The notes under the pieces were generated by a model. It saw nothing but the letters and a program-made list of their open reading frames with translations. It was not told where the DNA came from and did no database searches. Positions 1 to 64,000 of a DNA stretch of 64,000 bases are shown one piece after another; within the stretch, counting starts at the first letter, position 1; each line of letters starts with the position of its first letter. Source of the DNA: Deltaproteobacteria bacterium IMCC39524 (GTDB lineage Bacteria > Desulfobacterota > Desulfuromonadia > Desulfuromonadales > BM103); NCBI GenBank assembly GCA_029667085.1, contig JARUHJ010000005.1, positions 62,001 to 126,000 of the forward strand. Reading direction: 5' to 3'. The position numbers and the translations under genes are program-made.

Positions 1-719
1 CGCGAGAGAGCATAGATAATGCCGGCTTCCTGCTGATGGTCTGCAAGAAACTCTAACAGCTGATCAAAAGGTTTCTTCTTTTCGACCACCGTGTAACGGA
101 TATTCGGCCGATCAAAACCGCTGATAAAACACTGCGCATGCACTAGGCCCAGTCGCTGCAAGACATCCTTGCGGGTTTGCGGATCAGCCGTCGCGGTCAG
201 ACCGATCATCGGCACTTCGGGGAAGTGTTTGCGCAATTGACCCAGCTGAACATATTCAGGCCGGAAATCGTGCCCCCACTGGGAGACACAGTGGGCTTCA
301 TCAATGGCAAAGAGAGCGACTGTCATACTTCTGAGCCGATCGAGGAAACCGTCACTGAGAAGGCGCTCCGGTGCCACGTAAAGCAGATCAAGCTCTCCGG
401 CGTGCAGCTGAGCCAGCACCTGGCGCGACTCTTCCGCCTTGAGTGAAGAGTTGTAAAAGGCGGCACGCACACCGTTGGCAACCAGGGCGTCAACCTGGTC
501 TTTCATCAAAGAAATCAGGGGAGAGACGACAATGGCGACGCCATCGCGATGCAGGGCAGGAATCTGGTAGCAGAGTGACTTGCCGCCACCGGTCGGCATC
601 AGGACAAAAGCATCCTGACCGGCGATCAGAGCTTCGACAATCTCGCCCTGCTGGGGCCGGAATTCACTGTAGCCGAAGACCTCGTGCAGGGTCTGGCCAG
701 AACTTACTTGAGATGACAT
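1..719 (-). CDS. recQ: ATP-dependent DNA helicase RecQ, N-terminal part (runs off the left edge)
   Basis: The minus strand is open from an ATG at 719 to the window edge, giving the first 239 residues. The RecQ helicase core is plain: motif 0 (FGYSEFRPQQ, residues 15-24), Walker A (PTGGGKS, 42-48), DEAH box (140-143) followed by the aromatic-rich loop (SQWGHDFRPEY, 146-156), and motif III TATA (175-178). RecQ is a 3'-5' superfamily 2 DNA helicase that acts in recombination and replication-fork repair. The second helicase lobe, zinc-binding, RQC and HRDC regions would lie to the left of the window. Long open frames on the opposite strand here are antisense shadows. Confidence 0.95.
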   Translation of the reverse strand, partial: MSSQVSSGQTLHEVFGYSEFRPQQGEIVEALIAGQDAFVLMPTGGGKSLCYQIPALHRDGVAIVVSPLISLMKDQVDALVANGVRAAFYNSSLKAEESRQVLAQLHAGELDLLYVAPERLLSDGFLDRLRSMTVALFAIDEAHCVSQWGHDFRPEYVQLGQLRKHFPEVPMIGLTATADPQTRKDVLQRLGLVHAQCFISGFDRPNIRYTVVEKKKPFDQLLEFLADHQQEAGIIYALS

Positions 720-1140
720 GGGAAGTAGAGCCTCGCGAAATGATGCGGTGTCTGCACACCGATAACATAACAATAAATATAATGAATCGTTACAATACCG
801 CCATGTTCATTGTGGATCAAGGGACTTCTCTTGTCATGGTCCAAAGACATCTCCGCCTGGAAGAACCCACCGAACCAGCCAAAGACAAAATAGATGTGTT
901 TTTTTTGCTTCGTTGAGGAGACAGCCAGGGACTGCGAACAGAAGGACAGAAACGGGAGTAAAGTAACAGCACTGTAGACCAGAAAAGGGTATTGAAGATA
1001 TTTTTAAAGCTTGCGCCCCAACGCCAGCGGGCCAAGTTCATAATGTCATTGCCCATATCAAGAAGTTCAACAAGAAGAGCAAGGAAGAGGACTACAAGCC
1101 ATGGTGCAAGAGACCCAAGGGACTTATGATGATGCTCTTA
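720..1140. other. Non-coding stretch upstream of recQ
   Basis: No convincing gene. A short hairpin (CGGTGT/ACACCG) lies at 746-761 in the recQ leader. A plus-strand frame with protein-like composition (about 967-1150, containing KKFNKKSKEEDYKPW) has no usable start codon and may be a decayed gene end. AT content is higher than in the flanking genes. Confidence 0.4.
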
Positions 1141-1428
1141 CTAATTGATAAACTTAAGGTCCTTTATCTTTGCAGCAATCCCGTATTTCCTGTTATGCGG
1201 TTCAACACGCACAACCTCCCCCAGACAACTCAACCGGATTGGCGCTCCCGGTAAGGTGTAATCGAAAGACAGTGAAAATTGCAGTATCTTCCCCTTAGCA
1301 AAGAGACCCTCAGACAAGAAATAAATACCTGCCCGGCTGACATCGCGAGTGACCAACTCCTCCTGACCGATGTGAAGTGGAATTTCAACATGGACGCGCT
1401 CTGCAACCCTTTTTTCATCAGGACCCAT
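1141..1428 (-). CDS. PilZ domain protein (c-di-GMP receptor)
   Basis: A 95-residue protein made almost entirely of one PilZ domain. The two c-di-GMP-binding signatures are visible: RVAER (RxxxR, residues 7-11) and DVSRAG (DxSxxG, 29-34), followed by alternating beta-strand patterns. PilZ proteins bind cyclic di-GMP and pass the signal to motility, polysaccharide or transcription machinery; the target cannot be inferred here because the gene stands alone. The ATG at 1428 is preferred to a GTG three codons upstream because a GAGG sits about 8 bases before it and would abut the GTG. Confidence 0.85.
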   Translation of the reverse strand: MGPDEKRVAERVHVEIPLHIGQEELVTRDVSRAGIYFLSEGLFAKGKILQFSLSFDYTLPGAPIRLSCLGEVVRVEPHNRKYGIAAKIKDLKFIN

Positions 1429-1675
1429 AGTCTTCACCTCATGGTGAGTTATGACAGATAAAAATGCAGACCTTGAAACTTGTCTATTTAATAAGTGTAA
1501 GGACCAGACGACTTACATATGGATTTGCTTCATTCCTATTGAAAAACCCAATTGGCCGCTTTAAACAAGACGACTATTTACGACGCGACAACAAGACTCT
1601 CTTTATCTCTACAATATGCAGAGAGGGGTCTCTCCACAAGTCAAAGATGTTACCTGACCAACAGGCTCTAATCCT

Positions 1676-1885
1676 TCAACTCCAACGCCTTTCTTTTCCG
1701 CGGAGTTGACCGTGGTCCATGCCACGGATAGAATCACTGCCGACGACGACCCAACCCTCTTTACGTTTAAACTCAATGGTTTTATGGGTCTCAATCAGGG
1801 TATTGAGCAACGGTGAAGGGATCTTGTCAACGTGGCCGTCAGCATACCGAACCGGAATCAACTTTCTGAGCCTGAAAACTCCCAT
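1676..1885 (-). CDS. Small conserved protein of the GSU3473 type (copy 1)
   Basis: A 69-residue protein with a strong ribosome binding site (GGGAGG, 7 bases before the ATG). It shares a pattern with the product at 20441-20632: a short strand followed by a D/Y-rich turn (VRYADGHVD), LLNTLIET, then I-x-F-x-R/K-x-x-G-W-V-V-V-G-D/S-x-I/V-R, and a basic tail ending in G-x-E-R-R. From memory this matches small proteins annotated as GSU3473 family in Geobacter. No function is known and no catalytic residues are evident. The two copies in one window point to a paralogous family. Confidence 0.65.
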   Translation of the reverse strand: MGVFRLRKLIPVRYADGHVDKIPSPLLNTLIETHKTIEFKRKEGWVVVGSDSIRGMDHGQLRGKERRWS

Positions 1886-2305
1886 ATATTGCCTCCCGTT
1901 AACTTGCTCACGCCAGTTTACATGGAAACATATGCGATGAATTTTACAATCGACAGCTCAAGAAATCATTCTTTTGCCCCCAATATTGTCAAGCTTTAGT
2001 TTGCTTGAGCCTACCCCTTCAGGAGCAAAAAACCTGCTTCAAAAAAATACGGATGGGTTTCATTAATTCGTGTGAGGACAAAGCTCTCTTGTGTTAGTTC
2101 CAGACGGTTCAAAGAGAGAGAAAGTCTATCGGCTTGCTTTTGGAGGGGCAGTCTAAAAAGCCTTAGGTCATCTGAATACGAGTTGCGAAGGGATTAAGAC
2201 TAAATGACTGCAGTAGCGATAAGGCTTTTCTGTCAGTCGTGACTTATGAGAAACAAGAAGGGCCCGACCATACCTGGGGAGCCCTGTTTTTTTTCAAGGT
2301 TAAAC
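1886..2305. other. Intergenic region, nothing recognised
   Basis: About 420 bases without a credible reading frame, RNA gene or terminator. It is AT-rich and lies between the minus-strand small gene at 1676 and the 3' end of the minus-strand membrane-protein gene at 2306. Confidence 0.4.
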
Positions 2306-2614
2306 CTACATTTCTCTGTTTCTTGATCTGGTCACTGAATGAAAAACTACAATTTGTGAGAGAACTAAAGCACTAGCAAGTGCGGTTATAAAAATCGTGA
2401 CATGATCTTCAAAAAAGTGACTGTATAATATCACAAAACCAAAGCAAAACATTGCAAGACACAGAGGATAAGATCCTCTCAGTATTTGGCTATCTATTTT
2501 ATATTTTCTTTTGTAATAAAACTTTTCACCACTAAAAAGGCCAAGGAGTGTTCCGTAAATAAAACTTACTGAAACTGTCACAAAGCATACAATTTTTCCC
2601 AAAACTTCAATCAT
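2306..2614 (-). CDS. Hypothetical membrane protein with three predicted helices
   Basis: A 102-residue protein of unknown function. Hydrophobic stretches at about residues 6-28, 50-66 and 72-92 suggest three membrane helices, with a basic loop (YYKRKYK) between the first two and a basic C-terminus. The ATG at 2614 is chosen because AAGGG lies 8 bases upstream; a TTG three codons earlier would overlap that site. The region is AT-rich compared with the housekeeping genes, which may indicate a recently acquired or weakly constrained gene. It has no operon partner. Confidence 0.55.
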   Translation of the reverse strand: MIEVLGKIVCFVTVSVSFIYGTLLGLFSGEKFYYKRKYKIDSQILRGSYPLCLAMFCFGFVILYSHFFEDHVTIFITALASALVLSQIVVFHSVTRSRNREM

Positions 2615-3259
2615 TTTATCCAACCCTTACAAAAGCATTACACAGAGCCATGAGTTTCAGCTTACCTGAAAAATAGAAAATGGCTACTCGAAGTAGAGCC
2701 AGATGGTCATCATTTTGTCGCCTTAAATGTCTCTCAAAAACACGCCCGCTTTCGGCTCAGAAGTCGTGAAATTTGTGAATAACGTAAAGTAGTCGCTGAT
2801 TTTGATTCTCCTCACTTCGAAAATAGTTACAAGGAGCGCCCTTCCCAGGGGCGCTCTTCATTTTTGCCCGTTGGTTCCATTCCGGGCCGGAGTTTCCTTC
2901 AAAGTGACAATTTGAGTGTTCAGGAATGTGCCGTTGGTAAGTTTCGTTGAGGGGTGTTGATTCCGAGGCAGGGCCTTTAAGGAGCGTCAGCTTCTGAGCT
3001 GTTAATGGAGGGGACAGCTTCACCTGAATTTAAACCCTTGCCCTTGCTTTTCCAATTGGGGGTGTTTAAATAACCTCAAGAGTGTCTATGAGGTTTTTAC
3101 TCTACAATATTCTTTATGCCATTGCACCATGGCTGCACAAACAGAAAGTTATTCTCGTAAGAATCTCAAATGTATCAGGCACTTACTTCGCAACACGGAA
3201 CCGGATCGAGTCGGTCTGGCTGAGGTTGATTCGTTAATACCTACCCTAAGGAGAAACAA
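2615..3259. other. Long intergenic region with one terminator-like hairpin
   Basis: About 645 bases with no convincing gene. It holds the hairpin at 2834-2865. A minus-strand frame at 2757-3023 spans that hairpin, lacks a good ribosome binding site and has low-complexity composition, so it is not called. Confidence 0.4.
2834..2865 (+). terminator. Rho-independent terminator-like hairpin
   Basis: Arms GAGCGCCC (2834-2841) and GGGCGCTC (2849-2856) with a 7-base loop, then TTCATTTTT. No plus-strand gene precedes it within the window, so its transcript is unknown. The sequence AAGGAGCG-CCTTCCC recurs in the hairpin at 3746-3776. Confidence 0.55.
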
Positions 3260-3697
3260 ATGCTTAAGCGGATTAATTATATAAGCAGTTTTGTACAGGA
3301 TATGTCTGACGACGAAATTGAGGAACTGGCAAGGCAGGCAGCAAAGAAAAATGCGGAAAATGACATAACCGGGGTCTTGATGGCAAAAGGAGGGGTGTTT
3401 TTTCAGATCATAGAAGGCCCGGAAGAGAATATTGACAGGCTTTTTACAACTATTCTGAAGGACCCCCGTCATGAAAAGATAATCACTCTTGGAATCCAAA
3501 TCGGAGACTTACAAAGGTTATTTCTGGGCTGGAACATGAAGGCAATTAATCTGGATACGACCTTATCAGAGAGACTTCAGCCGGTGAGAGCGATTATAGA
3601 TGCAGTTCACGCACAGTCGGCAATTATTGAGACCCTGACCGAGGCTCTGGCAGCATCAGCCTGGGCGGAACTTCTGGATCTCACGACTAAGGAGTAG
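3260..3697 (+). CDS. BLUF-domain blue-light photoreceptor (FAD-binding)
   Basis: A 145-residue protein with a BLUF domain over residues 1-98 and a short helical C-terminal extension (99-145). The residues that define BLUF photochemistry in PixD/AppA are all in place: Tyr7, Asn31 (in NAENDITG), Gln49 (in FFQIIEGP) and Trp91 (in GWNM). The family binds FAD non-covalently, and blue light rearranges the Tyr-Gln hydrogen-bond network. With no fused output domain it is a PixD-like short BLUF protein that must act through a partner; no obvious partner is adjacent. AAGGAG lies 8 bases before the ATG. The gene is monocistronic and followed by terminator-like hairpins. Confidence 0.9.
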   Translation: MLKRINYISSFVQDMSDDEIEELARQAAKKNAENDITGVLMAKGGVFFQIIEGPEENIDRLFTTILKDPRHEKIITLGIQIGDLQRLFLGWNMKAINLDTTLSERLQPVRAIIDAVHAQSAIIETLTEALAASAWAELLDLTTKE

Positions 3698-3745
3698 AGT
3701 GCAGGGTGTCGCTGGGTTGAACCCAGGCCTCCCGACCAGTGCTCA

Positions 3746-3776
3746 CAAGGAGCGGCCTTCCCGACACCGCTCCTTG
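3746..3776 (+). terminator. Hairpin downstream of the BLUF gene
   Basis: Arms CAAGGAGCGG (3746-3755) and CCGCTCCTTG (3767-3776), 11-base loop, followed by a weak T-rich stretch. It lies about 50 bases after the BLUF stop codon and is the likely terminator of that gene. It overlaps a second possible fold (GGTGTCG/CGACACC). Confidence 0.5.
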
Positions 3777-3854
3777 TCTTGTAGATCCTCTTGTCTTGAA
3801 TCAACGGGTTAAATTGCCACGAAGTGATTTTTTTGCGAACCCTGACATATAGAA

Positions 3855-3890
3855 AAACGCCCCAGAGTTTCCTGGGGCGTTTTATGTTTA
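3855..3890 (+). terminator. Rho-independent terminator
   Basis: Arms AAACGCCCCAG (3855-3865) and CTGGGGCGTTT (3872-3882) with a 6-base loop, followed by TTATGTTTA. Poly-A before and poly-T after the stem make it potentially bidirectional. No gene lies between it and the preceding hairpin. Confidence 0.6.
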
Positions 3891-4403
3891 CTTTCTTTCT
3901 GCAAGAGTTCCCGTCGAGGGAACCTTTGATGGATCACGAGACCTCAGCAATCCAAATATTTCTGTTTTTCAGTTTGATGTGGTTTTCCCTAAGCGGTCAG
4001 GCGGATCAGAGACTGGCATAAAATCTTCCTCCTTTTCCTTTGAGACCTCTTTTCCTATTGAGGTACATCCACTATAGCACAAAAGCACATCTGAGGTTCA
4101 ACAGGAAAGGCCACCAAGGATCAAACCCTGGTGGCCATTGTTTTGTGTATTAAAGAGCTTGAGCCAGGCTGGGAAAAGTGGCCACCAATCTGAGAGGCTC
4201 AAGGAGTTGCCCATTGGGAGGGATTTTAAAACGCCACTCAAGGGGCTAAGATAAATTTGGGCCGTGACTAAAAAGTGACTACAATTTAGATTGGAAACCT
4301 TTTTGAAATCTCACATTATTTGGCTCAGCCCGGCAAACTGCCTAAAAAAACAACCTTTTTTCACAAACAACAAAAACAATTTTGGTTTGAGTGAACGCCA
4401 GTG
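3891..4403. other. Non-coding region 3' of aroC, with a strong hairpin at 4109-4136
   Basis: No gene is supported. The hairpin GGCCACCA (4109-4116)/TGGTGGCC (4129-4136) is followed by ATTGTTTTGTG and can act as a terminator. A stretch at about 4170-4280 with GTGGCCACCA and GGGATTTTAAAACGCCACT resembles, from memory, the terminal repeats of IS21-like elements; it could be a decayed insertion-sequence end, but no transposase remnant was found. Confidence 0.35.
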
Positions 4404-5486
4404 CTACGCGGTTCTCATTTTTTGCCTCATACCTAGGTCCAGAAGAACCAGGGCCGCCATCGATTCGACAATCGGCACGGCACGTGGCACAACGCAGGGG
4501 TCATGTCGACCCTTGGCTTCCAATGTTACCGGATTGCCATCAAAATCAACTGTTTGCTGGGACACTCCGATCGTTGCGACCGGTTTGAAAGCCACCCGAA
4601 AAAGCACTGGCTCACCGCTGGAGATTCCGCCCAACATACCACCGGCGTTATTGGTTACGGTGCCTAAGCGATTTCCCTTCTTTACAAAAGGATCGTTGTG
4701 CTGCGAGCCGCGCAGGCAAGTGCCGGCAAAACCGGAACCGACCTCAAAACCTTTGGTGGCAGGAAGCGACAGCATGGCGTGAGCGAGCATAGCATCCAGT
4801 TTGTCAAAGACCGGCTCTCCCCAGCCAGCGGGAACGTTGCGACAGACACAGCTGACCACGCCGCCGATCGAATCCTTGGCATCACGAATCTCCCGCACCT
4901 TGTTTTCCATTCGTTCGGCGGCAGGGGTATCGGGACAACGGATTAGGTTGCGATCGACCTGCTCGCGGTTAATCGTTAAAGGATCGACCTCACCGGCTTG
5001 CTCCTCTCCCACGGCGCTAACCCAGGCGACGATCTCTATGCCATATTCTTCACGTAAGATCTTTTCGGCAATCGCTCCGGAGGCGACACGGCCAATCGTC
5101 TCGCGGGCACTTGAACGGCCACCCCCGCTACTGGCGCGGGTGCCATACTTGGCCTGGTAGGTAAAGTCTGCATGGGAAGGGCGAGGCACAGCATCCATTT
5201 CACCATAATCGCCAGGACGCTGATCCTTATTACGCACCAGCAAACCGATCGAGGTTCCGAGTGTTTGGCCATTTTCCACCCCGGAAAGAATGGTCACCTG
5301 GTCAGCTTCTTCCCTGGGTGTGGTGAGATCACTCTGCCCGGGACGCCGACGATCAAGTTGCGGCTGAATATCAGCTTCACACAGCTCAAGACTAGCAGGG
5401 CAGCCATCAACGATCGCGCCGACGCCGACGCCGTGAGACTCACCAAAAGTACTAACACGAAACAAAGTACCGAAAGAACTGGACAT
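4404..5486 (-). CDS. aroC: Chorismate synthase
   Basis: A full-length 360-residue chorismate synthase. It converts 5-enolpyruvylshikimate 3-phosphate to chorismate, the last shared step of aromatic amino acid synthesis, and needs reduced FMN. Visible family motifs include GESHG (15-19), RRRPGQS near residue 46, the [12 protein letters not shown] stretch around 120-131, and the [12 protein letters not shown] region near 280-290. GGGAG lies 7 bases before the second of two consecutive ATGs, so the second (5486) is taken as start; the first (5489) would be too close. It stands alone on the minus strand, divergent from the MetF-type gene, with the non-coding 5490-5652 as shared promoter region. 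Confidence 0.96.
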
Positions 5487-5652
5487 CATTGATCTCCCAA
5501 AAGAATTTTCGTAATATTTTTACTGTGGAAACTATTATAAACAATTCGACGCTTCAGGGAAGCCTGTAAGCTTTTATTGTGTAATTTAACAAAGCATGTT
5601 TACAATAATACTCGTATTTCATATCTAACTAATATTTAAAGAGGACAGCCCT

Positions 5653-6393
5653 TTGCAAAAAATATCCATAGAACTGGTACCGCGTGATCACGAAACGTTA
5701 AAGCAGGAAATGCAGTTGGTGCAGAATAATTTCCCGAACATCGATATCATCAACATTCCTGATCTGCTGAAATTCCCCTTAAGAAGCTGGGATGCCTGCA
5801 TCCAGGCCAAAGAGTTTTTTGCGCACACCATCCCTCACCTGCGTGCCATCGATTTCGACTTAAGCAAACCGTTTCCCCTGGTGGAGAAATTCAGGGCAAA
5901 TGGCATCGACAGTGTTCTCGTAATTGCCGGAGACCAACCGCAGGACATGTCGCGCCGGGTCTTTCGAACCACGTCCGTCGAATTGATCCGTGCGCTCAAA
6001 GCACAGATGCCCGAGCTGAAAGTCTATGCTGGCATCGACCCCTACCGGTCAGGAATCAAGACCGAACTTGATTATGTAAAACGCAAGCTCGACGCCGGAG
6101 CCGAGGGCTTTTTCACTCAACCCTTCTTCGACTTGCGCTTGATGGAAATCTACCACGACCTGCTATCTGGAGTAGAAACCTATTGGGGAATCAGCCCGGT
6201 CATGAGCGTGCGCAGCAAGGATTACTGGGACAACCTCAACAACGCCATCTTCCCACCTGACTTTGAGCCGACGCAGGAGTGGAACCGCAACTTTGCTAAG
6301 CGAGCATTGGCCTTCTGCAAGAGCACCGACTCAAGCATCTACTTCATGCCGATCCGGGTTGATCTGGTTAAGTATCTGGAAGGGCTTATTTAA
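5653..6393 (+). CDS. metF: MetF-family methylenetetrahydrofolate reductase
   Basis: A 246-residue TIM-barrel protein of the MTHFR family, which reduces 5,10-methylene-THF to the 5-methyl-THF used by methionine synthase. It keeps the N-terminal Glu of the catalytic motif (IELVPRD, Glu7) and the VIAGDQP segment that matches the flavin/folate-binding RGD-type loop of MetF. It is shorter than E. coli MetF (about 296 residues) and somewhat divergent, so cofactor or electron donor may differ. The start is a TTG with GAGG 8 bases upstream. Its substrate link to the two MetH genes immediately downstream on the other strand supports the assignment. Confidence 0.78.
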   Translation: MQKISIELVPRDHETLKQEMQLVQNNFPNIDIINIPDLLKFPLRSWDACIQAKEFFAHTIPHLRAIDFDLSKPFPLVEKFRANGIDSVLVIAGDQPQDMSRRVFRTTSVELIRALKAQMPELKVYAGIDPYRSGIKTELDYVKRKLDAGAEGFFTQPFFDLRLMEIYHDLLSGVETYWGISPVMSVRSKDYWDNLNNAIFPPDFEPTQEWNRNFAKRALAFCKSTDSSIYFMPIRVDLVKYLEGLI

Positions 6394-6438
6394 AGCTTTA
6401 TCTGCCTTCTATTATGCTTTTGACTTTAACCTTTTCAA

Positions 6439-6597
6439 TCAATCAAGCGGATCAAAGCTATCCATCGTCGCATAACACAAAGGACAGACCCAGTTCTCCG
6501 GCAGGTCGGCAAAAGCCGTTCCCGGCGGGATGTCGTTCATCGGATCGCCCTGGTCGGGATCGTAGGTGTAACCACAGTTTGCGCAGATGTAACGCAT
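6439..6597 (-). CDS. Rubredoxin
   Basis: A 52-residue classical rubredoxin, a small cytoplasmic one-iron electron carrier. The four ligands are Cys5 and Cys8 (YICANCGY) and Cys38 and Cys41 (CPLC). The conserved core YDPDQGDPMNDIPPGTAFADLP lies between them. The internal ATG at 6597 is the right start because AGGAGG lies just upstream; the in-frame extension to 6627 adds ten non-homologous residues. In anaerobes rubredoxins feed electrons to rubrerythrin or superoxide reductase, but neither gene is in the window. Confidence 0.95.
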   Translation of the reverse strand: MRYICANCGYTYDPDQGDPMNDIPPGTAFADLPENWVCPLCYATMDSFDPLD

Positions 6598-6673
6598 GTC
6601 ATCCTCCTTTAACAAAACCCATATCAAGTTATAATTCGAAACAACCCTCTAAAGAGTTAAGCTTCTAAGTTTT

Positions 6674-6787
6674 AAAAGCTTTTACCACAGAGGCCCAGAG
6701 GACTCAGGGCAAACCCAACCCCCCTGAAGGTTTTCTCCGTGTACTCGGTGTCTCGAGTGAGCAAAGCGAGCGGTGGTAAAAAGCTTT
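6674..6787. repeat. Intergenic inverted repeat with 9-bp internal units (CAGAGG type)
   Basis: Outer arms AAAGCTTTTACCAC (6675-6688) and GTGGTAAAAAGCTTT (6773-6787) bracket imperfect 9-bp units (ACAGAGGCC, CAGAGGACT). The layout matches the repeat at 49644-49807, though the unit sequence differs. It sits between the rubredoxin gene and the 3' end of metH. Confidence 0.6.
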
Positions 6788-6807
6788 CAGCTCAAAAGAT
6801 CCAAGCC

Positions 6808-9258
6808 CTAAACCGCAAAATACTTCGCCTGCGGATGGTGAGCAATAATCGCCGAGGTACTGACCTCGGGGACCATCTCCATCGTCTCGGTCAAGGTAAC
6901 ACCGATCTTCTCCGGTTCGAGAATCTTGAACAACATCTCGTGTGCGTCAAGATCTGGGCAGGCTGGATAACCGAAGCCGTAGCGCGAGCCCTGGTAGCCT
7001 TGAGTCACGTAGCCGGTCATATCGTCTGGCTTTGCCTTGTTGATGCCGAGTTCGCGGCGCATCTCTTCATGCCAGTATTCCGCCAGGGCGTCGGTCACCT
7101 CGACGCTAAAGCCATGCAACATGAGGTAATCGTGATAGGCATCAGCCTCAAACAAACGCTTGGTCTCTTCCGCGATCCGATCACCGATGGTGACCACGAA
7201 GAATGCGGCCACATCACCTCCCTCTTCGCGGGTGCGGTAATAATCAGCAATACAGAGATGCGGCGGCGACTGCTGGCGCGGGAACTCGAACGCCATGACA
7301 TCCTCACCGGTTTCCACGAGAACCTTATCACCTTCACTGTAGCAACGGAAGTAGCCATAAGCAGCCTTCGGGTGCAACAAGCCTTCTTCCAGGCAGCGCG
7401 CTTTGAGACTTTCGTAGAGTGGAACGACTTTACTTCGCGTCAACTCAGCGTACTCTTCGGCACTGGAACTGGAGGTGCGCCGGTACCCCCAGCGACCCCG
7501 GAAGAGAGCCTGTTCGTTGACATAAGGAAAGAGCTTGGCCGGGTCGATGTCGACGACGTGACGTAAGCCATAAAAAGGTGGTTCCGGCACCGGCTGACTT
7601 CGATCTATATTGACGTCTTTCACACCCGGTTTCATGCGCGGCTTGCCATTCTTCGGCGCAGCGACGGTAGCCGTTAACTGACCGGCCTCGAAATCCTTCA
7701 AAGCTTTAAGACCAGCAAAAGCATCGGAGCAGTAAACCACCGGTGCATCGTAACTCGGCACACAGGAGGTGGCCACAAAATCACTGGTCAGTGCTGCGCC
7801 ACCGAGCAGGATCGGCACGTCAAGGCCTGCCTCTCGATATTGCGGCAAACTCTCCTGCATGACGATCGCCGACTTCACCAGCAAGCCGCTCAGACCGATC
7901 ATATCAACGTTCAGTTCACGGGCTTTGGCGATAATCGTTTCCGCCGGGACCTTGATGCCAATATTGAAAACCTTGTAACCGTTATTGGAGAGAAGGATAT
8001 CAACCAGGTTCTTGCCGATATCGTGGACATCACCCTGCACCGTAGCCAATAGGATCTTGATCCCCTCTTCCTGGTCAAGCTTCTCCATGTGCGGTTCCAG
8101 CCAGGCGACGCTCTTCTTCATCGCCTCGGCCGACTGCAGCACGAAGGGCAGTAGCAGCTCGCCCTTGCCGAACAGCTCGCCGACGTAGCGCATGGCCGGA
8201 ACCAGGATCAGGTTGACGATTTCAAGTGGCGGATAACGATCGAGCAGGACGGAGAGGATGTCCTCGATACCGTCCTTGTCTCCCCGCACGATCTTCTGGT
8301 GCAAGGCCTCTTCAGGGCGTTGATCATCTGAATCCTCCTCATCGTCACCCTCAACCCGCTCCGAGAAATGCTCGATGAAGCGCATCAGCGGCGACACCTC
8401 TTCACCCTGACCACGGTTGTAAATCAAGTCACGACAGAAGACGCGATCTTCTTCGCTGACCTGCGCCAAGGGCAGGATTTTTCCGGCATCGATGATCGCG
8501 GCATCGAGTCCCTGTTCTATCGCCTCGTGCATGAAAACCGAATTGAGGATTTTGCGTGCTGCCGGCGGTAGGCCGAAAGAGATGTTGCTCAAACCGAGTA
8601 GCGTATAGACCCCCGGCAGCTCTTGTTTGATCTGCCGGATGCCGTTCAGAGTCTGGATCGCTGCGTCTAGCAGGTTCTCGTCGCCGGCCCCGATGGTAAA
8701 GGTGAGCGGATCAAAGAGAATATCTTGAGGCCTTAAACCGTGCTTGCCAACAGCCCGTTCGTAAATCTGCCTGGCTGTCGAGACCTTTTCATCGGCCGTC
8801 ATCGCCATGCCCTGCTCGTTGATGGTCAAAGCAACAACTGCAGCGCCGTACTTCTTCGCCAGTCGGCAAACCTTATCAAGAGTCTTGCCGCCATCTTCGA
8901 GGTTGATCGAATTGACAATACAGCGCCCCGGATAGATTTTCAGGCAGGCTTCAATGCAATCGGAGTTGGTCGAATCGATCATGATCGGGATCTTCAAGGA
9001 CTCTGCGTGCAGCTTGACTAGGTGGGTCAGATCGGCAAGTTCATCGCGGCCGACATAAGCAGCGCAGACATCAAGAACCTGAGCGCCCTTGGCTTCCTGG
9101 TCCAGACCGATGCGCAGGCAGCCATCGAAATCATCGGCCAGCAGGCATTCGCGGAACTTCTTTGAGCCGTTCGGGTTGGAGCGTTCACCGATCAGTAGCG
9201 GCGGGATCTCCTGGGCTATTTCAATGGCCTGGTAGAGGCTCGAGATTGAAGGTTTCAT
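6808..9258 (-). CDS. metH: Methionine synthase, folate/cobalamin/activation subunit (MetH C-terminal modules)
   Basis: An 816-residue protein with the last three modules of cobalamin-dependent methionine synthase: pterin-binding barrel (about 15-280), cobalamin cap (315-395, LLPFVLQSAEAMKK) and B12-binding domain (398-530) with DxHxxG (Asp410, His412, Gly415; His412 is the lower axial ligand). The C-terminal reactivation domain (about 580-816) carries RGRWGYRR, YPACPDL and SAIIAHHPQAKYF. It moves the methyl group from methyl-THF to cobalamin and on to homocysteine. An acidic linker (EGDDEEDSDDQ, near 303-313) separates the pterin and cap modules. The homocysteine module is encoded separately just upstream and overlaps by 4 bases, so the two subunits are translationally coupled. 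Confidence 0.95.
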   Translation of the reverse strand: MKPSISSLYQAIEIAQEIPPLLIGERSNPNGSKKFRECLLADDFDGCLRIGLDQEAKGAQVLDVCAAYVGRDELADLTHLVKLHAESLKIPIMIDSTNSDCIEACLKIYPGRCIVNSINLEDGGKTLDKVCRLAKKYGAAVVALTINEQGMAMTADEKVSTARQIYERAVGKHGLRPQDILFDPLTFTIGAGDENLLDAAIQTLNGIRQIKQELPGVYTLLGLSNISFGLPPAARKILNSVFMHEAIEQGLDAAIIDAGKILPLAQVSEEDRVFCRDLIYNRGQGEEVSPLMRFIEHFSERVEGDDEEDSDDQRPEEALHQKIVRGDKDGIEDILSVLLDRYPPLEIVNLILVPAMRYVGELFGKGELLLPFVLQSAEAMKKSVAWLEPHMEKLDQEEGIKILLATVQGDVHDIGKNLVDILLSNNGYKVFNIGIKVPAETIIAKARELNVDMIGLSGLLVKSAIVMQESLPQYREAGLDVPILLGGAALTSDFVATSCVPSYDAPVVYCSDAFAGLKALKDFEAGQLTATVAAPKNGKPRMKPGVKDVNIDRSQPVPEPPFYGLRHVVDIDPAKLFPYVNEQALFRGRWGYRRTSSSSAEEYAELTRSKVVPLYESLKARCLEEGLLHPKAAYGYFRCYSEGDKVLVETGEDVMAFEFPRQQSPPHLCIADYYRTREEGGDVAAFFVVTIGDRIAEETKRLFEADAYHDYLMLHGFSVEVTDALAEYWHEEMRRELGINKAKPDDMTGYVTQGYQGSRYGFGYPACPDLDAHEMLFKILEPEKIGVTLTETMEMVPEVSTSAIIAHHPQAKYFAV

Positions 9259-10178
9259 ACCGTCACCTCCCGCTTCGCCGGTGACAATCCGGAACAGGCT
9301 GCAGCAAGCTGGCGGATATGATCAGGAGTGGTACCGCAACAACCACCGACAATACTGACCCCATCTTTCTCAATGAACTGTCTCATGTGATGGACAAAAT
9401 CTTCAGGCTGCATCGGGTAGTGGGTTTTGCCATCGACGACTTCCGGCAACCCCTGGTTAGGCATACAGGAGATCCTCTGCGGCCAGTTATGGCTTAAGTA
9501 ACGGATGTGCGAGGCCATGTCACTCGGTCCGGTGGCACAATTAAGGCCGAGGGAGAAGATCGGGAAAGGCTCCAAGGTCGCACAGATCGCCGCAATATCA
9601 CTGCCAACCAGCATGGTCCCCTGCCGTTCCATCGTCACCGAAACCAGCACCGGAAGCTCGCGACCAAGCTCTTCAAGCACTTCAAAGCAAGCCACCAGGG
9701 CGACCTTAACCTGCAGCAGATCCTGACAGGTTTCAATGGCCAACGCATCAACCCCGGCTTCCACCAGGGCTCTGATCTGTTCGCCGAGTGTTGCCCCTAA
9801 GTCCTCGACAGAGATATGGCTCAGAGACGGCAACTTGGTGGTCGGCCCAACAGAACCAACGACGTAGCAGCCAGTTCGCTCACCGATCGCTATGCGGGCA
9901 TTGGCAACCGCAGCACGGTTGATCTCGACGGTTCTGTCTGCCAGGTCATACTCAGCCAGAACAATGGAGCTTGCGCCGAATGTGTTGGTTTCAATCACCC
10001 TCGCCCCGACATCCAGAAACGATTCATGCAATGCAACGATCGTTTCCGGTGAGGTAATGTTCAACAGTTCGTTACAACCTTCACATCCCTGCCATGCGGT
10101 ATCCGGTATCGTCATTTCCTGAAGGTTGGTGCCGCAGGCACCGTCGAACAAGAGGATTTTTTCGTCAACAAAACTCAT
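9255..10178 (-). CDS. metH: Methionine synthase, homocysteine-binding subunit (MetH N-terminal module)
   Basis: A 307-residue homocysteine S-methyltransferase-fold protein corresponding to the first module of MetH. The zinc ligands are Cys214 (GLNCATG) and Cys280-Cys281 (GGCCGTT); the N-terminal FDGACGTNLQ is the family start motif. In E. coli this module is fused to the rest of the enzyme; here it is a separate gene whose stop overlaps the start of the large subunit (ATGA). Together the two genes supply one complete cobalamin-dependent enzyme. No cobalamin or SAM riboswitch is recognisable in the leader (10179-10278). Confidence 0.92.
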   Translation of the reverse strand: MSFVDEKILLFDGACGTNLQEMTIPDTAWQGCEGCNELLNITSPETIVALHESFLDVGARVIETNTFGASSIVLAEYDLADRTVEINRAAVANARIAIGERTGCYVVGSVGPTTKLPSLSHISVEDLGATLGEQIRALVEAGVDALAIETCQDLLQVKVALVACFEVLEELGRELPVLVSVTMERQGTMLVGSDIAAICATLEPFPIFSLGLNCATGPSDMASHIRYLSHNWPQRISCMPNQGLPEVVDGKTHYPMQPEDFVHHMRQFIEKDGVSIVGGCCGTTPDHIRQLAAACSGLSPAKREVTV

Positions 10179-10278
10179 AAGATCAATTCCTTTTGCTTAA
10201 GCACTCAGAAATATTAGCCTTTTCCATGAGATTTACAACTTCTGAAAAAGTCAAAAACAAGGCAAAAGCTTAAATAAA

Positions 10279-10312
10279 CAAAGGCGAACCTTACGGCTCG
10301 CCTTTGTTTTTT
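10279..10312. terminator. Bidirectional rho-independent terminator
   Basis: Arms CAAAGGCGA (10279-10287) and TCGCCTTTG (10298-10306), followed by TTTTTTG on the plus strand and by TTTATTTAAG when read on the minus strand. It most likely ends the minus-strand gene at 10326-10529 and insulates the metH pair. Confidence 0.75.
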
Positions 10313-10325
10313 GTTTGGAGCAAGC

Positions 10326-10529
10326 TTAGTGCCGCTCTTTACGAGCGTTATCGGCCGCGCAGGAAATACAGACCCCGGCCGTTTCATAAAGGCCATTCTT
10401 TGGGTTAAGGAGAGACGCCGGGCGCAAATGCAGGGAGCAGGTCACCCGATAGCAGAGGTCACAGGACTTGCTCTCGCTCTCGTCAGACTTATAATCACAG
10501 ATGTGACAAATCCAGGGGGATCTTTCCAT
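10326..10529 (-). CDS. Small Cys-rich zinc-ribbon-like protein
   Basis: A 67-residue protein with four Cys pairs or singles: CHIC, CDLC, a lone Cys (TCSLH) and CISC. The spacing suggests one or two zinc sites. It has no signal peptide or membrane segment. The pattern of a short Cys-knuckle domain with a basic end suggests nucleic-acid or protein binding, but the family was not recognised. It is a single gene with its own terminator downstream and lies between the metH operon and another small gene on the same strand. Confidence 0.6.
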   Translation of the reverse strand: MERSPWICHICDYKSDESESKSCDLCYRVTCSLHLRPASLLNPKNGLYETAGVCISCAADNARKERH

Positions 10530-10634
10530 ATCGTCGCTGAAGCCTAAGCTTTCCCTCGAGTTAAGTTTTTAATATTGAAGCTGTCTAGCATTATGCATTT
10601 GCCTGAAGACAAAGGCAAGAGACTGAGACGCAAA

Positions 10635-10664
10635 AAAGGCTTAGTCATTAATGACTAAGCCTTT
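10635..10664. terminator. Perfect 15-bp palindrome, bidirectional terminator
   Basis: Arms of 15 bases (AAAGGCTTAGTCATT at 10635-10649 and its complement at 10650-10664), preceded by A-runs and followed by GATTATTG. It lies 3' of the small minus-strand gene at 10723-10926 and is its likely terminator. Confidence 0.7.
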
Positions 10665-10722
10665 GATTATTGTTCCACATTGAGGGTCTCAATTGTTATC
10701 TGAAAAGCTGCCTCAGCAGTTG

Positions 10723-10926
10723 TCACTCAGCCAAGCCAACGGCAACGTTGCTTGATGTTTTCGATGCATCTATCATTTTTCCCGCTTGCAGGGAAACCCA
10801 ACCGAGCAGCACCAACATAACAGTGACAGGCAAGATGTTCCACAAAAGGTGATGAAGGATTTTATCTATGGCCTGAGCATAGCGATCGGGACTTATGGGA
10901 TGAAACTTATATCTGTTGAGGTTCAT
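10723..10926 (-). CDS. Hypothetical small single-span membrane protein
   Basis: A 67-residue protein with a basic N-terminal region and one strong hydrophobic helix (about 29-49, ILPVTVMLVLLGWVSLQAG). GGGAG is located 8 bases before the ATG. A dedicated terminator follows. Function is unknown; the topology is that of a small inner-membrane protein. It is close to, and divergent from, the aminotransferase gene, but nothing ties the two functionally. Confidence 0.5.
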   Translation of the reverse strand: MNLNRYKFHPISPDRYAQAIDKILHHLLWNILPVTVMLVLLGWVSLQAGKMIDASKTSSNVAVGLAE

Positions 10927-11182
10927 GACCTTGTCTCCCGTCAGTAAATTGGGTTTAAATTACCATGATCCTGAACAGTTAGGCTGCATAAGAAGTGCCA
11001 ATGAAATGATTTTTCGGCAGAGAAATCCGTAAACCATTGAAAACAAAACAGAAAATGTCATAATTAACTTACAGGCTCCTCATTAAAACATCCCCTTCAA
11101 ACCATACAAACTGTTGAAATTTAACAACAATTAGTGAAAAAGTGGGGATTTTAACAACAGTGTGCGAAACATGACTCATCTC

Positions 11183-11210
11183 TTGACCCACAGGGGAGAA
11201 CAGGTATGAT
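11183..11210 (+). promoter_or_regulatory. Predicted sigma-70 promoter of the aminotransferase gene
   Basis: TTGACC (11183-11188), a 16-base spacer and TATGAT (11205-11210). It lies about 60 bases before the ATG at 11270. This is a consensus match only. Confidence 0.55.
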
Positions 11211-11269
11211 TCTTCATAGCTTTGCCCGTTTCCAAAAACTCACATTCTCTTTTTGCAAAGGATCGTTCA

Positions 11270-12454
11270 ATGTTAATTCATTCTTTCAACCCACCTGTTC
11301 GGACTCTAATGGGCCCGGGCCCTTCCGATGTTCCTCCGCGGGTTCTTGAGGCCCTTTCCCGACCGACGATCGGTCATCTTGATCCGGCCTTTGTCACCAT
11401 GATGGATGAAGTTAAAGAGCTTCTTCAGTACGCCTTTCAAACAGACAACGCCCTGACCATGCCTGTCTCGGCGCCCGGGTCTGCGGGCATGGAGACCTGT
11501 TTTGCCAACCTGGTGGAGCCGGGCGACAAGGTCGTTGTCTGTCAGAACGGGGTCTTTGGCGGTCGCATGAAGGAGAATGTCGAGCGCTGTGGTGGCGTAG
11601 CAGTGATGGTAGAAGACCCCTGGGGAGAAGCGATCAATGCGGACAAGCTGGAAGAAACTTTAAAAGTCCATAAAGATGCCAGGATCGTTGCCATGGTCCA
11701 CGCCGAGACGTCAACCGGCGCACAGTCCGATGTAGAAAAACTGGTCAAGCTGGCCCACGCCCACGATTGCCTGACCATCGTGGACGCCGTCACCTCCCTC
11801 GGCGGTACGCCTGTTAAGGTGGACGAATGGAAGATCGATGCGATCTATTCCGGGTCACAGAAATGCCTCTCCTGTACCCCCGGCCTGTCTCCGGTCAGCT
11901 TCAATGAGCGCGCTCTTGAAAAAGTACGCAATCGCAAGAGTAAGGTGCAGAGCTGGTTTCTCGATCTGAACCTGGTGATGGGCTATTGGGGAGAAGGTGC
12001 CAAACGAGCCTATCACCACACAGCGCCGATCAACGCTCTGTATTCTTTACACGAAGCACTCTTGATTTTAAGAGAGGAAGGACTCGACGGGGCCTGGGAT
12101 CGCCATTACAAGAACCACCTCGCACTCAGAGCAGGGCTGGAGGCAATGGGGCTGTTGTTCGTCGTCAACAAAGCGGACCGCCTGCCGCAATTGAATGCAG
12201 TCAGCATCCCAGACGGGGTTGACGACGCCAAGGTACGTAGCAGACTGCTCAAGGAGTACAACCTAGAGATAGGAGCTGGCCTGGGTGCACTGGCCGGCAA
12301 GGTGTGGCGAATCGGCCTGATGGGTCATTCCAGCCGGGCCGAAAATATCCTGCTCTGCATTGGCGCACTGGAATCAGTGCTCGGAGACATGGGCGCCAAT
12401 ATCATTCGTGGGGTGGCTTTACCTGCGATGCAAAAGGCGTTGGGAAAAAGATAA
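11270..12454 (+). CDS. Class V aminotransferase, serine-pyruvate / alanine-glyoxylate type
   Basis: A 394-residue PLP enzyme of fold type I, class V. The PLP lysine is Lys198 in SGSQKCLSCTPG, and Asp172 in VDAVTSLGG pairs with the pyridine nitrogen. The N-terminal LMGPGPSDVPPRVL is characteristic of alanine-glyoxylate/serine-pyruvate aminotransferases. It probably transaminates glyoxylate to glycine, which would fit the glyoxylate-shunt operon 3 kb downstream. The ATG at 11270 is chosen because AAAGGA lies upstream and homology starts there; a TTG at 11222 is possible but unsupported. A promoter-like site precedes it and a strong terminator follows. Confidence 0.9.
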   Translation: MLIHSFNPPVRTLMGPGPSDVPPRVLEALSRPTIGHLDPAFVTMMDEVKELLQYAFQTDNALTMPVSAPGSAGMETCFANLVEPGDKVVVCQNGVFGGRMKENVERCGGVAVMVEDPWGEAINADKLEETLKVHKDARIVAMVHAETSTGAQSDVEKLVKLAHAHDCLTIVDAVTSLGGTPVKVDEWKIDAIYSGSQKCLSCTPGLSPVSFNERALEKVRNRKSKVQSWFLDLNLVMGYWGEGAKRAYHHTAPINALYSLHEALLILREEGLDGAWDRHYKNHLALRAGLEAMGLLFVVNKADRLPQLNAVSIPDGVDDAKVRSRLLKEYNLEIGAGLGALAGKVWRIGLMGHSSRAENILLCIGALESVLGDMGANIIRGVALPAMQKALGKR

Positions 12455-12531
12455 CTTTATTTTTGGCTGAGTTCGTTGTTTTTTGTGTTTTGTAGCAGCG
12501 ATGTATAACTTTTTGAGCTTTCTATTTCTTG

Positions 12532-12565
12532 AGAGCAACAGATTATTGATCTGTTGCTCTTTTTT
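12532..12565 (+). terminator. Rho-independent terminator after the aminotransferase
   Basis: Arms AGAGCAACAGAT (12532-12543) and ATCTGTTGCTCT (12549-12560), 5-base loop, then TTTTTG. The same 12-base arm recurs in a second hairpin at about 13030-13057. Confidence 0.85.
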
Positions 12566-13060
12566 GTCGAACGTTGACATTTAAAAGACAAAAACAAAAC
12601 CGTCGGGGTTGCCCGACAGCAACGTCATTTTTTTTAGCGAAAAAGAAAACGAAGCAAAAGAAATTTTGGCGCTGCGCTGTGCATTTTTTACTCGATTCAT
12701 TCTGGTGGTAAATATTATCGGAATAAATCTTTGGCAGTCTACACATCCCCCGTTAGCCCCGAGGCCCTTTAGAACCTCTATGGCTCTGGTTCATGTTACT
12801 CAAAGGTGTGTTTTTGTCTTTTGCTGCAAAAGAACACGATCTGGAAGGCCCTCGACTAGGGCCGGATTCTTTATTTGTGCCGCATCTTAAAGGCGATGAA
12901 ATCAGGCAAAGGAGTTGCCCTCCGCAAGGAGCAAGGCCTTTTTTGCATCCTTTTTGTGGCCGCCTAGACAAAAAGGATGGCGTCTGGCGGCACGCGAGCC
13001 GCCGGTTATGCTTTGATCTTAAAAGTAAAGAGCAACAGATTAACAATCTGTTGCTCTTCG
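12566..13060. repeat. Palindrome-rich non-coding block closed by a second AGAGCAACAGAT hairpin
   Basis: About 500 bases without a real gene but with a dense series of hairpins: GTCGGG/CCCGAC near 12602-12617, TCTTTTGC/GCAAAAGA near 12817-12833, CATCCTTTTTGT/ACAAAAAGGATG near 12948-12980, GGCGGC/GCCGCC near 12985-13002, and AGAGCAACAGAT with its complement near 13030-13057. Frames here encode only low-complexity, Cys/Arg-rich shadows on both strands. The composition suggests a modular, non-autonomous repeat (REP- or MITE-like), not a decayed gene. Confidence 0.5.
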
Positions 13061-13110
13061 AATGCCATATCGTTCTATAGCTACAACATACTGACAATAC
13101 CTGAACTTTA

Positions 13111-14739
13111 TCAGTAATTTTCATGCCCGCTTTTTTGCAGGTAATACTCATAATTCCCTTCGTAAGGAATCATCTCGCCGTGATCAATTTCAAAGACCCG
13201 ATTCACCAGTGAACGCAGGAAATGGCGGTCGTGGCTGACCAGGATGACCGTGCCGGCAAAGTTCTTCAAAGCTTCTAGAAGAACCTCGCGTGATTGGATA
13301 TCCAAGTGGTTGGTCGGCTCATCGAGGACCAGGAAGTTGATCGGCCTGGCCAGCAACATTGCCAGGACCAGTCGACTTTTCTCGCCACCTGAGAGGCGGT
13401 CAATACGCTTATCGACATCATCACCCTGGAACAGGAAGGCCGCACAGAGATTGCGGATCACACCGATGGAAGCCATCGGCATCGCATTCTGCACGGTCTC
13501 GAACACACTTTTCTTAGGATCAAGCAGCTCCATCGAGTGCTGGCTGAAATAACCGAGGTTGACGTTAGCACCTATTGTCATCGTGCCGGAGGTTGGTTCG
13601 GTTTGACCCGCCAGGCATTTGAGAAAAGTCGACTTACCAGCACCATTGACCCCAACCACGGCAACCTTCTCACCACGTCGTATCAAGCCGGACACGCCAC
13701 CAAAGACCGATTTATCTGCACCGTCTTCCACTGGCCAGATTTTCGCCAATTGCACGACCTTGGCCACATCATCACCAGAGCGCGGCGGCTCGGGGAATTC
13801 GAACTTAATCACTTTCTGTTCGGCCGGGATTTCAATCCGCTCAATCTTTTCGAGCTTCTTGACCCGCGACTGTACCTGGGCGGCGTGTGATGCCCGGGCA
13901 GCAAAGCGCGCGATAAAATCTTCCTCTTTGGCGAGCATCTCCTGCTGACGACGGTGACTGGCCAGAAGCTGCTCACGGCGCACCTCACGCTCTCGGAGGT
14001 AAAAGTCATAATTGCCGCCGTAGGTGGTGATAGTGCCGTTACCGACCTCGACGATGCGAGTCACCAGGCGATTCATGAACTCGCGATCATGGCTGGTCAT
14101 GACCACGGCACCGGTGAACTCGGTCGACAACCAGCTTTCCAGCCAGACGATCGATTCGACATCGAGATGGTTGGTCGGCTCATCCAGAAGCAGTACGTCG
14201 GGATTGATGGTCAGAATCTTCGCCAGGGCAATGCGCATCTTCCAACCGCCACTAAAACTCTCCACCGGCCGCTGATAATCTTCCGGACCGATACCGAGAC
14301 CTGATAAGACCGCCTGTGCGCGATTCTCCAGATCGTAGCCGCCGCGATGTTCAAATTCTTCCTGGGCGTCTCCGTACTTTTCCAGCAGCGTCGCGAGCGC
14401 GTCATCCTCCATCGGCTCACACATGGCCGCTTCCATCGCCTTAATCTCGTCACCAAGTTGCATGGTCCGTGCAGACGCCGCCATCACCTCTGCCAACGCC
14501 GAGCGTCCTGACATCTCACCAACCTCCTGGGAGAAGTAACCGATGACTGTCTTCTTGTTACAGCTGATCTCCCCTCCATCCAGGTTTTCCTCACCAGTGA
14601 TCAGGCGAAAGATCGTCGACTTGCCCGCTCCGTTCGGCCCCACCAGTCCGCTTCGACTTCCTGCGGTAATTTGAAAACTGGCATCTTTAAAGAGGATATG
14701 GGTGCCGTGCTGGCGGGTAATATTGGTCAGATGAATCAT
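13111..14739 (-). CDS. ABC-F family ATPase (translation factor type)
   Basis: A 542-residue protein with two ABC ATPase domains and no membrane segments. The first has Walker A GPNGAGKST (34-42), signature SGGWKMR and Walker B LLLDEPTNHLD; the second has GVNGAGKST, SGGEKSR and LVLDEPTNHLD. A charged linker joins them, as in ABC-F proteins. These bind the ribosomal E site and relieve stalls or give antibiotic protection. The order and the short C-terminus resemble the YheS/Uup/YbiT group; the subgroup cannot be fixed by eye. The ATG at 14739 has GAGGA just upstream; the longer frame to 14814 adds non-homologous residues. Confidence 0.93.
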   Translation of the reverse strand: MIHLTNITRQHGTHILFKDASFQITAGSRSGLVGPNGAGKSTIFRLITGEENLDGGEISCNKKTVIGYFSQEVGEMSGRSALAEVMAASARTMQLGDEIKAMEAAMCEPMEDDALATLLEKYGDAQEEFEHRGGYDLENRAQAVLSGLGIGPEDYQRPVESFSGGWKMRIALAKILTINPDVLLLDEPTNHLDVESIVWLESWLSTEFTGAVVMTSHDREFMNRLVTRIVEVGNGTITTYGGNYDFYLREREVRREQLLASHRRQQEMLAKEEDFIARFAARASHAAQVQSRVKKLEKIERIEIPAEQKVIKFEFPEPPRSGDDVAKVVQLAKIWPVEDGADKSVFGGVSGLIRRGEKVAVVGVNGAGKSTFLKCLAGQTEPTSGTMTIGANVNLGYFSQHSMELLDPKKSVFETVQNAMPMASIGVIRNLCAAFLFQGDDVDKRIDRLSGGEKSRLVLAMLLARPINFLVLDEPTNHLDIQSREVLLEALKNFAGTVILVSHDRHFLRSLVNRVFEIDHGEMIPYEGNYEYYLQKSGHENY

Positions 14740-15123
14740 GTCTTCCTCACAAAGCCGGGGAGCGACCACTTGGCTGCTCCCCGGGAAATCATTTTTAATA
14801 GACTGTGCCGACAATTTCTACAACACACCATAATCTTTGTCACGCCCAAAGTGCTCTGTTTTAACAGATGGTGGTCAAAGACTGGCTGGTGGTTGGGGCT
14901 CGGGAGGGCCCTGCCGCTTTATGCCTTTCCGCTCATGAGGCTCCAGCCCCCTGCTTAAGCGTTTCGCATTTAATTGATTTTTTGTAGAACAACCTTCTCC
15001 ATCACTTTCATCTTCAAAAAATTACGCTATCCTGAAAGGCAGTAATTCAAGACATATCAGTCAAGAAAATCTCGACTTTGACGACACACATCAGAAAAAA
15101 GTTTCATATTCAAAAAAAATCTA
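14740..15123. other. Intergenic region between the ABC-F gene and the glyoxylate operon
   Basis: No gene seen. A G-rich segment (GGTGGTTGGGGCTCGGG, about 14890-14907) faces a C-rich one (CTCCAGCCCCCTGC, about 14940-14953) and could form a long hairpin like the one at 23181-23230. The rest is AT-rich leader of the divergent genes. Confidence 0.4.
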
Positions 15124-15166
15124 TTGACCTGAAAGGTAAAAATCTATTAACTGACCAAAATGGTCA
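15124..15166 (+). promoter_or_regulatory. Promoter region of the glyoxylate-shunt operon with two operator-like palindromes
   Basis: A -35-like TTGACC (15124-15129) overlaps the palindrome ACCTGAAAGGT (15127-15137). A second perfect palindrome TGACCAAAATGGTCA (15152-15166) lies where a -10 element or transcription start would be (TATTAA at 15145-15150). Such paired sites suggest repression by a dimeric regulator (TetR- or GntR-like). The regulator is not identified. The region is about 65-105 bases before the malate synthase ATG. Confidence 0.5.
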
Positions 15167-15229
15167 TATATTAACTCTAACCGCTAATTATTCGGTGAAA
15201 CCTTTTTCACCGCGCTGGAGGGAACACAG

Positions 15230-17149
15230 ATGAGCACGACAGTAACGACTCGAGAAGGCGTGAATCTGCAAATCCGGGACGACCTCGCCGAGCAGTATTC
15301 AGCCGTTTACACACCCGAAGCACTCCCAGCAATCTCCTTTATGTCTCAGCACAATGCAGAACGCAACCGGCTGATGTCTGAGCGCACGCAAAGACGCGCC
15401 GCACGCATCAAGGCCAAAGAACCGATCACCTTCCTCGACCCTGAGGTAGAAATAAAAGGCACCGGCATAAAAGTACAGGACGCCCGCGACGGCAAGTTTG
15501 TCGGCGCCGTCATCCCTCACGACCTGCAACGCCAGTGGCTGCAAGGAACCGGTCCGGCAGCCAAGCCCAATTCTCCAATCAAAGCAAATCTGCGTAACGT
15601 GGCTTACGCACTGCTTTCCGGAGCAGACGGCTGGATGTTCGACGGCGAAGACGCCCTCGGTCAGATCACCACAATGTCCCTGGACAACCAGGTCAGCCTC
15701 AAGCTCGCCATCGCCCGTGACCCGCTCTTTCTTGAAGTTGCCCAAGAGGTCTCCAAGGAGATGAATGCCTGGGCACAGGATTTCTTCGGTCGCGACATTA
15801 TCAGCGACTGGCAAGCCCAGCTTGACTTCACCACCAAGATTTTCCGTGCCCGCGGTCTGCACCTTGATGATCGCCATATTCGGGTCAACGGCGAATCGCT
15901 TTCTGCTTCGATCGTCGACATGACTCTCTATGTCGTCAATAATCATAAAGCACTGCTCGATGCGGGTTCCTCTATTGTTCTCTACCTGCCAAAGATCCAG
16001 ACCGCAGAAGAAGCCGGCTTCTGGAACAAGCTGCTGAGCGCTCTCGAAGGGCATTTGGCCCTCGAGGAAGGCACCATAAAAGTCTACGTACTGGTAGAAC
16101 AGCTTGAGCAAACCTTCCAGTTGATGGAAATCCGTGCTGCTCTTGACCGTCATTTTGTCGGCTTCAACACCGGCCGCTGGGACTACATCAACAGCGTCTC
16201 CGATGCCAACTGCTGGGATCCGGAATTCATCAATCCCAACATTGAGTCGATCGTCATGACCTACGGCTACATGCGCAATTACGAAGATCGCGTGCGCCGC
16301 GCTGTCAACACCCCGGACGCCAATGGCAACTACGCCCTCTGGCAGGGCGGTATGGAGCCGAACATCCCGGTGGGATCAAAAGAAGGTGTCGCCAACAGCA
16401 TGAAAAAAGCACGCGCCGGTGCCGTTCGTGAACAACAGGAAGGGGCCAGCGGCAAGTGGATCGCCCACTGGAAGATGGCCCACATCATCCGCCCGGTCTG
16501 GGAAGAGGTCGGTGAAGCTAATCAGAGCGGTCGCGAGTTCCCTCGTTTGACCTACACCGCCGAGGACGCCGCGGGGCTGACCCTGCTTGAGCCCGCACCA
16601 CGCACAGTGCGCGGTGCCCGCAACCTGCTGAGCGTAGCCCTGCAGTACGGCAACGCCTTCGGCCAGGGCCTTCAGGCCGCGGCCTTGAAACCGGCCGACT
16701 ACTTCGGCAACGATGACATTCTCTATCTGATGGAAGACATGGCCACCGGAGAGATCCGCTTGAGCATACTCTGGGAATGGATTCACAAGGGTGCCGCCCT
16801 TACCGAGGACGATGCAGAGACCGGTTTGAAAACTGGCGACGTCTTCACTCTTGAGATTTTTGAGCGCCTGCTCGAAGAGGAATACGCCAAGCTGCTTGCA
16901 GCAGACAATCGTGACGTCTACGACAATTCCAAGACGACTACTTTGCCGATTGCACGAGCAATCGTCGAGGCTTACGTCAACGACGCGATCAAGGCGCCCT
17001 GGTACATCGACCTGCTCAATATCAACCTCAACAACCATGATCTGGCTATCGCCAAAGAACGCATCAATAAATACCTACAAGCCTTCAAAAACGAAGGCGT
17101 GCGTATCACCGAAAATCTGGACACTTTACCCGCCGGGAGGGCAGCATGA
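15230..17149 (+). CDS. aceB: Malate synthase (glyoxylate shunt)
   Basis: A 639-residue malate synthase, condensing glyoxylate with acetyl-CoA to malate. The core strand-loop segment carries [15 protein letters not shown] and [10 protein letters not shown] (the glyoxylate-binding Arg), and the C-terminal catalytic Asp lies in [10 protein letters not shown] followed by LWEWIHKGA. It is about 100 residues longer than the usual type A enzyme (about 530), with an extended N-terminal part. GGAGGG stands 7-8 bases before the ATG. The stop overlaps the start of the isocitrate lyase gene by 4 bases (ATGA), so both shunt enzymes are co-translated. Palindromic sites upstream suggest regulation by carbon source. 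Confidence 0.92.
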
Positions 17150-19401
17150 GTACATTCACCGAAGAGGTTAAAATTACCCGTGACTGGTTCGCCAGCCCAC
17201 GCTTTGAAGGCGTTTTAAGACTTTACACCGCCGACCAGGTTGTCGAGCAGCGTGGCACCATTCCGGTTGACTACACCATCGCCAGAGATGCCGCAGAGGC
17301 ATTTCACAGTCGTTTGCGCGAGCTGTTCTCTGAAGGCAAGTCGATCACGACTTTTGGCCCCTACTCTCCAAGCCAGGCCGTCGCCATCAAGCGCGTTGGT
17401 ATCGAGGGGATCTATCTGGGTGGCTGGGCCACCTCATCCAAAGGTTCAAGCAACGAAGACCCCGGTCCAGACCTGGCCAGCTATCCTTTAAGCCAGGTCC
17501 CGGACGAAGCCGCACCTCTGGTGAGGGCGTTATTGGCCGCTGACCGCAACCAGTACTTCCTGCGTCTGCGCATGAGTGAAGAAGAACGTTCCCAAATTCC
17601 AGAAATCGACTACCGGCCATTCATCATCGCCGATGCTGACACAGGCCATGGTGGCGATGCCCACGTGCGGAACCTGGTCCGTCGCTTTGTTGAAGTGGGT
17701 GTGGCCGGCTATCATATTGAAGACCAGAAACCTGGTGTCAAGAAATGCGGACATCAGGCTGGCAAGGTCCTGGTACCGGTGGATGAGCAGGTCAAGCGTC
17801 TTAACGCTGCTCGTCTGCAACTCGACATCATGAAGGTGCCGGGCATCATCGTGGCTCGTACCGATGCAGAAGCCGCCACCTTCCTCGACGGCCGCGGCGA
17901 TGAACGTGACCACCAATTTATTCTCGGGGCCACCAACACCAATATCCCCAACTACAAAACCTCCTTCTTGGCAATCATGCGCCAGTTCAGCAGTAAAGGG
18001 ATCGCCGAGATCAACGGCCATCTGATGTACCGCATCTCGGAAGCCGCCTATGCCGTGGCCGACAAGTGGCTCGACAAAACCGGCTTGTCCGCTGAAATCG
18101 ACGAGGCAATCAAGAATCTGCCCAGCCACAATACTGCCGACATTAACGCAGCACTTGACCACGCCGCCACGCGTCTTCTTGAGTTCTGGCAGATGGAAGC
18201 CAGCCTGAAAACCTACGGTGAAGCCGTTGCCGATGTCATGGCCTTTCACCTCGACGAGGGCTCGGAATTACCGATGAGCGTAGAGGAGTGGCATGCTTAC
18301 GTAGAGAATTCTTCCTTCGTCGAAGCACGGGAGAAAGCACGCTCTATGGGTTTCAATATCATCTGGAACTGCGATATTGCACGCACTCCCGAGGGCTATT
18401 ATCAAGTCAGGGGCGGTATCCCTTATGCCATCGCCAAATCCCTCGCTGTGTCACCCTTTGCAGACATCATCTGGATGGAGACCAAAACAGCAGACCTGCA
18501 CGACGCGAAGATTTTCGCAGACGCCATTCATGCGGTCTATCCCGACAAAATGCTCGCTTACAACCTGTCCCCGTCTTTTAATTGGGACACGACCGGCATG
18601 AGCGAAGAGGAAATGCGCCGGTTCCCGGCTGAACTGGGCAAGCTGGGTTTTGTCTTTAACTTCATCACTTACGGCGGCCATCAAGTGGACGGACTGGCCG
18701 GCGAAGAATTCGCCACTGCCCTCAAGGAAGACGGCATGCTCGCCCTGGCCCGCCTGCAGCGCAAGCTGAGACTGATCGATTCGCCTTTCAAGACCCCGCA
18801 GAGCTACGTCGGCGGCCCGCGATCCGATGCTGGCCTGATGGCCGCTTCCGGCGGTACCGCCACCACCAAGGCGATGGGGAAAGGGTCCACCCAATTCCAG
18901 CACCTGGTAGAAACCGAAGTTCCACCAAAGCGCCTCGCCGACTGGCTCAAGCTCTGGACCGACCACTACAATCTGGATGTGAAGTTGAGGGTTGTCCTCA
19001 AGCCTCATGTCTCGGGTTCGGAACTTTTGGAACTCACTCTCATCGATGAGAAAAACACCAAGATGGCCAACATCATCTTTGCCACCTTGCAGGATCGTCG
19101 TGACCGCAACATGCTGTCGATCCGCGACCAGAACACCTTCAGCGAGGACTTCCGCCAGAAACGCCTGATGACCTTGATCTCGCTTTTCCTGATTCACCGT
19201 TACAAGGTCGACACGGTTCACTACGTCACACCGACCGAAGACAATCAGCGGCAGGCAAAAGGGATGCTCGGACTAGGTCTTTACGAGGACATCCAGACCG
19301 AAGTTGGTCAGATCATCGTGGCACGGGTCAATGCCGAGCGTGTTAAGACACTAGTAACACCCGATAGTGAGGAGTTACGGAAGTTGATCGCAAAGAGCTA
19401 A
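17146..19401 (+). CDS. aceA: Isocitrate lyase, long (AceA2-like) form
   Basis: A 751-residue isocitrate lyase that cleaves isocitrate to glyoxylate and succinate. The catalytic loop KKCGH (199-203; Cys201 is the general acid/base) and the metal-binding [11 protein letters not shown] (161-170) are intact, as is the later YNLSPSFNW motif. At about 750 residues it is far longer than the E. coli enzyme (434) and comparable to the long mycobacterial AceA2 and related forms, which carry an inserted helical region and an extended C-terminus. It is coupled to malate synthase by a 4-base overlap and followed by a strong terminator, so the operon has two genes. Confidence 0.94.
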
Positions 19402-19427
19402 GCCTCTTTCATTTCAAACATAAAGAA

Positions 19428-19464
19428 AACGCCGCCGGACAGATTATCGTCCGGCGGCGTTTTT
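19428..19464 (+). terminator. Rho-independent terminator of the glyoxylate operon
   Basis: Arms AACGCCGCCGGAC (19428-19440) and GTCCGGCGGCGTT (19449-19461), 8-base loop, then TTTTT. It starts 27 bases after the aceA stop. Confidence 0.92.
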
Positions 19465-19524
19465 GACTCTTAACTTTGAGAATCCTACTTCCAAGGGCAA
19501 TCAATCTCTGGATTCAAAGCTAAG

Positions 19525-20115
19525 TCAGAACTTGAACTTTAAACCCAGGGCAAGGGCATTAGAACTACCATCCTCAGCGACGACACCAAAAGCGTTTGAG
19601 CGATGGTGTATGCGAGTAATAAAAGCAACATTGGGATGAGAGGGCAAGACGAACTCCAGCTCCACCAGCAGATAAACCTGCAAGCGTTCGGAATCACCGC
19701 TTCTTTCCACTTCTATTTCGGGAACATTGGTTGCGTAAGAGGGACCTGCTCCAAAAGCAAAGCTGGTATCCAGGGACCTGTCCCACCAAAAAGCCTCCCA
19801 ACGCGCAGTCAGCAACGCATTAAATTCCCAGTGATCCTGCTGCTCAAAATGCTTGACGACTTGCCCTTCGACCTCGAAACTGGCCAGCTCGTCATAGGTG
19901 CCAATGCGTCTCGCCAGAGCAAGGGTGACCAGATAGGAGTCTTCAAAATCAAGGCCCCAGAAACTGTCGGAAAAATCATCAATACTGTTATCGGTCATCT
20001 GACCGCCGTAGATACTCAAGGCATATAACGGCTTATTTTCAAGAGTCTGGATTTCAGCCGCACATGGAAGGGCATACAGAAGCAGCAAAAAGATGACAAG
20101 GATACTTTTCATCAC
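19525..20115 (-). CDS. Outer-membrane beta-barrel, PagL-like acyl hydrolase (lipid A deacylase family)
   Basis: A 196-residue secreted protein. The N-terminus is a signal peptide (hydrophobic core about 4-17, cleavage likely after CAA near residue 20). The mature part alternates polar and hydrophobic residues as in a small beta-barrel and ends in Phe (LGLKFKF), the usual outer-membrane assembly signal. Near the C-terminus, HHRSNAFG fits the His-x-Ser-Asn pattern of PagL-type lipid A 3-O-deacylases, followed by an acidic residue (VAEDG) that could complete the triad. The function is inferred from this motif and the fold. GGGGAGG lies upstream; start is GTG or the next ATG codon. Confidence 0.6.
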   Translation of the reverse strand: MMKSILVIFLLLLYALPCAAEIQTLENKPLYALSIYGGQMTDNSIDDFSDSFWGLDFEDSYLVTLALARRIGTYDELASFEVEGQVVKHFEQQDHWEFNALLTARWEAFWWDRSLDTSFAFGAGPSYATNVPEIEVERSGDSERLQVYLLVELEFVLPSHPNVAFITRIHHRSNAFGVVAEDGSSNALALGLKFKF

Positions 20116-20383
20116 GTAATAGCCTCCCCAAAAGGGCTATATCGTTCTTATACTGTAACCATAGCAAACGAGAGCAAGGCGACAAGGGGAACAAGGAACA
20201 AAACAAACGAATTCTCATGGTTGGAGACTTTCGAAAAATTAAGCAAGATGCGGTCATTTATACAAGGGTGGCCGGCCAGATCAAAGAAGAGGAGTGTGGA
20301 TATTAAAGACAAGTGAGATGTGAGAAGTGAGGTATCGAAATCAATAGTGCAATAAAGTCTGTTTGGTCTCAAACATAAAGAAA
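20116..20383. other. Intergenic region, nothing recognised
   Basis: No gene, repeat or RNA recognised. It separates the PagL-like gene from the terminator of the next minus-strand gene and holds the PagL-like gene's upstream region. Confidence 0.4.
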
Positions 20384-20410
20384 ACGGCTCCCAAGTATTA
20401 AAGGAGCCGT
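20384..20410 (-). terminator. Terminator of the small gene at 20441-20632
   Basis: Arms ACGGCTCC (20384-20391) and GGAGCCGT (20403-20410). Read on the minus strand the stem is followed by TTTTCTTT. Confidence 0.7.
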
Positions 20411-20440
20411 CAATAAAATGAACCATATCCAGACAGTGAC

Positions 20441-20632
20441 TCAGGCAGCAAGCCTACGTTCATCTCCAGAGTAATCTTTTCTCTGTGTCCTGCGTACAGG
20501 GTCAACGCCAAGCACAACAGGCCCGCTGGTTCTGTAAAAGCTGATAATCTCTTCTGTTTCTATTAAACGGTCCAGCATTTGCGGTTTGACGTAATCGTAA
20601 TTACCCTTATTCCTTAATATTCTTACCAGCAT
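20441..20632 (-). CDS. Small conserved protein of the GSU3473 type (copy 2)
   Basis: A 63-residue paralogue of the protein at 1676-1885. The shared plan is an N-terminal strand (MLVRILRNKGNYDYV), KPQMLDRLIETEEIISF, then VVLGVDPVR, and a basic, acid-tipped tail with DERR. Function is unknown. The ATG at 20632 is selected because GGGAGA lies 7 bases upstream; the longer frame to 20674 adds residues without similarity to copy 1. It has its own terminator and is probably monocistronic. Confidence 0.65.
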   Translation of the reverse strand: MLVRILRNKGNYDYVKPQMLDRLIETEEIISFYRTSGPVVLGVDPVRRTQRKDYSGDERRLAA

Positions 20633-20776
20633 TGGTCTTCTCCCTTGATTTAGGATCAGCAACCAGTGCACCAAAAGTCTACCAAGACATCGGGCACATT
20701 CACATACATTTTAACGAAGATTGCTTTCATCAGCAATAGAACCAAATGTGCAAGGAACTATATCTAAAGATAGACG

Positions 20777-20809
20777 AGCGAAGGCCACCCAAGTGGGGTG
20801 GCCTTCGCT
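20777..20809 (-). terminator. Strong hairpin 3' of the glutamate synthase operon
   Basis: Arms AGCGAAGGCCACCC (20777-20790) and GGGTGGCCTTCGCT (20796-20809) with a 5-base loop, 31 bases beyond the stop codon at 20841. The T-run is poor on the minus strand (CGTCTATCTTT) and better on the plus strand (TGTGGTTCTTTTTG). Confidence 0.7.
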
Positions 20810-20840
20810 TGTGGTTCTTTTTGAAGGAGGAGGAATCTCC

Positions 20841-23156
20841 CTAAACCGTGATCTCCATCGCCCAGACACCGCAGGGGCAGATGCCCGAGCAGACACTGCA
20901 GCCGATACAGACGTCATCGTCGGAGACGTACTCGAAGGTCCCATCCTCATTCTCGACACGGCTGATCGCGCCTTCCGGGCAAGCTTCGAGACACATGGTG
21001 CAATCGCGGCAAGTACCGCAGGAGAGGCAACGCAACGTCTCGTCCTTGGCGTCTGTGACGCAGAATTTACCTCGGTTGCGCGGCTTGAACAGTTCCTTGG
21101 AGAGGCAGCTCTGATTGATCATTTCAGGTTTGACAATGGGCTCGATCTCTTTGCCAGCCAGGTAATCATCAATCAGGAGAGCCGCTTCCTGGCCACCGCC
21201 GATAGCATGAGTGAGCAGACCAGGCTGAACCGTATCGCCGATGGAGAAAACGCCTTTGGCTTTAACCACCTGGTTGCAGGCATCAACATCCATCATGCCG
21301 CGATCGGTCAGCCACTCGCGTGGCACGTAAGAAAGGTCAGGACGCTCACCGATTGCGATGATCACCTCGTCAGCCTCAATCATTTCGCCATCTTTGGTCA
21401 ACAGTCCTTCTGCAGTGACTTTCTCAGTGAAGACCGGCCAGCGGATTTCACCACCGAGAGCCTTAACGCTGTCGATCTCGTGCTTGTAAGCTGCAGGGCG
21501 CTGGATATCTATGCACAGAACTTTTTCTGCACCCATGGCGTAAGCACCAAGACAAACGTCCATACCCGCGTTACCGGCACCGATGACAATGACACGTTTA
21601 CCAACCTTGGGCTTTTTGCCAGCATTGACTGCCTTGAGAAAATCAAGACCCTTTGTCATCAGTTCGTGTCCCGGGAAAGGGATCACGACGGGATTATGGG
21701 CACCTGAGGCGATCACGACAGCATCGCTTTCTTTCTCGATGTTGGCGAAAAGAGCCGCATCGACCTTGGTCTTATTCTTGACCGTAATCCCAACATCCTT
21801 GATGCGCTGAATCTCTGATTCGAGTGAATCTGCCGGCAGACGATCCGTCGGAATAACTTGACGCAGCTTGCCGCCGACCTCTTCATCAGCTTCATAAACG
21901 GTCACACCATGACCGAGCAGGCGCAGTTGCCATGCCGCCGCTAAACCGCCAGGGCCACCGCCAATAACTGCAACCTGTTTTCCTGTTTCAGCCTTCAGCT
22001 CGGGAGCTGCGACATTGCGCGACAAACGACCAAGCTCTTTCATGGCGACAGGTTTATCGATGTAACGACGACTACAAGCATCCATACAGAGGTTCGGGCA
22101 AACTTCACCACAAACACTGGCCGGGAACGGCGAGTATTTTAGCACCAGCTCGAGGGCTTCCTCGAACTTCCCCTGGCGCAACAGGTTAATGCGGTCCTGG
22201 GTCGGGATATTCGACGGACAGGCCACCTGGCAAGGCGCACCGAAACGTTTATCCTGCCAATGCGGAATCTTGATGCGGTCGGCACCGGCATTAACCAAAC
22301 CGGCGACGTGAGCGTAATCATCCTTGACGACATCTGCGAAGATACCGCCATCGCCGACCCATTTCTGGGTGCGGAATTCGCGCAAGGTTGTCCGCGAGCG
22401 GATATTACGTTCTTCGTAAGTCTTGGCAACAATCTTCTGCCACTCGGAAAAGTCGGTCAGCTCTTTTTCCAGCTGAGGACGACCAATCTTGCCCAAGAAG
22501 ACAGGCATGTTTTCTTTCAGGAAAGCCTGATCGCCGTCATCCAGGGAGAGCACCCAGACATCATCCGAGAGACCATCAACCGGTCCACGAACATAAATGG
22601 TACCACCGACCATACCCATGCAGGAGCGATCGCCGAGAATCGAGGGGAGCTCTTCACGACCATAACCGCAGACCACACCAATACCACCGCCCATGAACTC
22701 GAAAGAAAAGGAGCCGGTATTCTTGAGGATCCAGAACTCCGGAACGTCATAGGCCGGATCGTGCTTCATCAGCGAACCGGAACGAGTACCGACGCGACCT
22801 GCAACATAGATCTTGCCACTCGCTGCGCAGTGGGCCGTGGTGTCACCGCCATCACCAAGGATAGTCAATTCGGCGCCGGCGTTCAGCCAACCGGCGTCGG
22901 CAGGGGCCGAACCTTCGACCACGATTTCCGTTCCTTCGAGGCCGAAAGAGCCAACCCGCTGACCCGGGTTTTTGACCCGGAACTTGAGCGGCCGACCATC
23001 TTCCGTCCACAGAGGACCACCAATATTGTGATGTCCTGAAGAGGTTACCTCAAATTCCGTCTCACCCTGCTCCAGCGAGCGATAGATCTGCTGCAGAAGC
23101 GCTTGGGTGGAGATGCGGCGTTGTTTCGCGTCATAGCCTGAAATTTTTGCTGCCAT
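20841..23156 (-). CDS. Glutamate synthase subunit: GXGXG domain fused to GltD-type oxidoreductase with ferredoxin tail
   Basis: A 771-residue fusion. Residues about 1-250 match the GXGXG beta-helix (third domain of GltB, with GGPLW, VGSFGLEGTEIVVEGSA and GGTIYVRGPV). The remainder is a GltD-like FAD/NAD(P)H oxidoreductase: an N-terminal Cys cluster (CQVACPSNIPTQDR), a Rossmann motif (GGGPGGLAAAWQL) and a second NAD(P) motif (IGAGNAGMDV). The C-terminus carries two more [4Fe-4S] clusters (CLSCGTCRDCTMCLEACP and CIGCSVCSGICPCG). It would pass electrons to the FMN subunit of glutamate synthase. The ATG at 23156 has GAGG 8 bases upstream; the frame extends to 23231 through repeat sequence that is not part of the protein. 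Confidence 0.9.
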   Translation of the reverse strand: MAAKISGYDAKQRRISTQALLQQIYRSLEQGETEFEVTSSGHHNIGGPLWTEDGRPLKFRVKNPGQRVGSFGLEGTEIVVEGSAPADAGWLNAGAELTILGDGGDTTAHCAASGKIYVAGRVGTRSGSLMKHDPAYDVPEFWILKNTGSFSFEFMGGGIGVVCGYGREELPSILGDRSCMGMVGGTIYVRGPVDGLSDDVWVLSLDDGDQAFLKENMPVFLGKIGRPQLEKELTDFSEWQKIVAKTYEERNIRSRTTLREFRTQKWVGDGGIFADVVKDDYAHVAGLVNAGADRIKIPHWQDKRFGAPCQVACPSNIPTQDRINLLRQGKFEEALELVLKYSPFPASVCGEVCPNLCMDACSRRYIDKPVAMKELGRLSRNVAAPELKAETGKQVAVIGGGPGGLAAAWQLRLLGHGVTVYEADEEVGGKLRQVIPTDRLPADSLESEIQRIKDVGITVKNKTKVDAALFANIEKESDAVVIASGAHNPVVIPFPGHELMTKGLDFLKAVNAGKKPKVGKRVIVIGAGNAGMDVCLGAYAMGAEKVLCIDIQRPAAYKHEIDSVKALGGEIRWPVFTEKVTAEGLLTKDGEMIEADEVIIAIGERPDLSYVPREWLTDRGMMDVDACNQVVKAKGVFSIGDTVQPGLLTHAIGGGQEAALLIDDYLAGKEIEPIVKPEMINQSCLSKELFKPRNRGKFCVTDAKDETLRCLSCGTCRDCTMCLEACPEGAISRVENEDGTFEYVSDDDVCIGCSVCSGICPCGVWAMEITV

Positions 23157-23180
23157 ATTTAAAACCTCTAAGAAGGTTCG

Positions 23181-23230
23181 GGACTGGGGTTTGGGGCTAG
23201 GGCCTAGATTTAACCAGCCCCCAGACCCCA
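23181..23230. repeat. G-rich/C-rich inverted repeat inside the glutamate synthase operon
   Basis: GGACTGGGGTTTGGGGCT (23181-23198) pairs imperfectly with CCAGCCCCCAGACCCC (23214-23229). It fills the gap between two cotranscribed genes and could be an intercistronic stabiliser or attenuator. Confidence 0.45.
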
Positions 23231-23247
23231 TCCTCTAGCCTCGGACT

Positions 23248-24891
23248 TTAACATACGTACTGAATATCCAACCTGTCAGCGACGGCCTTGTCCGTGGAGA
23301 TCAAAGCATCGGAACGACCTACCGGCAACGATGAGTTGCCAATCGGGGCCATCAACTTCTTGAACTCGGTATCCATGGCCAGGAAGTAATTGACAATATT
23401 CTCGGCGACCCGGTCGACATCGAGGCGATGCACTAACTGCTCTTCCTGAGTGGTGATACCGACCGGACAGAGGCCCGTGTTGCAAGCGTTGCAGCGGCCC
23501 ATGTCATTGCCGACGCAACCGGCCATCTGCAGAATCAACTTACCGGTGAAAACTCCGTTGGCACCGAGGCACATCATTTTGAATGCGTCCGCAGCCAAGT
23601 CACCGGTTTTGCCGAGACCGCCAGCTGCCCAGAGTGGAATCTGGCCCTGACGACCCTGGGCCGTCGCGGCCTGGTAGCAGTCACGCAGTTTGGATACGAT
23701 TGGATGACCCGTGTGGTCTAGAGAGACCTCATGGGCCGCACCGGTACCGCCATCAATGCCGTCGAGGAAGAAACCACCGACGATATTGTAAGGATCGCGC
23801 ACCAGGTTGTTGAAAACGCTGACCGAAGTCGACGACGCCGCAACCTTGATCGCCACAGGCACGCGAAACTTGAATGCCGAGTTGAAAGAGAGGAACATCT
23901 TCTGCACGCTCTCTTCAATAGAATATAGGCCCTGATGGTTCGGTGGTGAGAGCAGGTCAGCCTTGGGCACACCACGAATTGCCTGGATATGCTCGGCGAC
24001 CTTGCCGGCTTGCAGAAGTCCGCCATCGCCGGGCTTGGCGCCCTGGCCAATCTTGATCAGGATACCGGCGGGATCTTCGACCATATGCGGCATCGCCTTG
24101 GCGATCCGGTTCCAGCCGAAATGGCCCGAGGCGATCTGCAGGATCATGTATTTGAGGTACCTGCTCTTGAGCAAACGTACCGGAACACCACCCTCACCCG
24201 AGCACATGCGTACCGGCATGCCGCACTCTTCGTTGAGGTAAGCGACGGCGATGGCGACGGCTTCCCACATCCGCCAGGAGAGGGCTCCGATCGACATGTC
24301 ACCGATAATCACCGGGTAGATCCAGCGCACCGGCGGCATGGAGGCTTCCACCTGCAGGTTGTTCTGGTCATCGATGCTGAACGGCAGACTCTGAGCGGGC
24401 ATGATGCGGCCAAAGGGGGCGAGCAGATCGAAGGTATGCCGCTGCGCATCGAGACTCGGGTCGGTCATCTGCGAAATACGACCGATGCGCATTTTGTCGA
24501 GGGTACGCACAGACGACTCGAGATTCTTCCGGCCACCGCGCTTGATCGAATCGCCACCGAGACAGCGGGTAATAACCGGATGCCGGGTGTCCTGGTTTCT
24601 CTCAGGAGCGATAGCATCGTTGGGACAGACTTTCTCGCAGATACCACAGCCACGACAGTAGTGCTGCACATCTTTGACCTGGCGAATAACCGGTACCGCG
24701 GAGAAGCGTTGTTGTGGGTCGGGCAGTTCCCCTTCGGAGAAAACCATGCGCCGACGCTCTACCTTGCATTCGATGGCACGGAAGGAACATGCTGAAACAC
24801 AGGAACCACAGAGAGTGCAGCGACTGGCGTCATACTTGATTTTCCAGGGCATGTCATTCGGTGTGACATGCTGAACTCTCATTGTCTCCAT
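23248..24891 (-). CDS. Glutamate synthase FMN-binding (catalytic) subunit with ferredoxin domain
   Basis: A 547-residue protein equivalent to the central synthase domain of GltB, preceded by a two-cluster ferredoxin domain (Cys25/28/31/35 and Cys79/82/85/89). The FMN barrel includes SGEGGVPVR, the IKIGQGAKPGDGGLL segment and DGIDGGTGAA, with a Cys-rich 3Fe-4S type motif (CNACNTGLCPVG) near residue 460. It combines 2-oxoglutarate with ammonia from the amidotransferase subunit to give glutamate. Single-domain subunits of this kind are known in archaea and some anaerobes. GGAGG lies 7 bases before the ATG. The gene overlaps the amidotransferase gene by 13 bases. Confidence 0.93.
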   Translation of the reverse strand: METMRVQHVTPNDMPWKIKYDASRCTLCGSCVSACSFRAIECKVERRRMVFSEGELPDPQQRFSAVPVIRQVKDVQHYCRGCGICEKVCPNDAIAPERNQDTRHPVITRCLGGDSIKRGGRKNLESSVRTLDKMRIGRISQMTDPSLDAQRHTFDLLAPFGRIMPAQSLPFSIDDQNNLQVEASMPPVRWIYPVIIGDMSIGALSWRMWEAVAIAVAYLNEECGMPVRMCSGEGGVPVRLLKSRYLKYMILQIASGHFGWNRIAKAMPHMVEDPAGILIKIGQGAKPGDGGLLQAGKVAEHIQAIRGVPKADLLSPPNHQGLYSIEESVQKMFLSFNSAFKFRVPVAIKVAASSTSVSVFNNLVRDPYNIVGGFFLDGIDGGTGAAHEVSLDHTGHPIVSKLRDCYQAATAQGRQGQIPLWAAGGLGKTGDLAADAFKMMCLGANGVFTGKLILQMAGCVGNDMGRCNACNTGLCPVGITTQEEQLVHRLDVDRVAENIVNYFLAMDTEFKKLMAPIGNSSLPVGRSDALISTDKAVADRLDIQYVC

Positions 24892-25985
24892 CGCTGCACC
24901 TCCAGGCTGTTATCGATGGCTACGATTTCACGCTCATGAGGGTAGATGTCCGTTTCCCAGTCGCGGTCAGGCAGGATGTCGTTGATACCACAGACTTCGG
25001 AGGAGATAACCACTGTGTCATGGGTACGGCCAACCACCACGGGACGCAGCTTCTTGGCATCGCAGCAGGTAAACATGGTGAAATCAGGCAACACCCCGAT
25101 GATGGTGTTGGGGCCATTGATCTCCAGATGAGCCAACGACTGGCGCATTGCCAGAAGCTGCTCTTTATCTTCGCGTTGCTCCAGGTCACCAAAGGGTAAA
25201 GGCGTGACCACGTGCTTGTAATATCGCAGCGGCCAACGCAATTCACGATGCACGTAATGGAGCGTGTAAAGGAAACACTGGGAGTCAGACTCGAAACCGA
25301 TATAGCCGCGATGCAGCTTGCGCTGGGCTTCAACGTTCTTCAGATAGAAAGTATTTTCACCGTTGGCCAGCGCCGTGTAACCCTGCATGAAAAAAGGGTG
25401 GGCGGCGTAACGCACGATATCGTAGTTGGTATTCTGACGACATTGGGCGGTGATCACCCTTGCGGTGAACTTCTCGTCCGGAGTCCAAAGTTTGAAGTAG
25501 GTACCGATATCACGAGGGTCACCGATCTCCTTGAGGGTTACGACATCAGGCCAGAATGAGTAGACAAAGCCCTGCTCATCCTTCTCAAGAGCTTTACGCA
25601 ACTTAAGGCGCATATCGAGGAGCAACTCCTCTTTGTCCTTCTGTTCGCCATTACGGAAATAACGTGGATAATCAAAAGTCTCGAAAACATAGTTCGGCAT
25701 GGCGTGAATATCCAGACCGGGTTGTGGGTCAGTTTCCGGAACCCACTGCATGACACGCTGGAAACCTGCCTCGTGCAGCATATCTTCGGCAAGCTTCAAA
25801 CCCTCATCCGTGCACGCCATGGAGAGCGTCGGCAGATGTTTGTAATTTTCGAAGAGACCACCGAGATCGTGCATGACCATGGCAAAGCCGGAGTTGTCAT
25901 GCCCTTTCTGTTGGGACTCCATCAACTTCAGCGCGAGACTGGGATGGACATAGTTTGAGCTTTTAATTGCACCAATTCGGCACAT
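24879..25985 (-). CDS. Glutamate synthase glutaminase subunit (class II amidotransferase)
   Basis: A 368-residue protein with the Ntn-type glutamine amidotransferase fold. Its N-terminal MCRIGAIKS places the catalytic Cys at position 2, as in GltB and PurF, to be exposed by removal of Met1. QQKGHDNSGFAMV corresponds to the conserved glutamine-binding loop. It would release ammonia from glutamine and pass it to the FMN subunit encoded directly downstream. AGGAGG lies ahead of the ATG. It is the first gene of a three-gene minus-strand operon: amidotransferase, FMN subunit, GXGXG-GltD fusion. Confidence 0.9.
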   Translation of the reverse strand: MCRIGAIKSSNYVHPSLALKLMESQQKGHDNSGFAMVMHDLGGLFENYKHLPTLSMACTDEGLKLAEDMLHEAGFQRVMQWVPETDPQPGLDIHAMPNYVFETFDYPRYFRNGEQKDKEELLLDMRLKLRKALEKDEQGFVYSFWPDVVTLKEIGDPRDIGTYFKLWTPDEKFTARVITAQCRQNTNYDIVRYAAHPFFMQGYTALANGENTFYLKNVEAQRKLHRGYIGFESDSQCFLYTLHYVHRELRWPLRYYKHVVTPLPFGDLEQREDKEQLLAMRQSLAHLEINGPNTIIGVLPDFTMFTCCDAKKLRPVVVGRTHDTVVISSEVCGINDILPDRDWETDIYPHEREIVAIDNSLEVQRWRQ

Positions 25986-26263
25986 CTAGAGCACCTCCTG
26001 AAAACATTCATTAAGTCCCTGGTTCATGGCAAAGTGCTTAGAATAAGGGCCATTACGTAAAAACAGAACAGCGGGGCGCTTCTAAATAGCAATCGCCATG
26101 CCACATAGTCCGGGGATGGATCAAACGAACCCAAAAGCGCTGTAAAGACTTGAAGTTATTATTCAAGATGTTTCCAGGAAGGGACGCTTTAATCCTCGCC
26201 ACAGGGAGGACAAAGCAGATAATGAGTAATTATGTGCTCGAAGTGAGTAATATATAAACACAA
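25986..26263. other. Intergenic region upstream of the glutamate synthase operon
   Basis: About 280 bases; presumably holds the operon promoter, but no clear -35/-10 pair or operator was identified and there is no gene. Confidence 0.4.
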
Positions 26264-26291
26264 ACGCCCCCTGCTTAAGCGCAGGGGGCGT
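26264..26291 (-). terminator. Terminator of ilvE
   Basis: Arms ACGCCCCCTGC (26264-26274) and GCAGGGGGCGT (26281-26291), 6-base loop. The minus-strand reading continues with TTTGTGTTTATAT. Confidence 0.85.
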
Positions 26292-26317
26292 GTTTCAAAC
26301 AATGCTTTTACAACAGG

Positions 26318-27385
26318 TCAAAGCAGATCAACCCAGCCATGCGGATCAGGCATGCGACCATACTGAATATCGGTCAAGGTATCGTAAAGCTCCTGCGTCA
26401 CTCGCCCTGTTGTCTTACCATCCCCTATTACAACCGTACGGCCCTTATAGGTAAACTGGCCAACGGGCGAGATCACAACCGCGGTTCCTGTTCCAAAGGC
26501 TTCTGTGATACGACCACTCTCAACACCGGCAAAGATATCGCCAACCGACAAGGCACGCTCTTCGACTTCGATCCCGTTATAGCGGGCCAACTCCAGCACC
26601 GAGCGCCGGGTGATTCCATCAAGGATCGTTCCCTTCAACGGCGAGGTTACCAGCTTACCGTCACAGATAAAGCAGAGGTTCATACTACCGACCTCTTCGA
26701 CATATTTTTTCTCTTTGGCGTCGAGCCAAAGAACCTGATCGTAACCCTTCTCCGCAGCTTCTCGTGCAGCATACAGGCTCGCAGCGTAGTTGCCGCCGGT
26801 CTTGACTTCCCCGGTGCCACCATCGGCAGCACGCACATAGTGATCAGAGATCCAGATCTTGACCGGCGCCAGACCACCCTTGTAATAGGCACCAACCGGA
26901 CAGACGATAATATAGCAAAGGTATTCTTCGGCGGGCCGCACACCCAGCATCGGCTCCGAGGCAATCATGGTTGGCCGGATATAGAGGCTGGTCCCTTCAT
27001 TGCGCGGCACCCAGTCTGACTCAAGCCGGATCAACTCTTTCAGGGAATGCAGCATGAAGGCTTCATCAACCTCGGGCATACACATACGACGGGCGCTATG
27101 GTTAAAACGACGGAAGTTATCCATCGGCCTGAAAAGCGCGATCCGCCCGTCCGGCCGACGAAACGCCTTCAGCCCTTCAAATATCTCCTGTGCATAATGA
27201 AAAACCATGGCGGCCGGATCGAGGGAGAAGTTCTGATAGGGCTGGATACGGGCATCATGCCAACCCTGACCCGCTTTATAATCCATGACAAACATGCGGT
27301 CGGAGAACTGCTTGCCGAAGGTTAGTTCGCTTTCGTCATCAAGGCGGGGTTTGAGATTTTCCAGGGGAAGGATTTGCAGGTCCAT
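26318..27385 (-). CDS. ilvE: Branched-chain amino acid aminotransferase
   Basis: A 355-residue class IV PLP aminotransferase of the longer branched-chain type. The PLP lysine is Lys195 in GEVKTGGNYA. Family motifs include FEGLKAFRRPDG, FNHSARRM, YIRPTM and the EVGSMNLCF loop. It carries out the last step of valine, leucine and isoleucine synthesis, or the first step of their breakdown. A weak GAGGG lies 10 bases before the ATG. It is a single gene with a strong terminator. Its place beside glutamate synthase fits nitrogen metabolism, because glutamate is the amino donor. Confidence 0.95.
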   Translation of the reverse strand: MDLQILPLENLKPRLDDESELTFGKQFSDRMFVMDYKAGQGWHDARIQPYQNFSLDPAAMVFHYAQEIFEGLKAFRRPDGRIALFRPMDNFRRFNHSARRMCMPEVDEAFMLHSLKELIRLESDWVPRNEGTSLYIRPTMIASEPMLGVRPAEEYLCYIIVCPVGAYYKGGLAPVKIWISDHYVRAADGGTGEVKTGGNYAASLYAAREAAEKGYDQVLWLDAKEKKYVEEVGSMNLCFICDGKLVTSPLKGTILDGITRRSVLELARYNGIEVEERALSVGDIFAGVESGRITEAFGTGTAVVISPVGQFTYKGRTVVIGDGKTTGRVTQELYDTLTDIQYGRMPDPHGWVDLL

Positions 27386-27512
27386 ACGCTTGTCACCCTC
27401 TCTAAAAGTGCTGTTTTTATAAAGACTTCAAGCATATTTTTTAGCACAGGGCAAAACATTCACGCAAGATATTAAGCCGGCAGAGAGGCACAATGTGACA
27501 AAAAGGCCTTCT

Positions 27513-27683
27513 CTAATCAACCTCTCTGGCAAGATCCAGGCGCGCATCGCCATACAACAAGTTACGCTTGTTGTCGTCGGCTTCCTCCTCTTTAAAACGG
27601 TCGAGGAAACGATGGTACTCAGCCAAGTCGGCCAGATCCTTCATATCAACCGAAGAGCTTTTAACACGCCACAAGTCTTCCAT
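27513..27683 (-). CDS. Small acidic hypothetical protein
   Basis: A 56-residue charged protein, helical by composition (KDLADLAEYHRFLDRFKEEEAD), with no Cys, signal or membrane segment. A strong GGGAGG lies 6 bases before the ATG at 27683, and this supports a real gene and this start. The longer frame to 27725 has no ribosome binding site. No family was recognised. Confidence 0.5.
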   Translation of the reverse strand: MEDLWRVKSSSVDMKDLADLAEYHRFLDRFKEEEADDNKRNLLYGDARLDLAREVD

Positions 27684-27891
27684 AAGAGCCTCCCTAAAAA
27701 CTGCAACAAGGTTAACGACAAACAAAGGATAACTCTTCCCATATATTTTTCAAGGTATTTTTTACCACATATAACAGAACGTAGTCTCACAAAAATCATC
27801 CTTTCGAAGCACAACCCCCCTTAAGGCTTGAAATGACAACCAATCTGCTGTTCTACTATTAAAAATCCGGAAATTTTGCAGGAGAAAATAA

Positions 27892-28200
27892 ATGACCTAC
27901 CAGGACTTCAAAAAAGCAGTCTCAATATTTGGACTAGGAGAGAGGGCCAATCTAGCCCAGATCAAGGACAAGCAGCGGGAACTCGTCAAAGCGCACCACC
28001 CCGACAGGGCCAAGAGCTCTGATCCGGAAGCGATTCGCGAAATCAACAGTGCCTACGAAATCCTTATGGAATACTGCAACGGCTATCAATTTTGCTTTAG
28101 CGAGGAAGAATTTCTGGAACAGACCCCAACCGAGAGGCTAAAGCGCCAGTTCGGCTGGGATCCGGTTTGGGGAGGGCAAAAGGAAGCTCAAGACGATTGA
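27892..28200 (+). CDS. J-domain (DnaJ-like) protein
   Basis: A 102-residue protein with an N-terminal J domain. The essential HPD tripeptide is His36-Pro37-Asp38 (KAHHPDRAK), framed by the expected helices (IKDKQRELVKAHH before, AIREINSAYEILMEY after). It should stimulate a DnaK/Hsp70 ATPase and direct it to a particular client. The rest (about 70-102) lacks the Gly/Phe and zinc-finger regions, so it is not a full DnaJ. AGGAG precedes the ATG. Its stop codon is directly adjacent to the MITE-like element at 28201. Confidence 0.85.
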   Translation: MTYQDFKKAVSIFGLGERANLAQIKDKQRELVKAHHPDRAKSSDPEAIREINSAYEILMEYCNGYQFCFSEEEFLEQTPTERLKRQFGWDPVWGGQKEAQDD

Positions 28201-28368
28201 CTAGCAGCCTGTCGGACAATCAGGACTGAAGCGAAAATTTGAATATTTGAGGCCAGATCTTGACTCATTTGAGAGGAATAGCCGTCGCTATTGGTCGAAA
28301 AGGAGCCGAGATATGGACCAAATAGACGAATTTGCAGCGAGTTTATTGATTGTCCGACAGGCTGCTAG
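28201..28368. mobile_element. 168-bp MITE-like near-palindromic element with CTAG target duplication
   Basis: Perfect 18-base terminal inverted repeats, CAGCCTGTCGGACAATCA at 28205-28222 and its complement at 28347-28364, are flanked on both sides by CTAG (28201-28204 and 28365-28368). The interior is also an imperfect palindrome, with GGAATAGC near 28280 pairing with GCTATTGG near 28295. It has no coding capacity. These are the marks of a non-autonomous transposon that needs a transposase elsewhere. It lies exactly between two convergent genes. Confidence 0.75.
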
Positions 28369-28994
28369 GGAGCTGCCACCAGCTCGAAAGTTTCAGTCTG
28401 GTCGTTAAAGTTGAAGATCTCACCCGTCTCAATAATGTAGTACCAACCATAAATCTTCAAACGACCCTCCCGATAACGCTCCTTCACATAGGGGTAGGTC
28501 AGCAAGTTGCGCATCTGTACCAGGATATTGATCTGCTCCGTCATCCACTCACGTTTTTGCGCAGACCCGGAACCGATTTGACGGTCAACTCGCGCGCGCA
28601 CTTCCTGGGAAATCGCAAGCCAACGCCTGACATGTGGGAGGTGAGCCAATTCTTCCTCAGACTGGTTCATAGCGGCACAGCCACCGCAGTTGGAATGGCC
28701 ACAGACAACAATATTTTCCACTTCCAACGCCTGCACAGCGTACTCTATCGATGATGTCGTACCAGCATATTCCTCTGTGTTTCGATAGGGCGGGACGATG
28801 TTCGCGACATTCCTGACAGTAAACAGCTCACCGGGCATGGTGCGGGTAATCAGGTCCGGTACAACGCGCGAATCTGCACAGCCGATAAAGAGTGTGTGCG
28901 GCTTCTGATTTCGACCCAGGGACTCGAAGAGCTCCTTGTGTGCTTCAAAATCTTCTTCGCGAAACTTTACAACGCCCTTAAAAAGCTTATCCAT
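28365..28994 (-). CDS. Beta-class carbonic anhydrase
   Basis: A 209-residue beta-carbonic anhydrase that interconverts CO2 and bicarbonate. The zinc ligands are Cys39, His100 and Cys103 (CADSR 39-43 and CGHSNCGGC 98-106), with the Asp41-Arg43 dyad that gates the site. Length and motifs are canonical. GAGGG precedes the ATG. The stop codon TAG (plus-strand CTA at 28365-28367) lies inside the CTAG duplication at the right end of the MITE-like element, so an insertion here may have replaced or preserved the original stop. Confidence 0.94.
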   Translation of the reverse strand: MDKLFKGVVKFREEDFEAHKELFESLGRNQKPHTLFIGCADSRVVPDLITRTMPGELFTVRNVANIVPPYRNTEEYAGTTSSIEYAVQALEVENIVVCGHSNCGGCAAMNQSEEELAHLPHVRRWLAISQEVRARVDRQIGSGSAQKREWMTEQINILVQMRNLLTYPYVKERYREGRLKIYGWYYIIETGEIFNFNDQTETFELVAAP

Positions 28995-29073
28995 AGACCC
29001 TCTTCAAAAATGACCAAGGCCTCCCCATTATGGGGGAACCCACAGGTTGAATAGTAAGCAACAGCAAACCACA

Positions 29074-30009
29074 TCAAGCAGAGCTACTGACCAACTTTGG
29101 CCTCCAGAAAGGCGAAACCACCTCAAAGATGCTTTCCAGAAGCGCTTTCAACAAGACCTCTTCACTACGCTGCGGAAGGACTGCAACGCTTCTGCCGCGA
29201 GTGTGATCGAAACCTTGCACACGCAAGCCGACAAGTTCTCCGGAGGCCAGGTAATTACTGACCAAGGCCTGTGACACGTAGGCAATCCCGTCTCCTGCGA
29301 GAACAGACTGAAGAGTGAAGCGTAAATCATCAGAAACGATAACGCCCTCAAAGTCATCAAAGCTATAACCGCAACTCAACAGATTCTTGCGCATCAACTC
29401 CTTGGAGCTACAGCCATCACGGCGCGCAAAGAGTCTCATGCCCTTCAGGTCTTCCAGCTTGACAGTGCCATCCACGTTAGGCAGCGCCATCGATGAGGCG
29501 GCAACAACCAACATCTCGTCATCAGGCATGGAATAGCGATCAAATCCGCTAAAATCAAGATCCAAGCGATGCTCAATCACCGCCAGGTCAAACTCCTCGT
29601 GACGTAACCCGGCCAAGGCCTCTTCCGGCTGCATGAAGATAAACTTGAGATCATTCATATCGGAATGCACACGCAGGAAGTCGTTCAGAACCTGTGGGAG
29701 ATAAGCCATGCCAAAAGTTGGTGTGCAACAAATGGAGAGACGTTTTCTGGCATTGGACGTCTGCAGACAGGACAGCAACTCCCTCTCCTTATCGAGGATG
29801 TCTTTAGCCTTGGAAAAAACAACTTTACCCGCAGAGGTTAAAGCAAGCCTCTGACCGGAACGGTCAAGTAACTGCTGACCGAAATGATCCTCCAGAAACT
29901 TAATCCTCTGCGACACTGCAGACTGGGTAATATGCAGAATTTCCGCGGCCTTGGAAAAGGTTCCCGACTCAACCGAAGCAACCAGAGTGTTCAGATATCG
30001 CGTTTCCAT
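29074..30009 (-). CDS. LysR-family transcriptional regulator
   Basis: A 311-residue LysR regulator with an N-terminal winged helix-turn-helix (about 1-60: FSKAAEILHITQSAVSQRIKFLE) and a periplasmic-binding-protein-like effector domain (about 90-295). The inducer is unknown. It is divergent from the decaheme cytochrome/porin operon, with 234 bases between the two starts. LysR proteins commonly control a divergent neighbour, so it is a candidate regulator of that electron-transfer operon. Its start overlaps no other gene. Confidence 0.88.
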   Translation of the reverse strand: METRYLNTLVASVESGTFSKAAEILHITQSAVSQRIKFLEDHFGQQLLDRSGQRLALTSAGKVVFSKAKDILDKERELLSCLQTSNARKRLSICCTPTFGMAYLPQVLNDFLRVHSDMNDLKFIFMQPEEALAGLRHEEFDLAVIEHRLDLDFSGFDRYSMPDDEMLVVAASSMALPNVDGTVKLEDLKGMRLFARRDGCSSKELMRKNLLSCGYSFDDFEGVIVSDDLRFTLQSVLAGDGIAYVSQALVSNYLASGELVGLRVQGFDHTRGRSVAVLPQRSEEVLLKALLESIFEVVSPFWRPKLVSSSA

Positions 30010-30243
30010 CTATAAACCCACATACAACATTAGAGACTATAAACATTACTTATGGAAGCCATTAGAATGTTTCGTTTTACCCTACCACCAAAGGGCCATA
30101 TCATACAATAGATTCCAGTTGTCAAATAAGCGGTTTCACTCCGTTCCGGTCGAAGGGTTTAGAAAGGAGGATTTAAAAAAAATTATCGGCCGGAAATCGT
30201 TACATTCATTTAATTGAGGTAGTCAGTATGAAAAGGAGAAATC

Positions 30244-31263
30244 ATGCATAGGAAGGTATCACTATCCAGGACGTCCTGGCTGGTCAAACTCCTTCCCCTG
30301 TTACTGTTCCTGGGGGCATGCGCCACCGGAGCAATCAGGGAGAAGCAGTTAACACTGCCAGTTATTGACGGCGCAACTTCCGTAGGCCAAGAGGCCTGCG
30401 CGGAGTGTCATGAAGGTATGAGCGCAGGTGTTCACTCGCGCTTGGCCGGATTCGAGTATATGGGCGGCACCGAAGGGTGCGAAGCTTGCCATGGCGGCGG
30501 CAGCCTGCATGTCGACTCGGACGGCGATCAGATTCTCAAGTTTGGCGAACTGCTGCCGGAAGAATCTGCAGCGATTTGCGCCAAGTGTCACGCTGACGGC
30601 AAACTGATGGACTGGACACACAGCGAGCACGCCCTTACCGATGTGGGCTGCACCGACTGCCACTCTGTTCATGCCGGCGGCAAAACAGCTCTCAAGCAGC
30701 AGGATCCAGAGCTCTGCTATTCCTGTCATCAGGAGCAACAGGCAAAAGCCAACTTCCCCTCCCATCATCCGATCAAGGAAGGCAAAATGAATTGCGGCGA
30801 TTGTCACAATCCTCACGGCGAGTTGAATACCGTCGAGCGCACCAACGACCTCTGCCTTGACTGTCACAGCCGTTACCAGGGGCCATTCGTTTTTGGCCAT
30901 GCTCCCGTAGAAGATGACTGCACCATCTGTCACGACCCACATGGTTCGGTGGCCAACAACATGCTGGTTCAGAATGAGCCCTTCCTCTGCCTGCAGTGCC
31001 ATGAAGGTCATTTTCACATCCTGCGCAAGGGCTTCGACCCGGCGAGCGGCAACTACACAACCCCGGGCGCGAACCCAACCCCCAACATGCCTGGTGGCGT
31101 CCCGGCCGGAGCAACCGTCCCGGCTAAAGTTGACGCAGCCAACCCGCATGGTGTTGAAGGATGGCAGATGTCATTCGGCACAAAGTGCACCACATGTCAC
31201 GCTGTTGTACATGGCAGCGATTTACCATCACAACCACTTACCGGTGGCGGTCTGACCCGCTAA
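30244..31263 (+). CDS. Decaheme c-type cytochrome lipoprotein, MtrA/DmsE family
   Basis: A 339-residue protein with ten CxxCH heme sites (Cys52, 79, 112, 136, 158, 184, 204, 226, 249 and 315 begin them), the number and size of MtrA/DmsE decaheme cytochromes. These thread through an MtrB-type barrel and carry electrons across the outer membrane. Unlike MtrA, it has a lipoprotein signal: LGAC with Cys26 as the lipid attachment site. A Pro/Gly-rich insert (about 263-300) separates hemes 9 and 10. AAGGAG precedes the ATG. The porin gene starts 16 bases after its stop, so they form an operon. Confidence 0.92.
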   Translation: MHRKVSLSRTSWLVKLLPLLLFLGACATGAIREKQLTLPVIDGATSVGQEACAECHEGMSAGVHSRLAGFEYMGGTEGCEACHGGGSLHVDSDGDQILKFGELLPEESAAICAKCHADGKLMDWTHSEHALTDVGCTDCHSVHAGGKTALKQQDPELCYSCHQEQQAKANFPSHHPIKEGKMNCGDCHNPHGELNTVERTNDLCLDCHSRYQGPFVFGHAPVEDDCTICHDPHGSVANNMLVQNEPFLCLQCHEGHFHILRKGFDPASGNYTTPGANPTPNMPGGVPAGATVPAKVDAANPHGVEGWQMSFGTKCTTCHAVVHGSDLPSQPLTGGGLTR

Positions 31264-31279
31264 CTTAGGAGGCAATAAA

Positions 31280-33559
31280 ATGAAGCACTTAGTAAAGCTG
31301 CTTGCGCTATTGTCCATCCTGGTCTTGGCGGCGACCTCCACGCTGGCAATTGCGGAAGAAGAATCCGCACATCTCAGCGGCAAAATGGAAGTCGGCGTTT
31401 CAGGAGTGGATACCAAGGACAATCCTGCACGCGTCAATGAGTACGCAAAATATCGTTCAAAAGATGGAGTCAACCTGGCTCCAAGCCTTGACCTGGAGTA
31501 TTCAAGCAAGAAACTCGAACTCGGGTTCGAGGGCTCCTCAATGGGTCCTCGCGACCAGAAGTATGACCTCGGACTTGATTACAGTCGTATTTTCAAGCTC
31601 GATGTCGAATACCAGGTGTTCGAGCACTGGAAAGACCATGACAATCTCGGTCACATCGGTGCGACCATGAGGGGAGATATCGCCGGAGAACAACCTCGTG
31701 TAACGTCCGACGCTACTGTCGGACAGATTGGCGTTGACACCATCCCTGAAGCTAATGAGCGCTACTACCAGGAACTCGACAACAATTACATTATCACCCA
31801 TCGCGAGATGGAAAACGATGCTGAACTGACACTGCCCACACTGCCGAACGTAACCTTCCATGCTGGCTACCGCATAGAAGAGCGTGAAGGCCTGGAGCAG
31901 GCCAGAACCTCAAGTAAGTGCAATCAGTGTCACATCCAGGCCAACGGTAAAGACATCGACGAGAAAACGGAAGACCTGACCTTTGGCGCCACTGGTAAAT
32001 TCGGATTAGTCACGATCGACTATGAGTATCTCACACGTGACTTTAACGCAGATGGCAAATCACCTTCTTACAACTACGTAGGCTCCGGGGCTACTCACGG
32101 TGGAGTACTGGACACCGCCACTCTCCTCTATTATGGAGAAGAGCTAACTTACGGCCAGACCCCTGACTCCGAGAAGGACAGTCACTCCGTAAAGGCACGT
32201 CTCGACATAGCTCGTGGTTCCTCTGTAACTGCATCGTATGTCAAGGCCGACATTGAGTCGAACAAGGATACGGACCCCTCCTATACACTCAGCAAGAGTA
32301 CTTTGAAGAGTGAATTTGAGTCCTTCTTCCTGAAAGGTTCAACGCGTATCGGTGGGCTGCGGCTCTCCCTGCGTGGCGGCACCTACGAGATTGATGGGCC
32401 GACATATACGGCCAACTTCCCCGACTTGGTTGGAGCGAACATTGATCCTGCCGTACGCGACACCGCCACAGGCAATGTCGAGTACGAATCTGCGGAATCC
32501 CGCGAGGTGACGGAGTTGGGCATCGACGGTGTCTACCGTCTGGCCATCGCCACAACCTTGCGTCTTGGTTACGAGTACGAAGAGATCGACCGGGACGAAG
32601 ACGAGTTAGGCGACACGGAGACCAACACCTTTAAGGTCGCTGTGAACACCCGTCTGAACAAGCAACTGTCCGGACGCATCAGCTACAAGTACCAGGATAT
32701 CGACGAACCTCTCGCAGGCCCTAAAACCGGAATCCTACAAACAGCTGCATACCAGGACCCGAATTTTCCGGGAATGGCCTACGACAACACAGCCAACTAC
32801 CTCGGCGACCCCGGCAACGGCCCCGCTGTGTACTACTGGAATACGGCCTACCCGAATCGGATGCTCGACACCTCCATGTCACCGGATGAGGTTAATGAAG
32901 TCAAACTTTCTACGACCTGGGCCCCGGCGGCCAACGTGGCAGCAACATTTTTTGCCCGGGTTCGTAAGGAGGAGAACGACTCTGTCAATTATGAGCAGAA
33001 AACCTACATCCCTGGTGCTTCAATCTACTACGCACCAAACGACAAGTTGAACCTGACCATGGCGTACACGTTCAACAAGATGGAAACGGAGAATCAGATG
33101 TGCGTCGGCTGGTACCATGGCTGAGCGAACTCCATCTCATCGACCCAGTTTGGGTCGTACTGCGACACAGCCGAATATGATTCTGACGTTCACACTTTAG
33201 CCCTGAATGCTGACTATCAGGCCACCGAAAAACTGAGCCTCAATGCTGGCTTTATCTACAACAACGCCGAAGACAGCTGGAAATGGGAGTTTGGCGATCG
33301 CCCGCAACTAGTGTTTGGAGGATCAGCAAAGCCCAGCTACGACAACACCGATGGCTACAACAACCTGATCGACAGCTACTCTGATCTTTCTTATGAGCAG
33401 TATTCGACAACGGTTGGCGGAACCTACCAATTCACGGATGCTCTGTATACGACGGCATCTTTCACTTACGACGTCTTCGAATCTGATGAAGAGTATGTCT
33501 ATGGTGATGAGGATGGTAAGGCTTACTACAGCTACGTTGGTGTTGGTTACCGTTTCTAA
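31280..33559 (+). CDS. MtrB/PioB-type outer-membrane porin, predicted selenoprotein (in-frame TGA read as Sec615)
   Basis: With TGA at 33122-33124 read through, the gene encodes 759 residues: signal peptide (about 1-25, ending TLAIA), then a beta-barrel rich in alternating Tyr/polar strands, ending in GVGYRF with the terminal Phe typical of outer-membrane proteins. TGA is the only interruption; 144 codons in the same frame follow. The segment is CVGWYHG-Sec-ANSISS, with Cys608 seven residues before and Cys628 after. A CxxCH motif (Cys214-His218) could bind one heme, at about the position where family members carry CxxC. It follows the decaheme gene with AGGAGG before ATG. Stopping at TGA would leave 614 residues without the last strands. 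A nonsense mutation is the alternative. Confidence 0.8.
33141..33157 (+). promoter_or_regulatory. Candidate bacterial SECIS element
   Basis: CGACCC (33141-33146), loop AGTTT (33147-33151) and GGGTCG (33152-33157). The stem starts 16 bases after the TGA. The loop has G at its second position followed by T (33148-33149), 24 and 25 bases after the TGA. As I recall the rules for bacterial SECIS elements (short stem, G within the first two loop bases, about 16-37 bases from TGA), it meets all three. Confidence 0.7.
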
Positions 33560-33593
33560 ACCGCAAAGCAAAAACAGTTTTGCCTCTTGTGAT

Positions 33594-33623
33594 GCCCGGC
33601 TGGTTCTCCAGCCGGGCCTTTTT
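33594..33623 (+). terminator. Terminator of the cytochrome-porin operon
   Basis: Arms GCCCGGCTGG (33594-33603) and CCAGCCGGGC (33608-33617), 4-base loop, then CTTTTT. It lies 35 bases after the porin stop and shows the operon has just two genes. Confidence 0.92.
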
Positions 33624-33681
33624 ATTGCTGGCCACAACCCAACAAAAGGCAAGGTGTTTTACAGAGCTTCAGGACAACACC

Positions 33682-33727
33682 TTTGCGTCTTTCCTGGCTT
33701 TTCTTAGCGTCTTTGCGTTGCTCTTTT
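33682..33727. repeat. Intergenic 9-bp-unit repeat (TTTGCGTCT type)
   Basis: Units such as CTTTGCGTC and CGTCTTTGCG are iterated imperfectly between the porin terminator and the degP terminator. It resembles in style the repeats at 6674-6787 and 49644-49807. Confidence 0.4.
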
Positions 33728-33796
33728 GATTTCAGCCTTAGCTGTTTTGCTGAGAAAAGACGTACTCCCTTTGCTTGGATTATCGCCCCGGGAAAA

Positions 33797-33829
33797 AACG
33801 CCCTCGCTAACAGATGCAGCGAGGGCGTT
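33797..33829 (-). terminator. Terminator of the DegP-type protease gene
   Basis: Arms AACGCCCTCGCT (33797-33808) and AGCGAGGGCGTT (33818-33829), 9-base loop. Read on the minus strand it ends in TTTTTT. Confidence 0.88.
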
Positions 33830-33852
33830 GTCTATCAAACAGCCGAAAAGGC

Positions 33853-35250
33853 TTATTTGAGCTTTACCGTCGTATAGAGCAGAGTCGATTTACGCTGAAT
33901 CAACAGGCGCAAGACTTTCCCTTCCCGGAGACCGTCAATAACGGTCTTGAAAGACTTGACCGAGTCAACTTCTTGTCCATCGGCCTCCAGGATCAGGTCA
34001 CCCACACGCAGGTTGGCCTCAGCGGCAGGGCCGTCGGGATCAATCCGGGTCACGAGAACGCCCTCTTTACCCTCGAGGCTGTAGCGTGCCGCCAACTCCG
34101 GAGTCACATCAGCAGCAGTGATGCCGAGCGCACCTTCCTCCTGCTTTTCTTCAGCGACAAACCCGCCGTTGCCTTCATCGAGTTTGCCAATCTTGACTTT
34201 CACTTCTCGTTTCTTGTCATCTCGGAAGATTTCAACTTTTACCGTTTTATCCACAGCCGTGGCTGCCACCAGCTGTGGCAAGTCATTTAACTCCTTGATC
34301 ATCTGGCCATCAAAGGTCAGGATCACATCGCCACGCTTCAACCCTGCGTCGGCGGCAGGAGAATCTTTGACAACCTCATTGACCAGGGCACCGTGGGTAT
34401 CCTCCAGGCCAAAAGAATCTGCCAGCTCTTTACTCATAGCCTGCACAGTCACTCCCAACCAGCCTCGAGTCACATGGCCATCATCACGCAGCTGTGGGAT
34501 AATCTGCTTCGCCATGTTCACCGGTATGGCAAAGCCGATGCCCTGCCCTCCGGCGATGATCGCGGTATTGATACCAATGACCTCGCCCTTCATATTGAAC
34601 AACGGGCCACCGGAGTTGCCCGGATTGATCGACGCGTCGGTCTGGATAAAATCATCGTAAGGGCCTGCACCGATGGTACGCCCCTTAGCCGAGATGATCC
34701 CCACCGTAACAGTCTGTTCCAGGCCAAAGGGATTGCCAATAGCCATCACCCACTCGCCGACCCTGATACCGTCACTCTCGCCAAGGCTGGCAACCGGCAG
34801 ATCTTCACCGGCTTCGATCTTGATCAGCGCCAGGTCAAGCTTGGGATCGAGGCCGCGCACTTCGCCGCCGAACTCACGTCCGTCAGAGAGCTTGACCGTA
34901 ATCTTGTCTGCACCATCGACCACGTGGTCATTGGTGAGGATATAGCCGTCTTCAGAGATAATAAAGCCGGAGCCTAACGAGCTTGCCTTACGCTGCGACT
35001 TTGGCATCTCGTTAAAAAAGCGGCCAAAGAATTCTTCGAAAAGTTCATTGCCACCACCGGGAGTCCTCGGCCCAGGAAAGGATGGTGACCGTGATACCAC
35101 GGTTTTTGCGGTACTGATATTAACCACAGCCGGCTTTAGCCGCTCGGCCAGGGAGACAAAATCCGTCGGCTGGGCGCTGGCAGGAACAATCCAGCAGAAG
35201 ATCAAAACCAAAGCTAAAAACAAAACTTCGACAGGACGCAACTTACTCAT
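33853..35250 (-). CDS. Periplasmic serine protease, DegP/DegQ (HtrA) family
   Basis: A 465-residue Do-type protease: signal peptide (cleavage likely after PASA, residue 26), trypsin-like domain with the triad His109 (TNDHVV), Asp139 (KLDLAL) and Ser213 (NPGNSGGP), and two C-terminal PDZ domains (about 280-365 and 390-460). It degrades or refolds misfolded periplasmic proteins. The ATG at 35250 has GGAGGAAG upstream; the frame to 35307 has no supporting site. It follows a two-component system on the same strand, separated by a hairpin. That arrangement is typical of envelope stress loci. Confidence 0.94.
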   Translation of the reverse strand: MSKLRPVEVLFLALVLIFCWIVPASAQPTDFVSLAERLKPAVVNISTAKTVVSRSPSFPGPRTPGGGNELFEEFFGRFFNEMPKSQRKASSLGSGFIISEDGYILTNDHVVDGADKITVKLSDGREFGGEVRGLDPKLDLALIKIEAGEDLPVASLGESDGIRVGEWVMAIGNPFGLEQTVTVGIISAKGRTIGAGPYDDFIQTDASINPGNSGGPLFNMKGEVIGINTAIIAGGQGIGFAIPVNMAKQIIPQLRDDGHVTRGWLGVTVQAMSKELADSFGLEDTHGALVNEVVKDSPAADAGLKRGDVILTFDGQMIKELNDLPQLVAATAVDKTVKVEIFRDDKKREVKVKIGKLDEGNGGFVAEEKQEEGALGITAADVTPELAARYSLEGKEGVLVTRIDPDGPAAEANLRVGDLILEADGQEVDSVKSFKTVIDGLREGKVLRLLIQRKSTLLYTTVKLK

Positions 35251-35369
35251 AACTTCCTCCATTGAAACGATGAATGTAGTGCCCACATGTAAGAGGAGCA
35301 GACACAACTACCGTTAAATGTAATAACGCTCTATCAAACTGTCAATTGCCGCGCTCGATAAAAACGCAT

Positions 35370-35399
35370 TTCGGCCAAGCACAGTCGTGATTGGCCGAA
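35370..35399 (-). terminator. Hairpin between the sensor kinase and the protease gene
   Basis: Arms TTCGGCCAA (35370-35378) and TTGGCCGAA (35391-35399), 12-base loop. Minus-strand reading continues ATGCGTTTTTATC. It probably ends the two-component operon, perhaps only partly. Confidence 0.6.
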
Positions 35400-35425
35400 T
35401 TAAGAGAAAAATTGCCTGTAAAAAG

Positions 35426-36886
35426 CTATACCAGGATCGTCGACTTGGGGTGCTTCCCCTCTTCCGGGCCCTCTAGCGGCAAGCGCACAGAAAAAGAACT
35501 GCCCTTGTGAACTTCGGAGGAGACCTGGATACTGCCACCGTGGGCCTCAACAATCCATTTGACGATTGAAAGGCCGAGTCCGGTGCCGCCATCCATGCGA
35601 TTACGGGCTTTATCGACCCGGTAAAAACGGTCGAAGATATGCGCAAGATGCTCTTCCGGGATACCAATACCTGAGTCATTAATAGAGATAACGGCAGAGT
35701 CCTCAAGCATTTTCAGGCCAATCTCGAGGCGACCGCCCTCGGGGGTATACTTGATGGCGTTGGAAATCAGGTTGAGGAACATTTGACGCAGGCGCAGCTC
35801 ATCACCGCGAATACGGATCTCTTCTTCAACCTCGAGCAGCAGTTCGACTTCAATCTGCTTTGTCTCGCACAGAAGGCGACTCTGCAGGTACAGGTCCTGC
35901 ACCAGGTCACTCAGGCTGAGTTCTTTCATCTCAAGTGACAGTTCACCAACCTCGCTTTTCGCCAGGGTCAGCAGGCTTTCGATAATCCGCTCCATGCGAT
36001 CAATCTCTTCCATGTTGGACGTCAACATGTCGCGGAACTCTTCCGGGGTCTTGGCCCAGCGCAGTGTAACTTCTGTTTCGCCACGGAGAATCGTCAGCGG
36101 CGTTCGCAGCTCATGAGACGCATCACCAGAGAACTGGCGGACACGCCGGAACGACTTTTCGAGGCGATCCAGCATCTGATTGAGGCAGCCAACCATCTGC
36201 GAAAGCTCATCCTGATAATTCCCCAAGGGGAGACGGCGCGAAAGGTTGTCCGCAGTAATCCCCTGTGCAGCCTCAGTGACTTCTATAATCGGCGCAATGA
36301 GCCTCTCAGCCAACAGCCAGCAGCCAAGGCAGAGCCAGAAGATCGCGAAAGGACCGACGACCAGGTAGATCAGGCGTAGCTCTTCTATCGTTTCCTGTAA
36401 GGGTCCAAGCTCTTGAGCAACCTGGACGACACCCAACAAACGGGAATCTTCCACCAGGGGAGCGGAAAGCAGGCGTACAAGCTCTCCATTGGCCAGCTCA
36501 ACAGTTTCCATGTGCTCATTAAGCCAGCGCACCTGCTGACGGGCAACGGGACCAAAAGGAAGCGCGCGATCAACCAGGTTATCCGAAGAACAGATCTCCT
36601 GCAGGCTCGCATCGCGCAGCAACAGGTAGGCAATCCAGTTATTGCTGTGGGTCAGGCTTTCCATCCCGTCACAACTCTGTTCGCCGTCACTGGCTGCGAT
36701 AATTTCAGAATGATGCTGATCAAGGGTGCGCGCGATTTCCCGAACCTGGCGGTCAACCTGCTCACGCAGGTTATGGGAAAAGTAGTGGTACGAAAAAAGA
36801 GCACTGACTGCCAGGATGACAGCCAGTGTCATTGCGTACCAGAATGTAAGACGAACCCGGATCGACCATATGAGCGAAGAGCCCAA
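35426..36886 (-). CDS. Sensor histidine kinase (HAMP-HisKA-HATPase)
   Basis: A 486-residue membrane kinase: helices at about 12-34 and 172-192 enclose a 135-residue periplasmic sensor domain, followed by HAMP (about 193-245), the phospho-accepting His258 in SGDASHELRTPLT, and an HATPase domain with N (NLISNAIKYTPEGG), G1 (DSGIGIP) and G2 (GGTGLGLSI) boxes. It resembles CusS/QseC-type kinases of OmpR systems. The start is a TTG two bases after the regulator's stop, with AAGGAGG 8 bases upstream inside the regulator gene, so the pair is translationally coupled. Confidence 0.94.
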   Translation of the reverse strand: MGSSLIWSIRVRLTFWYAMTLAVILAVSALFSYHYFSHNLREQVDRQVREIARTLDQHHSEIIAASDGEQSCDGMESLTHSNNWIAYLLLRDASLQEICSSDNLVDRALPFGPVARQQVRWLNEHMETVELANGELVRLLSAPLVEDSRLLGVVQVAQELGPLQETIEELRLIYLVVGPFAIFWLCLGCWLLAERLIAPIIEVTEAAQGITADNLSRRLPLGNYQDELSQMVGCLNQMLDRLEKSFRRVRQFSGDASHELRTPLTILRGETEVTLRWAKTPEEFRDMLTSNMEEIDRMERIIESLLTLAKSEVGELSLEMKELSLSDLVQDLYLQSRLLCETKQIEVELLLEVEEEIRIRGDELRLRQMFLNLISNAIKYTPEGGRLEIGLKMLEDSAVISINDSGIGIPEEHLAHIFDRFYRVDKARNRMDGGTGLGLSIVKWIVEAHGGSIQVSSEVHKGSSFSVRLPLEGPEEGKHPKSTILV

Positions 36887-36888
36887 GT

Positions 36889-37560
36889 CTAATCCTCCTT
36901 GAGGACGTAGCCGATACCGCGAACGGTGTGAATCAACTTATTGGTGTAGTCGCGATCAACCTTCTTGCGCAGGTAATTGACATACACATCGATGATATTG
37001 GTGAAGGAATCAAACGTGTAATCCCAGACATGCTCGGCGATCATGGTTCGCGTCAGAGTCGTCTCCGGGTTGCGCATGAAGAACTCCAGAAGAGCATATT
37101 CTTTGGCGGTCAGATCAATCTCAGAATCACTACGCCAGACCTTGTGAGCCACCGGGTCAAGGCGCAGATCCGCATAAGTGATTTCCGCGCCACGCTCCTG
37201 GGTACCACGACGGACCAGGGCACGCACGCGAGCCAGAAGCTCAGCAAAGGCAAACGGTTTGGTCAGATAATCGTCACTGCCTGAATCGAGACCGGCGACG
37301 ATGTCTTCAACCGTATCTTTGGCAGTCAGGCAGAGCACCGGGCTTTCAACACCTTTTTCGCGCAAGGCCTTGATTGCCTGTAGCCCATCCATCTTCGGCA
37401 GCATAACATCCATGAGAATCAGGTCGAAAGAGCTCTGACTACCCATTTCAACACCGGATTCGCCATCGTAAGCCACTTCAACCGAGAAGCCCTCACCTTC
37501 CAGACCGCGCTGGATAAAGCTGGCAACTTTCTTTTCGTCTTCTACTACGAGAATGCGCAT
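36889..37560 (-). CDS. OmpR/PhoB-family response regulator
   Basis: A 223-residue regulator with a receiver domain (phospho-acceptor Asp51 in LILMDVMLP, acidic pocket EDE at 7-9, Lys in LTKPFAF near 101) and a C-terminal winged-helix DNA-binding domain (about 130-223: LTAKEYALLEFF, VDVYVNYLRKKVD, RGIGYVL). It is the partner of the downstream kinase. The second of two nearby ATGs (37560) has GGAG 8 bases upstream; the first (37566) is 6 bases earlier. It likely controls the envelope protease encoded next, but this is inference from position. Confidence 0.94.
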   Translation of the reverse strand: MRILVVEDEKKVASFIQRGLEGEGFSVEVAYDGESGVEMGSQSSFDLILMDVMLPKMDGLQAIKALREKGVESPVLCLTAKDTVEDIVAGLDSGSDDYLTKPFAFAELLARVRALVRRGTQERGAEITYADLRLDPVAHKVWRSDSEIDLTAKEYALLEFFMRNPETTLTRTMIAEHVWDYTFDSFTNIIDVYVNYLRKKVDRDYTNKLIHTVRGIGYVLKED

Positions 37561-37668
37561 AATCATTTCTCCTCTATTAAGTTCTATTCTTTAATTCCTG
37601 CGTGGCAACGGGCGTCCTTTAACGAGTGCCCTGCAAATCTAATGGATCTCTTTACTTTTCCTTACAAC

Positions 37669-38475
37669 TTACTTTAGCCCCAAACGAACCAGGACCTCAT
37701 TTGCCGTCTCTTCAATCGCCTTACTCGAGACGTCGATAACCGCCCAGGGGTGGCCACGGAAAAACTTTTTGGCAAACTTCAATTCTTCTTCGATCTCTTC
37801 ATAATCAGCGTAAGCCGCCCTGGGATCCTGACCCAGGTTACGCAAACGTGCGGCACGCACCTCAACCAGACGCTGGGGATCTATGATCAGGGCTGCGATT
37901 CGCTTCGGGTCGATCTCGTAGAGTTCCGGGGGAGGATCGATCCCTTTCACCAGGGGTACGTTGGCAACCTTCCAGCCGCGATGAGCCAGATAGATGGAAA
38001 GCGGCGTCTTGCTGGTTCGGGAAATCCCGACCAGGACGATATCAGCCAGGTAGAGGTTACGAGGTTCCTGACCATCATCCTGCTTGACTGTAAACTCGAT
38101 CGCTTCAATGCGTCTAAAATAGGCTTCATCGATACCATGCAAGAGGCCCGGCGTCTCTTTCGGAGACCGTCCAACAAAGTGAGCAACTTTCATCAGAAGC
38201 GGTGTCAGCAGATCAATACTGATTAAACCTAAACTGTCACACTCATCATGAGTTAACTGGGCGAGTTCCCTGTTAACAATCGTGTAAACAACAAGAGCAC
38301 TGTTGGCAAGAGCCTCGTCAAGAGACTCGTACACTTGATTCTTGGTACGAACATTGTTGACGCGAATCAAGCGTACCGGCTTATCACGAAACTGGGTTAA
38401 CGCCGCCAAAACCATTTTTTCAGCGGTTTCACCGGTTGCATCAGAAAGCAGATAAATTGCCTGACCAGTTAACAT
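37669..38475 (-). CDS. Pyruvate,water dikinase / PPDK regulatory protein (bifunctional kinase-phosphorylase)
   Basis: A protein of about 268 residues of the PSRP/DUF299 family, which phosphorylates and dephosphorylates PEP synthase or pyruvate phosphate dikinase with ADP and Pi. The family P-loop GISRTSKTP (near residue 150) and N-terminal [12 protein letters not shown] are intact. It tunes gluconeogenic PEP formation, useful to a cell growing on acetate or other C2/C3 substrates. GAGG lies 7 bases before the second start codon (ATG at 38475); a TTG one codon upstream is also in frame. It is monocistronic. Confidence 0.93.
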
Positions 38476-38726
38476 CAAGAATCCTCATGAGAACACTACC
38501 GAAGTCTAACAGAATCTAATGAAAAAACAAATATCAAATATTACACCTTCACCACCATTACAATGGCAAATCAGCAACTTCCAAGAGTCAAACAGAAACC
38601 ACACAGCGCATTTATTACCACTAAATACCTTTCTCTCATTAGTTAAGTGCTATTATTTCAGAGCTCTCACTCGCAGGTCAAGAAATTCTATTGCAATACC
38701 CCATAAACTCCGTTAAACAACATCTC

Positions 38727-39644
38727 ATGACAAACAAATGGCTGGAAATATCCCTCACCGTACCGGACCAGTCGGTCGATATGGTCTCTCAAATCTTGCT
38801 GGATCTTGGCTGTACCGGAATCACGGCTGCGGAAAAATTACTCGACACGTTTGTCGTGCCCTCACCAGAGACGCTCGCCAACGACCCGGTCCTCAAGGCT
38901 TACTTCAACTACCCTGAAAACGTCGAACTCCTCTGCGAAACCATACAGCGGGAGCTAAGCTCATTGGCCGGCATCTATCCCGATCTCGCAGAACTCCAAA
39001 TGGAGCACCGGGAACTTGCAGACCACGACTGGGCAAGCGACTGGCAGCAGCACTTTCCACCCTTTAAAGTCGGTGATCGCCTCGTCATTCATCCCTCCTG
39101 GGTTGACTGGCCCAAAACGGGCAACGAGGTCGTCCTCACACTCGACCCCGGGCAAGCTTTTGGCACCGGCACACATGCCACTACCGGACTCTGCCTGGAA
39201 GCCCTCGCCGAGCACTTTGCAAGTAGACAGCCGCCACTAAAAATACTCGACGTTGGTACAGGTTCAGGAATCCTGGCCATGGCGGGTGCCGCACTCGGTG
39301 CCAAAGACGTGCTTGCCTGCGACATAGACAGCGATGCCTGCCGGGTTGCCGCAGAGAATGTGCAACAGAATCAACTCGACTCTTTTGTAACCATTACCGA
39401 GCAAAGACTGGATCAGATTTCCGGTCAATACGAGCTGGTCCTGGCAAACATTCTGGCCGGAGAAAATATACGACTGGCAAACCAGCTTGTTCAGCGACTG
39501 GCCCCACAGGGCCGTCTGGTGCTCTCCGGAATTCTGATTGAACAGGAGCAGCAGGTGATCGACGGCTTTAGCCCCTTTAACTTAAAACAGCTCTCAATAA
39601 GCCATCGTGACGAGTGGACCTGTATCGTCTATCAACGATTATGA
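38727..39644 (+). CDS. prmA: Ribosomal protein L11 methyltransferase
   Basis: A 305-residue SAM-dependent methyltransferase that trimethylates L11. The Rossmann SAM motif (LDVGTGSGILAMAGA), the family GQAFGTGTHATT and the ANILA motif are present. The ATG at 38727 is preferred because homology (NKWLEISLTVP) begins there; no strong ribosome binding site is visible, and an upstream TTG at 38691 adds non-homologous residues. Its stop overlaps the start of rsmE by 4 bases. prmA-rsmE coupling is common in proteobacteria. Confidence 0.95.
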   Translation: MTNKWLEISLTVPDQSVDMVSQILLDLGCTGITAAEKLLDTFVVPSPETLANDPVLKAYFNYPENVELLCETIQRELSSLAGIYPDLAELQMEHRELADHDWASDWQQHFPPFKVGDRLVIHPSWVDWPKTGNEVVLTLDPGQAFGTGTHATTGLCLEALAEHFASRQPPLKILDVGTGSGILAMAGAALGAKDVLACDIDSDACRVAAENVQQNQLDSFVTITEQRLDQISGQYELVLANILAGENIRLANQLVQRLAPQGRLVLSGILIEQEQQVIDGFSPFNLKQLSISHRDEWTCIVYQRL

Positions 39645-40423
39645 GTGACCCTGTCCGATTTTTCGTCCCCGCAGAAAGCCTGCAAAGCGCCCAGATCGTT
39701 ATCAGCGGGGAAGCCTATCATCACTTGCGCAAGGTCTTGCGTCTTAGAGCGGGCGCGATCGTCTTGCTGCTAGACGGCTGCGGTCACTGCTGCGAAGTCC
39801 AGATCGAACAGTTGCAAGCCGAACATGCAACCACCAGACTCATTCGTCAATGGCGTGAAACTCAGGAGAGCCTGAGAATCACTCTTCTGCAGGCGCTGCC
39901 AAAGGGTGACAAATTTGACCTGGTCCTGCAAAAAGGGACAGAACTTGGTGTACACACCTTCCAGGCCGTAGAGACAGAGCATGCCGTCCCGAACCTGACC
40001 GCTGCCCGGTTGAAGAAACGAGAACAGCGCTGGCAACGCATCGCCAGTGAAGCGGCGCGCCAGAGCCGCAGAACTTTTTTACCGGAAGTAAAACCCTTAC
40101 AGAATTTATCAGAAGTTCTGGAAGCATCGAGCAGTGATCTCAAGCTGGTGCTCTGGGAAGCCGGGGCGATGCCACTGGCAGAAGCGCTCCCCTTAACGCC
40201 ACCTGCAGGTGTCAGCCTGCTGATAGGTCCGGAAGGTGGTTTTTCCAGCGCAGAGATCAACAAGATAACGGCTGCAGGCTACCAACCGGTCCATCTGGGA
40301 CCAAGAATTTTGCGGGCCGAAACTGCAGGCTTGGCAGCAACCCCTATTTTGCAGTATCTTTATGGCGACTGGCAGAAAGCTCCTGCCGGAAGCAACTTAA
40401 ATCAGCACAAGGAGAACCCATGA
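39641..40423 (+). CDS. rsmE: 16S rRNA (uracil-1498-N3) methyltransferase
   Basis: A 260-residue SPOUT-class RNA methyltransferase with an N-terminal PUA-like domain (about 1-70, FFVPAESL and HHLRKVLRLRAG) and the trefoil-knot domain carrying LLIGPEGGFSSAEI, LGPRILRAETA and the C-terminal AGLAATPIL. It methylates U1498 in the decoding region. The ATG overlaps the prmA stop by 4 bases (ATGA) and its own stop overlaps the start of the next gene by 4 bases. Confidence 0.95.
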   Translation: MSDPVRFFVPAESLQSAQIVISGEAYHHLRKVLRLRAGAIVLLLDGCGHCCEVQIEQLQAEHATTRLIRQWRETQESLRITLLQALPKGDKFDLVLQKGTELGVHTFQAVETEHAVPNLTAARLKKREQRWQRIASEAARQSRRTFLPEVKPLQNLSEVLEASSSDLKLVLWEAGAMPLAEALPLTPPAGVSLLIGPEGGFSSAEINKITAAGYQPVHLGPRILRAETAGLAATPILQYLYGDWQKAPAGSNLNQHKENP

Positions 40424-40815
40424 AGTGTCCAAAATGCGGATACCATAGCTTTGACCATCTGGACAGTTGCAAAAAGTGTAATAACGACCTGGTCGAGCAC
40501 AAGGCCAAATTCAACTTACGCGGCTTCTTTTCTCCCGGGCAAGCGGCAGTGACAGCCCCTGAGCCAATCATTGACGAGGCCGATGAAGAGCTAGAGGAAG
40601 CCTCTGATGATGCAGTCGACTTCGGCTTCGACTTTCTCGAAGAAGAAGACCAGGCAGGTGGAGCAACAGAAGACATTCCCCTCGGTGAAGATGATCAGGA
40701 CATCAATATCGATCAACCTTTCGGTGCCGACAGTGAGACCCTTCCGGCAGACACCCTTGATTTTGATGACGATGATGACGACAAGCCAGGCAAAGGCCCT
40801 GAGTTCGCATTTTAA
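40420..40815 (+). CDS. Acidic protein with an N-terminal zinc ribbon
   Basis: A 131-residue protein beginning with a C4 zinc ribbon (CPKCGY, residues 3-8, and CKKCNN, 17-22) followed by a highly acidic, probably disordered tail (EADEELEEASDD, DFDDDDDD). Such ribbons often bind RNA or protein partners, but the family was not recognised. The start overlaps the rsmE stop by 4 bases, so it belongs to the prmA-rsmE operon; a 20-bp perfect terminator follows it. Confidence 0.75.
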   Translation: MKCPKCGYHSFDHLDSCKKCNNDLVEHKAKFNLRGFFSPGQAAVTAPEPIIDEADEELEEASDDAVDFGFDFLEEEDQAGGATEDIPLGEDDQDINIDQPFGADSETLPADTLDFDDDDDDKPGKGPEFAF

Positions 40816-40843
40816 TCAAAGCAGCAGGTCGCTTTAATAGACA

Positions 40844-40887
40844 CAGAAACGCCTCGACTATGCCTTTGCATAGTCGAGGCGTTTCTG
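40844..40887 (+). terminator. Strong terminator, 20-bp perfect stem
   Basis: Arms at 40844-40863 and 40868-40887 (core CGCCTCGACTATGC) with loop CTTT. It ends the prmA operon and shields the tetR promoter immediately downstream. The T-run is interrupted. Confidence 0.85.
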
Positions 40888-40926
40888 TTCCAGGCGCCAG
40901 CGCAAAGAGACCTTTTAATTCTCTGC

Positions 40927-40955
40927 TTGACAGATATTTAAACAACGTTTAAAAC
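40927..40955 (+). promoter_or_regulatory. Promoter with embedded operator for the tetR-RND operon
   Basis: TTGACA (40927-40932), 17 bases, TAAAAC (40950-40955). The palindrome TTTAAAC-AAC-GTTTAAA (40937-40953) fills the spacer and reaches the -10, as expected of an autoregulating TetR repressor. Transcription would start within a few bases of the tetR ATG at 40965. Confidence 0.6.
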
Positions 40956-40964
40956 ATCGATTAA

Positions 40965-41609
40965 ATGAGAGATTGCAATAGACAAAACAAAGACACCAGG
41001 GCCCTGCTGCTCAGGCACGCGGAAGAACTCTTTCTCGCTCACGGCTTCGAAGGCGTCAGTATTCGTCAGATCACCGAGGCTTCGGGCGCCAATGTCGCTG
41101 CGGTTAACTATCATTTTAGCGGCAAGACCAATCTCTACCGCGAGGTTCTGGCGCAGCGCCTGGAGGGTATCACGCTCGAAAAGCTAGCTCTTTTAAAAGA
41201 CCTTTACGAGCAACAACCAGCAGCAACCATTGAACAAATCCTGCACAGCTACATCAATAGTTATTTCGACGCACACTTCTCATCACCGGACAGCGACCGC
41301 CTTTTGCAGATTATCTACCGGGAGATGGCTCCCGACGCAATTGCAGGCGACCTGGTTGCAGAACGACTGGTGATTCCGATCAACCGAGCCTTCCAGAAGA
41401 TTATCAAAAAAACCTGCTCCGAACTCAGTGATGATCACATTTCCTACTGCATCAGCAGTATCACCGGGCAGGTCCTGCACTTTATCCGGGCACGCGAAGT
41501 TTTAAAAGGCATCAGAACTCCGGAGCAGAACCAGACCTTTATCGAAGACACCGTTCAACACATCACACAATTTTCCCTGCGCGGAATCGGGAGTCAAGAC
41601 CATGCGTAA
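40965..41609 (+). CDS. TetR/AcrR-family transcriptional regulator
   Basis: A 214-residue TetR-type repressor. The N-terminal helix-turn-helix (about 14-55: AEELFLAHGFEGVSIRQI, ANVAAVNYHFSGKTNLY) is canonical, and the C-terminal part resembles the CerR/YbiH-type effector domain. It is the first gene of the RND efflux operon and overlaps the adaptor gene by 8 bases. It probably represses this operon through the palindrome in the promoter just upstream. No Shine-Dalgarno sequence precedes its ATG. Confidence 0.9.
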   Translation: MRDCNRQNKDTRALLLRHAEELFLAHGFEGVSIRQITEASGANVAAVNYHFSGKTNLYREVLAQRLEGITLEKLALLKDLYEQQPAATIEQILHSYINSYFDAHFSSPDSDRLLQIIYREMAPDAIAGDLVAERLVIPINRAFQKIIKKTCSELSDDHISYCISSITGQVLHFIRAREVLKGIRTPEQNQTFIEDTVQHITQFSLRGIGSQDHA

Positions 41610-42666
41610 AACCATCTGCATTATTCTGACAGGCTTGAGCCTGACGTTAACGGGCAGTCTCACGGCTGCCGAGGAGCAGAAGAAGCCTGCTGGCCCACCA
41701 CCCATGCTGGTAACCACAACAGCAATCGTCAGTGGCACGTCGAAACCGACTGCACCTTTTGTCGGCACTCTCTATTTCGCACGCACGGCCGAGGTGGCTT
41801 CTGAAGTCGACGGCATCGTCCGCCAAGTTTATGTCGATGATGGCCAATCGGTTAAAATCGGTGCTCGCCTGGTTCACCTCGATGACGACCTGCTGGCGAC
41901 AGAGATTGCGGGGACCAAGGCTGTTTACGAGCAGAACCAGATTGAATTGGCACAAGCACAAAGAGATTACGAAAGAATTTCCGTTCTGCATCAACAGGAG
42001 TCCATCGCCACCTCTGAGTATGAAGCCTATGGGACCAAGGCCAATCGGCTGCAGAAACAATCAGCAGTCCTTAAAACGCGCTTGGACCGGGGCCTTCTAG
42101 AGCAAAAGAAGAAAACCGTGCGCGCCCCCTTCGACGGCATCATCATCGAAAAGCTGGTAGAGGCCGGCGAATGGGTCGAAGCCGGGGGGGTCGTCGCCAC
42201 CCTTGCCGACAATCACAACCTTGAAGTGCGCGTTGACGTCCCGGCCGACATCATCCCCAACCTGATTTCCGATCAGGATGTCATGATCAACATCGCTGAG
42301 AAGACGTTGCCCGGCCACTTCACAAGTATCATCCCGCGCGGCGACATCTCCACGCGGACCTTTACTGCAAAATTCAAGCTCAAGGGTAACGCTACTCTTG
42401 TTGAAGGCATGCAAGCGCGGATCGACCTCCCCGTTGCGGTCGCCAGTGAAAGTCTGCTGGTGCCAAGGGATGCGGTCATCAAAAATCGCGGCGAAGATGT
42501 CGTTTTCATCTTCAACAACGGTGAAGCTCAAATGGTGGCGGTTGAAATCGCCGGTCACTCAGGAGCCCTGGTTGGCATCATCAGCGACGAGATACAAGAG
42601 AACCAGAGCGTCATCGTCAAAGGCAACGAACGTATTCGCGACGGCCAGTCCGTACGCACGGAGTAG
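41602..42666 (+). CDS. RND efflux periplasmic adaptor (membrane fusion protein)
   Basis: A 354-residue HlyD/AcrA-type adaptor that links an inner-membrane RND pump to a TolC-like channel. A signal peptide (about 1-22, ending LTAA) is followed by a lipoyl/barrel-sandwich domain (EVDGIVRQVYVDDGQSVKIG), a helical hairpin (about 105-150) with coiled-coil character, the second lipoyl half (RAPFDGIIIEKLVEAGEWV) and beta-barrel domains. No lipobox is present, so it is likely a soluble or N-terminally anchored periplasmic protein. It lies between tetR and the pump gene. Confidence 0.93.
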   Translation: MRKTICIILTGLSLTLTGSLTAAEEQKKPAGPPPMLVTTTAIVSGTSKPTAPFVGTLYFARTAEVASEVDGIVRQVYVDDGQSVKIGARLVHLDDDLLATEIAGTKAVYEQNQIELAQAQRDYERISVLHQQESIATSEYEAYGTKANRLQKQSAVLKTRLDRGLLEQKKKTVRAPFDGIIIEKLVEAGEWVEAGGVVATLADNHNLEVRVDVPADIIPNLISDQDVMINIAEKTLPGHFTSIIPRGDISTRTFTAKFKLKGNATLVEGMQARIDLPVAVASESLLVPRDAVIKNRGEDVVFIFNNGEAQMVAVEIAGHSGALVGIISDEIQENQSVIVKGNERIRDGQSVRTE

Positions 42667-42672
42667 CTCTAT

Positions 42673-45600
42673 ATGGACCTGATCAAAGTCTCCATCCAGC
42701 GGCCGGTTACGATTCTGTCCATCATCATCATGTTGGTCATGTTCGGCTTGATCAGCCTGCAACGCATCCCCTACCAGCTCAGCCCCTCAGTGGTTGAACC
42801 GGAGATCACTGTCACCACGACCTGGCGAGGCGCGACACCCTACGAAATCGAACGTGAGATCATCGAGGAGCAGGAGAACACCCTCAAGGGCTTACCTAAC
42901 CTGGTAGAGATGGAGAGTACCTCCCGCAACAACCAGGGCTCGATCACGCTGAAATTCAAGGTCGGCACCAACGCCGATGACGTCTTGCTGCGGGTCTCCA
43001 ACAAGCTCAATGAAGTCCCCTCCTACCCCTCTGCGGTCGACAAACCGGTCGTGACTGCATCAGGAGCCTCCGCCTCACCAGTGGTCTGGGTCATCTTCAA
43101 AACCCGCGGAGACAATCCGCGCCCGATCGAAACCTATCTGACTTACTTCGAAAATGACATTCGCCAGCACCTGGAACGAGTCCGCGGCGTCTCCGACCTT
43201 TTTGTCGGTGGCGGCACCGAGGCAGAAATGCACGTGGAAGTCAGTGCGGAACGCCTTGCTGCCTACCAGCTGACCACCTCGAGCCTGATTGCGGCCTTGC
43301 AAACCGAGAACATCAACGTTTCTGCGGGCACTATGAGTGTCGGCCGCCGCAACTTTCGCATACGCACCACGGCCGAATTCAAAACAGCCGAAGACATCAG
43401 CAAGGTCGTCCTGAAATCAACCGGGCAGCAACGCATCACCGTGGGAGATGTCGCCAAGGTTCGCAAGGGCTTTGCCAAGCAGGAAGCCATCGTTCTGCAA
43501 AATGGCGACAACGGCATAGCTCTCGGTGCGCGCCCCGAAGCCGGCGTCAACATCCTGGAGATGACAGACCAGCTTGAAGAAACGGTCAACTGGCTCAATG
43601 AGGAGAAGTTGCATGGCAAGGACCTGCACCTGGAGTGGGTCTACGATCAGCGCTTTTATATCCGCAGCGCCATCTCCCTGATCAAGCAGAACATCATGTT
43701 CGGTGGCCTGCTGGCCGCAGCGGTGCTGCTGACCTTTCTGCGTTCAGTGAGGGCCACCCTGGTGGTCGGTCTGTCGATTCCGATCAGTATTATCGGCACA
43801 TTTATCCTGCTCGACATGATGGGGCGAAACCTAAACGTGGTCAGTATGGCCGGCATCGCATTCGCTGTCGGCATGCTGGTAGATAATGCGATTGTGGTTA
43901 TTGAGAACATCGACCGCCATCGCAAGATGGGCAAAGATGCTTTTTCCGCATCGCTAGATGGCACCAAAGAGGTTTGGGGGGCGGTGTTCGCCTCAACCTT
44001 AACAACCCTGGCGGTGTTTCTTCCGGTCGTCTTCATTCAGGAAGAAGCGGGGCAACTTTTCCGTGACATCGCCATCGCTGTTGTTGCCGCTGTCTCCTTA
44101 AGTCTTCTGGTCTCGGTTTCAGTCATCCCGATGTTTGCCAACAAACTGCTGTCCTCGGCCGCGAAAAAGCCACCCAAAGCGACCAAAAGCCTTGAGAATG
44201 TTGGCCATCGCCTGTCCGACGGCATGATGGCCCTGGTCCACCTGGCGACCCGCGACTGGGTCACCCGTGTGACAACCGTAGTCCTCTTGATCAGCCTGGC
44301 CGTTGGCTCGGTCGTATTGCTGATGCCGAAGAAAGAATACCTGCCCCAGGGTAATCGCAATTTTGTCTTAAGTATTCTGGTACCGCCTCCCGGTCTGTCC
44401 ATCGAGGAACGTACAGAAATCGGCAGGACCTTTTTCGAACTTGCCGGCCCGCACATCGAACAACAGAAGGATGGATTACCGGCCATCAAGAACATGTTCT
44501 ATGTCGGCCGTGAAGGCTTCATGATCGTTGGTGCCATCGCTGAAGAATGGGATCGGGCGCGTGAACTGCTGCCGCTTTTCAACCGTATGATCTATTCGAT
44601 CCCCGGCATGTATGGCGTCAGCCTGCAACCCGGCGTTTTCCAGAGCAATATCGGTCGGGGTCGCAGTGTTGAAGTGGATGTCAGCGGCGACGACCTAGAC
44701 CAGATAGTCGCGGCCGCCGGAGCTATTTTCGGCAAACTTCGCCAAAACATCCCGGGCGCCCAGGTGCGACCGGTTCCCTCGATCGAGTTGACATACCCGG
44801 AGGTTCGTTTTGTTCCGGATCGCGACCGTCTCAAAGCCAACGGCCTGTCCGCAAGAGACTTCGGTCAGGCTCTTGACGTCTTGATGGACGGCGCCGAGAT
44901 TGGGGACTTTAAAGCCGAAGGGGAAAAGAAGATCGACCTGGTGGTCAAAACTGCCGAAAGCGACATTGTCACTCCGGAACAACTCTACAGGGCACCGCTT
45001 GCCACACCCCAGGGCAAGATCGTCCAGGTCTCCAGCCTGGCGCAAATGGAACAGGTCACCGGCATGGACCAGATCCGCCACCTTGAGCGCAAGCGCACCG
45101 TTACGCTGCAGGTCACGCCGCCGGCTGAGATGCCTTTGCAGGAAGCTATGGAGTTGATCCAAAATGACATCCTGCCGCCCCTGAGCAGTGCCGGATTGAT
45201 TGATGGGCTCGACGTCCGTCTCGGCGGCGCCGCCGATAAACTTCTGGAAACCGCCAAGGTGCTGCAATGGAACTTTATCCTCGCTGCCATGATCGCCTAC
45301 CTGCTTATGGCTTCGATGTTCGGTAACTTCATCTACCCTCTGATCATCATGCTCACCGTACCGCTCGCCAGTGCCGGTGGTTTTATCGGCCTGAGTCTGT
45401 TGAATGTCTACCTGTCCATCTCCGGGCTGCCGGGGCAGTCGATGGATATCCTCACCATGCTCGGTTTCGTCATCCTGGTCGGCGTCGTCGTCAACAACGC
45501 CATCCTGATCGTTCACCAGGCACTGAACAACTTTCATCACAACGACATGGACTATCGCGAGGCGGTGCTCGAATCGACTCGCAGCCGCCTCCGCCCGATC

Positions 45601-45807
45601 TACATGAGCGCTACCACCAGTATCTGTGGCATGCTGCCATTGGTTCTGGTTCCCGGAGCCGGCGCAGAAATGTACCAGGGCCTCGGCAGCGTCCTGCTTG
45701 GCGGCCTGGCCGTTTCAACCATCTTCACTGTTTTTGTGATCCCGGCCATCTTGATCTTTGTGATCCGCATGGAGAAACGCAAGCCTGGCAAGGAGAGCGC
45801 ATCATGA
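42673..45807 (+). CDS. RND efflux permease, HAE1/AcrB superfamily
   Basis: A 1044-residue inner-membrane proton-driven transporter with the duplicated RND architecture: TM1 (about 12-30), a large periplasmic loop, TM2-TM6, then TM7 and a second loop and TM8-TM12. The TM4 proton-relay motif reads GMLVDNAIVVIEN, where AcrB has two Asp residues; the second is Asn here, as in several RND subgroups. The N-terminal FIQRPV-type signature appears as SIQRPVT. It exports drugs or other amphiphiles; the substrate cannot be told. It starts 6 bases after the adaptor stop and overlaps the channel gene by 4 bases. Confidence 0.94.
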   Translation: MDLIKVSIQRPVTILSIIIMLVMFGLISLQRIPYQLSPSVVEPEITVTTTWRGATPYEIEREIIEEQENTLKGLPNLVEMESTSRNNQGSITLKFKVGTNADDVLLRVSNKLNEVPSYPSAVDKPVVTASGASASPVVWVIFKTRGDNPRPIETYLTYFENDIRQHLERVRGVSDLFVGGGTEAEMHVEVSAERLAAYQLTTSSLIAALQTENINVSAGTMSVGRRNFRIRTTAEFKTAEDISKVVLKSTGQQRITVGDVAKVRKGFAKQEAIVLQNGDNGIALGARPEAGVNILEMTDQLEETVNWLNEEKLHGKDLHLEWVYDQRFYIRSAISLIKQNIMFGGLLAAAVLLTFLRSVRATLVVGLSIPISIIGTFILLDMMGRNLNVVSMAGIAFAVGMLVDNAIVVIENIDRHRKMGKDAFSASLDGTKEVWGAVFASTLTTLAVFLPVVFIQEEAGQLFRDIAIAVVAAVSLSLLVSVSVIPMFANKLLSSAAKKPPKATKSLENVGHRLSDGMMALVHLATRDWVTRVTTVVLLISLAVGSVVLLMPKKEYLPQGNRNFVLSILVPPPGLSIEERTEIGRTFFELAGPHIEQQKDGLPAIKNMFYVGREGFMIVGAIAEEWDRARELLPLFNRMIYSIPGMYGVSLQPGVFQSNIGRGRSVEVDVSGDDLDQIVAAAGAIFGKLRQNIPGAQVRPVPSIELTYPEVRFVPDRDRLKANGLSARDFGQALDVLMDGAEIGDFKAEGEKKIDLVVKTAESDIVTPEQLYRAPLATPQGKIVQVSSLAQMEQVTGMDQIRHLERKRTVTLQVTPPAEMPLQEAMELIQNDILPPLSSAGLIDGLDVRLGGAADKLLETAKVLQWNFILAAMIAYLLMASMFGNFIYPLIIMLTVPLASAGGFIGLSLLNVYLSISGLPGQSMDILTMLGFVILVGVVVNNAILIVHQALNNFHHNDMDYREAVLESTRSRLRPIYMSATTSICGMLPLVLVPGAGAEMYQGLGSVLLGGLAVSTIFTVFVIPAILIFVIRMEKRKPGKESAS

Positions 45808-47078
45808 GAATCCTGCTTATCATCGGGCTGGCAGTGCTGAGCTTAAACCCGAATTCGGTACAAGCACTCACCATTGACCAGGCTGTCAACGATGCCCTGC
45901 AGCATAATCCGCAAATACAACAATTTTTCGAACTCGAGAATGCAGCAGCCTCTCGCTCCGACCAGGCCGAAGCGCCCTTCTGGCCTAGGATTGACGCAAA
46001 CTACAGCTACTGGAGGGGAGATCGTGATCCGTCCTTAGACAGCCAGGAGCTTAGCCAGGCCGAAACCAGCGCCAGCTACAATCTGTTTAATGGCGGCAGC
46101 GACTGGTTCAGTTTACAGGAGGCCAAACACCTGGCCTCGGCAGCAAACTACAAATACCAGAGCATCGTTGCGGACGTCATTCTGGAGGTCAAAAAGGCCT
46201 ATATCGGGGTTCTTCGCACCGAGCGTACGGTAGACACAGAAAGCAAGAGCGTTGAGTTGCTCGCAAAACAGCGCAAAGAAACCCAGTTACGACTGGATCA
46301 GGGCTTGCTTGCACGCAATGATCTGTTACGCGTCGATGTGGAGATGGCCACGGCACAACAAACCCTGGAGATAGCCAAGGGCCGCTTCGAAATTGCCCGC
46401 AAAACCCTGGCGAGGACTCTGGGCCGCCCCCTCGACGACAAGGAGACCCTTTCAGACCTCACCATGGAGCCGGCAGAACCGGAGCCTGAAGAAGAACTGA
46501 GCCATGAGATGTTCGCCAGGCGCAGCGAGTTGAAATTCCTGTATAGCCTACTGGATGCTCAGAAGGCCGGCAAGAAAGCAGCACGAGGGGACCTTCTTCC
46601 AGAAGTCGACCTGGTCTTAAGCTACGACAGGTTCGGCGATCATGGCCTGCCACAAACCAGCGACGCTGATTACGACAGCGAATCAAAGGCTATCCTGCAA
46701 GCATCCTGGACACTTTTCAGCGGCTTTGACACCCGCCACGAACTGGTCGGACGTGAACACGAGATCCGCGCCCGGCAAAAAGAGGTCAAAGCAACTGAAG
46801 ATGAGTTGACCCTTCAACTGCAGACGGCCCTCGAAGCCTTCCGCGTCTCCGAAAGAAACCTGGCCACAGCTGAAACAGCAGAGCTTCAGGCCGAAGAGAA
46901 CTACCGTGTCAACGACAACCGCTATAAGGCAAATATCGCAACCACTGTCGACCTGCTGGATGCCCAGGAGTTTCTGACTCGAGCCCGCAACGAACGGGTC
47001 AAAGCGCTTTACGACCTGCATCTCTCGGCGGTCGTCATCGAGCGTGTTCTTGAGCGTGGGCCAACGCTTTCAGAATAA
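45804..47078 (+). CDS. TolC-family outer-membrane efflux channel
   Basis: A 424-residue outer-membrane factor. A signal peptide (about 1-21, NSVQA at its end) is followed by two repeats of the long alpha-hairpin and beta-strand pattern of TolC, with typical segments LTIDQAVNDALQHNPQI and FNGGSDWFSLQEA. It provides the trimeric exit duct for the RND pump encoded upstream, completing a tetR-adaptor-pump-channel operon. No lipobox is visible. A strong terminator follows. Confidence 0.92.
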   Translation: MRILLIIGLAVLSLNPNSVQALTIDQAVNDALQHNPQIQQFFELENAAASRSDQAEAPFWPRIDANYSYWRGDRDPSLDSQELSQAETSASYNLFNGGSDWFSLQEAKHLASAANYKYQSIVADVILEVKKAYIGVLRTERTVDTESKSVELLAKQRKETQLRLDQGLLARNDLLRVDVEMATAQQTLEIAKGRFEIARKTLARTLGRPLDDKETLSDLTMEPAEPEPEEELSHEMFARRSELKFLYSLLDAQKAGKKAARGDLLPEVDLVLSYDRFGDHGLPQTSDADYDSESKAILQASWTLFSGFDTRHELVGREHEIRARQKEVKATEDELTLQLQTALEAFRVSERNLATAETAELQAEENYRVNDNRYKANIATTVDLLDAQEFLTRARNERVKALYDLHLSAVVIERVLERGPTLSE

Positions 47079-47135
47079 CGGGACGAGGAATGTGGAACGA
47101 GATGCACGAAAGTCAAAAACTTCGACTCAACAAAT

Positions 47136-47170
47136 AAAGCGAGGGCAGACTGAATGTCTGCCCTCGCTTT
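47136..47170 (+). terminator. Terminator of the RND operon
   Basis: Arms AAAGCGAGGGCAGAC (47136-47150) and GTCTGCCCTCGCTTT (47156-47170) with a 5-base loop. A and T flanks allow action on both strands, serving also the minus-strand gene at 47219. Confidence 0.9.
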
Positions 47171-47218
47171 GCTTCTAAGCTTTCCGCGATCCCCGTACCA
47201 GGTTCCGCGTCCCTGCTT

Positions 47219-47842
47219 TCAGCCCATCCTGAGTTTAATAAAACTCTCCAGGTCCGGGCATTTCATATACTCGTTGTGCTCGCGCTCAAAGCCAATCGTC
47301 GATTGCGGCTTTGGCCCGTAGTCATGCCCGGGAAAAACCTTCGTTTCAGGAGGGTAGGCGGCCAAACGCAACAAACTGCGGTACATGGCCTCCGGATCGC
47401 TTCCAGGGAAATCGGCTCGTCCGCAGCGTGTCACAAAAAGAGTATCTCCAGTAATCAGTGCCCCGGCCGGATTAAAAACCAACCCGCCGGGCGTATGTCC
47501 GGGAGTATGGAGGACATCAATCATGAGAGTACCTATCTGGATCTGGCTGCCTTCGCCTAAGGCAATCTCCGCTGCCGGCACATCAATCGGGTTAGCCGCC
47601 AGCTTCGCACCCGTGACCTTAAGGACCTCGCCATTACCGGCGATGTGGTCACCATGACCGTGAGTATTAGCCAATACTTCCAACACCAAACCACGCTCCC
47701 GAACAACACTGAGCAGGCTCTGCGGCGAGATTCCAGGGTCAACACCGAGCGCCTTGCCACTTTGCGGACAGACGACCAGGTAAGAAAAGTTATCGGCACC
47801 GGCGACCGGTATCTGGATTATTTCAGACTGTCCTTCAGCCAT
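47219..47842 (-). CDS. Metallo-beta-lactamase-fold hydrolase, glyoxalase II / persulfide dioxygenase-like
   Basis: A 207-residue protein with the metal motif HGHGDH (His61, His63, Asp65, His66), downstream His in TPGHTPG and PGHDY, and the Asp of ITGDTLF. The segment RCGRADFPGSDPEAMYRSL resembles glyoxalase II and ETHE1-type persulfide dioxygenases, so hydrolysis of S-lactoylglutathione-like thioesters or sulfane-sulfur oxidation are both possible. GGGGGAAG precedes the ATG. The start overlaps the end of the upstream small gene by 25 bases, so the two are coupled. Confidence 0.85.
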   Translation of the reverse strand: MAEGQSEIIQIPVAGADNFSYLVVCPQSGKALGVDPGISPQSLLSVVRERGLVLEVLANTHGHGDHIAGNGEVLKVTGAKLAANPIDVPAAEIALGEGSQIQIGTLMIDVLHTPGHTPGGLVFNPAGALITGDTLFVTRCGRADFPGSDPEAMYRSLLRLAAYPPETKVFPGHDYGPKPQSTIGFEREHNEYMKCPDLESFIKLRMG

Positions 47843-48054
47843 TCTTCCCCCAGGTACGGCTTGTTGCCAAGCCTGCAGATTTCACCATCAATAATTTTAA
47901 AAAGGTCACCGGTTTTTTTGACGTGCCACTCATCGCCCTCTTCCGGAGGGAGTGGAAATTCGCGCGTGCCAAGATAAACATCTTCATTATCAAGCATGGC
48001 CCACCAGTCGAGTGCTCCGGTTTGCCAGATGCGGGTTTTCAGGTTGAACGCCAT
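47818..48054 (-). CDS. Hypothetical conserved small protein
   Basis: A 78-residue soluble protein rich in Trp and acidic residues (WQTGALDWWAMLDNEDVYLG, EGDEWHVKKTGDLFKI). AAGGAG lies ahead of the ATG. No family or motif was recognised. Its 3' end overlaps the start of the metallo-hydrolase gene by 25 bases, which implies co-transcription and possibly a related role. Confidence 0.6.
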   Translation of the reverse strand: MAFNLKTRIWQTGALDWWAMLDNEDVYLGTREFPLPPEEGDEWHVKKTGDLFKIIDGEICRLGNKPYLGEEWLKDSLK

Positions 48055-48267
48055 TGATGGATCTCCTTAATTGAGCTGTTTGAGTTAATGAGCAGTCCAT
48101 TTGATCGGACAGCTTGTATCCATTATGACGTTGTGTCGATTTTGTGGCAAGGGCTGTATGTCAGAGAGTCTCCAACAGCTCTTCACGTGTATCTTTGTGC
48201 CCCCATAGTTATCCAGGCTTCGGGCGGCCTTCTTCTGCCGGGCGCAACCGGCAGACAGGAATAAGTC

Positions 48268-48663
48268 CTAATCATTCAGCGGATCCTCCCCCGTCTGCCA
48301 CGAAGGCAACACTCGATCACTCAGCTGAAAATCAGGCCCATCATGTTCGGTATAAACAATATAGATATGCTCTTTCGGCACCCCCCAGCGCACGCCTATT
48401 TCATCCATAATTGCCAGGGCCAGGCGACGCTTCTGGTCGGCCGTCCGGCCCATGCGTATATCCGCATTGAGAAAAGCGATCTGACCCTCATCACCGGCAC
48501 GTCCGAAGACCAGATCATCAGGTGCATAACAGCGAAAGGTGATACCAATATGATCGGTACCGGTACTCATGATCGAGGCAAAATGATCGCGTACGGCATC
48601 GGCGAAAGAGGCTTTTTCTTCTCTCTCAGGGGTAAAGTTGAGTTCAAATTGTAAATGCGGCAT
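48268..48663 (-). CDS. Tautomerase-superfamily protein (4-OT/MIF type)
   Basis: A 131-residue protein starting MPHLQFELNF; after Met removal Pro1 would be the catalytic amino-terminal residue of the tautomerase superfamily. The length fits the two-domain (trimeric) forms related to CaaD/MSAD and tautomerase PF14552. The ATG at 48663 has GAGG just upstream and exposes the Pro; the longer start at 48684 would bury it. Substrate is unknown. Confidence 0.75.
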   Translation of the reverse strand: MPHLQFELNFTPEREEKASFADAVRDHFASIMSTGTDHIGITFRCYAPDDLVFGRAGDEGQIAFLNADIRMGRTADQKRRLALAIMDEIGVRWGVPKEHIYIVYTEHDGPDFQLSDRVLPSWQTGEDPLND

Positions 48664-48793
48664 GGTTTCCTCCTCAAAAGTCATGTTTCAGGTAATCTTA
48701 GCAGAGAAGCAACGAACAGCAATGGATAGTTGTGGATGGAAACCTTTCCCCCTATAATGGTTTCGATACTTCACTCACAAGATGAGGACGACT

Positions 48794-49633
48794 ATGAAAT
48801 TCGTCAAAATGCACGGTGCCGGCAACGACTACGTCTACGTTGACTGCTTCAGGCAAACCATCGAAGACCCCGAAAACCTGGCGCGCGAAATCAGCGATCG
48901 AAATTTCGGCGTGGGCGGCGATGGTCTGATTCTGATTGAGCCCTCGAAAAAAGCCGACGTAAAAATGCGCATGTTCAATGCCGATGGCAGCGAAGCAGAA
49001 ATGTGCGGCAATGGCATCCGTTGCGTCGCAAAGTACGCCTTTGACCACGGCCTGGTAGATCGTACCGAGATCAAGGTGGAAACCGGTGCCGGCGTCCTGC
49101 CGCTGACCATGTATCCGAATAAACACGAACACATCGACAAAGTCCGGGTCAACATGGGCCCACCACGCCTGACACGCGCTGATCTGCCGATGGTTGGAGT
49201 GGCTAACGAACAGGTCATCAACATGGAACTGGAAATCCTTGATCGCACGTTCGAAATCACCTGTGTCTCCATGGGCAATCCGCACTGCGTCATCTATGTC
49301 GATGATGTCGAGAACTTTCCCGTTAAACGTTACGGCTACGCGATTGAAAACCACGAACTCTTCCCTCAACGTATCAATGTCGAATTTGTCGAAGTCATCT
49401 CACCAAAAGAAGTTCGCCAACGCACATGGGAACGCGGCGCCGGTGAAACCCTGGCCTGCGGCACCGGCTCTTCAGCCGTCACAGTGGCCGGCGTTCTAAC
49501 CGGCCGCACCAAGGGTAAGCTTCTCAATCACTTGACCGGCGGTGATCTGGAAATGGAATGGGACGGCAAAAACGAGGTCTTTATGACCGGACCTGCCGTA
49601 GAAGTTTTTAGCGGAGAATATATCCCCAGATAA
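48794..49633 (+). CDS. dapF: Diaminopimelate epimerase
   Basis: A 279-residue PLP-independent epimerase converting LL- to meso-diaminopimelate for lysine and peptidoglycan. The two catalytic cysteines are Cys71 (MCGNGIRC) and Cys222 (ACGTGSSA). The N-terminal MKFVKMHGAGNDYVYVD is the family signature. The ATG at 48794 is supported by GAGG upstream; four codons earlier another ATG exists but overlaps that site. The gene is single, with a repeat region after it. Confidence 0.96.
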   Translation: MKFVKMHGAGNDYVYVDCFRQTIEDPENLAREISDRNFGVGGDGLILIEPSKKADVKMRMFNADGSEAEMCGNGIRCVAKYAFDHGLVDRTEIKVETGAGVLPLTMYPNKHEHIDKVRVNMGPPRLTRADLPMVGVANEQVINMELEILDRTFEITCVSMGNPHCVIYVDDVENFPVKRYGYAIENHELFPQRINVEFVEVISPKEVRQRTWERGAGETLACGTGSSAVTVAGVLTGRTKGKLLNHLTGGDLEMEWDGKNEVFMTGPAVEVFSGEYIPR

Positions 49634-49643
49634 GAAAGGTAAC

Positions 49644-49807
49644 TTACCACGAAGAACACGAAGTTCACGAAGAGACCAAAGCCCGCTCTTTAAAGCTTTT
49701 AGACAAAATCATAAAGCAGTCAGCTTATAACTGGAAACACATTACAAAACTAATACTTCCAGAACTTTTATAATTCTCTTCGTGCCCTTCATGTTCTTCG
49801 TGGTTAA
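49644..49807. repeat. Intergenic inverted repeat built of 9-bp units (CACGAAGNN)
   Basis: Left arm 49644-49675 contains CACGAAGAA, CACGAAGTT and CACGAAGAG in tandem; the right arm 49775-49807 is its near complement (TTCGTGGT end). A 99-base AT-rich spacer separates them. No coding potential. It occupies the gap between dapF and the HAD hydrolase gene. Confidence 0.75.
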
Positions 49808-49816
49808 AAATCAACT

Positions 49817-50455
49817 ATGGATATTCTGATATTCGATCTCGACAACACCCTCTACCCTGCCGAGAAACAACTGTTTAATCTCATCGACGTGCGCATTAAC
49901 CGCTACATGACAGAGATCGTCGGCATTCCTGCGCCGGAGGTCGACGCCCTGCGTCGCGAATACTGGCGACTCTACGGCGTAACCTTGCAGGGCTTGATCC
50001 GCCACCATGCGGTTGACCCCGAGGACTACCTGCATTACGTCCACGACATCGACGTCACCTCCCGGCTCTCGCCCGACCTGGTTCTTCGAGACGTTTTGGA
50101 AAACCTGCCGCAACGCAAAGCGGTGTTCACCAACGGCTCAATCTGCCACGCCGATCGCGTGCTTTCGGCGCTGGGTATTGAAGATATGTTCGAAAAGGTC
50201 TATGACATCCGCGTTGCTGCCTACCAGCCAAAACCATTTCCTGAGCCCTACCACGCAGTCCTCGCCGAACTGGGAACAACCCCGCAGGATTGCATCATGA
50301 TCGAAGACTCGCGCGACAACCTGCAAACCGCGAAAAGGATTGGTATGGGAACGATTCTGGTTGGCGAAGGAGAAACACCTGATTTCGTCGACGTTCATCT
50401 TGACAATGCCTGTCAGATTCGTACCGGCCTGAACTTCTGGGGAACAACATCATGA
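49817..50455 (+). CDS. HAD-superfamily hydrolase, pyrimidine 5'-nucleotidase type
   Basis: A 212-residue HAD phosphatase. Motif I FDLDNTLYP (residues 6-14, nucleophile Asp7), motif II TNGS, motif III Lys and motif IV IEDSRDN are intact. The NTLYP form and length fit the SDT1-like pyrimidine 5'-nucleotidase branch. Its likely substrates are UMP/CMP, but other phosphoesters are possible. The stop overlaps the start of nfo by 4 bases (ATGA), starting a tightly packed operon of four genes. Confidence 0.85.
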   Translation: MDILIFDLDNTLYPAEKQLFNLIDVRINRYMTEIVGIPAPEVDALRREYWRLYGVTLQGLIRHHAVDPEDYLHYVHDIDVTSRLSPDLVLRDVLENLPQRKAVFTNGSICHADRVLSALGIEDMFEKVYDIRVAAYQPKPFPEPYHAVLAELGTTPQDCIMIEDSRDNLQTAKRIGMGTILVGEGETPDFVDVHLDNACQIRTGLNFWGTTS

Positions 50456-51306
50456 CACGCTTGCTCGGCGCACATGTTTCCGTTGCCGGGGGCCTCGACA
50501 ATGCTTTTGCACGCGGCCTGGAGAGTCACTGCACGGCCTTACAGATCTTCACCAAGAACGCCAACCGCTGGCAGGGCAAGCCGATCTCCAACGACGACGC
50601 GATCGCCTTTCAACAGGCCTGGCAGAAAAGTGGTATCGGCCCGGTCATCGCCCACGATGCGTACCTGATCAACCTGGCCTCGCCCAAACAAGATGTCTGG
50701 GAAAAATCAAAGTCGGCATTACGCGACGAACTCTTGCGGTGCGCGCAGCTTGGCATCACAGGGCTGGTCATGCATCCCGGCGCCCACCTGGGGACAGGTG
50801 TGGAAACCGGGGTGGAGAGGATTCGTGAGGCCTTTCGTGAAATCCTGCCGGAGACGCCGCCAGACGTGCGGCTGCTGTTGGAGAACACCGCCGGGCAAGG
50901 CACTTACCTCGGCGGCGACTTCGCCCACCTGGCTGCTCTGCTGGAGGGTTTTGACGAGGATCGTTTTGGCGTCTGCTTCGACACCTGCCACGCCCACACC
51001 GCCGGCTACGACCTTTCCACCAGCGAAAGCTACACCGAGGTTATGGCCGAGTTTGACCGGCTGGTTGGCCTCGAGCAGATCAAGGCTTTTCATCTGAACG
51101 ACTGCCTGAAACCCTGTGGCAGTAAGGTTGACCGTCATACTCACATCGGCCAGGGCACTATCGGCCGAACAGGCTTTGCCTGCTTGATGCAGGACCAGCG
51201 CCTCGCTGCAATTCCCATGTTGCTGGAAACCCCGAAAGGTGATGACGGTGAAATGGATCGTGTTAATCTGGCACTGCTGCGAGAGCTGGCGGGAGAAAGC
51301 CTGTGA
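50452..51306 (+). CDS. nfo: Deoxyribonuclease IV (AP endonuclease)
   Basis: A 284-residue TIM-barrel endonuclease IV, cutting DNA 5' of abasic sites. Metal ligands and motifs are clear: [10 protein letters not shown] at the N-terminus, [51 protein letters not shown] (split here as HLND and HTHIGQG) and LETPKGDDG. It overlaps the preceding gene by 4 bases and the next (dtd) by 4 bases. Confidence 0.96.
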
Positions 51307-51752
51307 GAGTCGTCATTCAAAGGGTCAGCGAAGCATCGGTCACCGTCGACCAGAAAACGGTTGGCGCCATCGGTCAGGGGCTGATGGTGCTACTCGGTGT
51401 GGCGCAGGGAGATACGTCGAAGGAGGCCAAATCCCTCGCCGATAAAACGGCAGGACTGCGCATTTTCGAAGATGACGCCGGCAAGATGAATCGCTCCGTC
51501 GAAGAAATAGGCGGAAGCCTCCTGGTGGTCTCTCAATTCACTCTGCTCGGTGACTGCCGCAAGGGTCGTCGACCCGGCTTTACCGACGCCGCACCGCCAG
51601 AACTCGCAGACCAGCTTTACGAAGAATATGTTGCCGCCCTGCGCAGTCGGGGTGTAAATGTTGCCACTGGAGTTTTCAGGGCCGATATGCAGGTGGCTCT
51701 GGTCAATGATGGCCCAGTTACCATGCTGCTCGACAGCCGAAAGCAATTCTGA
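51303..51752 (+). CDS. dtd: D-aminoacyl-tRNA deacylase
   Basis: A 149-residue DTD that hydrolyses D-aminoacyl-tRNAs (and Gly-tRNA-Ala). The catalytic SQFTL motif and the Gly-cisPro motif (NDGPVTM) are present. GTG start within the ATGA-type overlap with nfo: the initiator is at 51303, overlapping the nfo stop by 4 bases. The stop overlaps the next gene by one base (TGATG). Confidence 0.95.
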
Positions 51753-52270
51753 TGCATAGATATGAAGAAGAGGAAGTCCGCTCCCTGGGCCGTGGCCGTA
51801 GCGCGAAAAAACGTGAGGCCAAGGCGATTGAGGAGCTCGCCCAGCGCCTGACAGAGATTACCGCCTCGGAGCTCGGCAAGCTGCCGAAGAGCCCGGAGCT
51901 GAGCACAGAGATCGAACTGGCTCGAAGCACCAAGGGGAACAGCTCTCGCAAGCGCCAGATCAAGCACCTGGCAGGGATGTTGCGCGACCACGAAGAACAA
52001 CGCCTGGCGATCGAAGCCGCTCTCGATGGCCAGTCTGTCAGTCAACGTCAAGAGACTCTCGCCTTCCATCACCTGGAAGAGCTTCGAGATCGAATCTGCG
52101 CCACAGAAACTTGCGAAGCGGCTCTGACGGAAGTGCGCACCACTTACCCTCACCTTGACGCTGGCAAGTTGGCCAGGTTGGCCCGTTCGGTTCACGAGCA
52201 CAGTGACAAAAAAGCAGCCCGAGAGATTTTTCGGCGGTTGCGGAAAGCGGAAGAGAGCAATGAGGTGTAA
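51752..52270 (+). CDS. darP: Ribosome-associated protein DarP (YjgA/DUF615)
   Basis: A 172-residue basic, fully helical protein matching the YjgA/DarP family, which binds the 50S assembly intermediate. Visible family features are SAKKREAKAIEELAQRLTEI, the SRKRQIKHLAGMLRD helix, the FHHLEELRDRI segment and the C-terminal AREIFRRLRKAEE. Start ATG overlaps the dtd stop by one base. It is the last gene before a strong terminator. Confidence 0.85.
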   Translation: MHRYEEEEVRSLGRGRSAKKREAKAIEELAQRLTEITASELGKLPKSPELSTEIELARSTKGNSSRKRQIKHLAGMLRDHEEQRLAIEAALDGQSVSQRQETLAFHHLEELRDRICATETCEAALTEVRTTYPHLDAGKLARLARSVHEHSDKKAAREIFRRLRKAEESNEV

Positions 52271-52427
52271 GGGCCCTCTGTTCTTATCAACGTCAGGAGA
52301 GGAACAATCTCACCGCAATTTATGGGTCCAGCCCCAACAGCTTGACTCCTTGCCCAACAAATCCTCACAAGGGGCTCTTAAGATACCCCGAAGACCGTTA
52401 TGGCAAGAGGTTTGTGGGTTTTCTCAG

Positions 52428-52468
52428 AAAGCAGAAGGGCCGCGAATAATTCGCGGCCCTTCTGCTTT
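52428..52468. terminator. Bidirectional terminator, 19-bp stem
   Basis: Arms at 52428-52446 and 52450-52468 (core GGGCCGCGAA/TTCGCGGCCC) with loop TAA, then TTATGC; T-rich on the other strand as well (TTTCTGAG). It separates darP from the convergent transaldolase gene. Confidence 0.9.
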
Positions 52469-52525
52469 TTATGCTTTAAGGAGAGGCTGGTCTATCAACC
52501 TGTTCATGGTCAGTCCAACAGGTTT

Positions 52526-53176
52526 CTAGCCTTCCACATGCTTTTTCCAGTCATCCAGAAATTTATCCAGGCCGATATCCGTCAGGGGATGTTTAGCCAG
52601 CTGTTGCATGACACTGAAAGGAATGGTGCAAATGTCGGCACCCATCAGACCGGCATCCAGGACGTGCTGCGGGCTGCGAATCGAAGCAACGATGATCTCG
52701 GTGCTGTAGCCGTAGTTGTCAAAAATAGTACGGATTTGATCGACACTTTCCATGCCTACGTGGCCGATATCGTCCAGGCGGCCGACGAAAGGAGAAACGT
52801 AGGTGGCTCCGGCTTTGGCCGCGAGCAAGGCCTGCAACGGCGAGAAGATCAGGGTCAGGTTGGTTTTGTAGCCCTTTTTACTCAAGGCCTTGGTCGCTTT
52901 GAGACCTTCCTCGGTGATCGGCAGCTTGATGACGATCTTGTCCTTGTCGAGCTTGGCCAGTTCCTCTGCTTCGCTGATCATGCCGGCGGCGTCAGTGGCA
53001 ACAACTTCAGCAGAAATCGGTCCATCGACCAGGGCGATTATCTCTTTGAGTACTTCGTGAAAGTCGCGACCACTTTTGGCGATCAGGGATGGATTGGTGG
53101 TGACTCCGTCGACCAGTCCCAGCTCATTGGCGGTGGCGATTTCTTTAACATCCGCTGTATCGATAAAAAATTTCAT
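52526..53176 (-). CDS. tal: Transaldolase (TalC/MipB type)
   Basis: A 216-residue small transaldolase of the fructose-6-phosphate aldolase family. The Schiff-base lysine is Lys84 (IVIKLPIT). Phe130 in [10 protein letters not shown] is the residue typical of true transaldolases; fructose-6-phosphate aldolases have Tyr there. It transfers dihydroxyacetone units in the non-oxidative pentose phosphate pathway. AAGGAG precedes the ATG. It is the downstream gene of a minus-strand row with the YHS protein and folK. Confidence 0.93.
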
Positions 53177-53215
53177 CTCTCTTGCTCCTTGGAGGGTAGT
53201 GAATCTTAAGCAGCT

Positions 53216-53467
53216 TCAGCTGCGATTCCGGTATTTGTCTCGGCACTCAGCCGAACAGAAATAGTGCGTTGAGCCTTTGACCTGGGCCTTGATGGCGTCG
53301 TTGCGCGGTATGTAGGTGCCGCACTCAGGGTCAAGAAGCATCTCTTCACCACGGGAGGTTTTCTCCGGTGGTGGCGGAGAGTTCTTGGTCAAGGCCTGCT
53401 TGATGATCTGATAGGCCGTATAGATCAGAAAGCCGACCAGCAGATAGATAAGGGGTTTTACCAGCAT
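53216..53467 (-). CDS. Membrane-anchored YHS/TRASH-like Cys protein
   Basis: An 83-residue protein with an N-terminal membrane helix (about 4-21, PLIYLLVGFLIYTAY) and a C-terminal domain with Cys in DPECGTYIP and CSAEC (FCSAECRDKY). The pattern fits the YHS/TRASH metal-binding fold found in heavy-metal sensors and transport proteins; it is probably a small metal-binding protein at the membrane. The ATG at 53467 begins at the membrane segment; the longer frame to 53548 overlaps folK. It lies 4 bases after the folK stop. Confidence 0.7.
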   Translation of the reverse strand: MLVKPLIYLLVGFLIYTAYQIIKQALTKNSPPPPEKTSRGEEMLLDPECGTYIPRNDAIKAQVKGSTHYFCSAECRDKYRNRS

Positions 53468-53471
53468 ACGA

Positions 53472-53969
53472 TTACCAGCTTGTGCGCAAGGGCACCAGTT
53501 CTGCAGCACCGGGGCTGACTGCCGCCAGATCGGTGATGGTTTGGTCAAGCAACGGGTGCCTGAGGTCCGGGGCGATCTCCTTCAGGGGAACAAGCACGAA
53601 AGCACGCTCCTGGAGCCTTGGGTGTGGAATGATCAAGTCATCTTCAGCAAGGACCTGGTCTGCGTAAAAAAGGATATCGACATCGAGGGTGCGTGGTGCC
53701 CACCGGACCGGTCGCGAGCGGCCGAATTCATTTTCCGCAGCCAGACAGACCTCAAGTAACTGTCTGGGTTCAAGCGAAGTCAGGATCTCCAGGACCGCGT
53801 TCAAAAAAAACGGATTATCCGGAGGACCTCCAACAGCCTCGGTTTCATAGACCCCGGAGGCCTGCACCAGCTCAATGGCAGGAGAGTCGGCGAGGATATC
53901 GCGTCCTCCGCGCAAGAAGGCCAGACGGTTGCCGAGATTACTGCCAAGGCCAAGGTAGGCTGTGTTCAT
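53472..53969 (-). CDS. folK: 7,8-dihydro-6-hydroxymethylpterin pyrophosphokinase
   Basis: A 165-residue HPPK that makes the pyrophosphorylated pterin for folate synthesis. Motifs AYLGLGSNLGNR, TRTLDVDILFY (here PRTLDVDILFY) and IIPHPRLQERAFVL are diagnostic. The ATG at 53969 begins the conserved protein; a GGGAG lies about 12 bases upstream, a long spacing. Folate supply connects with the MetF/MetH genes, although these are far away. Confidence 0.94.
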   Translation of the reverse strand: MNTAYLGLGSNLGNRLAFLRGGRDILADSPAIELVQASGVYETEAVGGPPDNPFFLNAVLEILTSLEPRQLLEVCLAAENEFGRSRPVRWAPRTLDVDILFYADQVLAEDDLIIPHPRLQERAFVLVPLKEIAPDLRHPLLDQTITDLAAVSPGAAELVPLRTSW

Positions 53970-54142
53970 GATGACTAAAGACTCCCTCTTCTTCGGCTTG
54001 AATATAAACATAGTGGCCGATGGGCGTCAACCATACTGATACGCTTTACTGAAAACCGATTTCGCCACAACCTGATATAATTGATTCAGGATCGTCTGTT
54101 CATCATTTGCTCACTGTAAGTGCTTGCATCCGGGAGGTTGCA

Positions 54143-56851
54143 ATGAGCAGAGCCGAGGCGAAAGTTGATGTCACAAAGGTTCTCTGGCACGCTCTTGATG
54201 ACTCCACTGTTCTCGCCAGAACCAACAGCGGTCTGCATGGGCTGACAGCCCTGGAGGCAGAGGAGAGGCTGCATCAATACGGCCCGAACTGTCTGCCATC
54301 CAACCCTCCCCCCGGCCTTGGCCTTATCTTCCTGCATCAATTCCTTAGCCCCCTGATCTATATTCTGATCGCAGCAGGCCTGGTCTCCATGGCAATCGGT
54401 GAATGGACCGATGCCGGCTTCATCTTTGCGGTTATTTTACTTAACGCCGTGCTCGGTACTTTTCAGGAGTGGAAGGCGGAACGCAGCGCAGCATCGTTAC
54501 AACAACTGCTGAAAACCTCCTGTCGCGTCAGACGCGACAACCACCTGTTCGACCTGCTCGCTGAAGAACTGGTCCCCGGCGACTTGGTCCTCCTCGAATC
54601 AGGCAGCCGGGTTCCGGCCGATCTGCGTCTTCTCGAAGTCCGCAACCTATCGATCGACGAGTCGCTGCTGACAGGCGAATCCCAGGCCGTTGACAAACAG
54701 CTGGGCAAGTGCGCAGAGACAACGCCGCTGAGTGAGCGACTGAACATGGCCTTTGCCGGCACAACGGTCACCAGCGGCCGCAGCCTCGGTGTGGTAGTGG
54801 CCACGGCACAGCTGACCGAGGTCGGTTCGATCGCGGTGGCGGTGGCAACAACAACTCTGGTCAAGCCGCCGTTGGTCCTGCGCATGGAGCAGTTTGCCCG
54901 TCAGGTCAGCTACCTGGTGGTCGGTTTTGTTGTGCTACTGGCGATCGTCGCTGCCGCACAGGGGACTCCTTTCAACGAAGTCTTCCTGCTGGCAGTCGCC
55001 CTGGCGGTTTCCGCTATTCCGGAAGGCCTGCCGGTGGCCATGACTGTCGCCTTGTCGATCGCCACGACGAGGATGGCAAGGCGTAATGTCATTGTCCGCA
55101 AGCTGACTGCTGTTGAAGGACTGGGCAGTTGCACCTGCATCGCCAGCGACAAGACCGGCACTTTGACCGTCAATCGCCAGACGGTTCGCACCCTCTGGCT
55201 GCCTGATGGGGCCAACTACCTGGTGAGCGGTGAAGGCTATGCCGGAACGGGTGAAGTGCTCCGCAGTGACGGCAGGCCAGCGCTGGGCAAGGAACATGAC
55301 CGTCTATGCGAACTGGCTCTGGCCGGTGTGCTCTGCAACGAAGCCTCGTTACGCCTCGTGCTTGGCGAGTGGCTGCACCAGGGTGATGCCATGGACGTGG
55401 CGTTGCTGGCCCTGGCCCATAAACTCGGCCTTGACCCGGAAGTGGAAGCCGCTCAACACGCCGTACTCGGCGAAATCCCCTTTGAATCTGAACAGCGCTA
55501 TGCCGCCCGTTTCGTGCATCGTGAGCACTCCCAGTGCATCATCAAGGGTGGTGTTGAGCAGGTTCTGGATTTCTGTACGACGATGAGCGGGCAGAATGGT
55601 CCAGTGCCCCTCGACATACTGGAGGTCGAAGGCGAAGCGTTAAGATTGGGCCGAGAAGGCTACCGGGTCCTGGCCGTGGCATCAGGACCGCTTCCTGAAC
55701 AGGGCAAAGCATCCCTGTCATGTTCAGACGATGTACCGGAGCTGATGTTGCTCGGCCTGATCGGTTTTATCGACCCTCTGCGACCGGAAGTGAAGGATGC
55801 CCTTGGCATCTGTCGTCGCGCCGGCGTGCGGGTGGTTATGGTCACCGGAGACCATCCGGCAACGGCTCTCGGCATTGCCCGGGAGCTGGGGCTTGCCAAA
55901 GACGAGACAGACCTGGTCACCGGCCAGGAACTGACGAAAATCACCGCCGGCGGAGCGGACTGGCACGAAAGACTCGGTCGCACAGCTGTTTTTGCCCGGG
56001 TGACGCCACTGCAGAAGCTGGTGATTGTCGATGCCTTGAATCAGCAGGGGCACTTTACCGCTGTTACCGGCGATGGCGTCAACGATGCGCCGGCCTTGCG
56101 CAAAGCCCATATCGGTGTTGCCATGGGCACCGGTACCGATGTCGCCAAGGAGACCGCTTCAATCATCGTCGCCGACGACAACTTTGCTTCACTGGTGGCC
56201 GGAATCGAGGAAGGCCGCTTTGCCTACGATAACATCCGCAAAGTTGTCTATTTGCTGATCTCCACCGGCGGGGCGGAGATTGTGCTTTTCAGCCTGGCCC
56301 TCTGCTCTGGCCTGCCGATCCCCTTAGGGGCGGTACAACTTCTATGGCTGAACCTGGTGACCAACGGCATTCAGGATGTTGCACTCGCCTTTGAGGGCGG
56401 CGAACCTGGCGCTATGTCTCACCCTCCGAGGCCTCCCAGGGAAGGCTTGTTCAACCGGCTGATGGTGTCGCAGACGCTGCTCTCGGGGGTCACAATGGGA
56501 TTGTTGGCCTTCTCGACCTGGGCCTGGCTGCTCGCCCAGGGGGTGGGGGTGCCTGATGCGCGCAACTTTGTGCTATTATTGATGGTATTGTTGGAGAATG
56601 TTCAGGTGTTCAACTGTCGATCGGAGCGGGTTTCGGCCTTCAGGATGCCGCTAAAACGCAACCCACTGTTGATCGGCGGGGTGTTCTTTGCCCAGGGGAT
56701 TCATATCCTGGTCATGCAGTGGCCTTTCATGCAGCGGGTCCTCGGTGTTGCGCCGGTCACCCTGGGCGTATGGTTGAGCCTCTTCAGCCTGGCCGGGCTG
56801 CTACTGGTGGTCATGGAAGTCTTCAAAGCAGTTCAAAATCGACTGAAGTAA
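54143..56851 (+). CDS. Cation-transporting P-type ATPase (P2-like, PEGLP type)
   Basis: A 902-residue P-type ATPase: N-terminal cation-ATPase domain, TGES actuator (177-180), M4 with PEGLP (293-297), phosphorylation motif Asp336-KTGT, the MVTGDHP and TGDGVNDAP hinge motifs, and ten predicted membrane helices. PEGLP is typical of Ca2+/Mn2+ pumps, but M6 reads NLVTNGIQD, where SERCA has Asp for Asn, so the ion is uncertain. The ATG at 54143 has GGGAGG 8 bases upstream. It precedes a moxR cluster by 34 bases. Confidence 0.9.
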   Translation: MSRAEAKVDVTKVLWHALDDSTVLARTNSGLHGLTALEAEERLHQYGPNCLPSNPPPGLGLIFLHQFLSPLIYILIAAGLVSMAIGEWTDAGFIFAVILLNAVLGTFQEWKAERSAASLQQLLKTSCRVRRDNHLFDLLAEELVPGDLVLLESGSRVPADLRLLEVRNLSIDESLLTGESQAVDKQLGKCAETTPLSERLNMAFAGTTVTSGRSLGVVVATAQLTEVGSIAVAVATTTLVKPPLVLRMEQFARQVSYLVVGFVVLLAIVAAAQGTPFNEVFLLAVALAVSAIPEGLPVAMTVALSIATTRMARRNVIVRKLTAVEGLGSCTCIASDKTGTLTVNRQTVRTLWLPDGANYLVSGEGYAGTGEVLRSDGRPALGKEHDRLCELALAGVLCNEASLRLVLGEWLHQGDAMDVALLALAHKLGLDPEVEAAQHAVLGEIPFESEQRYAARFVHREHSQCIIKGGVEQVLDFCTTMSGQNGPVPLDILEVEGEALRLGREGYRVLAVASGPLPEQGKASLSCSDDVPELMLLGLIGFIDPLRPEVKDALGICRRAGVRVVMVTGDHPATALGIARELGLAKDETDLVTGQELTKITAGGADWHERLGRTAVFARVTPLQKLVIVDALNQQGHFTAVTGDGVNDAPALRKAHIGVAMGTGTDVAKETASIIVADDNFASLVAGIEEGRFAYDNIRKVVYLLISTGGAEIVLFSLALCSGLPIPLGAVQLLWLNLVTNGIQDVALAFEGGEPGAMSHPPRPPREGLFNRLMVSQTLLSGVTMGLLAFSTWAWLLAQGVGVPDARNFVLLLMVLLENVQVFNCRSERVSAFRMPLKRNPLLIGGVFFAQGIHILVMQWPFMQRVLGVAPVTLGVWLSLFSLAGLLLVVMEVFKAVQNRLK

Positions 56852-56885
56852 AGGGCCTTATCGCCCAAGGAGTCAATCAAACATC

Positions 56886-57827
56886 ATGTCAAATGATCCG
56901 CGTCTTCCGGTCCTGAATGTCATCGACACTCTCGCCGACCACTATCTCAAAGGCAAGGTCCAGGCCATCAAACTGGCCATGATGTCACTCCTTTCCGGCG
57001 GCCATCTGCTGCTCGAGGATATCCCCGGCCTCGGTAAAACCACCCTGGCCCTGGCTCTTGCTCACGCCCTGGGGCTCTCTTTCGGTCGCATCCAGTGCAC
57101 CAGCGACCTGTTGCCTTCCGATATCACCGGCCTGTCGATTTACGATCGTAACGAAAACCAGTTCAAATTTATTGAGGGACCGGTCTTCAACAACCTGCTT
57201 CTGGCCGATGAAATCAACCGGGCCATGCCGAAGACCCAGAGCGCGCTGCTCGAGGCGATGGAGGAGCACCGTGTCACCATCGAGGGGAAAACCTATCGTC
57301 TGCCGGACCCCTTTATCGTCATTGCCACACAGAACCCGGTTGAGCAGGTTGGCACCTACCCGCTACCAGAGTCGCAGCTTGATCGCTTTCTGATTACCAC
57401 GGGCATTGGTTACCCACCGGAGTCGATGGAAAAAACCATTATCCAGACCGGCAGCATCCGCGAAGGCATTCGCGAGATTAAACCTTTGATCACCCGCGAA
57501 GAGCTTCTGCGCGCCCGTCAGGCGATCCGCGACGAGGTCCAGCTTTCAGACAAAATTACAGAGTACATCTATCGCCTGGTGGTGGCAACTCGCGAACATC
57601 CGATGTTGATGGCGGGGATTTCAACCCGTGGCGCCATCAGCCTGGCTGATACCGCACGCAGCCATGCCTTCCTGGCTGGTCGCGATCATGTCATCCCGGA
57701 AGATGTCAAAGCCCTCTACCTGCCGGTTTGCGCACATCGCCTGATTTTGCGTCCGGAGAATGAAACCCTCGATCGCAAGGAGATCCTGCTGTCGCTGCTC
57801 GACGAAAATCCGGTTCCTTTGGTCTGA
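56886..57827 (+). CDS. MoxR-family AAA+ ATPase
   Basis: A 313-residue MoxR ATPase with Walker A EDIPGLGKTTLA (near 44-55), Walker B LLADEIN, sensor 1 (ATQNPVEQ) and sensor 2 regions (GISTRGAI). MoxR proteins act as chaperones with DUF58/VWA partners. It is followed by the DUF58 and transglutaminase genes, the usual MoxR-DUF58-TgpA trio. The ATG is 34 bases after the P-type ATPase. Its stop codon overlaps a probable CTG start of the next gene. Confidence 0.93.
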   Translation: MSNDPRLPVLNVIDTLADHYLKGKVQAIKLAMMSLLSGGHLLLEDIPGLGKTTLALALAHALGLSFGRIQCTSDLLPSDITGLSIYDRNENQFKFIEGPVFNNLLLADEINRAMPKTQSALLEAMEEHRVTIEGKTYRLPDPFIVIATQNPVEQVGTYPLPESQLDRFLITTGIGYPPESMEKTIIQTGSIREGIREIKPLITREELLRARQAIRDEVQLSDKITEYIYRLVVATREHPMLMAGISTRGAISLADTARSHAFLAGRDHVIPEDVKALYLPVCAHRLILRPENETLDRKEILLSLLDENPVPLV

Positions 57828-58702
57828 AGCTGACCCGTGCCGGGTTACTCTATATCGTGATTACCCTGTTGCTCGGCTTTGCCGCCGTCAACACCGGTAA
57901 CAACCTGCTCTACCTGCTGGTTTCCGCCCTGCTCGGGTTCATGTCTGTCTCCGGCGTGCTGGGTAAATGGAACCTGGCCAAGGTCGACTTCCGCTTTCTC
58001 TTGCCCGAGGAGATCTATGACGGAGTACCGACCTTGCTCGGCATCGAGCTGGTCAACAGACGTCGCTGGCTGCCGATCTTTCTGATGGAGATCAGCGTCG
58101 CCGAACGCACTGTTTTTTTTCCCCTGGTTGACCCCCTGCAGGGGCGGCAGAAAAGTCTTGAGATTACCCTCTCCGGGCGCGGTCGTCAGCAGCTGCCTGA
58201 AGCCTCCGTTCGGTCACGCTTTCCGGTTAACTTCTTTATTCGTTCACAAGGCTTGCTCATCGAGCAGGAGGCAACGGTTTTTCCGGCGCCACTGCCCTGT
58301 TCCGATCTACGCCAGGTTGATCCCGGCGGCGGGTCGGGCTCGCAGCAGAACTGGCAGAGGGGCTACGAAGGAGACATCAACCGCATCGCCGATTACCAGG
58401 GCGGTGAGCCTCTCAAGTCGATACACTGGAAGCTCAGCGCCCGCCATGATCGTCTCAAGGTCAAAGAACTCTCGGCTGCAACCCGTAAGCCCGTCGTGCT
58501 TGACCTGATGACTTTGCCCGGCTCAAGCCTCGAGCAGCGCCTGCGCCAGGCAACTTACCTGATTACGCGCTGGCTGCGCGACGGTTGGCCGGTTGGGCTG
58601 AAGGCCGGCAAACTGGAGCTTCCACCCGCTGTCGGCAGGCAGCAAAAACTTCTTTTACTGCAGGCATTGGCTCATTATGGTCAGGATCAAAAGACTCCTT
58701 GA
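57824..58702 (+). CDS. DUF58 membrane protein, probable CTG start
   Basis: A 292-residue protein with two N-terminal membrane helices (about 8-46, LYIVITLLLGFAAVNTGNNL) and a DUF58 domain (HWKLSAR within GEPLKSIHWKLSAR, near 197-210). The family start KLTRAGLLYIVI is encoded upstream of the first ATG/GTG (57857). The only codon that includes it and also fits the CTGA overlap with the moxR stop is CTG at 57824. GTG at 57857 would cut about 11 conserved residues. It works with MoxR and TgpA, possibly in envelope or peptidoglycan-linked processes. Confidence 0.8.
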   Translation: MKLTRAGLLYIVITLLLGFAAVNTGNNLLYLLVSALLGFMSVSGVLGKWNLAKVDFRFLLPEEIYDGVPTLLGIELVNRRRWLPIFLMEISVAERTVFFPLVDPLQGRQKSLEITLSGRGRQQLPEASVRSRFPVNFFIRSQGLLIEQEATVFPAPLPCSDLRQVDPGGGSGSQQNWQRGYEGDINRIADYQGGEPLKSIHWKLSARHDRLKVKELSAATRKPVVLDLMTLPGSSLEQRLRQATYLITRWLRDGWPVGLKAGKLELPPAVGRQQKLLLLQALAHYGQDQKTP

Positions 58703-60578
58703 TATACTCTCCGGTGTCGTCGCCCTGCTCTGCATGGGCCCGATCCTGGCATACCTCGATCTGCCGCTGCTGCTAATCGCGCTGATCGCGATCCCGGTCG
58801 GCTTCTGGTGTGATCGCCGGGAACGTTATCCCCTGCCGGTCTGGCTGGCAACGCTGATTGCTCTGTGCGGCATGGCTTTGTATGCCATGCAGATCACCCG
58901 CGCCGAGGTTGCCATTCCGGTCGTGCACGCCATGCTGGTTCTGCTGGTTGTGCGCCTGTTGACTCCAAAGGAGAGTCGAGATTATCTGCAGATCTTCGTG
59001 CTGGCGCTCTTTATCCTCGCCGGAGCGTCCCTGATCAACCTCGAAATAGGTTTCGCCCTCTACCTGGTGCTGCTGGTCTTCGCTGTAACACTCGGTCTGG
59101 TGCTTTTAACGGTTCATGTCACCGACCAGAAGTTGCTCATGACACGTCAGGATCTGAAAAAGCTGATCAAGGTTGGCCTCGTTCTGCCGGCGATTTCCCT
59201 GCTCCTGATGTTGGTCTTCTTCGTCGTTCTGCCAAGAACCCGACATCCCCTCTGGAATTTTCTCAACCCGTCGAGCAAAGGCCAGGTGGGCCTCGCCGAG
59301 ACGGTGCAGCCGGGCAGTTTCTCCCAGATTTCAGCAAATAACGCTCTGGCCTTTCGTGCAGAAGGGCCCGAGCTTGCCCCTGAAGACCGCTACTGGCGAG
59401 CCCTGGTTCTCAATCAGCCGAAAGAGGGGCGTTGGGTCCGCAGCACACCTCCTAAAACAGGGGGCAGCAGGATTGATGGCCCCGCGCCGCTGACCTTCAC
59501 CATTTACCCGGAGCCACGTAGCGATCGCTACCTAATGACCCTGGATCGGCCGTTGCTCGTCGATGGCATCCGCAATAACCAGACCGTTGATCAGATGTTT
59601 ATCGCCCGAAGCGCCATCGATCATCGCTTCCGCTACGAAGTACGAGCCAGCCCGGGGGCTCTGCTGAAAGTCTCCGGTGACGTGGATCGCGATTTTTATC
59701 TGCGCCCGCCTCTTGTGGTCTCTCCGCGAATGCGCGCCTTAGCCAGCAGGATTCTCACTCAGGGTGACGATGTGTCCGTGCGAATTGAGGCTTTGGCGGA
59801 CTTTTTCCGCAATCAGGAGTTGAGCTACGCCCAGGATGACCTGCCGTCCGGACCCGATGCAATCGACTCCTTTCTCTTCGAGAAGAAACGTGGCTATTGC
59901 GAATTCTTTGCCTCGGCGTACATTACCCTGGCCCGACTGGCTGGCATTCCGGCACGCCTGGTCGGTGGTTACTACGGCGGTGATTACAACCCGATGGGTG
60001 GTTATTACCTGGTGGGAGAAGCAACCGCCCATGTCTGGGTTGAGGTCTTGGCTGCCGACAACAGTTGGCAGCGCATCGACCCCAGCCAATGGGCGATTAA
60101 TGCCGAGACAACTCTGGGCTTGCGTGACAGGGAGCAGCTGAACCCTTTTCGGCAATTGGCCGACAGCCTTAATTACCACTGGGTGCAGGCGGTCGTTGTC
60201 TTCGACCTGAAGCAGCAGATCACGATCTTTCGAGAGACGCGAGCAAAATTACGCAACTTACGTTCAGTGCAGGCACCGGAACAGCTGGGGAAAGTGGTCG
60301 TCGCCCTGCTGCTGGGTATAGGGTTGGTTGTGTGTTCCTTTGCCTTGCGGCGAAAGCCCAAAGAGGTGCGCCTGCTGGGTGAGCTTCGCAAGAAGCTTGA
60401 ACAGCGCTACGGAGCAGATATATTCCAGCCTGGTTCTGGCTTGGCGGAGATTGGTGAACAAGTGGATAGTGATATTTGTCGAGAGTTTGCCAGAATCTAT
60501 TACGGTGCTATCTTCCGTGACCGCAGCTTGACGGCCCAGGAATTCAGCCAATTGAAAAACTTGTTGAAGAAGCTTTAA
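58677..60578 (+). CDS. Transglutaminase-like membrane protease TgpA (DUF3488)
   Basis: A 633-residue protein with a multi-helix N-terminal membrane part (about 8-185, DUF3488), a periplasmic transglutaminase-like domain with Cys (RGYCEFFASAY), His (TAHVWVEVL) and Asp (RIDPSQW) of the catalytic triad, one further helix (about 545-563) and a C-terminal cytoplasmic tail. TgpA-type proteins are essential or growth-relevant in some Pseudomonas, with unknown natural substrates. The ATG at 58677 overlaps the DUF58 gene by 26 bases. It ends near the convergent pcnB gene (17 bases). Confidence 0.9.
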   Translation: MVRIKRLLDILSGVVALLCMGPILAYLDLPLLLIALIAIPVGFWCDRRERYPLPVWLATLIALCGMALYAMQITRAEVAIPVVHAMLVLLVVRLLTPKESRDYLQIFVLALFILAGASLINLEIGFALYLVLLVFAVTLGLVLLTVHVTDQKLLMTRQDLKKLIKVGLVLPAISLLLMLVFFVVLPRTRHPLWNFLNPSSKGQVGLAETVQPGSFSQISANNALAFRAEGPELAPEDRYWRALVLNQPKEGRWVRSTPPKTGGSRIDGPAPLTFTIYPEPRSDRYLMTLDRPLLVDGIRNNQTVDQMFIARSAIDHRFRYEVRASPGALLKVSGDVDRDFYLRPPLVVSPRMRALASRILTQGDDVSVRIEALADFFRNQELSYAQDDLPSGPDAIDSFLFEKKRGYCEFFASAYITLARLAGIPARLVGGYYGGDYNPMGGYYLVGEATAHVWVEVLAADNSWQRIDPSQWAINAETTLGLRDREQLNPFRQLADSLNYHWVQAVVVFDLKQQITIFRETRAKLRNLRSVQAPEQLGKVVVALLLGIGLVVCSFALRRKPKEVRLLGELRKKLEQRYGADIFQPGSGLAEIGEQVDSDICREFARIYYGAIFRDRSLTAQEFSQLKNLLKKL

Positions 60579-60595
60579 GATCTGTTTTAACGGAA

Positions 60596-61927
60596 TTAGG
60601 CCGTGGCCGGCTTCTTAGGCCGTCTGCGCCGTGGCCGATGATGGGTCCGGCGGCTCGCTTGCGGCTCGGCATGACTGGCCTGATCGGGGCCTCTATGCAA
60701 CGCTTTCTGCCAGACTTCCAGCTGCTCTGGATCGCCGTCAATCGCCTGATTCCAGAGGCGAAACAGCACAAAAGCACGCGCTGCTGCCGGATTTTGCAAA
60801 AAACGTTTCTGTCCCCGATGACCGAGTCCACGGGTAAAGCGATAGCAACCAACCAGCATTTCTCGCGCCTGATGGCGCAAACCGTGAGCAAGACGAAAGT
60901 GTGTGCAGTAGGGTGTTAACAGATGCCCGGCCGAGTGTAAAACTTCATTAATCGGCAGCGCCGACTGTGCCGGGCATTTGTGCCAGAAGCGATCGATAAA
61001 GAGAGCAGCCAGAATCATGCTTTCATCGACATGCCCCCCCTTCCTGAAATACTGGTTAAGGAGTTCGAGCAGCTTAAAGGTCGACTCTCCCGGTTGGTAG
61101 CCACCCATCATCGGCTGCATCAGCCCGAGATCCTGTGCACGCTTGAGGACTGCTGCCCCGACACCGTGGCGGAAGAGTTCCATCAACTCTTCACGGACCC
61201 TGGCCGGAGCGGCCGCAGAGATTAAGGGTGCCTTCTCCGAAATCCCTGCCAAGGTCTCAGCATCAAGAGAAAAATCGAGCCGGGCGCTGAACTCCAGGGC
61301 ACGCAGCATGCGCACCGGGTCTTCCTCGAAGCGAACCCTCGGATCACCGATCACCCGTAACTGGCGATTCTCGAGATCCTTCAAGCCACCGACATAATCT
61401 ATAATCGAAAAGTCAGCAATATTGTAGAAGAGCGCATTAATGGTGAAGTCGCGCCGGAAAGCATCCTCACGCGGTGTGCCGAACTGATTCTGAACAAAAA
61501 AGCTGTGTTCCCCGGGATCTTCCGGCAGCTCATCGGGGTGGGGGTGGCGCCGGAAGGTGGCGACCTCAATGACCAGGTCGCGACCGAACCGGACATGGGC
61601 AAGCCGAAACCTGCGCCCGACCAGGAAACAGTTGCGAAACAGCTTCTTCACCTGCTGTGGTGTCGCGTCGGTGCCGATATCGAAGTCCTTCGGCGTCCTG
61701 CCCAGCAGCAGGTCACGAACGCTGCCGCCGACCAGGTAGGCCTGGTAGCCGTGGCGATGCAATCGATAGAGGACTTTAAGCGTATTTTCGTCAATCTGTT
61801 TGCGGGAGACGCCGTGGGCTGAACGGGATAATATCACCGGGGGACCGGCTGTTTCGTTTATGTTTGATGGAGAGCCGGCCATGGAGAGTCTGTCTTCCTC
61901 GCCGCCTTCAGGAAACTCAAGGCGCAA
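60596..61927 (-). CDS. pcnB: Poly(A) polymerase PcnB / tRNA nucleotidyltransferase family
   Basis: A 443-residue class II nucleotidyltransferase. The head domain has GGSVRDLLLG (67-76) and the catalytic DxD (Asp81, Asp83 in PKDFDIGT), followed by RRHPHPDE, FRRDFTINALFY and the RMLRALEFSARL neck region. The insertion after DFTINALFYN and the basic C-terminal tail (RRTHHRPRRRRPKK) favour poly(A) polymerase over CCA-adding enzyme. It adds 3' tails that mark RNA for decay. The start is either TTG at 61927 or ATG at 61882; neither has a strong ribosome binding site. Confidence 0.9.
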   Translation of the reverse strand: MRLEFPEGGEEDRLSMAGSPSNINETAGPPVILSRSAHGVSRKQIDENTLKVLYRLHRHGYQAYLVGGSVRDLLLGRTPKDFDIGTDATPQQVKKLFRNCFLVGRRFRLAHVRFGRDLVIEVATFRRHPHPDELPEDPGEHSFFVQNQFGTPREDAFRRDFTINALFYNIADFSIIDYVGGLKDLENRQLRVIGDPRVRFEEDPVRMLRALEFSARLDFSLDAETLAGISEKAPLISAAAPARVREELMELFRHGVGAAVLKRAQDLGLMQPMMGGYQPGESTFKLLELLNQYFRKGGHVDESMILAALFIDRFWHKCPAQSALPINEVLHSAGHLLTPYCTHFRLAHGLRHQAREMLVGCYRFTRGLGHRGQKRFLQNPAAARAFVLFRLWNQAIDGDPEQLEVWQKALHRGPDQASHAEPQASRRTHHRPRRRRPKKPATA

Positions 61928-62072
61928 AATAAAGTTTCCACTGTATAGCAGATTTCCACTCGCGAAGGAAGCTTGCCGGGAATACGCATTGTCATAAGCC
62001 GTCGATCCGGTTATAAATAAGCTCCTGAATACTTGTCTGCATCCTCTTCCTTTTTTGGGAGTTATCTCTTAA

Positions 62073-62972
62073 ATGAATCTCCTTGTTCTGCTCGGGCCGA
62101 CGGCTTCGGGGAAAACTCATCTGGCCGTTCAGGCCGCCCACCAGCTTGATGGCGAGATCATCTCGGCTGACTCGCGGCAGGTTTATCGTGGTCTGGATAT
62201 TGGCAGCGGCAAGGACCTCGAAGAATACGGATCAACACTCTATCATCTTATCGATATAACCAATCCCGGCTACGAGTTCAGTCTGTTCGACTTTGCCCAG
62301 GCTTTCAGCCAGGCGTTTAGCGAGATCAAGAGCCGCAATCATCTACCGATCCTGTGCGGAGGGACGGGTCTCTACCTTGACGCCGTGCTGCAAGGATATG
62401 AGTTGGTGAAAGTCGGTGAGAACAAGGTATTACGTCAGGAGCTGGAGCCTCTGCCCCTTGCCTCTTTGCAAGAACGATTACAAGCCCTGCGCCCGGAGCA
62501 GCACAACACAACGGACCTCGAGGACCGCTGCCGCTTGATCCGGGCGATTGAAATCGCGGTCGGTGAAGAGCAGGCGACGGCCAGGGCCCTGGAACTTCCT
62601 GATTTAAACCCCAGAATTTTCGGCCTGCGCTGGCCACGGGAGCTGTTGAGGAAACGTATCACGCAACGGCTGCGGCAGCGTCTCGAACAGGGCATGATCG
62701 AAGAGGTCGAGGGCCTGCATAAGGCTGGCGTCACCTGGGAGACGTTAGACTTTTACGGCCTGGAATACCGTTTCGTCGGCCAGTACCTGCAAGGGCAACT
62801 GAACCGCAACGACCTTTTTCAGAAGTTGAACAGCGCCATTCAACAATTTGCCAAACGTCAGGAGACCTGGTTTCGTCGCATGGAACGTCAGGGTGTTGTG
62901 ATCCACTGGCTGGAGGGTGAAGCCGATCCCGTCGCCGAGATGCTCGCCGCCTGTCAGGATTATGCCAGATGA
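62073..62972 (+). CDS. miaA: tRNA dimethylallyltransferase MiaA, divergent form
   Basis: A 299-residue protein with the MiaA P-loop GPTASGKT (8-15), SADSRQVYRGLDIGSGK and the GGTGLYLDAVL motif. It adds a dimethylallyl group to A37 of tRNAs. The standard SADSMQVYRGMDIGTAKP reads SADSRQVYRGLDIGSGKD here and the domain around 60-70 is shorter (GSTLYHLIDI), so it may be a second, variant MiaA; delta-proteobacteria often carry two. Its stop overlaps the next gene by 4 bases (ATGA). Confidence 0.85.
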   Translation: MNLLVLLGPTASGKTHLAVQAAHQLDGEIISADSRQVYRGLDIGSGKDLEEYGSTLYHLIDITNPGYEFSLFDFAQAFSQAFSEIKSRNHLPILCGGTGLYLDAVLQGYELVKVGENKVLRQELEPLPLASLQERLQALRPEQHNTTDLEDRCRLIRAIEIAVGEEQATARALELPDLNPRIFGLRWPRELLRKRITQRLRQRLEQGMIEEVEGLHKAGVTWETLDFYGLEYRFVGQYLQGQLNRNDLFQKLNSAIQQFAKRQETWFRRMERQGVVIHWLEGEADPVAEMLAACQDYAR

Positions 62973-64000
62973 GCCATTTCCCTGCAGCTGTTCAGCGTTA
63001 CCTGGACAAGCGTGTCGCCAAAGGCCCCTGGACTGTTACCGGCGCTGAGAACAGCTCTTTTACCGGCGCCGTAGTGATTCCGTCTCTGGCAGAAGCGGAC
63101 AGTCTCTTTGCCACATTACAAAGTCTGGAGGCGAACCCGGCACAATGGAGAGACTCTTTCCTGGTGCTGGTGGTTGTCAATCATGGCGAGCAGGCTTGCA
63201 ATGAAGAGAAGCAACAAAACCTTCAGGATTTGACCCGACTTATCGAATACTCTGCAGAGTCCACGCTTCCCCTGGCCTGGATTGACGCCGCCAGTCCAGC
63301 CCTTGAAATCCCGGCCAAGCAAGCCGGTGTGGGCTTTGTCAGAAAGCTGGGGATGGATCTTGCCCTAACCTGTCTGGACTGGCAGAAGGAACCACTGTTG
63401 GTCTGCCTCGATGCTGACACCCTGGTGGAGCCGAATTACCTGCAGACCATCGTGACTCATTTCCAGCAATCACCCCTGGGTGCGGCTGTCCTGCCCTTTC
63501 GCCACCAGAAAGCAGAAGACGCTCTGCAACAGGCAGCGATCGAGCGTTATGAGCTGTTTATGCGCAGCTACGTTTATGGTTTGCGCCTGGCCGGATCACC
63601 CTATGCCTTCAACAGCGTAGGGAGTGCTATCGCCTGTCGGGCAGAGGCTTATGTGCGCTGCGGCGGGATGAACAATCGAAAGGCTGGAGAAGATTTCTAC
63701 TTCTTGCAAAAACTGGCCAAAACCGACGGCGTTGACCGGATGACCGGCACCAGGGTGTTTCCGGAGCCGCGTGTTTCGTCGCGGGTCCCCTTCGGTACCG
63801 GCCGCAGCATGGGCCGCCTGCTGGAGGGGGACACAGAAGGCGTGCTCTTTTATCCTGTTGCTGCGTTCGAGGTTCTGTCGGGCTGGTTGCTTAACGTCAC
63901 GCAGAATCTTGCCGCTGATGCGAACCTGCTGTTCAGCCGTGCCGAAAAGATCTCTGCTGTCCTGGCTGATTATCTTGTGCAGATCGACTGGCATGCAACC
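62969..64000 (+). CDS. Glycosyltransferase family 2-like protein (cut by the right edge)
   Basis: The frame is open from ATG 62969 to the window end (344 residues). It reads as a GT-A-type glycosyltransferase: N-terminal AVVIPSLAEADSLFATLQSL, the metal-binding CLDADTLVEPNYL near 149-161 (DxD), and later acceptor motifs NSVGSAIACRAEAYVRCGGMN and GEDFYFLQKLAK (ED motif). It likely builds a cell-surface polysaccharide or modifies a lipid-linked sugar. The start overlaps the miaA stop by 4 bases. The C-terminus is missing. Confidence 0.85.
   Translation, partial: MSHFPAAVQRYLDKRVAKGPWTVTGAENSSFTGAVVIPSLAEADSLFATLQSLEANPAQWRDSFLVLVVVNHGEQACNEEKQQNLQDLTRLIEYSAESTLPLAWIDAASPALEIPAKQAGVGFVRKLGMDLALTCLDWQKEPLLVCLDADTLVEPNYLQTIVTHFQQSPLGAAVLPFRHQKAEDALQQAAIERYELFMRSYVYGLRLAGSPYAFNSVGSAIACRAEAYVRCGGMNNRKAGEDFYFLQKLAKTDGVDRMTGTRVFPEPRVSSRVPFGTGRSMGRLLEGDTEGVLFYPVAAFEVLSGWLLNVTQNLAADANLLFSRAEKISAVLADYLVQIDWHAT

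Follow-up and report, generated by a model that had tools for sequence, protein, structure and literature searches.

A probable selenocysteine-containing porin of an Mtr-type outer membrane conduit, with a proposed redox role at its predicted extracellular face

In Deltaproteobacteria bacterium IMCC39524, a gene for an outer membrane porin carries a TGA codon within its reading frame. The question raised by this locus is whether that codon ends the protein or encodes selenocysteine (Sec) and, if the latter, what a selenocysteine would do in a porin. The window referred to below is the whole stretch of 64,000 nucleotides that was analyzed; the gene and the parts of it that bear on the first half of the question are as follows.

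31280 to 33559, + strand: MtrB/PioB-type outer membrane porin of the GSU2204/OmcL family, 759 amino acids with Sec615 (NF041027, PF11854, predicted fold)
33122 to 33124, + strand: TGA, very probably decoded as selenocysteine 615 (codon census, SECIS covariation, Sec machinery)
33125 to 33556, + strand: part after the TGA, 144 codons, with the last five predicted barrel strands and the terminal Phe (reading frame, predicted fold)
33141 to 33157, + strand: SECIS hairpin with a 7-bp stem and an apical GUU loop closed by A-U (geometry, conservation, covariation)

Our rereading of the frame agreed with a first-pass annotation made from the sequence, which had described a single in-frame TGA followed by a long open frame: the TGA (residue 615) is the sole in-frame stop between 31280 and 33559, and it is followed by a further 144 codons, the last of them for Phe759, and a closing TAA. 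Under the standard code the porin ORF stops at the TGA after 614 amino acids, as it would if the codon were a true stop, whether through gene decay, an error in sequencing, or deliberate truncation of the porin. Against this stand the TGA that 72 of 85 relatives share at this position, with the protein conserved on both sides in the manner of recoding; the covariation of the RNA hairpin that follows it; and the recurrence of the same TGA in a separate assembly that is 99% identical (L004). We consider a true stop scarcely credible. The genome also encodes what decoding requires, and the four genes whose presence had been named as a check were all found: selA (620.6 bits), selB (405.5 bits), selD (361.8 bits), and selC, a tRNA-Sec with anticodon tca. 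SelD is itself Sec-coded, its frame containing a TGA within a GUAAK stretch. With the codon census, the covarying hairpin, and the decoding genes in agreement, the earlier assignment of Sec615 is upheld, and codon 615 is almost certainly a selenocysteine codon. A scan of the window for read-through of in-frame TGAs gave 15 rows; the 14 others were judged by eye to be antisense or spurious. Comparison with plasmid records gave no match.

Across genomes, selA accompanies the porin family: it was found in every one of the 39 class genomes that score over the family cut-off (lists matched by hand), versus 172 of 194 overall (hypergeometric p = 0.005, with genomes treated as independent despite their kinship). 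In G026 and G054, which belong to a single genus, a decaheme cytochrome gene and the Sec porin gene are followed by selA and then by a convergent selB. At these loci (L119, G026:C33:48500-55500; L120, G054:C13:37500-45000) selA lies directly after the Sec porin gene, so that the conduit pair adjoins the Sec machinery; selA was placed there by profile-match coordinates and selB was recognized by eye.

The alignment of homologs at codon 615 that had been proposed as a check gave TGA in 72, Cys in 8, and neither in 5 (T, L, S, R, and H) of the 85 relatives read. With the window included, TGA is present in 73 of 86 sequences, and this is the informative count, a TGA form being defined by its codon and 73/73 therefore uninformative. 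The profile NF041027 was searched in 194 class genomes and 395 phylum genomes and exceeded its cut-off in 39 and 40 of them, two overlapping sets; loci were fetched from these searches and from three named contigs. Sampling covers one phylum, together with a scan of genome contigs using close-relative patterns (four loci). Dropped from the census were the window's own copy (L031), the 99% identical L004, the duplicate L024 (of L006), and L036, L068, and L090, in which contig or frame stops short of the site. Sites in truncated or other matches, such as those of G146, G142:C92, G161:C255, G167, G518, G443, G432, G330, G196, G565, and G395, were left unread, as were most matches below the cut-off, so that Cys and other forms may be undercounted.

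Gly614 is invariant in all 81 TGA and Cys forms. The eight Cys forms make up a single clade (SH-aLRT 99) nested inside the TGA forms, in a tree built by a quick method with the five neither-forms as outgroup, although these do not lie on one side of any branch, and with long branches flagged; the partial sequences L073, L075, and L076 were left out of it as well, and only column 615 was removed, the Cys columns being kept. One replacement of Sec by Cys would be the fewest-change reading of this tree. Every Cys form sits in a genome in which a TGA form was also read (G138, G057, G120, G134, G055, G047, G238, and G508), and four of the five neither-forms score below the NF041027 cut-off, with L112 above it. 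One Cys-form paralog, L113 (G238:C87), is interrupted by a TGA in frame at the position that is Arg527 in all 73 TGA forms; this is probably a nonsense change or an assembly error, not Sec. The window's own genome holds a second MtrB/PioB-like porin of 741 amino acids (L072; G000:C3:354500-361500), which keeps the CXXCH motif, has Thr at the Sec position, and is preceded by an ORF with nine CXXCH motifs.

A SECIS-like hairpin conforming to the bacterial rules had also been noted on first reading. Its position was confirmed: the hairpin CGACCCA-GTT-TGGGTCG at 33141-33157 begins 16 bases past the TGA, and its apical loop begins 23 bases past the TGA, with a G within loop positions 1 and 2. This geometry fits the rules given in PMC13188914 (loop of 3 to 9 nt, stem of 4 to 16 bp, G within positions 1 and 2 of the loop, 16 to 37 nt from the UGA). 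The folding check that had been suggested was borne out only for the presence of the hairpin; its energy was no better than that of shuffled sequence (z = -0.11; 89 of 200 shuffles fold equally well), and folding energy was dropped as evidence for a SECIS. By a simple rule of our own (7-bp stem, G in the loop, right distance), 28 of the 2,351 TGAs on both strands of the window (1.2%) are followed by a matching hairpin. Since neither the folding energy nor such a simple hairpin is distinctive, the case for the SECIS rests on comparison. Rfam returned no SECIS family, and its four matches were all far under their gathering scores.

Comparison of homologs, another check put forward earlier, showed that the hairpin is kept with compensatory changes. 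In a set of 36 distinct homologous sites (39 rows, with the window used for L031 and with L004 and L024 left out), 97.6% of the 252 stem cells pair and 25 cells, over four pairs, have changed on both sides; none of 500 shuffles reached either value. The covariation score was 0.351, compared with at most 0.129 when the partner was slid by one to three columns, and again no shuffle of 500 reached it. Conservation and covariation across these 36 sites thus place the hairpin above chance. The best pair (columns 35/45) links base 2 of codon 622 with base 3 of the Gly625 codon, and is C-G in 20, G-C in 9, G-U in 4, and U-A in 3 sequences, with zero failures. Gly625 is kept in 72 of 73 TGA forms; because any third base gives Gly and the base here nevertheless tracks codon 622, protein constraint is a poor explanation for this pairing.

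The phylum-wide alignment of 67 rows gave a covariation score of 0.323 (versus a shuffled mean of 0.117; 0 of 500 shuffles), and columns 35/45 were paired in 65 of 67 rows (C-G 29, G-C 21, A-U 10, U-A 3, G-U 2). Two of five covariation measures did not rise above shuffles in this alignment, namely, the count of pairs with changes in both partners (2, equaled or exceeded in 488 of 500 shuffles) and that of further pair types (10, likewise in 371 of 500). A given pair can fail in as many as 23 of the 67 rows, as the outermost one does; these failures may reflect a different stem register in sequences of the L078/L088 type. The alignment also omits L014, L015, L016, L023, L075, and L076 (insertion, shifted spacing, or near-copies). 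Among the Cys forms, the six that were folded (of eight) have no stem at the place of the hairpin.

The protein itself belongs to a described family. The porin matches NF041027 with 605.5 bits (cut-off 350) over positions 2 to 580 of the 580-position profile, and the match stops at residue 614, immediately before the Sec codon. Two traits of that family are found here, a CNQCH motif at 214-218 and a TGA (615) right after the end of the match. The earlier assignment to MtrB/PioB-type porins agrees with a PF11854 (MtrB_PioB) score of 77.2 bits (gathering score 23) and with a predicted fold closest to MtrB. With TIGR03509, the score of 39.9 bits did not reach the cut-off of 240.05; by its sequence, the porin is a relative of that subfamily and not a member.

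The suggestion that this could be a new selenoprotein family does not survive, since the family is listed in NCBIfam as NF041027, "GSU2204 family CXXCH-containing (seleno)protein," and an MtrB/PioB-type porin is tabled as a selenoprotein family in both a 2022 review (PMC9312934), without a redox motif, and a 2026 review (PMC13188914), with the redox motif given as "-". Both reviews cite a 2008 paper (PMC2398784); in the main text of that paper, the terms "MtrB" and "outer membrane" are absent. The selenoprotein family is thus already known, and the window gene is a further member, no different in kind from GSU2204 (OmcL of Geobacter sulfurreducens). We infer the identity of GSU2204 with the "OmcL" of PMC10553843 from the citation of the hematite study in that paper. 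In the literature searched, with most subscription papers outside it, no proposal for a role of Sec in the porin was found, and in broader searches no title on Sec in a GSU2204-type porin appeared among the matches listed. We know of no earlier proposal of a porin that uses selenium to move electrons across the outer membrane. What the present analysis adds is the anatomy of the porin, with Sec615, the CXXCH motif, and outer Cys residues on a predicted extracellular face.

The porin gene is the second of a pair, and the unit is completed by two further features.

30244 to 31263, + strand: first gene of the pair, decaheme c-type cytochrome of the GSU2203/OmcK family (NF041028, 440.8 bits with a cut-off of 325; 10 CXXCH motifs)
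33594 to 33617, + strand: probable intrinsic terminator at the end of the two-gene unit (10-bp stem, then CTTTTT)

Terminator-like sites in the region number 6, against 3.9 expected by shuffling. Between the terminator and the next gene, at 33703-33717, lies CTTAGCGTCTTTGCG, which occurs once in the window against an expectation of 0.02 and which we take to resemble a dispersed motif of other genomes. Elsewhere in the window, three adjacent ORFs on the minus strand (20841-25985) resemble, by eye, a split glutamate synthase with separate genes.

A decaheme partner gene for an Mtr-type conduit is therefore present at 30244-31263. Just upstream of the porin, an ORF with 9 or 10 CXXCH motifs was found in 87 of 91 loci, and the other four hold little or no upstream DNA. 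No MtrC-like outer multiheme cytochrome was found in the window, where no other ORF of at least 80 codons on either strand has at least two CXXCH motifs; among the 91 loci, a downstream ORF with at least two such motifs was found only at L080 and L116, in same-strand flanks of up to 2.5 kb and often about 1 kb. At L080, an ORF with 12 CXXCH motifs directly follows the Sec porin and is a candidate outer cytochrome. The window cytochrome also matches the DmsE decaheme family (TIGR03508, 216.7 bits), which we take as marking it as MtrA-like. In PMC4070692, where GSU2203 is named OmcK, the OmcK homolog is taken as an extracellular cytochrome without a periplasmic partner gene; set against the MtrA-like DmsE match, this leaves two readings of the side of the membrane on which OmcK lies.

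The two genes correspond to those of the conduit known in Geobacter as OmcK/OmcL. Table 2 of PMC4070692 gives GSU2203 and GSU2204 as upregulated 2.68-fold and 2.36-fold, respectively, on hematite and 1.65-fold and 1.53-fold on magnetite. A cytochrome-porin pair of syntrophic sulfate reducers, OmcKL, is called homologous to G. sulfurreducens OmcK/OmcL in the available text of PMC10553843, which contains neither "selenocysteine" nor "selenoprotein"; the window pair is likened to it by description. The Geobacter protein ExtKL (NF040886), which has been linked to metal and selenite reduction, is, like the porin, a predicted selenoprotein, but it is a multiheme cytochrome in another gene cluster, whereas the window protein is a porin.

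Where the selenocysteine would lie was addressed with an AlphaFold2 model built on 41 aligned sequences (mean pLDDT 78.5). The predicted barrel has 26 strands, counted by hand from the secondary structure, the number given for MtrB in PMC12133095. The best structural match is MtrB (PDB 6r2q, chain B; Z of 28.1 over 588 residues, 14% identity), with the runner-up at a Z of 17.8. Like the porin, MtrB combines a 26-strand barrel with a decaheme cytochrome partner; GSU2204-type porins are set apart from it by their Sec and a CXXCH motif of their own. To our knowledge, MtrB has no Sec. The residues on which the rest of the argument turns are the following.

31919 to 31933, + strand: CNQCH, residues 214-218, putative site of heme c attachment at the tip of a hairpin predicted to be extracellular (invariance, model strands)
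31625 to 31627, + strand: His116, an invariant residue that may be the second axial ligand of a heme on the porin (invariance)
33101 to 33103, + strand: Cys608, seven residues before Sec (in 63 of 73 TGA forms and none of 8 Cys forms)
33161 to 33163, + strand: Cys628, the other Cys on the hairpin that bears Sec (found together with Cys608 in each of the 36 rows that the tree places in the window's clade)

Barrels of this kind generally have both ends in the periplasm. In the model, the CNQCH tip (213-217) joins strands 7 and 8 and the Sec tip (613-622) joins strands 21 and 22, both tips with a pLDDT below 50; as both barrel ends are taken to be periplasmic, both tips would be extracellular. 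The two Cys and the His of the CXXCH motif, together with His116, are invariant in all 70 covering TGA forms, all 8 Cys forms, and all 5 others. A heme may thus be carried by the porin on this motif, with His116 as its second ligand.

Sec615 is accompanied by further Cys residues on the same predicted side. At least one additional outer-face Cys occurs in all 73 TGA forms, in none of the 8 Cys forms, and in 2 of the 5 others, the outer-side ranges being our own choice from the model with margins that reach into the strands; the number per TGA form is two in 61, one in 3, and three or more in 9. The places differ: among the 70 TGA forms of the tree, Cys608 is paired with Cys628 in 36, a pair confined to one clade, and with Cys484/494 in 21, while 3 have Cys608 without these partners and 10 lack Cys608. 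Arrangement and residue type combined make six states with seven changes on the tree, against a floor of five, and the Cys places have thus shifted only a few times. A universal Cys608-Sec selenylsulfide is ruled out, Cys608 being missing in 10 of 73 TGA forms. In six of the eight Cys-form paralogs, Cys615 is the only Cys besides the CXXCH motif from residue 31 on. This distribution suggests a functional tie between Sec and the outer Cys residues that was dropped when Sec became Cys, which is a lead and not proof, as there is one Cys clade (one event) and a handful of shifts.

Taken together, we consider it probable that the porin with Sec615 belongs to an Mtr-type conduit in which the residue is placed extracellularly and has a Sec/Cys redox role. 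The porin and the decaheme OmcK encoded upstream would form this conduit through the outer membrane, and SelB with tRNA-Sec would decode UGA 615 at the SECIS hairpin 16 bases downstream; failed decoding would leave a barrel without its last five predicted strands. Sec615 would sit at the tip of the strand 21-22 hairpin on the extracellular rim, usually with two Cys nearby (Cys608 and Cys628 in the window protein); the porin CXXCH, with the invariant His116, would share this face. In our preferred reading, to which we give a probability of roughly one in two, Sec and Cys make up a redox centre where the conduit opens to the outside, working by selenylsulfide/disulfide exchange; this centre would hand electrons to an extracellular partner, take them from it, or sense its redox state. 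As the Cys forms lack an outer partner Cys, a selenylsulfide would not be essential to them, and as five relatives have neither Sec nor Cys, with L112 over the cut-off among them, the conduit fold would be independent of residue 615. A broader proposal, in which the porin is itself a redox protein with Sec615, the lineage-varying outer Cys, and a porin-borne heme as electron-transfer or switching centre at the conduit's outer opening, is more speculative, and we put it forward tentatively.

Two other roles for the residue would account for parts of the same evidence. Sec615 may serve surface attachment, holding a metal or a mineral (sulfide or oxide), or bonding to an extracellular cytochrome through a mixed selenylsulfide, and itself carry no electrons. 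Its exposed position at the predicted tip would suit this, as would the six paralogs with Cys615 as sole such Cys, and an unlinked partner could dock, since a downstream multi-CXXCH ORF occurs only at L080 and L116 of the 91 loci. Attachment gives no reason, however, for the presence of at least one outer Cys in every TGA form; we know of no partner for it, and we rank it as unlikely, second to the Sec/Cys redox centre. Last in our order of preference, and distinctly more improbable than attachment, is that Sec615 (Cys in the paralogs) is an axial ligand or direct neighbor of the porin heme, with His/Sec ligation tuning the exit potential. The CXXCH motif in every covering TGA and Cys form is in keeping with a ligand role, a Cys-form residue without an outer partner Cys is what would be expected of a ligand, and both tips lie on long hairpins of the same predicted face. 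However, the motif and His116 are equally invariant in the five relatives without Sec or Cys, which makes the heme independent of Sec and His116 the simpler second ligand, and strands 7-8 and 21-22 of 26 are roughly opposite each other on the predicted barrel.

The Sec/Cys redox centre at the outer mouth remains the reading that we prefer. For work on these conduits there is a practical consequence: since the family stands in selenoprotein lists while the OmcKL paper, in its available text, is silent on selenocysteine, a clone of the 614-codon ORF would cost an experimenter the last five predicted strands. More generally, porins of such conduits are usually viewed as insulating sheaths around a heme wire. 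The retention of a recoded codon, for a Sec predicted to face outward, in 73 of the 86 sequences sampled suggests that, in this family, the sheath may itself do chemistry.
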